Positions 1-30,416 of a DNA stretch of 30,416 nucleotides are shown one piece after another. The notes under the pieces are model-generated. The model saw only the letters and a list, made by a program, of their open reading frames with translations. It was not told the DNA's origin and made no database searches. Numbering within the stretch: the first letter of the stretch is position 1; the number at the start of each line of letters is the position of its first letter. The translations under genes were made by a program, and so were the position numbers. This DNA is from a virus, in IMG/VR virus record IMGVR_UViG_3300043463_000004, positions 1 to 30,416 of that record. One strand, 5' to 3'.

Positions 1-599
1 AAGAGATTCAGATGGTAATTTGGAAGCAAGCACAAAATGCTACTAAAGAAATGGCTGTAATCTTAGGTGAACCAGAGTGGTGTAAAGGTTATGGTATTCG
101 TAATACGCACCTGATTGCTATTGCACCTACTAAATCTACTGCTTTACTAATGGGTGGTGTATCAGAAGGTATTAACCCTGATCCAGCTATGAGTTATAAT
201 CAGACAACTTCTGCTGGTGAGATTGATCGTTTGAATCCTGTACTACTTGAGCTAATGAAAAAGAAAGGTGTCTACACCAAGAAACATGTTCAAGAGATTA
301 CAGATAAGCAAGGATCGGTACAGCACGTAGAGTGGTTAACGGCAGATGAGAAAGAGATTTTCAAAACAGCCTTTGAAATCAACCAGAAAGCTGTGTTAAG
401 ATTAGCATCTGCACGTAGTATGTATATTGATCAATGGCAGTCACTAAATCTGTTCTTTGCAGCAGATGAAGACCCTGCTTGGATTGCTGAAGTTCACGCT
501 GAAGCTTTCCGTGACCCTAATATCTTAGCGTTGTATTACATTTATACTCAAGCTGGTGTACAAGCTAGTAAAGGTGATGGTTGCGAGGCTTGTCAGTAA
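1..599 (+). CDS. nrdA: Ribonucleotide reductase class I large (alpha) subunit, C-terminal part; 5' end outside window
   Basis: This is the C-terminal end of the subunit that reduces ribonucleoside diphosphates to deoxyribonucleotides in the cytoplasm, feeding phage DNA replication. The frame is open to the left window edge (from base 3), so the ATG at 12 is internal and the start is missing. What is visible is diagnostic of the family: a GVSEGINP stretch like the conserved ATEGIEP segment, a Tyr-Tyr pair (codons 534-539) matching the radical-transfer tyrosines of NrdA, and a C-terminal Cys-x-x-Cys (GDGCEACQ) that shuttles electrons from thioredoxin or glutaredoxin to the active site. The stop overlaps the next start by one base (TAATG). 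The thioredoxin-like gene two places downstream is a likely reductant. No intein or intron is seen in this part. Confidence 0.93.
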   Translation, partial: EIQMVIWKQAQNATKEMAVILGEPEWCKGYGIRNTHLIAIAPTKSTALLMGGVSEGINPDPAMSYNQTTSAGEIDRLNPVLLELMKKKGVYTKKHVQEITDKQGSVQHVEWLTADEKEIFKTAFEINQKAVLRLASARSMYIDQWQSLNLFFAADEDPAWIAEVHAEAFRDPNILALYYIYTQAGVQASKGDGCEACQ

Positions 600-1207
600 T
601 GTTCTGTACTTACCTTACGATATACAGTGGTAACAACTTACCTCCTTTTTACGTAGGGTCTACCTCTGTAGCTAAGATCAATTCTGGTTACAGAGGTTCT
701 GTTTCTTCTATAGAATATAAATCTATTTGGAAATCAGAGTTAAAAGATAATCCTAAATTATTCAGAACAATCATACTGAGTAAACACAACACAAGAAAAG
801 AAGCATTGGAAAAAGAAAATAAATTGCACAAACTGATTGGTGTATCGAATAACACTTTGTATATCAATAAAGCAAATGCAATTCCAGATGGACAGTTTGG
901 AGTAAATACTGCAGGAGTTAACAATCCAATGTATGGAAAGAAACGACCAGATGCCTCCCGATTGATGTTAGAACGTAATCCTATGTTTAACAAAGAAATC
1001 TCAGAAAAAGTTAGGCAAAGTAAATTGTTATTGCATCATAGCGGAAAACATGCCTCAACCAGAAATTCTGATATAACTTTAGAAAAAGCATCAATTAGAA
1101 TGAAGGAAAATAACCCCAATAGTATTAGATGTTGTTGTATTGTTTGCAAGACAATAACTACTCCTTCTGCTATAATTAGATTTCACAATCACGAAAGGAA
1201 TATATGA
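599..1207 (+). CDS. GIY-YIG homing endonuclease, free-standing, with NUMOD-like tail
   Basis: Probable site-specific DNA nuclease that spreads its own gene between related phages. The N-terminus carries the GIY-YIG signature in divergent form: TIY at about residues 7-9 of the protein from the ATG at 599, followed by FYVGST and a GYRG arginine. The middle has NNPMYGKK and NPMF motifs like NUMOD3 DNA-binding repeats, and a late CCCIVC cysteine group may bind zinc. I chose ATG 599 (202 residues) because it overlaps the reductase stop as TAATG; an upstream TTG at 581 would lie inside the reductase. Its own stop overlaps the thioredoxin start as ATGA, so it is translationally coupled on both sides. 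It looks like an insertion into a reductase-thioredoxin operon, and appears richer in A and T than the reductase gene. Confidence 0.8.
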   Translation: MFCTYLTIYSGNNLPPFYVGSTSVAKINSGYRGSVSSIEYKSIWKSELKDNPKLFRTIILSKHNTRKEALEKENKLHKLIGVSNNTLYINKANAIPDGQFGVNTAGVNNPMYGKKRPDASRLMLERNPMFNKEISEKVRQSKLLLHHSGKHASTRNSDITLEKASIRMKENNPNSIRCCCIVCKTITTPSAIIRFHNHERNI

Positions 1208-1446
1208 AAAAACTAGTAGTATTTAAAGCGCATTGGTGTTCACCGTGCAAGATGCTCAGTAAAACCCTACAAGATACTGATCTCGGTATCCCTGTAGAAA
1301 CTGTAGACATTGATGCTGATCCAACTTCTACAACTGAATATGACATTCGTGGAGTACCTACAGTACTTCTCATGGATGAAAATCAAGTTGTAAAGCGCAG
1401 GTCTGGTTACATGAATAGTGATCAATTGAAAGAGTTTGTTGCGTAA
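1204..1446 (+). CDS. Thioredoxin/glutaredoxin-like protein
   Basis: Small redox protein of 80 residues, shorter than bacterial thioredoxin (about 108) and close to phage versions such as T4 NrdC. The active-site dithiol WCSPC is at residues 11-15 and the cis-proline motif GVPT has its proline at about residue 52, so the core fold appears complete. It probably reduces the C-terminal Cys-x-x-Cys of the ribonucleotide reductase encoded just upstream. The ATG is preceded by an AAAGGA ribosome binding site and overlaps the endonuclease stop (ATGA). It is the last gene of the plus-strand operon, followed within 20 bases by a strong terminator. Whether it acts as a thioredoxin or glutaredoxin cannot be decided from sequence. 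Confidence 0.9.
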   Translation: MKKLVVFKAHWCSPCKMLSKTLQDTDLGIPVETVDIDADPTSTTEYDIRGVPTVLLMDENQVVKRRSGYMNSDQLKEFVA

Positions 1447-1464
1447 AGTACAGACGTAAAAATA

Positions 1465-1507
1465 CCCCGTAGGCTCCTTAGTTGGAACTTACGGGGTTTT
1501 CTTTTAT
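1465..1507. terminator. Bidirectional rho-independent terminator between converging operons
   Basis: A hairpin at 1465-1496 pairs CCCCGTA with TACGGGG and continues inward through a G-T pair, one mismatch and a CTCC-type helix to a six-base loop. On the plus strand it is followed by TTTTCTTTTATTT; on the minus strand by TATTTTTAC. It lies between the thioredoxin stop (1446) and the endolysin stop (1504), so it can end both converging transcripts. Confidence 0.88.
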
Positions 1508-1950
1508 TTAAATAATCCAGATAGATATCTAGTTTTACCATCAATCTTTTTAGCGGTTAGTACTTGCTCACGATTACTGTGTAAATCATAACTAAGGTGA
1601 ACCCATTGACCGAACTCTTGAATAGCTTGATCAAACTCAATATTCATTTCTAGTAGAAACTGCACAACATCGTGAGGATGCATACCGTCAACTACGATAT
1701 CTACGGCTTTACCTTCACTGTGCTGGCTTGATTTAACGCCCCCTACGGCTTTATTTACTGCAGGACTACGGTAGCCACTGGTAACTCTTATTGAGCGTCC
1801 TAGAGCCGTTCTAAGCGGTTGCAAGACGTTTGTTACTAGCAGTTGTAGATTGGCAATAACTTCTGGTGTTGGTTCATTGGAAATACCAAGTCTTTTAGCT
1901 GATTCAGATTGCACAAACTCATCTAAGTTAAAATTTTGAGATAATTTCAT
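1504..1950 (-). CDS. Endolysin, M15 family peptidase (D-Ala-D-Ala carboxypeptidase-like)
   Basis: Lytic enzyme expected to cleave a peptide bond in peptidoglycan cross-bridges at the end of infection. The 148-residue single-domain protein matches the Peptidase_M15_3 layout: an N-terminal NFNLDEFVQSESAKRLG segment, SGYRSP at 58-63, the metal-binding motif SxHxxGxAxD (His77, Asp84) and a second ligand in WVHLSY (His118). No signal peptide or SAR helix is present, so it would need the holin encoded directly upstream. Its start overlaps the holin stop (ATGA), giving a coupled pair. Which peptide bond is cut (endopeptidase or carboxypeptidase) cannot be read from the sequence. It is the last gene of the minus-strand late region. 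Confidence 0.9.
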   Translation of the reverse strand: MKLSQNFNLDEFVQSESAKRLGISNEPTPEVIANLQLLVTNVLQPLRTALGRSIRVTSGYRSPAVNKAVGGVKSSQHSEGKAVDIVVDGMHPHDVVQFLLEMNIEFDQAIQEFGQWVHLSYDLHSNREQVLTAKKIDGKTRYLSGLFK

Positions 1951-2438
1951 TTTGTTAACTTTTCAATGGTTGCATCTTTTAGCTGAGAATTGCGACTACT
2001 ACCTCTGTGAAAATTGATGATAGTACCTGTCAAAGTCCATAGGGAGCCTAACGCCATGTATACAATTTCTTTATTTTCAGCAGGTACACCTTTAAAGAAT
2101 GCTAACCAAGATACAATTACTGCAGCACTTACGATGATGAAATCTAAGATGTAAGCTGCGTTTTTAGCTAAGGTGCTACCTGCAGTAGATTCTTGAATAC
2201 GAGCATTCATGTCTCTTGCACTTGCTGTATTTTTATTGTGTTGTTCTTCTACGAATTCTTCGTGTTTCATAGCTGCCAGTTTTAACTCTGCAATCTTTTC
2301 AGCAGACATATCAGGTTCTAGCTTTACTCCTGTTTTTTCCTCTACATAATCTATTCCTTTGTCTACAACAGCTTGTGCTAACTTAGGTAAATTATTTGCG
2401 AGTAGAGAACTTACAATTCCAGCAATTAGTGGTAACAT
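1947..2438 (-). CDS. Holin (GTA/3TM holin-like)
   Basis: Membrane protein likely to form the inner-membrane lesion that releases the endolysin. The 163 residues show a hydrophobic N-terminus (about 2-25), a charged helical region containing ASARDMNARIQ (72-82), and two clear membrane helices (about 93-115 and 124-142) followed by FHRGSS and a basic tail. This arrangement matches the Holin_3TM family found beside M15 or lysozyme-type endolysins. The start has a good AAGGAG site six bases upstream. The order coiled-coil membrane protein, holin, endolysin, and the overlap with the endolysin, support a lysis role. Assignment rests on motif and context; no lysis timing can be inferred. Confidence 0.8.
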   Translation of the reverse strand: MLPLIAGIVSSLLANNLPKLAQAVVDKGIDYVEEKTGVKLEPDMSAEKIAELKLAAMKHEEFVEEQHNKNTASARDMNARIQESTAGSTLAKNAAYILDFIIVSAAVIVSWLAFFKGVPAENKEIVYMALGSLWTLTGTIINFHRGSSRNSQLKDATIEKLTK

Positions 2439-2453
2439 GAGTTACTCCTTTGT

Positions 2454-2681
2454 TTATAACCCTACTATCAATTTAAGTACATTAGTAATACCCATTGATT
2501 GAGTTAGTACTACTAATACTGCACCCATAGCAAGATATTTGATTTGATTTAATGTTTTTTCAATACCAGATAAAGAGTTGCGAAGATCGGTAGAAATATC
2601 CTGAAGTTTCTTCAACTCATTAGCATGATCATCTACTTTTAATTCTAGCTTAATAACACGGTGTTCGATTTGTTCTGACAT
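2454..2681 (-). CDS. Small coiled-coil membrane protein of the lysis module (XhlA-like)
   Basis: A 75-residue protein with an N-terminal amphipathic helix rich in heptads (about 3-45: EHRVIKLELKVDDHANELKK and onward) and one C-terminal membrane segment (about 48-73). This is the layout of haemolysin XhlA-type proteins and of some antiholins, which sit beside holins. It is the first gene after the promoter at 2752-2780 and is 15 bases upstream of the holin, so it is expected to be co-transcribed. The start is preceded by GAAAGAG. It could be an accessory holin, antiholin or inner-membrane spanin-like part; no lipoprotein signal or outer-membrane spanin partner is visible nearby. Confidence 0.6.
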   Translation of the reverse strand: MSEQIEHRVIKLELKVDDHANELKKLQDISTDLRNSLSGIEKTLNQIKYLAMGAVLVVLTQSMGITNVLKLIVGL

Positions 2682-2717
2682 AAACGCTCTTTCAGACTAC
2701 TTAAGGATATAATGAAA

Positions 2718-2741
2718 ATAGGCCACCCGAAGGTGACCTAT
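2718..2741 (-). promoter_or_regulatory. UUCG-tetraloop hairpin at the 5' end of the lysis transcript
   Basis: On the minus strand ATAGGTCACC and GGTGGCCTAT form a ten-pair stem (one G-U) closed by a C(UUCG)G tetraloop. A T-rich stretch (TTTTCATT) follows. The hairpin begins only a few bases after the predicted start of the promoter at 2752-2780. It may end transcripts arriving from the tail operon, or cap and stabilise the new lysis transcript; the U run is short for a full terminator. The G-U pair exists only on the minus strand, consistent with an RNA read in that direction. Confidence 0.7.
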
Positions 2742-2751
2742 GTAATAAACT

Positions 2752-2780
2752 ATTATATCATTAGTGTTGATTATAATCAA
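2752..2780 (-). promoter_or_regulatory. Promoter for the lysis module
   Basis: Minus-strand TTGATT (2775-2780), 17-base spacer, then TATAAT (2752-2757), with TG one base before the -10 (extended -10). It overlaps the stop of the preceding gene (2777-2779) and lies about 70 bases ahead of the lysis genes. It shares its form with five other promoters in the window. Confidence 0.8.
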
Positions 2781-3220
2781 GGGTTATTTTCTACTACTAT
2801 TACTTTATCTGTGAGTGGTACTGAGTAGATTAAAACATCATCCGATTCTTTTGTTTGACCTGTAGTCTCAATTCTATACTTTAATTTCTTTTTATTTGAG
2901 TTAACACAAAAATAAACAGTAGGTTCTTTAGCTGTCAATCGAACATCTGCACTGCCAATCCATGTACTATATAAACGAAAAGTATCTAACCCAATAAGAG
3001 ATAATAAAATATCATTATGTTCAAAAGGTGTTACTTTATTATCAGATAAAATTGATCCTGTTATTTTTATATCGCATTTTCCAGAAAGCAATAAAGAAAC
3101 ATTAACTAGAGCTGCTAATTCATTATTGGGGTCATTTACAGAAAAAATTAATTGTTCACCAGTATTTAATTCACAAGTATAAATATTAAAGTTACCATAT
3201 CTATTATTAGATTGTTTCAT
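2777..3220 (-). CDS. Unrecognised protein at the end of the tail/fiber operon
   Basis: A 147-residue protein I do not recognise. It appears soluble, rich in beta-strand-forming residues, and has no signal peptide or membrane segment. It contains two short cysteine-bearing strands (YTCEL, YFCVN). The gene begins two bases after the stop of the DUF7936-like gene, with only a weak GGG site, and ends inside the -35 box of the lysis promoter. Position after the tail-tip and fiber genes suggests a minor virion component or a fiber assembly factor, but that is inference from context alone. Its coding sequence looks more AT-rich than the tail genes. Confidence 0.6.
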   Translation of the reverse strand: MKQSNNRYGNFNIYTCELNTGEQLIFSVNDPNNELAALVNVSLLLSGKCDIKITGSILSDNKVTPFEHNDILLSLIGLDTFRLYSTWIGSADVRLTAKEPTVYFCVNSNKKKLKYRIETTGQTKESDDVLIYSVPLTDKVIVVENNP

Positions 3221-3221
3221 A

Positions 3222-3596
3222 TTAAACCCGAATTAAATTAGTTACAGTAGCAGGTCTTGTCTTTTGTTCTAATAAAGGTTGATCCCATTGTATAAGAGTT
3301 TTAGCTGCGTTCTTAGCTTCAATAGCACCTGTGTGATACTCAATAAGTTCTTGCTCAAAACCACGATTCTGTAAATCAGTACGTATCCAATTAGATACAA
3401 CTTCTTCAGTAAGCTGATCTACTGCTACAAAGTCTATAATAGTTGAAGTATCAAATACAGTAACTCCACTACCTGTAGAAATAAACTCTCCATCTGTAAA
3501 AATTATTTGCCAGTAAGCTTTAGCTACTACATTAGATAGGTTACCCACCAATGGTTCGACTTCCATTCTATCAATGTAAATGTCGTGTGTAATCAT
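3222..3596 (-). CDS. DUF7936-like small protein (copy A)
   Basis: A 124-residue protein that aligns by eye with the product at 23527-23901, which has the same length. Shared features in the same order are a short beta pattern at the start, VV-x-x-x-YWQ-x-x-x-TD at about residues 23-35, a threonine- and glycine-rich turn, then TE-x-x-x-x-x-WI-x-T and a helical C-terminal part. The YWQ...TD pattern is what I associate with the DUF7936 family found near phage tail fiber genes; its function is unknown. The start overlaps the upstream stop (ATGA) and has GGAGG nine bases upstream. A structural or fiber-assembly role is inferred from context. Confidence 0.65.
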   Translation of the reverse strand: MITHDIYIDRMEVEPLVGNLSNVVAKAYWQIIFTDGEFISTGSGVTVFDTSTIIDFVAVDQLTEEVVSNWIRTDLQNRGFEQELIEYHTGAIEAKNAAKTLIQWDQPLLEQKTRPATVTNLIRV

Positions 3597-4042
3597 GTCT
3601 TGCGACCTCCGTAGAATTGAGATAAAGAAATTTGCCCCGATGTTGGGACGTTTTGGTTTACGTACGTAGTTGTAGATGAACCATATGTTCTGGAAACAGA
3701 ATAATACCTATTAGATTTACCATCATCACTCTGCTGCGCACCTCTATAATATGTATATATACCAGAGGTCCAAGATGTCCCGCTTGCACCAGAAGGATTT
3801 AACGATGAACCATTCCAAATAATCTGGAGAATTTCGTTTGTATTATCGTACCCACCAATCCAAACATATGCAGGACTACCTGAATTATAAAATGGTCCTT
3901 CCGTAACCGTAGTACCCGTTGTAATACTGTTTGGAACGTATGGACCGTTACGATAGTATTCAGATATGCTAATTGGGTTTGCACCACCATACTCGGACTG
4001 AAGGTTTGCCAGTGATATGGCTCCGCTGGATTGTAGTGCCAT
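3593..4042 (-). CDS. Virion structural protein with SGAISL / QFYGG motifs
   Basis: A 149-residue protein beginning MALQSSGAISLANLQSEYGG and ending GQISLSQFYGGRKT. These paired ISL and QFYGG motifs at the two ends are typical of small structural proteins encoded beside tail fibers in many phages. The middle is rich in Gly, Ser, Thr, Tyr and Asn and is predicted to be beta-structured. It sits between a small fiber protein and the DUF7936-like gene, overlapping the latter, so it is probably displayed on, or helps assemble, the tail tip. There are no membrane segments. Precise role unknown. Confidence 0.7.
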   Translation of the reverse strand: MALQSSGAISLANLQSEYGGANPISISEYYRNGPYVPNSITTGTTVTEGPFYNSGSPAYVWIGGYDNTNEILQIIWNGSSLNPSGASGTSWTSGIYTYYRGAQQSDDGKSNRYYSVSRTYGSSTTTYVNQNVPTSGQISLSQFYGGRKT

Positions 4043-4044
4043 AA

Positions 4045-4863
4045 TTACACCGCCTCGTACGCTGTGATATTGCCTTCTGCTACAAAATTACCAGAGGAAT
4101 CTAATCTAGCTACATTGTTTCCATTGTAGTAAAAATACAGATAACCACCCGATGCGTACATTTGCCACGCACCAGCAGTAAAGTTTGAAGCAGTACTAGC
4201 TGCACTAGCACTAGCAGCGTTACCACTAATGTTAATACCATATGTACCACCATTATTGTAAACACCATTTGTTACTGAACCAGCATTACCTGTTACGTTA
4301 ATACCCCAAGTACCAGATGCATTAGCACCTGTTGTACTGGGAGCACCGATAGTATTATAACTAACAGTAGCAGCAGATGAACCATTAAAAGCAGCACCAG
4401 ATGCAGAACCATTTCCTGCATTATTAAATGTAACGTTGTTGTTCAAGTTAACACTAATTGCAGCAGTACCGTTGAAAGCTACACCGTTTATGTTTCTGGC
4501 AGTAGCTAACGCTGTTGCTGTACCTGCATTACCTGAAATATCACCAGTAATCTTAGAACCACTTAGTGAAGTAATCCATACAGGATTAGCATACGATGAG
4601 CTACTATAAACACCGTTTGTTACTGTACCAGCGTTACCACTGATGTTAATACTATAAAGCGCAGATAAATCATTCCACGCTGTTCCATTGTATTTTTGCC
4701 ATTTGTTACTTGCAGAACTCCACCGTGTAGCATTAACGGGTACGTTAGTTGCTGAAGTAACGGCAGGGTCTAACCCCACCGCCAAATCATCAAATCGCGC
4801 ATCCATTTCAGTCACAAAGTCAGAGTATATACTCGTAATTGTTGGCTTTAAATGATCTGCCAT
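4045..4863 (-). CDS. Tail fiber protein, short, repeat-rich
   Basis: A 272-residue fiber-type protein. After an N-terminal segment (about 1-60, with WSSASNKWQKYNGTAWNDL) come repeats built on SGNAGTVTNGVY and SGNAGTATALATARN, a Ser/Thr/Gly/Asn-rich middle, and a C-terminal GAWQMYASGGYLYFYYNGNNVARL segment ending in AEGNITAYEAV. Such repeats form trimeric beta fibers in phage receptor-binding proteins. There is no S74 chaperone. The gene lies three bases after the tail-tip fusion gene and has an AAAGGA site. It is probably attached to, or close to, the tip complex; host specificity is inference. Confidence 0.8.
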   Translation of the reverse strand: MADHLKPTITSIYSDFVTEMDARFDDLAVGLDPAVTSATNVPVNATRWSSASNKWQKYNGTAWNDLSALYSINISGNAGTVTNGVYSSSSYANPVWITSLSGSKITGDISGNAGTATALATARNINGVAFNGTAAISVNLNNNVTFNNAGNGSASGAAFNGSSAATVSYNTIGAPSTTGANASGTWGINVTGNAGSVTNGVYNNGGTYGINISGNAASASAASTASNFTAGAWQMYASGGYLYFYYNGNNVARLDSSGNFVAEGNITAYEAV

Positions 4864-4866
4864 ATT

Positions 4867-7800
4867 TTAATATCCTTTAATAGACCAAGACATATTTGAA
4901 CTTTCTTTGTTGCCTGAGTTCTTATACAAATAAGCTCTGAATGATTGAGGGTACATTGAACAGTTTCCAGTACCATTTGCGGTAAGCATATCTACTGTAA
5001 AAGTATCTGCTGTATAACTTGTTATAGTGTAAACTGCAGTAATTGCTGATCCATTGGCAGCAAATAACTTTACTTTTTGTCCAGTAATCAAACCGTGATT
5101 TGTTATACTTACAGTACAAACATTTGATGTAATCGAATAAGTACCATTGTAGAACGTATCTTTAAAATTATACACAGCCATAACAGGTTCTAAACTAGCA
5201 GGTGACAACGTAATACTTTGAACATCAATGAATTCTTTGTTAAAGTTTACAACAGTACCCAACGGGTCAGCTTCTGAAACATAGTTTGATCCTGCATCGT
5301 TCTTTAGTTTAGCATCTAGTCTTACTGTTAAGTTAGATACTTCAAATAAACCTACATTAGCAGGAACACTGGTAGCTGTGATTCTAATTTTTACATATCT
5401 GAAGTTTAATCCAAATACATCAGTTACTCCATTATAATCCACATATGTAGAATTGTCAAGAGACAAACTGATTTTTGTTACTACAGTCGGTGAACCAGCA
5501 ACTGCCGCACCTTTGTAGTTCAATGACACACGACTAGAAGCCAAAGGTTGACCAAAATCAAACACTTCTTCATAGTAACCTGTACCACCAGAAGGTTGAA
5601 TAAAGATTGGATAACCTGCGTTTACTTGATCTTGAGGATTACTCCATGATCTTGTAGTAAAATGCTGTTCAAATGTTTCAGTAGTATTCACAGGTAAAGC
5701 CAAGACTGTACCATCGAACGTAGCTGAAGATTTGACACCTGTAAAAGCACTGTTGAATTCTCCATGAAATACGAAATCAGGAGGTTCAGAAACTAAAGTG
5801 GTTACCGATGAGGGAGTACTTTGTACACCTTCTGTATCAACAGCAACTAACCAGTAAGTGAAGTTACCACCAATGCTTTCGTTAATTGTAGTGAACTCAC
5901 CTTTCTTATCACCAAGAACAACGGCTGAATCATACACTGAACCTTTCTTAATTAGAACGTGGTCAATAGGTAATGATGTTCTAAGAGGTAGTGTCCAGTA
6001 CAACATAACTGTGTTGTCTACAACTTGTGCTCTTACATCTGTTGGTGGATTAGGTGCAACTTTGGCAATGGCTTCAGAGTAACCTGAAGATTTATTACCA
6101 TGAACATCTACTGTTTTAATTGTAAACGTACGGTTACCAACCCAATCGGCAGGTAGAGTAATACTGTTGGCTTTAACTGTACGTGTAGTACCATTGTAAG
6201 TCAACTCATAAAAAGCAATATCAAACTGAGAAGTAGTTACATCCAACCAATTCAGTGTTACAGTTGCACTGGTTAAAGCAGTATCTGAGTATGAGTAAAG
6301 AATGTCGGTAATGTTTGGTACAACATTAGGAACAAAGCTAATCACACTAGAAGTTAAACTGTAGTTACCTGAGCTATCAACTGCACGAATGTAAAAAGTA
6401 GCAGAACCGTTTGTAGCGTACTTAACGAAAGCTTTAGTATTGTCACCATAGAAAACTCTATTTGCGTCACCGATGCCCCATCCTGTATCTTGTGTACGAA
6501 CTTCATATGTAGTTGTATCAGGTTCTAAATTAGGATGCCATGAAAGTAATAATTGACCACTTGACTTATCTGAAGATACACTGAACTCAGTAACTTGAGA
6601 AGGAGGATTGGTTTTACCAACTACAGTATGATTGCTGTAACTTGTCCAATTACCAACTCTACCATTACGAGAAACATATCTCATTCTGATCTTATAGGTT
6701 TCACCTTCTTTTACGTCTGTAATAGTAGCAGAACCATTCTGATAAGGTACAAATACTGATCTGAAATTGACACCTGAATCAGATGAAAATAAATCATATT
6801 GTACTTCCACAGATTCTGTACTTGCAGGTAATGCATTTGCATTTACATACGAAACGTTTAAGTTGTATTTGAATACAGTTTTAGATACTCGCTCCATTAC
6901 AGATTCATCACTTACGAAACCTGTGATTGAAGGAGTATATACTCCAAAGTTTTCTATCTGTAATGAAGGAGGTAATGATAATTGAGATTCGAACACCGTA
7001 CTTGCAGTCAAACTTTGGTAATCTGTATAAATATTATACTCAGAAGTTACACCATAGTCTACGAAAGTAAGTCTAGCGTTGTTATTACTTGAAGGTTCAA
7101 TTCCTAGTAATACCAAGTCTTGAGATTCTTGATTATTTTGTCCGAATAAGAACAAGTCGCCAGCATCGGCTTCGTCAGTTGTTACTGCAGAAGTTAATTC
7201 AATTTCACTATAATAATTATCTGTTGTTTTAACGGCAATGTTTCTAACAACTGAAGCACCCGATTTACTTCTAAAACGAATAATGTACTGAACACCAGCT
7301 TGCATTGGTACTTCTTCATCTAGTTCTAAAATAGTACTAGAGATTCTATTCTTGACACGACCTGAGCCTAAACCCCACATTGGCACATCGTGCATTACTT
7401 TTACACGATCTCCACGATTACATACAAGATACTCAATGTCTGAATTTAATGTATACATCTCAGGACGAAGCTTCATTTGTGCCATGTGCCAACGAGCGTG
7501 ATCAATTACAAGCGACTTCTTAGTTACACCCGGAAGAGTGATACTTTCAAATAGACTTGCGTTATTAGCAGTTTTACCAATATCATATACAATGATTTCA
7601 GATTGCTGATAATCTTGATCTTGATCATAGTAGGTGACACGTAAGCCATCTGGACGTTTAGGTAACGCTTTAGAGCCTTCGAAACCCCAACTATTATGAG
7701 GTGTAAAGTGCTGAACCACATTAGGCTTAACTTCGTCAATAACTACTGTCCATTTACCATCTACAAGGGCAGGACTGGCTCTACCAGCAGCGCAAATATC

Positions 7801-9795
7801 ACGGATGACTTCCAATACACTACGTGCTTCACCAAGTGTTCCATTGTACTCGAATCCTCTTGCAGTGCAATACTCATGAAAGTACTGCAATTGTGTTAGG
7901 TTGATCTGAGCGTTTGCATCTGTAACTTTACGAGGGTTGGCAGGATGTTCCAATATGTAACGCACCAAAGCAGCAGGATTACTCGTAGCACCATTCACCC
8001 AAGCTGAACCATTCCAAGTCTTGCACCACGTTTGTACGATTGCGCTAATACCTTGAATGTTACCATTGAGTTGGTCAGTTGCTTTAATCTTAAATGCCGT
8101 CTTTGCAATCTTAGAGCCAACAGGATCAACGGCAGGTTTATTATTACGTAAGAAAGTTACTGACTGTAATACTGATTGGAAGTAGTATCTCAGGTCAGGA
8201 TTGTCTTCAGCATTATCACCTGTTTCTCTACGTACACGAATTATCATTTGATCAAACGACAGTTGACTATATGATTTTGTGTATGTGAAACCATCTTTCT
8301 TAGCAGTGTCACCACCAATTGTAAATGCTTCCAATAGATTCCATGTAGAACCTACATTGGTAGAATATTCCACTCTGAAATTTACAGCAGTAGCAGCAGT
8401 ACCACCTGACTCAGCACCCTTTACTACAATTTTACGCAAACCTTGTGGGAAATGTAAAGCGATTGTTGCGTTAGTTACAGGTACAGGTAAACCTGTTGCT
8501 ACATCGTATTCAACAGCAGTTGCTGCTTCAAACCAAGGACCGGGAGTTACTGCAGTTTCAGGATTACCATCACAAGTTAACTCCACAGAAGTATTGATCT
8601 GAGTTACGTCTTTACCATAAATCGCATCAAAATTACGCTTTTCAGATTCAGTTGGTTCAGTCTTGCGATCTAGTGTAATTTTATTATAATCAGTAAAACT
8701 AGATAATGGAACATCACCAATTTTGTACGAAGTATCATCAATACTTAAAGGACCGTAACCCCATACGAGTAACATTGATAAGTAACTATCACGTTCATTT
8801 TCGTATGTTAGATAATTGACAGAACCAAGTCTTGGTGTCATTCTGATTTTGCCGAGAATGACAGGAATTGAACCGTAAGGATTGAGCTGGTTCGAACCAC
8901 CTGTTACCATCAGTTGACGTTCAGCAGAACCGGGATCGTTTTGAGAACCCATACTAGGAGGCCTAATGGGTGCAATGGCATTAATTAGTGCAGAACCTAC
9001 AAGCATTGCTGCAGCGTATGTACCGTAGTAAATAGCAGCACCCATTGTAGCAGAAATAGTAGCACCCGCAGCGGCTGCACCTACAGCAGCAGATTGTAAA
9101 GCATAAGTTGCTAACTGAGGTGCATAGAAAGCTACCGCCAAAATAGCTAGAGTTCTTAGTGTGTCTTTACCCGGAACTGCTCTGTACTCAATTACGTCAG
9201 ATTCTTTAACAACTGTGTTATTCCAATTTTCTTGAGCAATAACTCGACCATTGATGATTACACTGATTCTACTTTTAAGTTCTACAGCAACTTCATATTT
9301 TTGACTAATATCTTTTACAAGTTCACTTACGGTAGTACCGGGAACAATTGCTAGAGTATATCTTTCTGTCTTCAGAGGATGTGGTACTGTGTTTAAAACA
9401 GCGTTCTTTTTCTCAGAATACTTGAAGAAACCAACAAGTCGTTTCGACCACTTAGCATTTTCTAAAGATTCAATTACACTATCTCTACTTTCACGTACAT
9501 GTAGAAACTTGTTATCACCAATGCAAACACCGATGTGAGATTCGTAACCGAACATTCTAAAGATTACAACGTCACCAATTTCAGGCGAATCAGTGGGTTG
9601 CCAACCTTCTTTATATTGTGCAAATAATTCTTCAATTCTTGCATCATCTGATGTATTGTACTCTGTACTAAAACTAGGTAAATCAATGCTGAGTTCGTTC
9701 TTGTATACTAATCTTACAAGACCCCAACAATCTACACCAGTTTCATCCCTACCTTTTTCAGCGTAAGGAATACCGATATATTTTTCAAAATTCAT
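4867..9795 (-). CDS. Tail tip protein: NlpC/P60 peptidase fused to TipJ-type host specificity protein J
   Basis: A 1642-residue tail-tip protein. Residues 1-125 form an NlpC/P60 cell-wall peptidase with Cys23 (VDCWG), His87 (SHIGVCIG) and His99 (FLHV) as the likely catalytic residues. Residues 140-205 form a ubiquitin/ThiS-like module; 212-275 are strongly hydrophobic and Ala/Gly-rich, as in TipJ proteins. About 290-960 is the gpJ-like core, and three fibronectin type III-like domains follow near 1060-1150, 1155-1245 and 1247-1335. The C-terminal 300 residues are beta-rich. In lambda the peptidase (gpK), gpI and gpJ are separate genes; here the order is kept within one chain. It is expected to close the tail tip, contact the receptor and locally digest peptidoglycan during DNA entry. 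The start has an AAAGGA site. Confidence 0.9.
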   Translation of the reverse strand: MNFEKYIGIPYAEKGRDETGVDCWGLVRLVYKNELSIDLPSFSTEYNTSDDARIEELFAQYKEGWQPTDSPEIGDVVIFRMFGYESHIGVCIGDNKFLHVRESRDSVIESLENAKWSKRLVGFFKYSEKKNAVLNTVPHPLKTERYTLAIVPGTTVSELVKDISQKYEVAVELKSRISVIINGRVIAQENWNNTVVKESDVIEYRAVPGKDTLRTLAILAVAFYAPQLATYALQSAAVGAAAAGATISATMGAAIYYGTYAAAMLVGSALINAIAPIRPPSMGSQNDPGSAERQLMVTGGSNQLNPYGSIPVILGKIRMTPRLGSVNYLTYENERDSYLSMLLVWGYGPLSIDDTSYKIGDVPLSSFTDYNKITLDRKTEPTESEKRNFDAIYGKDVTQINTSVELTCDGNPETAVTPGPWFEAATAVEYDVATGLPVPVTNATIALHFPQGLRKIVVKGAESGGTAATAVNFRVEYSTNVGSTWNLLEAFTIGGDTAKKDGFTYTKSYSQLSFDQMIIRVRRETGDNAEDNPDLRYYFQSVLQSVTFLRNNKPAVDPVGSKIAKTAFKIKATDQLNGNIQGISAIVQTWCKTWNGSAWVNGATSNPAALVRYILEHPANPRKVTDANAQINLTQLQYFHEYCTARGFEYNGTLGEARSVLEVIRDICAAGRASPALVDGKWTVVIDEVKPNVVQHFTPHNSWGFEGSKALPKRPDGLRVTYYDQDQDYQQSEIIVYDIGKTANNASLFESITLPGVTKKSLVIDHARWHMAQMKLRPEMYTLNSDIEYLVCNRGDRVKVMHDVPMWGLGSGRVKNRISSTILELDEEVPMQAGVQYIIRFRSKSGASVVRNIAVKTTDNYYSEIELTSAVTTDEADAGDLFLFGQNNQESQDLVLLGIEPSSNNNARLTFVDYGVTSEYNIYTDYQSLTASTVFESQLSLPPSLQIENFGVYTPSITGFVSDESVMERVSKTVFKYNLNVSYVNANALPASTESVEVQYDLFSSDSGVNFRSVFVPYQNGSATITDVKEGETYKIRMRYVSRNGRVGNWTSYSNHTVVGKTNPPSQVTEFSVSSDKSSGQLLLSWHPNLEPDTTTYEVRTQDTGWGIGDANRVFYGDNTKAFVKYATNGSATFYIRAVDSSGNYSLTSSVISFVPNVVPNITDILYSYSDTALTSATVTLNWLDVTTSQFDIAFYELTYNGTTRTVKANSITLPADWVGNRTFTIKTVDVHGNKSSGYSEAIAKVAPNPPTDVRAQVVDNTVMLYWTLPLRTSLPIDHVLIKKGSVYDSAVVLGDKKGEFTTINESIGGNFTYWLVAVDTEGVQSTPSSVTTLVSEPPDFVFHGEFNSAFTGVKSSATFDGTVLALPVNTTETFEQHFTTRSWSNPQDQVNAGYPIFIQPSGGTGYYEEVFDFGQPLASSRVSLNYKGAAVAGSPTVVTKISLSLDNSTYVDYNGVTDVFGLNFRYVKIRITATSVPANVGLFEVSNLTVRLDAKLKNDAGSNYVSEADPLGTVVNFNKEFIDVQSITLSPASLEPVMAVYNFKDTFYNGTYSITSNVCTVSITNHGLITGQKVKLFAANGSAITAVYTITSYTADTFTVDMLTANGTGNCSMYPQSFRAYLYKNSGNKESSNMSWSIKGY

Positions 9796-9805
9796 TTATA
9801 TTCCT

Positions 9806-10327
9806 TTAAAACATTCCCGGAAAATATCTAGGAGTAAAAGAGTGCATTGGGAAAGGTTCTTTTTCATAATCAATCATTGATAAATCTGCAGTAACCGCAT
9901 CTGAATTATATGTGAAGTTATTAATAAAGAAATCTGAGAAAGATACTTCAATTGTATCTGGACTTTTAGTTAGCACTAATTCTAATTTAATCTTAGGAGG
10001 TGCTGTAATAGTTCTGATAACAGGAATTAAATATCTAGTTACATCATGCATCACAATTGAGCAACGAGGAGCTTGTGCTTCGTCCTCAGAAGGTAATGAA
10101 ATCTCCATTGGAATAAATGTATAATCAAAACCATTACTGGTTACACCATATGTTACTTCAGAATCAGTTTCAGAAATTCTCTTAGTAAAACCATCTGCTA
10201 ATCTAAAAATAACTTCGTTTTCATTCAAAGGATTATAGATGGTTAAAAGAATAATAAGATCATCATCTGAATCTGGAGAGAATACTGCTTTTAATGCATT
10301 CGGAGACATTGACGTTAAACGACTCAA
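9806..10327 (-). CDS. DUF1833 family minor tail protein (gpL position)
   Basis: About 173 residues. The stretch SPNALKAVFSPDSDDDLIIL near the start and the C-terminal EPFPMHSFTPRYFPGMF are hallmarks of DUF1833, a family encoded between gpM-like and NlpC/P60 genes in long-tailed phages. I place the start at TTG 10327 because it overlaps the upstream stop as TTGA and has GGAGG seven bases before it; the frame is open further up to an ATG at 10360, but that would overlap the previous gene by 37 bases and has no comparable site. It is expected to take part in the tail-tip complex at the gpL position. No iron-sulfur cysteine cluster like lambda gpL is seen. Confidence 0.8.
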   Translation of the reverse strand: MSRLTSMSPNALKAVFSPDSDDDLIILLTIYNPLNENEVIFRLADGFTKRISETDSEVTYGVTSNGFDYTFIPMEISLPSEDEAQAPRCSIVMHDVTRYLIPVIRTITAPPKIKLELVLTKSPDTIEVSFSDFFINNFTYNSDAVTADLSMIDYEKEPFPMHSFTPRYFPGMF

Positions 10328-10683
10328 GGTAATACCTCCAATTGTAATGAGACTTGCCATAGTTCAGGTAAAATATAACTTGTAGTATACAATTCACCTG
10401 AACCTTGTGGAACAACCCGAACTTCAACTACTGCTAAAGTTCTTGGGTGTGTGAAACCAAAACGAGTTGTACCTTTGAGTGTATCTTGAATGAAAGCACG
10501 GAGAGTTTCAACCTGTGTTGTAGACATATTAAACTGCACAGAAAGAGTATCAGGACGTTGACCTCTCCTGCGCTGTTTAGCTGGTCCTAGATCGGGTTGT
10601 GTACGAATGATCATAGCACCAGTTGTTTCAGAATAACTTTCTAGCGGTCTTTGTGGTAGCGATGTAGGCCAAATGTACGCCAT
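10324..10683 (-). CDS. Minor tail protein, gpM-like
   Basis: 119 residues, starting MAYIWPTSLPQRPLESYSE. The layout (short N-terminal strand with Trp, a basic RRRGQRP turn, a helix TTQVETLRAFI, then GTTRFGFTHPRT and a C-terminal strand WQVSLQLEVLP) fits phage minor tail proteins of the lambda gpM type, which bridge tail tube and tip. It follows the tape measure by three bases with an AGGAGA site and is coupled to the DUF1833 gene by a TTGA overlap. Family assignment is from architecture and position. Confidence 0.72.
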   Translation of the reverse strand: MAYIWPTSLPQRPLESYSETTGAMIIRTQPDLGPAKQRRRGQRPDTLSVQFNMSTTQVETLRAFIQDTLKGTTRFGFTHPRTLAVVEVRVVPQGSGELYTTSYILPELWQVSLQLEVLP

Positions 10684-10686
10684 AAA

Positions 10687-13600
10687 TTATCTCCTAATTA
10701 ATTGAGGTTGTAAACCGAAAGTTGATTTGATTGATTTCTGTGAAGCACTACCACTGCGTGAGATTTCACCAGCTTGCATATCACCGATAACAACTTCAAT
10801 CTTACGGTTACCTTTAGAGTCTACCGTTTCGTTTGTAGTTGCTTGAGCGTTGCTGTTATTGATAACTTGTACAGATACATTACTACCTGAAGAACCTGCA
10901 GCGACAACACCTAGTGAACCATCGGAACCTCTACGAAGAGGCATGATAGCTTCAGGACCAGCTTCACCCATTAGACCAGTACCTTTAGCGAACTTGAACA
11001 TTGTAGGTGAGTCTACGATTGAATTAGTGAAAGAACCACCGTTAGCGAATGCTTGGATACCATTGTCAAATGAACCACCGTTGGCAAACATAATACTTGT
11101 GCTAGTTCCTGCGTTAGAATTAACATTGCTCATACCACTGTAACCGCCTATCGTACCCAAAATACCAGATAGACCACCAGTTGCTTTAAACATGCTGGAC
11201 ATTTGCATTTGCATCTCCATTTTTAGAAGTCCAACTAAAATAGATTTTACCATGTCGCCGAATGAAGTCTTACCCGTAAGAGCAAACTCAACCATTGCGT
11301 CACCCATACCTTTGAATAGGTCTTCAAATGCTGTACCAATTGCAGCTTGACGCTTGTAAGCATCAGATAACAAATATGTTTCTCTGTTGTGTACATCTTC
11401 AGCTAATGCTTTTTTCTCATCAGCTTGTGTCTTATAAAGTCTCTTTGCTTCCTCTAGGTTTTTAGCAGTCATTATCTTTGCTGCTTCAGCCACTTGCTTG
11501 TCATAAGTTGAATCAGCGTCAGCTACACTCTTACGATAATCAGATAGATTTTTAATAGCAGCTTTTTCATCTGCAGTTTTAAAATCACCTTCGTATTGCA
11601 TTGACACACCCACCCTTGAAGAAGCAATGTCTGCCATTGTTTTAACATGATCTATTTGTGCGTTAGCAAAAGCTTTAGCTTGTGGAGTAGTTTGATATAG
11701 TTTATTTAATAAATCTACGTATTTTTCTAATGATATATTACCATCAACATACGCTTCGTCTAATGTTTTTAATGTACTATAATATTCCTTACCGAAACCA
11801 TCAGCTTTACCAGTCAATGAAGCGATTACTGCCATTTGTTTACTACGAGCCTGTTCAGCATCAACTAACTTCTCGTTAGCACCAGCAGCTTCATACAATG
11901 CCGTAACTTGTTGACGAATGCTTTCAGGTACTTTTGACCATAGTGGATCAGCGTGTAACTTATTCAAAGAAGTTTGAGATTTGGTTAAATCTTCAACTGC
12001 ACCATATTGATCGACATATGCTTTAGTAGCTTGTTCTACAATATTTTTAGAGAAGGCATCAATTGCATTTAATTCTGATTTAGATTTTGCAGCAGATTCA
12101 TCACGTTTCTTTTTGTCATCTTCAAATTTAGATGCAGCAGCAGATGCTTGAGCTTTCTGAGTTTCTAAATCTTTTTCAGCCGCTATTTGATTTTTAATAT
12201 CATCAACTAACTTCATTGACGCTAACATTCTTTGATTGGTTCTTGAGTTAGCTACATCAGCACCACGCATTGATTGAATTGCTTTAAGATTATCTTCAGC
12301 ACTCTTGAGTTGGTCTACTAACGTATCTTTACGACCCCAACCCATGATAGAATCCCAAGTACCATCCCAAATCTTCTTTAGATTTATACCAAGTGTAGTA
12401 ATGTATCCAAAGTTTTCAATAGTTTTATCAGCGGCATCTTTACCAGCTTTGGCATATGTTTCAGTAGCTAACCTAGCAGCGTCAATTGACTTACCTGCTC
12501 TTTCGTATGCATCAACTTGTTTTAAAACAGCAACAGGAATTGTACCTAATTGAACAGCTAACTTAGTTAAAGAATCAGTAGGTTTTTCTTGCAAGTCTTT
12601 AAACTTCTTTACTGTATCATCAATTGAAATACCAAAAGCGGTTTTCATTCTTGTAGCAGTTACAGCAATTAACTTTAAACTATCAGATGACATTCCACCA
12701 GCTTTAGCCATTGAAGTGATAACAGCAACTGAATCACCTACAGTAATACCAAGTGCTTTCATATTGTTAGCAGCAGTGTATGCCATATCTGAGTTCATAC
12801 CCATAGCAGCACCAGTGAGATTCAACGCTCTATTTAACGCATTCTCTTCTTTAATTACGTCATTCAAGGCTGCAATATATGCTACAATAGCTACTGTTGC
12901 AAGAAGTAAAATTGCAGAAGTAAGTAATGTTATAGCACCAGCGGCAAGTCTAAATGCTGCCATCAGTTTACCATTGGAACCCTCCATTAAAGCAATTTGA
13001 TATCTCATGTTTTCAAGAGCAGATGAAGTACCTGTTATATCCATGAGAAATTTATTTGCAGCTTTACCAGAGGCTACAAATGCGTTAACTAGCGCACCTC
13101 CAACCGCAACACCTACATCTTTAACACTGCTTACCATACCGAGTGTAGCTTTTGTAAGCATATCACCCATATCTTTACCAGCTACACCAGCTAATGCAAA
13201 TTGATCTCGGAGTTGACCACCTTGTTGTAACAACACCATCATTGGTGATTGACCAGTGGCAAGACCTACCGCAATGTCGGTAATCTGTGGACCCAAGGCT
13301 CTTGAGAGATAATCAACTTGGCGATTACCTGCAGCTTTTTGTGTAGCTATAAGTTCTTTACGATATGCAGCGAGTTTATGTGATTGCTCTTCTGCCGTAG
13401 CACCTGACTTTCTCAATTCCTGTTCAAAGCGAATCAATCTGTTATTGGTTGAACTTGTAACGGAATCACTTTCTGCATTTAAACGATTTACTCGTTCCAT
13501 TTCTTTTGCAAGATATACGTTAGCTTTAGCTGCCTCGTTTGTAACTTTTGCTTGATTCTGACGATATGCATCAACTGCAGCATCCATTCGTGCAGGTGCA

Positions 13601-14454
13601 GTTTGTGCAGTTGGTTTAGATTCTTTTTCGAGAGCTAAGTAGTACTTACGCATCTCAAGCATATCTTGTTTATAACCGTCTTGATCCTGCTTGTGTCTAA
13701 TCAAGTTGTACTTGAATAAGTTATCGGAAGCTTCTTGTAAACGCACAGATTCTTTCATCTGAGCATTCAATAAATCATTACGATCTTTTTCTGCAGTTTT
13801 TAGTGTATTTACTTTAGTAGCAATACCCAAATACAAATCCTGTTGAACTTTTAATTCTGAGTTAAACTTGTCAAGACCTTCACCTTTTGTTGGATCAAGA
13901 TCAGCAGCTTTAAGTTTACCTTTAATTTCATTGGCAATTCTACTGTATTCTTTTAACTGCGCTGTAGTTAAGAATATACCCTTTGAAGCAAGTTCTGCTC
14001 GATATGTTAAACTATCGTATTCTTGCGTGATAGAACGTACAGAACCAATTGCTGAATCAAATGGTGACTTTGATAATTCTCGGATATTTTCCAAGATAGC
14101 TTTGTACGGTTTTAAAGCCTCTTCAGTTGTAGCACCAAGGCTTCTTGCTAATTGCAATACACCAGCTTCAGCAGATGTACTACCTTTAGCCATATCTGTA
14201 TAACGGTTAGTTAATTTATCAAGTAAACTTGAAAGTTTAGATGAAGTGTCAACTATTTTGGTATCAGCTTTTGCTTTAGTTTCAGTAGCTTTAGCTGCTT
14301 TTTCAGTAGCGGAAGAAACCTTGTTGCTATTGCTGGTTAAGTCCTGCATTGGTTTATTTAATTTAGATACTTCTGTACCTAGAGCTTTAACTCTTTCTGC
14401 TGCGGTAACTAAATCATCTGTAATTACTACGAATTTTAATTCTGCTAAATCCAT
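10687..14454 (-). CDS. Tape measure protein
   Basis: A 1255-residue protein that sets tail length and is probably ejected with the genome. It has long alpha-helical and coiled-coil regions, a GQSPMMVLLQQGGQLRDQF motif typical of lambda gpH-type tape measures (about residues 398-418), a hydrophobic segment near 498-530 that could insert in the host membrane, and a C-terminal region with SFGDMVKSILVGLLKMEMQM and AKGTGLMGEAGPEAIMPLRRG, both common at tape-measure C-termini. Taking about 0.15 nm per residue, the tail would be near 190 nm; this is an estimate. It is separated from its usual neighbour, the assembly chaperone, by an inserted HNH nuclease gene. Its own Shine-Dalgarno (GAAAG) is weak. 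Confidence 0.95.
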   Translation of the reverse strand: MDLAELKFVVITDDLVTAAERVKALGTEVSKLNKPMQDLTSNSNKVSSATEKAAKATETKAKADTKIVDTSSKLSSLLDKLTNRYTDMAKGSTSAEAGVLQLARSLGATTEEALKPYKAILENIRELSKSPFDSAIGSVRSITQEYDSLTYRAELASKGIFLTTAQLKEYSRIANEIKGKLKAADLDPTKGEGLDKFNSELKVQQDLYLGIATKVNTLKTAEKDRNDLLNAQMKESVRLQEASDNLFKYNLIRHKQDQDGYKQDMLEMRKYYLALEKESKPTAQTAPARMDAAVDAYRQNQAKVTNEAAKANVYLAKEMERVNRLNAESDSVTSSTNNRLIRFEQELRKSGATAEEQSHKLAAYRKELIATQKAAGNRQVDYLSRALGPQITDIAVGLATGQSPMMVLLQQGGQLRDQFALAGVAGKDMGDMLTKATLGMVSSVKDVGVAVGGALVNAFVASGKAANKFLMDITGTSSALENMRYQIALMEGSNGKLMAAFRLAAGAITLLTSAILLLATVAIVAYIAALNDVIKEENALNRALNLTGAAMGMNSDMAYTAANNMKALGITVGDSVAVITSMAKAGGMSSDSLKLIAVTATRMKTAFGISIDDTVKKFKDLQEKPTDSLTKLAVQLGTIPVAVLKQVDAYERAGKSIDAARLATETYAKAGKDAADKTIENFGYITTLGINLKKIWDGTWDSIMGWGRKDTLVDQLKSAEDNLKAIQSMRGADVANSRTNQRMLASMKLVDDIKNQIAAEKDLETQKAQASAAASKFEDDKKKRDESAAKSKSELNAIDAFSKNIVEQATKAYVDQYGAVEDLTKSQTSLNKLHADPLWSKVPESIRQQVTALYEAAGANEKLVDAEQARSKQMAVIASLTGKADGFGKEYYSTLKTLDEAYVDGNISLEKYVDLLNKLYQTTPQAKAFANAQIDHVKTMADIASSRVGVSMQYEGDFKTADEKAAIKNLSDYRKSVADADSTYDKQVAEAAKIMTAKNLEEAKRLYKTQADEKKALAEDVHNRETYLLSDAYKRQAAIGTAFEDLFKGMGDAMVEFALTGKTSFGDMVKSILVGLLKMEMQMQMSSMFKATGGLSGILGTIGGYSGMSNVNSNAGTSTSIMFANGGSFDNGIQAFANGGSFTNSIVDSPTMFKFAKGTGLMGEAGPEAIMPLRRGSDGSLGVVAAGSSGSNVSVQVINNSNAQATTNETVDSKGNRKIEVVIGDMQAGEISRSGSASQKSIKSTFGLQPQLIRR

Positions 14455-14468
14455 TTTATACTTTCATT

Positions 14469-14996
14469 TTAAATCTTATTTGATTTACTTAAATTTTCTT
14501 TTGCAGGAATAACCTGAAGATTCCACGGGACATGCAAACCACATACATTTTTACCTTGTAATGGCACGATATGATCTACGTGATATTCTTCACCTGTATA
14601 GAGCTTGAACATTCTAGCACAAGCATATAACTCTTCAATCTTATTAAAATCTTCTACTGTTAACCAAGAAGGGGTCGCACTGAGTTTCCTTGCCCGTCTT
14701 TTTGCACTTTTAGCTATATATCTGTCTTTATTATCAAGATAATGTTTTCTAGAATATGTTGCACACAACGTGTTGATTTTATTTTTATTGGCAGATAAAT
14801 ACAAAGCTATTCTATCTTTGTTATCTTTATAGTAATCTTTCCTATATGTCGATAACTTATTTTTGTTAACTTCAGAATATATAGTAACGCATGATTTGCA
14901 ACTATATTGAAGACCATCTTTGGCAGCACTACGTTTACTAAAGTCTGAAAAAGATTTTTCCATATTACATTTACCACAAATTTTAAATAAGATCAC
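14469..14996 (-). CDS. HNH homing endonuclease, free-standing
   Basis: A nuclease of about 175 residues. It starts with a zinc-finger-like CGKC...CKSC pair (about residues 7-31), has a lysine-rich helical middle, and ends with a classical HNH motif, YHVDHIVPLQGKNVCGLHV and then NLQVIPAKENLSKSNK. I prefer a GTG start at 14996 because GGAG lies five bases upstream; a TTG at 15014 gives a frame 18 bases longer but lacks a site. It is inserted between the tail assembly chaperone and tape measure genes, which are usually adjacent. A long perfect inverted repeat lies just upstream. Expected to cut a cognate site in related phages lacking the insertion. Confidence 0.85.
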   Translation of the reverse strand: MILFKICGKCNMEKSFSDFSKRSAAKDGLQYSCKSCVTIYSEVNKNKLSTYRKDYYKDNKDRIALYLSANKNKINTLCATYSRKHYLDNKDRYIAKSAKRRARKLSATPSWLTVEDFNKIEELYACARMFKLYTGEEYHVDHIVPLQGKNVCGLHVPWNLQVIPAKENLSKSNKI

Positions 14997-15014
14997 AATT
15001 ACTCCACTGTACAA

Positions 15015-15053
15015 TTCTATATTTAAAGACTGCGATAATCTTTAAATATAGAA
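15015..15053. repeat. Perfect 15-bp inverted repeat upstream of the HNH gene
   Basis: TTCTATATTTAAAGA (15015-15029) and its exact reverse complement (15039-15053) flank a nine-base loop. In minus-strand RNA it would make a long, AT-rich hairpin about 20 bases before the HNH start. A second, shorter hairpin with a TTCG loop (GGTTTAC...GTAAATC) lies between it and the chaperone stop. There is no U run, so it does not look like a terminator; it may control translation of the nuclease or mark the edge of the inserted segment. Confidence 0.8.
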
Positions 15054-15085
15054 GCTCTGATTTACCGAAGTAAACCAAAGCTACT

Positions 15086-15457
15086 TTATTTTTTATTTTG
15101 ATCTTTCTTAGCCTGTTCAGCAAAAGAATCTAAAGCAATAATGTCTAGTTTTCTAAGAGTATCAATTTCCCATTCATCTGGGATGATATCAACTAGTTGA
15201 AAATAGCTTAATATTTCGGTATAACTTATTGGGTTAGCACCGAAACCATTACCACTTCTAGCATTATTTAGATCAATGAAATACTTCCAAACATGAGACA
15301 TATCTTTAGGAAACTCTTGCATTTCTTCAAGCTCTTTTGGCTTTACACCAGTTTGTCTCCATACGGACATTAATTGATCTTTTATTGAGTTAGTACCACT
15401 AGAATATTTAAACTCTTGCCTAGCATATTCTAGTAGATTGTCTACATCACTCTGAGC
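15086..15457 (-). CDS. Tail assembly chaperone, C-terminal (gpT-like) part, probably made by +1 frameshift
   Basis: The frame is open from base 15461 on the minus strand, directly after an in-frame TGA, so it can only be entered from the upstream chaperone frame at about 15449-15461. A later ATG at 15370 would give 94 residues (MSVWRQTGVKPKELEEMQEF...), but it lacks a ribosome binding site. The VWRQTG...FPKDMSHVWKYF...LVDIIPDEWEIDTLRKLD pattern fits the downstream half of siphophage tail chaperones, which bind the tape measure during tail assembly. Relative to the upstream gene it is in the +1 frame (one base forward), unlike the -1 frame of lambda G-T. A fused product would be about 257 residues. 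Confidence 0.72.
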   Translation of the reverse strand, partial: AQSDVDNLLEYARQEFKYSSGTNSIKDQLMSVWRQTGVKPKELEEMQEFPKDMSHVWKYFIDLNNARSGNGFGANPISYTEILSYFQLVDIIPDEWEIDTLRKLDIIALDSFAEQAKKDQNKK

Positions 15458-15485
15458 GAAAGTTCAGGAGTTGACCTGACTCCTC
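15447..15485 (-). promoter_or_regulatory. Candidate +1 programmed frameshift site with upstream stem
   Basis: Only six codons (AAC TTT CGC TCA GAG TGA) are shared by the two chaperone frames. The best +1 site is TTT C (15458-15461), where tRNA-Phe can re-pair from UUU to UUC. Just upstream, AGGAGT (15479-15484) and ACTCCT (15466-15471) form a six-pair stem, and GAGGAG resembles a ribosome-pausing Shine-Dalgarno. Predicted from sequence only. Confidence 0.5.
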
Positions 15486-15860
15486 TAAGATTTGATCTTT
15501 TATCCAAGAATATTCCTTGAAGATACGTTCTGCATTTTCTTTAGTGAAAGCTACATCTTTACCATTTTCAGTAATGTTCTTCCAAGAGATAACTCGTACA
15601 ATGGCTGACTCTACGCTGAGTTCTTCAGCTTCTTCTAGCGTCATATCATCAACGTCTTTACCTCTGCGTTTAGCTTGTTGTTCACGTAGCTTAAACTCTG
15701 AATATTTCTTACGACCAAAAGCTTTTACTGTTTTGGATTGATCACCACGTACAGTAATAAATACTCCAGTACCTTCACCAGTACCGGGAAGTTTAAGTTC
15801 AAATTCATAACCAGCTTCTGCGATTTCAGTGTAGTTATGTTTTGCGAGGTCAAATGTCAT
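15447..15860 (-). CDS. Tail assembly chaperone, N-terminal (gpG-like) protein
   Basis: 137 residues, the in-frame product of the tail assembly chaperone locus. It starts MTFDLAKHNYTEIAEAGYEFELKLPGTGEGTGVFITVRGDQS: a compact beta-rich N-terminal domain, followed by charged helices (KLREQQAKRRGKDVDDMTLEEAEEL) and a helical C-terminus (WKNITENGKDVAFTKENAERIFKEY). This is the layout of lambda gpG-type chaperones encoded just upstream of tape measure genes. It is the first gene after the promoter at 15893-15921 and has an AAAGGA site, so it should be strongly expressed. Most ribosomes would stop at TGA 15447; a minority would shift into the downstream frame. Confidence 0.82.
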   Translation of the reverse strand: MTFDLAKHNYTEIAEAGYEFELKLPGTGEGTGVFITVRGDQSKTVKAFGRKKYSEFKLREQQAKRRGKDVDDMTLEEAEELSVESAIVRVISWKNITENGKDVAFTKENAERIFKEYSWIKDQILEESGQLLNFRSE

Positions 15861-15892
15861 AATAGTTCCTTTCTATTGTTAATCAAGTAATG

Positions 15893-15921
15893 ATTATAGC
15901 ACAATTTTAAGGATAAATCAA
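15893..15921 (-). promoter_or_regulatory. Promoter for the tail operon
   Basis: Minus-strand TTGATT (15916-15921), 17-base spacer, TATAAT (15893-15898) with TG in the extended -10 position (TGCTATAAT). It lies between the GIY-YIG terminator and the tail chaperone gene, 33 bases before its start codon. A short dyad TAATCA...TGATTA overlaps the -10 and start region. Confidence 0.85.
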
Positions 15922-15930
15922 GAGGTACAA

Positions 15931-15964
15931 ACAAAGAAAAACCCAAGGGTGTTAACCTTGGGTT
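15931..15964 (-). terminator. Rho-independent terminator of the GIY-YIG gene
   Basis: On the minus strand AACCCAAGG (15964-15956) pairs with CCTTGGGTT (15948-15940) around a seven-base loop, followed by TTTTCTTTGT. The stop codon of the GIY-YIG gene lies in the loop, so the gene ends inside its own terminator. It insulates the nuclease from the tail promoter that follows. Confidence 0.85.
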
Positions 15965-16620
15965 ATGCTCCAACCTTTGACAGTCTTGTGTGCTTTTGAT
16001 TTGAACAATGTTTTAGAATCAACACATGTAAGTTTCTTGAAGTCTCTTCTGGTTGCTGTTATGGATGTACCATCAACATGTTCAAAAGTGTATTCTTTCA
16101 GATCACATTTAGATTTGTTCACCTTGTCAAGATTCTCCAGTAAACACCATCCTAATGCAGTAATAACTTTTGACTTAAATAAATCTGAAATTACAACATT
16201 GTATTTGTCAGTGAAGGATTGACGAGTTCCTGTAAAAGTCTCACCATCATGTATTCTTACAAGATTGTAAAGATTTTTATCAGCACGACCGTTGCCATTT
16301 CCTGAGTTTTTCTGTGATATCAATTTCCTGTCTTCTTCTGTAAATACATAGTTACCATTTCCACCACCACCTGATGCAATATTAACAAGTGTACCACCAT
16401 CGGATTTTAAACCGTAATATGCTATTAAATCTCTTTCAAGTTCAAATGCATACCATTCTTGTAAGTTAGATAAAATTATTTCGGCAACAAAACCATGTCT
16501 GTTGACAACATTCTTCCAATGAGGGTTTCTATTGTTTTTAGAATAAGCACGGTCACCCTTACCCTTACCAACGTAGAAAACTTCTCCATTTAATTTCTTG
16601 TGTAAATATACGTAGTACAT
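15952..16620 (-). CDS. GIY-YIG homing endonuclease cassette with own promoter and terminator
   Basis: 222 residues. The N-terminal GIY-YIG domain shows YYVYLHKK (GIY position), FYVGKGKGDRAY (YIG position with the basic cluster) and a later ELERDLI glutamate, then NIASGGGGNG. The C-terminal half has two similar repeats, about residues 126-160 (ETFTGTRQSF...SDLFKSKVITALGWCL) and 184-219 (TSITATRRDF...KTLFKSKAHKTVKGWSI), which look like a duplicated DNA-binding module of the kind attached to phage nucleases. It stands between the tail tube and tail chaperone genes. Its promoter (16655-16683) sits at a hairpin whose 3' arm holds the weak GGTGGGGA ribosome binding site; its terminator overlaps the stop. 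Confidence 0.87.
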   Translation of the reverse strand: MYYVYLHKKLNGEVFYVGKGKGDRAYSKNNRNPHWKNVVNRHGFVAEIILSNLQEWYAFELERDLIAYYGLKSDGGTLVNIASGGGGNGNYVFTEEDRKLISQKNSGNGNGRADKNLYNLVRIHDGETFTGTRQSFTDKYNVVISDLFKSKVITALGWCLLENLDKVNKSKCDLKEYTFEHVDGTSITATRRDFKKLTCVDSKTLFKSKAHKTVKGWSITQG

Positions 16621-16628
16621 AAAATAAA

Positions 16629-16656
16629 ATCCCCACCAGTGTTAACCAGTAGGGAT
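16629..16656 (-). promoter_or_regulatory. Hairpin covering the GIY-YIG ribosome binding site
   Basis: On the minus strand ATCCCTACTGGT (16656-16645) pairs with ACTGGTGGGGAT (16640-16629), twelve pairs including G-U pairs, around a TAAC loop, then TTTTATTTT. The 5' arm overlaps the -10 box and predicted start of the promoter at 16655-16683. It can act as terminator of the head operon and, in read-through RNA, as a cover for the nuclease ribosome binding site. Confidence 0.78.
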
Positions 16657-16683
16657 TGTATCATTAAATCAAATTAATGTCAA
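16655..16683 (-). promoter_or_regulatory. Promoter for the GIY-YIG cassette
   Basis: Minus-strand TTGACA (16678-16683), 17-base spacer, TACAAT (16655-16660), preceded by TGA in the extended -10 position. The -35 box overlaps the stop codon of the tail tube gene. The predicted start point falls at about 16648, inside the 5' arm of the hairpin that follows. Confidence 0.82.
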
Positions 16684-17888
16684 GCTGCAGAATCTTGAAT
16701 CTGAATTGTAGTAGCAGGTAGACCTGTAGTTGTAGCATCATTTAACAAAGCTTGGAAACTAGCTGATGCAATCAAACCAAGTTCATTATCCTCTTTGGAG
16801 AAGCTACCTAATTTTACTTTTGGTAGTGTGAAAGTAACGAATTCAGAATTAGCTGCGTTATCAGTAGTTAGTGTTAGTACAACAGAAACAGCAGTCTCGT
16901 CATTGAAGTAACTACGGAAAGTAGCATCTTGGAAGTAAACGCTCATGTTACCAGTAACACGAATACGACCAGTGAAAATCTCAGCTACAGAGTTAGAACC
17001 TACAGCAGTTGCGTTTTCAGTAGCACGTTCGACTGAGAAGTCAGCAGAAGTTACTAGAGCAACAGGTAGACCGTTTACAAGCATAACACCGTTTACAGCA
17101 GCAAAGATACCATTGGAGTTTTGTGCAGTTGGTGAAGTGAAGTATTGTGAAGTACCAGTTTGTGTTAAGTCTTTACCAGCAAAACCGAAATCTACAGTAG
17201 TTAGACCAGTAGCAGGTAACTGTACAGCCATACTGTTTAGTTTCATACCTGTGTAAACTTCAGACTGAGCAATATCAGCATACCATTCTTCGACAGTATA
17301 TGATTGATCGGTGTGACCAGTAGCAGGAACGAAAGTTGTCTTACCGATAGCAGTAACTGTAACAGAAGCGATTGGACCTTCTTCGACTAGAACAGTACCG
17401 TTAACTACTTTGACAGTTAGTACAGTAGCTGAAGCTGAAGCGATTAGCAAGTTCTTAGCTACGTTAGCAGTATCTAGACCAGCACCAGTTAAACGAACGA
17501 CTTGACCGACTTTAAAACCATCAGTTAAGAAATCACCAGTAGCACGAGTTACAGTGTAAAGAGCACCATCAGCAGCAATAGTTACGGAAGCACTAGATGA
17601 AGCTGGAGCAGTTGTAAAATCACGACCTACGATAGAACCCATAAAATCAGCATAAGATGCAGGAGAGAGTTCACCGTTTAAGCTACCTTCAGCAGAACGT
17701 ACACCGTGACGGAAGTCAGCGATTTGACGGTCAGTGCGAATTTCACCTGATTCATAAGTTTCTTTGGCTAGGTTAAAACTAGCAGTAACACGGCGAAGTA
17801 GTTTACCAGATGTATTACCTGCTAAAGTACCCCAAGTTGTTTCTTTCTTGTAGCCAACCTGTTTGGATGTACCTTTAGAAATTGTCAT
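16680..17888 (-). CDS. Major tail tube protein
   Basis: 402 residues, the probable subunit of the tail tube. The start MTISKGTSKQVGYKKETTWGTLAG and a following LLRRVTASFNLAKETYESGEIRTDRQIADFRHG are typical of the Phage_tube_2 type of tail tube protein, and the C-terminal part (DFSVERATENATAVGSNSVAEIFTGRIRVTGNMSVYFQD) fits the conserved tube fold. A middle section (about 95-185), rich in Thr, Val and Ala, may be an inserted surface domain, since many tube proteins are shorter. It follows the tail terminator gene after 66 bases, has an AAGGAA site, and is the last gene before the GIY-YIG cassette. Confidence 0.88.
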   Translation of the reverse strand: MTISKGTSKQVGYKKETTWGTLAGNTSGKLLRRVTASFNLAKETYESGEIRTDRQIADFRHGVRSAEGSLNGELSPASYADFMGSIVGRDFTTAPASSSASVTIAADGALYTVTRATGDFLTDGFKVGQVVRLTGAGLDTANVAKNLLIASASATVLTVKVVNGTVLVEEGPIASVTVTAIGKTTFVPATGHTDQSYTVEEWYADIAQSEVYTGMKLNSMAVQLPATGLTTVDFGFAGKDLTQTGTSQYFTSPTAQNSNGIFAAVNGVMLVNGLPVALVTSADFSVERATENATAVGSNSVAEIFTGRIRVTGNMSVYFQDATFRSYFNDETAVSVVLTLTTDNAANSEFVTFTLPKVKLGSFSKEDNELGLIASASFQALLNDATTTGLPATTIQIQDSAA

Positions 17889-17914
17889 ATTATTTTCCTT
17901 AATTTAAATTATCA

Positions 17915-17928
17915 ACATTTGCAAATGT
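17915..17928. repeat. 14-bp perfect palindrome upstream of the tail tube gene
   Basis: ACATTTGCAAATGT is its own reverse complement and lies 27 bases before the tail tube start. It resembles the ACATT-N3-AATGT dyad at 19724-19736. No sigma70-like promoter was found around it. It could be a protein-binding site or a small RNA hairpin; a weaker stem (AGGTT-GCTG-AACCT) follows the upstream stop codon. Confidence 0.5.
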
Positions 17929-17954
17929 ACTGATTTAGGTTCAGCAACCTTGAT

Positions 17955-18362
17955 TCAATAAGAGTAAACTTCAGCAATCAGTTCAATCAATACTGGACAA
18001 ACAACTCTTTCAGATGCAATAGACGTACCTGCAATCTGAGGTGTTCTCAATACATGAATCTTTACGTTACCTTCTTGCAAGGTTAGACCTTTAGCAAAAT
18101 GCAAACGAATTAATTCTGCACGAGCAATAACTTCAGAAGTACCCTTGTTAGCAGCACCCACGATAAACACTTGCATTGTCATACGCTCTCTATGAAAGCC
18201 TACACCCAATACAGGATCATCAGGGGATTGAATTGTGAATTGTACTCTTTGGTATAATCCAGCAGGAGGGTCAAAACTTACGCCTTCCCATGCTGTGGAT
18301 ATGGCAGGAGTTAATGCACTTAGCTTTCTCTCGGCTGCTCTTTTAATTTCTATAATTGCCAT
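17955..18362 (-). CDS. Tail terminator / tail completion protein (DUF4128-like)
   Basis: 135 residues matching the DUF4128 pattern: an N-terminal helix IKRAAERKLSAL, AWEGVSFDPPAGLYQRVQF, a GFHRERMTMQVFIVGAANKGTSEVIARAELI core and a C-terminal strand ERVVCPVLIELIAEVY. Proteins of this family are encoded just upstream of the tail tube gene and are thought to form the ring that ends tail polymerisation and contacts the neck, like lambda gpU. It overlaps the upstream stop by one base (TAATG), with an AAGG site. Confidence 0.8.
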   Translation of the reverse strand: MAIIEIKRAAERKLSALTPAISTAWEGVSFDPPAGLYQRVQFTIQSPDDPVLGVGFHRERMTMQVFIVGAANKGTSEVIARAELIRLHFAKGLTLQEGNVKIHVLRTPQIAGTSIASERVVCPVLIELIAEVYSY

Positions 18363-18907
18363 TAACTTGCCTTATAATATTCGTTTAGTTCAGACCTGTA
18401 GATACCATAAATAGCATGCAACGTTGGTTCCATAATACCATTAGGTGCTTGCGATGACGCTCCACCTTCGAGTGATCTTACAGGTGATCCATTTTTATAA
18501 GTATCATAAGGCCAAGCATCACTTGAGACATAAGGTACATTGTTTGTAATATAAACAGTATCACCTAGCTTATAATTCTCAGAACGATACTCTGCAGATT
18601 TCTTTACATTTTCTGCATTCTCAGTATCGGCTTGCATGAACCAATGACTCGTATATGGTTTATTCATTTCAATAATCCAACCGCCTTTAGCCATGCCTGC
18701 TTTAGCATTCTTCAATACTTGCATACGTGCTTTGGTATTGTATAAAGCAACATACTCTACATCGTCACCAAAAGGTGTATTTTCAATAGCTTCCCAAGTT
18801 ACCCAATATGAGAATATCTGAACCATTCCTTCTAATTTACGAACGGTTTCTTCATGGAACTTCTTTAAGCTTTGTTCTAATTTTGAAGTATCACATGAGA
18901 TTTGCAT
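18362..18907 (-). CDS. Tail completion / neck protein (HK97 gp10-like)
   Basis: 181 residues. The N-terminal helical part (LEQSLKKFHEETVRKLEGM) and later W-EAIENTPFGDD, YVSSDAWPYDTYKNGSP and QAPNGIMEPTLHA segments match the pattern of HK97 gp10 / minor tail completion proteins that join head connector and tail. It follows the head closure-like gene by one base and is coupled by overlap to the tail terminator gene. The family call rests on motif memory and position, so the exact position in the neck is uncertain. Confidence 0.72.
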   Translation of the reverse strand: MQISCDTSKLEQSLKKFHEETVRKLEGMVQIFSYWVTWEAIENTPFGDDVEYVALYNTKARMQVLKNAKAGMAKGGWIIEMNKPYTSHWFMQADTENAENVKKSAEYRSENYKLGDTVYITNNVPYVSSDAWPYDTYKNGSPVRSLEGGASSQAPNGIMEPTLHAIYGIYRSELNEYYKAS

Positions 18908-18908
18908 A

Positions 18909-19265
18909 TTAACCTTTTACCGTCATAATCTTATATAGAATAATAAGACCGTCTGCTGAATGCTCCATAATGGAATCTACAGTATAAGTAACAGAGTCAA
19001 CTGTAATTTTATCTTTAGGTCTTGGTGTAAAAGTTAATGCGTTATTAGCTAAATAAAATAAAGCAGAATCTTTACCGATTAAACTAGGAAAATTATACTG
19101 AGTTGCTCGAATGTGTTTCTTGTACATCTTAACAGAATAATTTGTTTCTGTATTAGTACTGCTACCAGTTTCGATATTATAACTACCTTCAGTAACTACT
19201 GAATATGTGCAAGTCTTACCATGTAAACTTAAAGCTTTTAATATAATCGCTAAATACTTATCCAT
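18909..19265 (-). CDS. Head closure / head-tail joining protein
   Basis: 118 residues, mainly beta. The C-terminal part (RPKDKITVDSVTYTVDSIMEHSADGLIILYKIMTVKG) has the form common in neck stopper proteins, where an I/V-x-Y-x-V-x-S-I strand is followed by a final strand ending near VKG. It lies between the connector-like and gp10-like genes, the usual place for a head closure ring. The start has AAGGAT eight bases upstream. Assigned mainly from order and length. Confidence 0.6.
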   Translation of the reverse strand: MDKYLAIILKALSLHGKTCTYSVVTEGSYNIETGSSTNTETNYSVKMYKKHIRATQYNFPSLIGKDSALFYLANNALTFTPRPKDKITVDSVTYTVDSIMEHSADGLIILYKIMTVKG

Positions 19266-19277
19266 AATAATCCTTAA

Positions 19278-19682
19278 TCAAATACCAAATGAACTAGGAC
19301 GAACAATGAATGTTAAATCAGTAGGTTGATTGACAATATTATTATCAAGGTTGGCATCATTAGCTTGCATATCAGACTTTGATACTCCTCCCGCATAACC
19401 TTGTACTTTATCGTACATTGCGTTGAGGTCTGGATTCTTAATAAATAACTGCAAAGCTTGCATGTAGTTTTTAGCAGCAGAACTACCTTTAATACTAAAA
19501 ATATCGACTACCTCATCTGTACGCATTGAAAGCTTGAGCATGATACTCTTAGCAGCATCCATAGAAGCTCTACGAATATTCCAATCATTCTTATTTAAAA
19601 AGTAGCTATACTCAGCATCTGACATAATAGGAAATTCTGCAGAAGTATCTCCGAGTTCGATTCGTAATGCGTGAATTGTCAT
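19278..19682 (-). CDS. Head-tail connector (adaptor) protein
   Basis: 134 residues from ATG 19682 (MTIHALRIELGDTS). I chose this start because AAAAGGA lies seven bases upstream; a further in-frame ATG at 19709 falls in the repeat-rich leader without a site. The helical core (DAEYSYFLNKNDWNIRRASMDAAKSIMLKLS) and NYMQALQLFIKNPDLNAMYDKVQGYAGGVSKSDMQAN fit small adaptor proteins that dock under the portal, where a helical bundle ends in a Gly/Ser/Asp-rich tail. It is the first gene after the capsid gene and begins the neck cluster. Confidence 0.68.
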   Translation of the reverse strand: MTIHALRIELGDTSAEFPIMSDAEYSYFLNKNDWNIRRASMDAAKSIMLKLSMRTDEVVDIFSIKGSSAAKNYMQALQLFIKNPDLNAMYDKVQGYAGGVSKSDMQANDANLDNNIVNQPTDLTFIVRPSSFGI

Positions 19683-19701
19683 AATATATCCTTTTGTTAT
19701 A

Positions 19702-19760
19702 TCTAACATTAATTCTGTAATCTAACATTGTAAATGTTACAAAACAAAACTAATGTTAGA
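19702..19760. repeat. Cluster of TCTAACATT repeats in the capsid-connector gap
   Basis: TCTAACATT occurs at 19702-19710 and 19721-19729, its reverse complement at 19752-19760, and a partial inverted copy (AATGTTAC) at 19733-19740. The second and partial copies form a dyad TAACATT-GTA-AATGTTA. They lie in the 130-base gap between capsid and connector genes, which otherwise holds two hairpins and the connector ribosome binding site. No convincing promoter was found. Likely a protein- or RNA-based regulatory site. Confidence 0.6.
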
Positions 19761-19778
19761 CCCCTCCGAAGAGGAATC
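19759..19778 (-). terminator. UUCG hairpin downstream of the capsid gene (second of two)
   Basis: On the minus strand GATTCCTC and GAGGGGTC pair (with two G-U pairs) around a TTCG tetraloop. There is no U run after it, so it is more likely a transcript stabiliser or partial terminator than a full stop. Confidence 0.5.
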
Positions 19779-19795
19779 TAAGTTTACTGTAGAAA

Positions 19796-19807
19796 GCCCC
19801 GAAGGGC
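19796..19807 (-). terminator. UUCG hairpin downstream of the capsid gene (first of two)
   Basis: GCCC-TTCG-GGGC followed by TTTCT, five bases after the capsid stop. It is a small but very stable stem with a C(UUCG)G loop. With the hairpin at 19759-19778 it may protect the 3' end of the capsid message or lower read-through into the neck genes. Confidence 0.55.
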
Positions 19808-19812
19808 AATCA

Positions 19813-20826
19813 TCAGTTAGAAGTTGTCAATTGAATAACAGCTTGTGGGCGGCGAATCAAGTTCAAAAAGTTAGCTTCAGACTGAATTTGGATTTCGCTG
19901 TCTTTTGGATCACGATATGTAAAGACATATGCTTGTTCACCAATTGTGTTGACATGGGAAAATTTATTCGCAGGGCTGAAGTATGTCTTGAACATGTCAG
20001 CAGTACCTTGTGGTAGCATGTAAGCTTCGCCAGCAGGGATTAGTGCTGTACCGTTGTAAGAACCACGGTATTCAACATACTCAACACCACCGTGTACGAA
20101 GCGGCGATATACACCGGAACCTAGACGAGTGCGGAGAGGCTCTTGAGTGCTGGAGTAGTACTTGTAAGCTTCTTTGATGGTAGCGTGGTTGATTAGTTTA
20201 CCGAAGAATGCTGGTGAGCATAGAACAACGATGTTGCTAACAACTTCACCACTTAGGATGTTATCCTGAATGTGAGCAATACCTTCTTCTGACTTAGCAT
20301 TCAAGTCGGTAGTTGAAGTACCGAGTGCGAAGTCGATTGACTTGCGAGTTACGCCGAAATCAGTGTAAAAGTTACCGGCTACAGTACCATTAGGAGCGTA
20401 GATAGCACCAGCGGTAATAGCGAAAGCACGAGCAGCTTCTAGAGTTACTGAGTGGTTCATACGGATGCGCTCTAATTTACGAGCGATAACAGCAGCTTCA
20501 GTTTCAGCTTGATCAGCGGAACCGTAAGCACGTTTACCTTGTACATCTTCAGGCTTAACAGCATCATCCATTGGGAAGTGCGGAATAGCGAATGAACGTA
20601 GAGCACGAGTATCGCTCTTAGCTACGTTGTTACGCTCACCACGAACTTTGTCGGTAACTAGACCGAGAGTGCCTTCAGTGGATTCAACGGTAACGCTGTG
20701 TTGAGCTACGCCTTCTTCACCGAATAGACCTAATTCGTTGATCAAGCCCCACTTGTTAGGAACTAAGAGTAGTTCTTCAGTGTAATCGACTAGCTCAAAT
20801 GGTTTTTCAAAACTACGAGTTTGCAT
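19813..20826 (-). CDS. Major capsid protein (lambda gpE-like)
   Basis: 337 residues, close to lambda gpE (341). The sequence follows the Phage_cap_E pattern: an N-terminal arm (FEKPFELVDYTEELLLVPNKWG), a DKVRGERNNVAKSDTRALRSFAIPHFPMDD E-loop region, the long spine helix (AETEAAVIARKLERIRMNHS), and the C-terminal YMLPQGTADMFKTYFSPA and YRDPKDSEIQIQSEANFLNLIRRPQA. It builds the icosahedral shell on the scaffold encoded upstream and is stabilised by the decoration protein encoded next to it. AAGGAA site; the most strongly conserved gene in the head module. Confidence 0.95.
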   Translation of the reverse strand: MQTRSFEKPFELVDYTEELLLVPNKWGLINELGLFGEEGVAQHSVTVESTEGTLGLVTDKVRGERNNVAKSDTRALRSFAIPHFPMDDAVKPEDVQGKRAYGSADQAETEAAVIARKLERIRMNHSVTLEAARAFAITAGAIYAPNGTVAGNFYTDFGVTRKSIDFALGTSTTDLNAKSEEGIAHIQDNILSGEVVSNIVVLCSPAFFGKLINHATIKEAYKYYSSTQEPLRTRLGSGVYRRFVHGGVEYVEYRGSYNGTALIPAGEAYMLPQGTADMFKTYFSPANKFSHVNTIGEQAYVFTYRDPKDSEIQIQSEANFLNLIRRPQAVIQLTTSN

Positions 20827-20862
20827 TATAATTTCCTTATTTTATTGTTCGGTAAGTTAGTA

Positions 20863-21177
20863 TTAAACTGCATCGTTGCAGAGAATACCCTTGGCTTCTA
20901 GAGCAGCGTATACATCGGCAGCAACTAGATCGCCTACGAATAGACCATCTTTAGAGACGATAGCTGGACCACGCACTAGGGATAGTACTTTAGCACCAGT
21001 GCCTGATTTTTCTTCCATAGCTACACCTAGAACTACGTCATTTACGTCAGCAATGACAGTACCGGGAACGAATGTACCAGTAGCAGTTAGGACAGCGCGG
21101 CAGTAGGCTGATTCAGGGAATAGTTCTTGTTTAACTACGTTAGAAAGACGTTTTGCTTCAGTGGCAATTAGAGTCAT
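20863..21177 (-). CDS. Head decoration protein (lambda gpD-like)
   Basis: 104 residues, similar in size to lambda gpD (110). The order PESAYCRAVLTATGTFVPGTVIADVND, VVLGVAMEEKSGTGAKVLSLVRGPAIVSKDGL matches the HDPD decoration family, which forms trimers at capsid three-fold sites and stabilises the expanded head. It lies directly upstream of the capsid gene, as in lambda D-E, with an AAAGGAA site. Confident by both motif and gene order. Confidence 0.9.
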   Translation of the reverse strand: MTLIATEAKRLSNVVKQELFPESAYCRAVLTATGTFVPGTVIADVNDVVLGVAMEEKSGTGAKVLSLVRGPAIVSKDGLFVGDLVAADVYAALEAKGILCNDAV

Positions 21178-21194
21178 TTTATTTTCCTTTTATA

Positions 21195-22415
21195 TTACTT
21201 GTTTGCTTGCTTGGCTTTAAGTAACTTTGCCACAGCAGATTCTTGAACAACGGTTTCTTCTTGAGTTGAAGCACCTTTTTCTACGAACATCTCGGATGTA
21301 TCTACAGTTGCTACCATAGATTGCATAGCATCTAGGAACGCTGTAAAATCATCTTCAGATTCTAGTGATAGAGCAGCCTTAGCGATTGCTTCTACCTTGC
21401 TTTCGTCTTTAACGATAGCTTTAACTTTTTCAGTTTTCGCTTTGTTGATAGCTTCTTTTTTCTCAGCTTCAAATGCAGCGATAGTTTCGAGAGCTTTTTG
21501 TAGTTGTACTTTTTGCTCATCTAGAGCTTTTTGTACAAGTTCAAATTGAGCTTTCTCAACGGTTTCGACTTTTACTTCGTCTTCCATCTTAGATTTCTCC
21601 AATTCTTCTTTGTTAACAGAGGTAGACACCCCTTCAATATTCTCAACGCCAGCGTTTGTTGAGGTATCAGTACCGTCTGCAAAAGCAGCAGGTTCAGATT
21701 CTTGTGTAAGAGACTTGGATACTTTGCTGAGTGTTCCAGCTTTGTGACCAACCATTGTATCGGTAGGTTTACCATCTCTATAAATTTTAATCATTACAGC
21801 AGGATTCTCTTCTGTACCTTTTACAGTAAAACTTGTATCAGGAACATCCATTGAACCGTCTGTTACAATCTTAGTAACTTTACCAGTAGCTTTACCGCCA
21901 CTAGAGTTCCATGTAACCATATCGCCAACTTTAGGCTTATATGCTTTTTCTAATTCTTCAAATGCTTTTTCGACTCGTTCTTGATCGTTGAGCATAGCTA
22001 GATATTCTGTTTCATCTAAAGTAGATAGTAAATCAGCTAGACTGTCAGCTTCATGTGCAGACTTCAAAATCTCGAAAGCTTCCATCTTGGATTGAATGTA
22101 ATCTTCGTAGCTTTCCATTGCTTCAGATTCTTCGGATTCAGGCTTTTCATAACCCATCATACGAGCTAAGACTTCAACGTCATCACCGTACATACCAAAA
22201 AATTTACGTAAGAAATCAGGTAGCTCCATAGTGACACGAACTTGCTGCATTTTCTCTACAAATTCTTCGCTGAACTTATTGCTTTTAAGTACTAGTGCAT
22301 AATCGTGACCATTGGCTGGGCCACCCTGACTTTTACTTGTAAGAGCCACGTGAGCACCTTCTTTTTCAAAACTAATGTCAGATAGTTTCCGTTTAGCTTT
22401 TCGTTGTGTTGCCAT
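21195..22415 (-). CDS. Capsid assembly / scaffold-like protein with Tudor-type (HVA1-like) domain
   Basis: 406 residues. The N-terminal 60 residues are basic; 60-155 are helical and acidic; residues 161-232 (KVGDMVTWNSSGGKATGKV...TDTMVGHKAGTLSKV) match the small beta-barrel HVA1/Tudor-like domain found in bacterial proteins; 270-406 is a long, highly charged coiled coil typical of scaffolds. It sits between prohead protease and decoration protein, where scaffolds are encoded, and overlaps the protease stop by one base. An in-frame ATG at 21587 (residue 277) is preceded by GGAG nine bases upstream and would yield a 130-residue scaffold alone, as lambda Nu3 is made within C. Scaffold role is inferred from position and coiled coil. 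Confidence 0.72.
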   Translation of the reverse strand: MATQRKAKRKLSDISFEKEGAHVALTSKSQGGPANGHDYALVLKSNKFSEEFVEKMQQVRVTMELPDFLRKFFGMYGDDVEVLARMMGYEKPESEESEAMESYEDYIQSKMEAFEILKSAHEADSLADLLSTLDETEYLAMLNDQERVEKAFEELEKAYKPKVGDMVTWNSSGGKATGKVTKIVTDGSMDVPDTSFTVKGTEENPAVMIKIYRDGKPTDTMVGHKAGTLSKVSKSLTQESEPAAFADGTDTSTNAGVENIEGVSTSVNKEELEKSKMEDEVKVETVEKAQFELVQKALDEQKVQLQKALETIAAFEAEKKEAINKAKTEKVKAIVKDESKVEAIAKAALSLESEDDFTAFLDAMQSMVATVDTSEMFVEKGASTQEETVVQESAVAKLLKAKQANK

Positions 22416-23212
22416 TATTCATCATCCTCTTCGATTGATTCGACAGATGCTAAAGCACCAATACTCAAACCATTAATTTCACCAGACTTGATTAATTCCC
22501 AAAGATTATCATCTAAGGCTTGAACTGTAGCTAACCAAGTGCCCTTTTTTACAAATTTATCACCCAGTACAAAGTCAGTTGGGCAGCAGTAACTTTCGCA
22601 GAATTCAAAAGCATTGGTTTCAACTAAATGAAACAAGTTAGCTTTCATGCAGTATTTATTGAAATTTGTCATTGCCTTACGAACTTCAGCTTCACTGGTG
22701 ATATCACCGTGAGCGTCAATCTCTTCTGGAACCATTACAATAAATGTAGCTTGCTTTAACTCTTCATCAACTGCTTTTGTAATCGGAAGTTTTACTCCCG
22801 GTAGTTGATCTTCTGCGTTAACTTCTTCGTCTGTAATCTCTTTGATATAACTCTTTAAGATTTCTTCTTGTTTTAATACTCGTCTAGCAAAAGCTAAACC
22901 AGCAGAGCCACCCCAAAGTAACCAAGCGATAGTTCCAGCCGTAGGGCCACCATCAGGCATTTTCTTCTTAGGGTTATAATTCTTTTCGTGTCTGCTAAAG
23001 AAAGCGTACATGCGTTTGACGGTATCTAAGCTTAAGTTACCATTGATAATATCTCTTGCTCTAGCTACACCAGAACCTACACCTTCACTTTTAGCTTGTG
23101 AAGCGTCTAGACCACCACGATTATATTTCTCTCGTAGTACTAAACCTCTCTTAGCATTGTTTCGCATTGCATCTGTGGGAGCAAAACTTTTAGCTTTATT
23201 AATTTGTTGCAT
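22415..23212 (-). CDS. Prohead maturation protease (XkdF / Peptidase_S78_2-like)
   Basis: 265 residues. Residues 10-112 form a domain with GGLDASQAKSEGVGSGVARARDI and TAGTIAWLLWGGSAGLAFARRVL, seen in other phage head proteins. Residues 135-258 are the protease: VPEEIDAHGD (His168), NLFHLVET (His195) and GEINGLSIGA (Ser250) fit a serine protease of the XkdF/S78 type, with Ser250 the likely nucleophile. It should cleave scaffold and head proteins during prohead maturation. It is the first gene of the head operon, after the promoter at 23243-23271, with a weak GGGAA site, and its stop overlaps the scaffold start (TAATG). Confidence 0.85.
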   Translation of the reverse strand: MQQINKAKSFAPTDAMRNNAKRGLVLREKYNRGGLDASQAKSEGVGSGVARARDIINGNLSLDTVKRMYAFFSRHEKNYNPKKKMPDGGPTAGTIAWLLWGGSAGLAFARRVLKQEEILKSYIKEITDEEVNAEDQLPGVKLPITKAVDEELKQATFIVMVPEEIDAHGDITSEAEVRKAMTNFNKYCMKANLFHLVETNAFEFCESYCCPTDFVLGDKFVKKGTWLATVQALDDNLWELIKSGEINGLSIGALASVESIEEDDE

Positions 23213-23242
23213 AATATTCCCATTTAGCGTAATATAAACATT

Positions 23243-23271
23243 ATTATATCATAATTTTAAAAAAAAATCAA
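23243..23271 (-). promoter_or_regulatory. Promoter for the head operon
   Basis: Minus-strand TTGATT (23266-23271), 17-base spacer rich in T, TATAAT (23243-23248), with TGA forming an extended -10. The run of nine T residues right after the -35 could act as a bend. It starts 31 bases before the protease ATG and follows the terminator of the small gene. Confidence 0.85.
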
Positions 23272-23277
23272 GTATAA

Positions 23278-23308
23278 TAAATAGAAAGGGCTACGTTATG
23301 TAGCCCTT
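23278..23308 (-). terminator. Terminator of the 50-residue gene
   Basis: On the minus strand AAGGGCTAC (23308-23300) and GTAGCCCTT (23294-23286) form a perfect nine-pair stem with an ATAAC loop, followed by TCTATTTATT. It begins seven bases after the stop codon at 23315 and ends just before the head-operon promoter. Confidence 0.85.
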
Positions 23309-23314
23309 ATTATA

Positions 23315-23467
23315 TTAATCTTCTACTTTTTCAGTCTTGATTTGTAACTGAGGTACTACTTCTTGTTCTAACGGTAAAAATATATTAGCTACATCTTTAA
23401 ACTTTTGTTCAGCTAGGAAGTTCAATACTTGAACAATTAACTCTTTGCTTACTGTGATTTTTTCCAT
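23315..23467 (-). CDS. Small 50-residue protein in its own transcription unit
   Basis: A short gene reading MEKITVSKELIVQVLNFLAEQ at its start and ending QLQIKTEKVED. It appears soluble, mostly alpha-helical in the first 30 residues and charged at the end. I do not recognise the family with confidence; small helical proteins of this kind are common beside phage fiber and tail genes. Evidence that it is real: an AAAGGAAA site six bases before the ATG, a consensus promoter (23495-23523) 28 bases upstream of the start and a strong terminator directly after the stop. It is the only single-gene unit in the region besides the GIY-YIG cassette. Confidence 0.8.
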   Translation of the reverse strand: MEKITVSKELIVQVLNFLAEQKFKDVANIFLPLEQEVVPQLQIKTEKVED

Positions 23468-23490
23468 GATATTTCCTTTCGTTGTTAAAA

Positions 23491-23512
23491 ACCTATTATA
23501 GCACCAATAGGT
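23491..23512 (-). terminator. Inverted repeat overlapping the small-gene promoter
   Basis: On the minus strand ACCTATT and AATAGGT form a seven-pair stem around GGTGCTAT, followed by TTTT. The 5' arm lies in the promoter spacer and the 3' arm overlaps the -10 box. In RNA coming from the fiber operon it could act as a weak terminator; at the DNA level it may be an operator. Confidence 0.5.
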
Positions 23513-23523
23513 CTTTATGTCAA
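23495..23523 (-). promoter_or_regulatory. Consensus promoter for the small gene
   Basis: Minus-strand TTGACA (23518-23523), 17-base spacer, TATAAT (23495-23500), with TGC before the -10. Both hexamers match the sigma70 consensus perfectly, making this the strongest predicted promoter in the window. It lies just after the stop of the DUF7936-like gene. Confidence 0.88.
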
Positions 23524-23526
23524 TAG

Positions 23527-23901
23527 TTAGACTGGTGCTGGCGCTGATGCAGGACCGGAAGTTGTTTCTTCAGTTGCCCAAGGAAGTTTAGCGTCAGTTA
23601 CAGGTGTGATCTTCTGTTCGATCTGTTCTGCGATTTTGCCGTTAACATGCTCTTCGTAATTGCCAACAACTACAGTTTGAATCCAAGCGATGATGTCAGC
23701 TTCAGTCAATTCATTGAAAGGTTTGAAAGGACCGGAATCATCGGTAGGGTCTACTGTAAAAGGTGTAGCTCCAGCGAATGTTCCTTGGTTACCATTTTCA
23801 TCAGTACCAATCTTTTGCCAGTACGTTTGTACAACTGCAGAAGGTTTACCGTCAATATCTTTGGTTTTTAAATCAGTAATTTTCCATGTATATTCAATCA
23901 T
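23527..23901 (-). CDS. DUF7936-like small protein (copy B)
   Basis: 124 residues, with YTWKITDLKTKD at the start, SAVVQTYWQKIGTDENGNQGTF in the middle and ELTEADIIAWIQTVV before a Pro/Ala-rich tail (SGPASAPAPV). This is close to the pattern I associate with DUF7936, a family of unknown function found beside phage fiber genes. It is related to the gene at 3222-3596 in the other fiber block. It has an AAGGAG site and is the last gene of the fiber operon. A role in fiber attachment or assembly is inferred from its position. Confidence 0.72.
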   Translation of the reverse strand: MIEYTWKITDLKTKDIDGKPSAVVQTYWQKIGTDENGNQGTFAGATPFTVDPTDDSGPFKPFNELTEADIIAWIQTVVVGNYEEHVNGKIAEQIEQKITPVTDAKLPWATEETTSGPASAPAPV

Positions 23902-23912
23902 TTATTTTCTCC

Positions 23913-24152
23913 TTAGACTGGATTATGCAGGATACCTGCTTCAATCTGTGTTTGCACCATAACAGTAAGTTTGTCGATAATTTGTTGCTGCTTTGCTTCG
24001 TCAAACTCAACACCGTACTGTTCAAAGATCAGCTTTGTACCGGGAACAACCATAGCAAGATCATATGTGTCTGTGTGGGTTATTCCATTGTGCTCAAATT
24101 TAATCTTAGCAGTACCTTTTTGAGTATCCCGCTGAATAATTGTTACCTGCAT
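23913..24152 (-). CDS. Small conserved-looking protein next to the S74 fiber gene
   Basis: 79 residues: a beta-rich first half (VTIIQRDTQKGTAKIKFEHNG, THTDTYDL) and a helical second half (FDEAKQQQIIDKLTVMVQTQIEAG). No membrane segment. It starts three bases after the fiber stop, where the GGAG of its ribosome binding site lies inside the last fiber codons, so the two are coupled. I do not recognise it; it may assist fiber folding or be a minor virion protein, but this is only context. Confidence 0.6.
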   Translation of the reverse strand: MQVTIIQRDTQKGTAKIKFEHNGITHTDTYDLAMVVPGTKLIFEQYGVEFDEAKQQQIIDKLTVMVQTQIEAGILHNPV

Positions 24153-24154
24153 GC

Positions 24155-26620
24155 TTAATCTCCGATAAGTTTGTTAATAAGGTTTTCTAGTCTTGCAACT
24201 TTGGCTTCTAGTTTTTCAACCCTATCATCTGTTAATTTAGACGTAACTGCGAGTACTGCGGCTGTCTCACCATAGTCTACAGATAATGTGCCTAAACCTG
24301 TGGCAAGTTTTCTGGCATCATCTGCTTCTATTACAAACTCAGGGCAACCATTATCACGTAGAGTCTGTGCGCCATAACCGATTCGTGTACGCCCATCACG
24401 TTCGTACATGATAGCAGATTTTGCAAGTACATCTCTCCTATAAATAATGTTGTCAATTTCTCTAACATTGTCTTTAAGGCGTAAATCTGAATATGCCGTA
24501 ACGTTACCGCCAAAGGTAACGTTTCCAGTCATATCCATGTTCATCAACCAACCCCATTGGGGGTTATATATACCAACCTCAGCACCTTGGGACATCAAAA
24601 TAGCATTGTTCGGATAGATACCAAAACCACGCCAACCGTTCAAGCCACCGCCGAACGTACCAATGTTACCATAGCTGTATTCGTTGTCAGATGCTCGGAT
24701 ACCGCGACCATAAGACTCCCAGTAGACACCACACCCACCTTGTGGACGGAACCAGTTGTCCGCAAGGACGTAAGACAGTCGAGTAGTACTGGCTGGATCA
24801 CAATAGTACCCAGTATTATTACTGTCATAAAAGATAGGACTACGCATGTCATCACGACTACGGATACTACCAGATACAGCGGCTAAGAAACCGCCATTTT
24901 CTAATACAAGTAAACCGTGCGTATTTAAATTACCTGCAGTACCGCCAGCATTCGGATGACTCCAAGCAAGGCCATAGAGATTACCTGTGGTTGTTCCATC
25001 CAGAGCAAGCTTGTATGAATCGCCCATTGAGAATACACCTTGGTATCTGTATGAGGAATATACACCGATGATAGAACTACCGTATTGGTTATCTAAGTAA
25101 ATGTTGTTGTAACTGCGTAGTGTATCTGCGTTTACTGTAGATAGGCGTGAACTACCGGTAGGATCACAATAATAAGCACCATTATTACTATCATAGAATA
25201 TAGTGCCATAAATAGCACCGTCACTACCAAAATATTTACTGCCTTGCCAAGTATCTTCCTGCAGAACTTTACGCCAAGACTGCCATGTGCCGCTATTCTT
25301 GCCACGTACAGCAATTTGACCGCTGCGATAGTCACCTGCAATTTGATGCTGCCAAGATGCACTATAAACTTGAGAATATAAAGCACCATCGGTAGAATTA
25401 CCACTGAAGTTAGTTACACCTGCTGTGTAGTATGTGATACCATTGCTTTCAATTGTATCTGCATTTATTCCAGAGTTACTACCTGTATTTCTGAAAGGCC
25501 AAGAGTCGACTTGATCTGCTGTTCCTGCACTATCAGCATATGCAACTTCTACTGCAGAGGGTGTTGCCGGTGAAACTTGAAAACGCCACCTACCATTTCC
25601 ACTAATATATGTTAGATAACCGTAATATGGATTTGAGCTTCCGTATGCATAAGTAGAATCTGTTGAATAAAGTTTTGAGCTATTAGCAGCATAAGTTGCA
25701 GTAGATGCACTAACTGTTAAATCACCAGAACCCAACAAAGATGTTCCATTGACGGTTTTAATATTTGTACCGGAAACTAAGGTTGATTGTGCGTAAGATG
25801 TGTAGTTACTTGATGTTAGAACAGGACTACCTTCCCAAGTAAATGACCCATCACCTGAGAATGAAAGCGTTTTGTAATATCCGCTTGTTGCTGCCACACG
25901 GAGATTTGCCTTGCTATTTTTAACATTCTCAGAGCCCGGAGCGTAGTAGTGCTCATAGATATTACCAGCAGAATCATACTCGTAATGGAAAAAGTGTGCT
26001 GGAAACCGACTGCTAATACCTTGGACAAGAAGATCACCTGTAACTGTACCACCACTCAGTGGCAAATAACTAGCCAAAGCAGCACTAGTAATATAACCAG
26101 CACCATTCGTAAGTTGATTCGTATTCGTTACGTTTGTAGCACCTGCAGCAATACCGTCTAGTTTAGCTGCGTAAGCACTTGACATATAACCATTAACGCC
26201 AGATGTAGCAGCGGGAATAGAGATAGAAGGAGTATTACCACCAGAGCTAACTAAAGGAGCAGTAGCACCTACAGAAGTTACTGTACCTGTATTGCTGGTA
26301 TAACCGTTTGGATTACTGGCAAGATAAAAAGCTGAAGCATGATTACCATCTAGAAAATCCGCATCTAGTCCACTACCAGCACCATCTACGTTCTTAATGG
26401 AAGCTAGAAGTTGAGTATCTGTAATAGCACCAATATTACCACCAACAGAAGTAACCGGAGCAGCAACCGCAGCACTAAAAGCATCAATGGAACCATCCGC
26501 TTTCTTGAAATATAACTTACTATCGGTGTAGTTAATTGCTAACTCGCCGAAATCTAAATCGCCAGCAACAGGAGCTTTGGCAGCTACTGATGACTTCTTT
26601 AATATAATCTTACTTGGCAT
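24155..26620 (-). CDS. Tail fiber / receptor-binding protein with pyocin-knob-like region and S74 self-cleaving chaperone
   Basis: 821 residues from ATG 26620 (AAGGA six bases upstream; a TTG six bases further up is not needed). The N-terminus (PSKIILKKSSVAAKAPVAGDLDFGELAINY) is a common virion-anchoring segment. A VDSWPFRNTG...GTWQSWRKVLQ region resembles pyocin-knob modules, and there are two IFYDSNN-x-x-YYCDP repeats. The C-terminal 110 residues are an intramolecular chaperone of the Peptidase_S74 type: SDLRLKDNVREI (Ser711, Lys715) then IGYGAQTLRDNG and a coiled-coil tail. The chaperone trimerises the fiber and then cleaves itself off before the serine. Probably the main host-recognition fiber. 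Confidence 0.9.
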   Translation of the reverse strand: MPSKIILKKSSVAAKAPVAGDLDFGELAINYTDSKLYFKKADGSIDAFSAAVAAPVTSVGGNIGAITDTQLLASIKNVDGAGSGLDADFLDGNHASAFYLASNPNGYTSNTGTVTSVGATAPLVSSGGNTPSISIPAATSGVNGYMSSAYAAKLDGIAAGATNVTNTNQLTNGAGYITSAALASYLPLSGGTVTGDLLVQGISSRFPAHFFHYEYDSAGNIYEHYYAPGSENVKNSKANLRVAATSGYYKTLSFSGDGSFTWEGSPVLTSSNYTSYAQSTLVSGTNIKTVNGTSLLGSGDLTVSASTATYAANSSKLYSTDSTYAYGSSNPYYGYLTYISGNGRWRFQVSPATPSAVEVAYADSAGTADQVDSWPFRNTGSNSGINADTIESNGITYYTAGVTNFSGNSTDGALYSQVYSASWQHQIAGDYRSGQIAVRGKNSGTWQSWRKVLQEDTWQGSKYFGSDGAIYGTIFYDSNNGAYYCDPTGSSRLSTVNADTLRSYNNIYLDNQYGSSIIGVYSSYRYQGVFSMGDSYKLALDGTTTGNLYGLAWSHPNAGGTAGNLNTHGLLVLENGGFLAAVSGSIRSRDDMRSPIFYDSNNTGYYCDPASTTRLSYVLADNWFRPQGGCGVYWESYGRGIRASDNEYSYGNIGTFGGGLNGWRGFGIYPNNAILMSQGAEVGIYNPQWGWLMNMDMTGNVTFGGNVTAYSDLRLKDNVREIDNIIYRRDVLAKSAIMYERDGRTRIGYGAQTLRDNGCPEFVIEADDARKLATGLGTLSVDYGETAAVLAVTSKLTDDRVEKLEAKVARLENLINKLIGD

Positions 26621-26639
26621 CTGCAATCCTTAACAAAGG

Positions 26640-26667
26640 TAAAAGAAAAGGGCGGTAAAAACCGCCC
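26640..26667 (-). terminator. Terminator-like hairpin between the two long fiber genes
   Basis: On the minus strand GGGCGGT and ACCGCCC pair around a short T-rich loop, followed by TTTTCTTTTA. It is as strong as the other terminators here, yet no promoter is visible between it and the S74 fiber gene, so it may reduce rather than block expression of the downstream fiber. Confidence 0.82.
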
Positions 26668-26683
26668 GTTAATCAATAATGAT

Positions 26684-28966
26684 TTAGTATGTACCACCGT
26701 CAATATCGGACCATACTGGAACTCCGCTACCGTTTACTTGCAATACTTTACCGCTAGTACCGATAGTTAATTTAGCTAAACTATTAGTACCGTTAGCATA
26801 TAGTATATCACCAGTTGCGTAAGTTGTCAAGCCTGTACCACCTTTGGTAGTAGCGATAGTATCAGCAGACCAAGTACCTGTAGTAATTGTACCCAATGTA
26901 GTAATACTTGTTTGACCAGTGTATGTACTTGCGATATCAATTGCATCTGCACTTACTGAGATTCTATTAGCTGTACCTACTGCGTTAATAACACCAGCAG
27001 AGTGCGCTAGACCATCACCAGCAACTGAAGCTGAAAGGCTAACAGCGTTTGCAGTAACAGTGATACCATCACCAGCACCTACATTAAAAGTAGTACCAGT
27101 TAAAGTTAAACCTTCACCAGCTACATATGCACCAGAACCTGAGAACTGAACCCATGTTTGACCTGCGAAACTTGACAAGTAATGATTAGTTTGTACCCAA
27201 CCAGTTTGAGCATATACAGAACCTTCTACAACGAATACTGATGCACCATCTAATTCAGTATATACGTCAGCATCTGCACTGCGTGATAATGTATAAGTTG
27301 TACCGTTATCAGCGTATACGTAAATACCGTTATCTGAAGCAGTACTTTGTGCAGTTAATAGAATGCGATAACCATTGTCTGTTTGATCTAAAGCAGAGTG
27401 ACCGTCAATAACCAAAGTGCTTGTAGAACCTGTCAATGCAATGTTTGTAGTTGCAAAAAGATTTACTGACTCCTTGAAGCTCAAACCTGTGATAGCATTA
27501 TCTACATAAGCCTTGTTAGCAGCATCAGTTGCATTAACGGGAGTAGCTACACCAGTAATGCGAGAGTCTGTTACATCAACTACACCAGTACCGTTAGGAA
27601 CCAACACTACACTGCCGTTTACATCGGTGGCACTGATTGAGTTACCGTTAACGTTGATGTTATCGACTTGTACTTCGCTTAGACCAGCTAAAGAAGTAAT
27701 CGTAGCACCCAGTGCTACTGTTGAAGTACCTAGTGTTACACTAGAATTTACCAACTTAGCATTTGTTACACCAGCGTCTTTGATGATAACATCACCAGAA
27801 GTTACTGCGAAGTTAGCTGCGTTAAATTTAGCAATACCTTTATTAGTATCACTTGCATCTTCACCAGAAATTGTAATAGTATTTGTAGCAGCACTTACTG
27901 AAGTATCAATACCTTCACCACCGACAATTGATAATGTTTCACCGTTGTTGAAAACATCAGGAGTACCTGTGTCAGCAGCGATAGTAAATGAAGTTAAAAT
28001 ACCTGCGGTAGAAACAGCAGTTACCAAACCTTTGGCATTTACCGTAACGACAGGAACAGAAGAGGCTGAACCAAATGTACCTACATTAGAGTTAACTGTA
28101 TCTAGAGTAACAGCAATTGTAGTGTTACCCAAGTTTGTCATTGTAGCAGTACCGTCTACGTCACCAGAGATGGTAATGACAGGGTTGTTTACTGCGAAAT
28201 CTAACTTACCATTTGTATCGTCATAAGTAACTGCAATACCATTTTCAGTATTACTAGAAACCATACCACCAACGATATCTTGGATAGCTTCGTGGTTTAT
28301 ACTTACAGCGCCAGCGGTTACACTGAAATCAATGTTATTAAAAGAGGCAGCACCCTTGGTAGTATTGGAAGCGTCTTTAATTGAGATAGTTACTGTATCG
28401 TCTGTAACAGCAGTATCAATTGGGTCAGTACCAATGAAGTTTAGTGTACCACCAGTGCTAAAAAGATCGCTACCTGTATCACCAGCAATTGTGAAATCAC
28501 TAGGAGGTAAGCTACTCCAAGATGATTGACCTGAACCGTCAGTTTTTAAATATTGTCCGTTTGTACCGGATGTTTGAGGCCAGCTTTGACCATCTAGTAC
28601 TACAGAACCTGAACCATTTGGTGCAATGTTTACGTTACCGTTAGCATTTGTAGAACTGATGGTGTTGCCATCAATATCTAAGTTGTCTACTTTTAGGTTG
28701 TCAATCTTACTGTCAGTACCTACGATGATAGCAGAGTTTGCAGTGAGTGTACCGGGATTGTGATCTAGTTTGTCAGTGAAGTATTTACCACCAACTACAA
28801 CGTGATTAACTGCATTACCTGCAGTTTCAGTACCCATGCCAATATATAAGCGATCACCACCGTTTACACCATTGTCAGTTAGTGCTGAGTATGCTAACTC
28901 ACCTTGACCAAGTGTAGATGGATTACCAGATACTTCAGAACGTTTAATTCTTACAATAGAAGCCAT
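26684..28966 (-). CDS. Long tail fiber protein, beta-repeat type
   Basis: 760 residues. The N-terminus (MASIVRIKRSEVSGNPSTLGQGELAYSAL) is a typical fiber attachment segment. Many repeats follow, with the pattern NINVNGNSISATDVNGSVVLVPNGTG and FTIAADTG...LSIVGGEGIDT, found in long beta-helical phage fibers. A DAANKAYVDNAITGLSFKE segment near residue 490 marks a conserved collar-like module, and the C-terminus ends TKGGTGLTTYATGDILYANG...VPVWSDIDGGTY. There is no S74 domain. Base composition fits the neighbouring genes. It probably joins the S74 fiber to the virion or forms a separate side fiber; which is not determinable here. Confidence 0.88.
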   Translation of the reverse strand: MASIVRIKRSEVSGNPSTLGQGELAYSALTDNGVNGGDRLYIGMGTETAGNAVNHVVVGGKYFTDKLDHNPGTLTANSAIIVGTDSKIDNLKVDNLDIDGNTISSTNANGNVNIAPNGSGSVVLDGQSWPQTSGTNGQYLKTDGSGQSSWSSLPPSDFTIAGDTGSDLFSTGGTLNFIGTDPIDTAVTDDTVTISIKDASNTTKGAASFNNIDFSVTAGAVSINHEAIQDIVGGMVSSNTENGIAVTYDDTNGKLDFAVNNPVITISGDVDGTATMTNLGNTTIAVTLDTVNSNVGTFGSASSVPVVTVNAKGLVTAVSTAGILTSFTIAADTGTPDVFNNGETLSIVGGEGIDTSVSAATNTITISGEDASDTNKGIAKFNAANFAVTSGDVIIKDAGVTNAKLVNSSVTLGTSTVALGATITSLAGLSEVQVDNINVNGNSISATDVNGSVVLVPNGTGVVDVTDSRITGVATPVNATDAANKAYVDNAITGLSFKESVNLFATTNIALTGSTSTLVIDGHSALDQTDNGYRILLTAQSTASDNGIYVYADNGTTYTLSRSADADVYTELDGASVFVVEGSVYAQTGWVQTNHYLSSFAGQTWVQFSGSGAYVAGEGLTLTGTTFNVGAGDGITVTANAVSLSASVAGDGLAHSAGVINAVGTANRISVSADAIDIASTYTGQTSITTLGTITTGTWSADTIATTKGGTGLTTYATGDILYANGTNSLAKLTIGTSGKVLQVNGSGVPVWSDIDGGTY

Positions 28967-28979
28967 AATTTTTCCTTAA

Positions 28980-29258
28980 TTAATAATGTCCAGATTCAAC
29001 ATTCTGGTTTTCGAGTTGAGTAGTTGCTACCCATTTTTGATTTTGACTAGAATAAACTAGAACTGAACCATCTATTTTGTTTGTAGAATCTACGTCAAGT
29101 GCATCGCTAATATTTTGAATACCTGATGGTCCGGGTGGACCTTGCTCTGCTGCAGTAATGACAGTAACTTCACCGGGAGTTTCAATTAAAACAGTATCAG
29201 AAGAATCATCTACAATTATGGTATCATAAATTGTTTCTATAATTACTTCTGTTGTCAT
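28980..29258 (-). CDS. Small fiber-associated protein with a collagen-like GPPGPSG stretch
   Basis: 92 residues: an acidic, beta-rich first half (VIIETIYDTIIVDDSSDTVLI), then QGPPGPSG, a short collagen-like turn often found near trimerisation points in fibers, and a C-terminal SALDVDS-type and VLVYSSQNQKWVATTQ segment resembling fiber repeat units. It overlaps the previous gene (ATGA, with a GAGGTGA site) and is 13 bases upstream of the long fiber gene. It is likely a fiber linker or an attachment subunit; no catalytic motif is present. Confidence 0.68.
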   Translation of the reverse strand: MTTEVIIETIYDTIIVDDSSDTVLIETPGEVTVITAAEQGPPGPSGIQNISDALDVDSTNKIDGSVLVYSSQNQKWVATTQLENQNVESGHY

Positions 29259-29611
29259 CTAGTCACCTCTGGTGCTGCAGTAAAGCAACCTTCGATTACT
29301 CGGGTTACTGTTAAGTCTGTGAATACAAGTTCAAGATCATACACTGCACTTGTAAAAGCATAAGTGGTAGAAACAGAAGCTGGAATTACAATTTTAAACT
29401 TACCATTAAGAGGCTCGTGAATAACAAGTTTAGAATTTTCTGTAGTAAGAGTATCTAATACGGTTGTATCATTTACAGATTTCCTAATTTGCATTCTAGC
29501 AGTACAACCAGTGAGATTAACTGCTACAGGTGGAGTTCCTGTTTTCCATTGGATGATTTTGACAAAAGTTGAACCTTTGTAAATCTCCAGATCAATGTGC
29601 GCTGGTTGCAT
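29255..29611 (-). CDS. Fiber/baseplate-type N-terminal domain protein (BppU-like fold suspected)
   Basis: 118 residues from ATG 29611, chosen because AAAGGAAA lies six bases upstream; the open frame extends to 29635 without a site. The sequence DLEIYKGSTFVKIIQWKTG, VNLTGCTARMQIRKS and a final AVYDLELVFTD-x-x-V-x-R-VIEG pattern is common in small beta-sandwich proteins that anchor receptor-binding proteins (the BppU N-terminal type). It is the first gene of the fiber operon, downstream of the promoter at 29670-29698, and overlaps the next gene. Family call is tentative. Confidence 0.68.
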   Translation of the reverse strand: MQPAHIDLEIYKGSTFVKIIQWKTGTPPVAVNLTGCTARMQIRKSVNDTTVLDTLTTENSKLVIHEPLNGKFKIVIPASVSTTYAFTSAVYDLELVFTDLTVTRVIEGCFTAAPEVTR

Positions 29612-29637
29612 TATTATTTCCTTTATAAACAACAATA

Positions 29638-29658
29638 ACCCCGAGAGTTACTCGGGGT
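29638..29658 (-). promoter_or_regulatory. Hairpin at the 5' end of the fiber transcript
   Basis: On the minus strand ACCCCGAG and CTCGGGGT pair (eight base pairs) around TAACT. It begins about six bases after the predicted start of the fiber promoter and is followed by TATTGTTGTTTATAA, only loosely U-rich. It may end transcripts from the portal region and also cap the fiber message; the ribosome binding site lies outside the stem. Confidence 0.7.
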
Positions 29659-29669
29659 ATTTGTAAACT

Positions 29670-29698
29670 ATTATATCATAGAATTGATAGTAATTCAA
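29670..29698 (-). promoter_or_regulatory. Promoter for the fiber operon
   Basis: Minus-strand TTGAAT (29693-29698), 17-base spacer, TATAAT (29670-29675), with TGA forming an extended -10. It lies in the 112-base gap between the GIY-YIG nuclease and the first fiber gene. That gap holds nothing else but the hairpin and the ribosome binding site. Confidence 0.82.
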
Positions 29699-29723
29699 GT
29701 GTATTTACTTTTAATAATATCTT

Positions 29724-30107
29724 CTAAATATTTCTTTTTCTGTATAACATATCAATGACAGAAGACGGGAACTTACCACCTTCTACAGTATTCCAACCCA
29801 TGTACTGCAATGGACGAAATATTTTCTCCAGTTCATAAGCCTTGTCTACATCGCATACACATAATCTAGTTTTTACTATATTATCTACACCGTAAGTACC
29901 AAAGGCAACATGCAAAGGATTATTTGTATTGTAAGAATTATTAAATTTTTTACAATGTTCCTTGAATCGTATATCAATCAGACGAGTAGTAACACCAACG
30001 TATCCCTGTGTGAATACGTCAGTGTGTTCTTTTAGGTGTAACCAATATAATACAGCAGTCTTATTATCCTGCAAGGGCTTTGTCTCGCATGACTCGTCAC
30101 GCAGCAT
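29724..30107 (-). CDS. GIY-YIG homing endonuclease, small, free-standing
   Basis: 127 residues. The GIY-YIG core appears as VLYWLHLKEH...GYVGVTTRLIDIRFKEHCKK (about 18-53), with the catalytic-type arginine in RFKEH and a glutamate in YELEKIFRPL; the GWNTVEGG ending is common in small phage GIY-YIG proteins. It is almost only a nuclease domain, with little room for a separate DNA-binding part. The ATG overlaps the end of the portal-like gene by 11 bases and has no clear ribosome binding site, so it depends on coupled translation. Inserted between the portal-like gene and the fiber promoter. Confidence 0.8.
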   Translation of the reverse strand: MLRDESCETKPLQDNKTAVLYWLHLKEHTDVFTQGYVGVTTRLIDIRFKEHCKKFNNSYNTNNPLHVAFGTYGVDNIVKTRLCVCDVDKAYELEKIFRPLQYMGWNTVEGGKFPSSVIDMLYRKRNI

Positions 30108-30416
30108 TTTCTAGGTTATTACTAGAAGTATCTGTTCCTGAAGGATTTGTTGAAGTACCTTCACCTGCAGTTTTAAAACCATCACCACTACGAGAAGTCA
30201 TAGCAGGTAACAATTCCTGATTAGGTTCTTCATCATCCGGTAAAGCATCTACACCAATTGATTCACGAACTCTATTCAATACTGCACGATCAACTTCAAG
30301 GATAGAAGTACTTGCGAAACGCTGAACTGCTTTGGAGAATGATTCTAAGTCTGCGATCTCTAGATTATCAAAATCCATAGTTCCCATACGAGAAGTATCC
30401 CAACCATTTAATTCAT
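30097..30416 (-). CDS. Probable portal protein, C-terminal end; 5' end outside window
   Basis: The frame is open to the right window edge, so ATG 30387 is internal. The visible 105 residues begin ELNGWDTSRMGTMDFDNLEI and continue ADLESFSKAVQRFASTSILEVDRAVLNRVRESIGVDALPDDEEP, then an unstructured tail with MTSRSGDGFKTAGEGTST. A helix of this form followed by a Gly/Ser/Thr-rich tail ending near the stop is seen at the C-terminus of phage portal proteins, and the place upstream of prohead protease, scaffold and capsid genes supports it. It could instead be another head protein; the body of the gene is needed to be sure. Confidence 0.55.
   Translation of the reverse strand, partial: ELNGWDTSRMGTMDFDNLEIADLESFSKAVQRFASTSILEVDRAVLNRVRESIGVDALPDDEEPNQELLPAMTSRSGDGFKTAGEGTSTNPSGTDTSSNNLENAA

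Follow-up and report, generated by a model that had tools for sequence, protein, structure and literature searches.

In bacteriophage T4, the genes of the intron nucleases I-TevI, I-TevII and I-TevIII, as well as gene e, possess a promoter located inside the hairpin that covers the ribosome binding site (PMC2988022, PMC3014915). The same promoter-hairpin relation was described for two free-standing nucleases, segB of T4 and mobE of Aeromonas phage Aeh1 (PMC2988022). Other nuclease genes are associated with hairpins in a different manner: in T4 mobE and segF, terminators lie within the start of the coding sequence, and seg43(25) of Aeromonas phage 25 has a hairpin immediately ahead of a ribosome binding site that remains free (PMC2988022). 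The principle is already known, free-standing case included, and an earlier sequence-only reading of the DNA studied here, which set the free-standing nuclease apart from T4 I-TevI, needs qualifying on that point, since segB and Aeh1 mobE are also free-standing.

The locus described below, a GIY-YIG nuclease gene located after the tail tube gene in a group of freshwater phages, resembles the I-Tev genes and gene e in that its promoter lies in the 5′ arm of an inhibitory hairpin, which only read-through RNA is predicted to form. In contrast, the T4 genes use late (or middle) phage promoters and hiding of the ribosome binding site, while the present promoter is of the sigma70 type, the hairpin carries the T-run of a terminator, and the ribosome binding site is left unhidden in distant members. 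T4 segB and Aeh1 mobE belong to other nuclease families and sites, have T4-type promoters, and no terminator was described for their hairpin. As in T4 mobE, segF and seg43(25), terminator-like hairpins would limit nuclease RNA, and the placement in seg43(25) is similar to that in three distant relatives of the locus (L006, L007 and L212), just before a free ribosome binding site; however, none of these was described with a promoter start inside the terminator. A further parallel comes from IS10/Tn10, in which the fold-back of read-through transposase RNA protects the element from outside transcription. There, the element's own promoter starts inside the inverted repeat and only RNA from outside folds and is silenced, as proposed for the nuclease element, although the IS10/Tn10 repeat is a transposon end and not a short terminator hairpin. 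What appears to be new here is the sigma70-type promoter, the terminator-type hairpin, its fixed register with the -10 box, the gain as part of a cassette and the recurrence before unrelated genes.

The nuclease gene and its leader

The window, i.e., the whole stretch of DNA analysed, is a 30.4-kb viral metagenome record (30,416 nt, IMGVR_UViG_3300043463_000004) with most of its genes on the minus strand, among them, in order, those of the major capsid protein (PF03864), the tail tube protein (PF18906), the nuclease and the tail assembly chaperone. Among isolates, Limnohabitans phage DC31 is the closest, with 78% DNA identity over 71% of a 2.6-kb query, and Curvibacter phage P26059A comes next; in DC31 the site after the tail tube gene is empty, without a nuclease. 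Promoters and terminators are not discussed in the papers describing P26059A and DC31, and no paper on a sigma70 promoter-in-terminator form was found in the literature searched, which lacks most subscription journals. The features of the locus are as follows.

16680-17888, minus strand: tail tube (major tail) protein gene (PF18906, E 2e-38), source of the upstream read-through RNA
16678-16683, minus strand: -35 box TTGACA, its TTG invariant in 8 aligned relatives
16655-16660, minus strand: -10 box TACAAT (TATAAT in all relatives)
16647-16650, minus strand: predicted transcription start region, from the -10 spacing, within the 5′ arm of the hairpin
16629-16656, minus strand: 12-pair hairpin ATCCCTACTGGT-TAAC-ACTGGTGGGGAT with loop TAAC, from the computed fold and covariation in relatives
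16630-16637, minus strand: candidate ribosome binding site GGTGGGGA, in the 3′ arm, 9 bases from the ATG at 16620
16621-16628, minus strand: T-run TTTATTTT, which adjoins the stem; a T-run is kept in each of the 8 relatives
15952-16620, minus strand: GIY-YIG homing-type endonuclease of 222 aa, matching PHROG 314 (homing endonuclease, E 4e-11)
15940-15964, minus strand: resident terminator AACCCAAGG..CCTTGGGTT and T-run, at the downstream end of the nuclease gene, whose stop codon it overlaps
15893-15921, minus strand: resident promoter TTGATT-N17-TATAAT, serving the tail assembly chaperone gene and conserved in empty-site relatives, DC31 among them

The upstream gene, previously taken for a head gene, encodes the tail tube protein, and its stop codon, located 59 bases from the ATG of the nuclease, is a TGA that forms part of the -35 box. 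The nuclease has the Y...YVG motif and the conserved R, E and N of the GIY-YIG catalytic domain, with residues Y3, Y16/G18, R24, E60/E62, N80 and YVG-K-G invariant in 8 relatives, while its Pfam match is sub-threshold (0.045). Its last codons and stop (ACC CAA GGT TAA) are encoded by the 5′ arm of the resident terminator (15964-15940, minus strand). The window contains four homing-type nucleases in all, the other three being a GIY-YIG protein with a NUMOD3-like motif (581-1207, plus strand), an endonuclease VII/HNH-like protein (14469-15014, minus strand) and a short GIY-YIG protein (29724-30107, minus strand). Two consecutive hairpins of 13 pairs each, the second being CTATATTTAAAGA..TCTTTAAATATAG, are located between a small tail chaperone-like gene and the endonuclease VII/HNH-like gene (15082-15020, minus strand). 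An Rfam scan of the window gave no match.

The nuclease promoter has a 17-base spacer, a TG one base before the -10 box and 11 out of 12 consensus positions. Its consensus is that of sigma70 (TTGACA-N17-TATAAT) and not that of phage late or middle promoters, in agreement with the sequence-only reading. Spacing places the predicted start at 16648, the nearest purines being 16650 and 16647, hence inside the 5′ arm of the hairpin, which begins with the AT of the -10 box; the same sequence-based prediction holds for seven relatives. The hairpin itself, with three G-U among its 12 pairs, has a folding energy of -15.5 kcal/mol alone, and in the read-through leader, where a 13th pair forms, the fold reaches -22.4 kcal/mol, compared to -11.9 +/- 2.7 for shuffled sequences (z -3.9, 0/200). 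RNA begun at 16648 is computed to be essentially open (-2.9 kcal/mol, centroid 0), so the six or so residual pairs previously considered possible in the short RNA are not borne out. The promoter TTGACA-N17-TACAAT and the 12-pair hairpin, with a predicted start in its 5′ arm, were confirmed by sequence, folding and conservation.

The T-run TTTATTTT, overlooked in the sequence-only reading, makes the site resemble an intrinsic terminator, the stem of 13 pairs with 5 GC being directly followed by the tail TTATTTTATG. Because this stem has only a moderate GC content and an A interrupts the T-run, termination may be partial. As anticipated, the candidate ribosome binding site GGTGGGGA pairs weakly with the 16S tail (-5.5 kcal/mol duplex). 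In the window and its close relatives L004, L005 and L014 (hereafter the close group), the start codon immediately follows the T-run, and the only candidate ribosome binding site, weak in each (-4.0 to -6.4 kcal/mol), is that of the 3′ arm.

Conservation of the promoter-hairpin register

Occupied contigs, mostly of metagenomic origin, were found by searches from the nuclease and from the tail gene. The nuclease shares 82% protein identity with that of L004, 63% with L014, 61% with L005 and 38% with both L006 and L007. A further contig, L212, has a nuclease relative at the same tail-gene site, while L298 has the tail gene and the promoter-hairpin element without the nuclease. Throughout the eight aligned sequences (the window and seven relatives), TTG-N17-TANAAT followed by ATCC...GGAT and a T-run is kept in one register, whereas spacer and loop sequences vary.

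Covariation was assessed on the outer eight pairs of the stem in 7 distinct sequences, with loops removed to align the arms. All 56 of 56 cells are standard pairs (100%, compared to 85% in shuffled controls), which answers in the affirmative the question, raised by the sequence-only reading, of whether nuclease-bearing relatives keep the stem pairing. Double changes occupy 10 cells vs 4.0 +/- 1.4 after shuffling, and the covariation score is 0.571 vs 0.233, neither value being reached in 500 shuffles; these figures are to be read with a control that leaves relatedness in and with four of the eight outer pairs invariant, the other four being changed on both sides, and the small number of distinct sequences limits the test. 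Sliding one arm of the stem lowers the pairing to 46-59%, and when the 3′ arms are permuted among the five most divergent members, 40/40 pairing is obtained only for the true assignment. This comparative evidence, the strongest available, confirms, as far as covariation can, that the hairpin layout is more than chance.

The inverted repeat could instead act chiefly as a DNA site for self-repression by the nuclease, or as an RNase III site. I-TevI provides a precedent for the former, repressing its own late promoter via an operator that resembles its homing site (PMC2988022). However, the stem sequence varies freely while its pairing is kept, which points to an RNA structure and not to a fixed DNA site, and the element recurs before unrelated genes, making this explanation highly improbable.

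The sequence-only reading proposed that the long RNA hides GGTGGGGA and the short RNA exposes it, in which case the T-run would be a mere AT-rich spacer. This logic is documented for I-TevI, I-TevII, I-TevIII, segB and Aeh1 mobE (PMC2988022), and it fits the close group, with its sole candidate site in the 3′ arm, a read-through leader that folds and a promoter-started RNA computed to be unable to form the stem. In contrast, L006, L007 and L212 keep the hairpin, the register and the T-run (GGATTTTTCATTT) but have a strong separate ribosome binding site, GAAAGGAG or AAAAGGAG, downstream of the hairpin (-8.5 to -8.9 kcal/mol). Since these sites lie beyond the hairpin and L298 has the element without a nuclease, hiding is not the shared function. 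The T-run is conserved in all members and the candidate site is weak where it does lie in the arm, so that hiding on its own is an unlikely account: exposure of the site by promoter-started RNA may apply in the close group, but not in L006, L007 and L212.

What these sequences share is the promoter inside an intrinsic-terminator-like hairpin, with hiding of the ribosome binding site as a possible second layer in the close group only. Ending the upstream RNA is a possible shared function, because stem, loop and T-run fit an intrinsic terminator and because these phages as a rule have a terminator immediately after the tail tube gene.

The element belongs to nucleases at the tail-gene site, most of the wider GIY-YIG relatives (80 loci) being without it. 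In bacterial genomes, one search returned a single nuclease relative (Celeribacter, L279). In two contigs (L234 and L217), a nuclease of the same family occupies the same tail-gene gap on the opposite strand. A different leader, GTATAATAGCGAAAACCCCG..CGGGGCTTCTAACC, precedes GIY-YIG genes in L224, L232, L235, L241, L259, L267, L270 and L277; in this leader, which is possibly a separate RNA motif, a conserved hairpin and then the tail CTTCTAACC come after a promoter.

Occupied sites, empty sites and a proposed mechanism

Seven occupied loci and dozens of empty ones, with intact flanks, display the presence/absence pattern of homing at this site. In empty-site relatives, the tail gene is directly followed by the resident terminator, a sigma70 promoter and the chaperone gene; in the occupied members of the close group, this terminator and promoter persist downstream of the nuclease. 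The occupied L005 and the empty L335 share 97% identity along 182 bases, from about three codons ahead of the nuclease stop onward, and on the left side identity stops at the tail gene stop, placing the promoter-hairpin inside the insert. Therefore, this comparison shows, as far as the limits of identity tell, that the close relatives acquired promoter, hairpin and nuclease together as a single unit. Among the distant members, only the coding part and its ribosome binding site are missing from L298 compared to L006 and L007; L298 may have lost the nuclease or represent the state before insertion.

The terminators of the empty sites also bear on a simpler explanation, according to which the hairpin is merely the terminator of the tail tube gene ahead of the nuclease, the promoter being a chance match or unused. 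All empty-site relatives do have a terminator right after the tail gene, and most viral TATAATCCC..GGGATTTTT sites lack -35 enrichment. However, the -35 and -10 boxes are found at a 17-base spacing in every occupied relative despite a diverged spacer, the resident terminator and promoter are still present behind the nuclease, and six promoters of the same type (TTGAnn-N17-TGnTAnAAT) precede genes in the window, which leaves this explanation quite improbable.

Taken as a whole, the element is probably an intrinsic terminator with a sigma70-type promoter built into it. Polymerase coming from the tail tube gene would transcribe the whole inverted repeat and the T-run, upon which the hairpin would form and most read-through transcripts would stop. 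Polymerase from the promoter at 16683-16655 would start inside the 5′ arm, and its RNA, without about eight bases of that arm, would form no hairpin (the loss of pairing being computed) and continue into the nuclease. The nuclease would be shielded from the high-level transcription of the structural genes and supplied steadily by its own promoter. In the close group, any RNA that escaped termination would, in addition, be translated poorly, similarly to T4 I-TevI. The comparison of occupied and empty sites shows that in close relatives the element travels with the nuclease as a cassette at the tail gene stop codon, ahead of the resident terminator and promoter.

A counterpoint to this mechanism is that two other strong promoters of the phage, at 29698 and 2780, precede complete leader hairpins; hence avoiding its own hairpin is not a general rule for promoters in this phage. 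At 2780-2718 (minus strand), the leader of the gene at 2681 has the strong promoter TTGATT-N17-TGATATAAT and, from about +5, a complete terminator-like hairpin, ATAGGTCACC-TTCG-GGTGGCCTAT and TTTTC. This layout, hairpin included, is conserved in DC31 (L343, near 14042-14150) and its geometry is opposite to that of the nuclease element. In the second such leader, at 29698-29638 (minus strand), the promoter TTGAAT-N17-TGATATAAT is directly followed by a perfect 8-pair hairpin, ACCCCGAG..CTCGGGGT, the gene starting at 29635 or 29611.

Recurrence before unrelated genes

The pattern TTGACA-N17-TATAATCC-N(12-30)-GGATTTTT has 11 exact matches in the viral collection, compared to a chance expectation of about 0.6, which is a rough base-composition estimate and indicative only. 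In-register stems of at least 8 pairs are found in 11/11. Four of the matches are contigs of the tail site (three distinct elements) and the remainder precede unrelated genes, among them, judging from sequence only, putative genes for a lysozyme-like protein and a clamp-loader-like ATPase. In several of this remainder, an ATG follows a few bases past the T-run.

A second comparison was made on GATATAATCC..GGATTTTT sites, with a stem defined by at least 7 pairs. A TTG at spacing 17 is present in 6 out of 24 clusters with a stem and in 1 out of 48 without (Fisher p 0.005, or 0.03 without two members of the tail-site nuclease family), and no comparable TTG peak was observed at other spacings of these sites. 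The looser TATAATCCC..GGGATTTTT, tried alone as a marker, was abandoned: 5/53 clusters have a TG before the -10 box and 2/53 a good -35 box, which is about chance. Because this looser pattern gave no signal, the promoter-terminator module is a minority among such sites. A strict stem finder for promoter-terminator distances was likewise set aside, as it retained too few cases and misses stems with internal loops.

In eight loci of 45-48 kb phages (L084, L086, L093, L094, L117, L127, L145 and L146), ATGCTATAATCCC..GGGATTTTT is located before a portal-like gene, with divergent upstream sequence, varying stems and no -35 box. These loci are possibly an independent case of a promoter in a terminator.

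A tentative proposal, advanced with slightly less than even confidence, is that these sites represent a recurrent compact phage module: a consensus sigma70 promoter with its -10 box at the foot of an intrinsic terminator and a start codon shortly after the T-run, the ribosome binding site often being supplied by the 3′ arm. Such a module would insulate the downstream gene while starting its transcription. Unrelated phages would have reached it on repeated occasions, and for homing nucleases it would be an insulated promoter that moves with them.

If the proposed mechanism is true, about 60 bases would suffice for three tasks: terminating the message from upstream, initiating the following one and, for the close group, preventing the translation of leaked message. 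This would explain how a mobile nuclease can reside behind a phage gene that ranks among the most heavily expressed without being overproduced or disturbing its neighbours. The promoter-hairpin layout also provides a simple search pattern. A control principle known mainly from T4-like phages would then extend to host-type promoters of unrelated phages.
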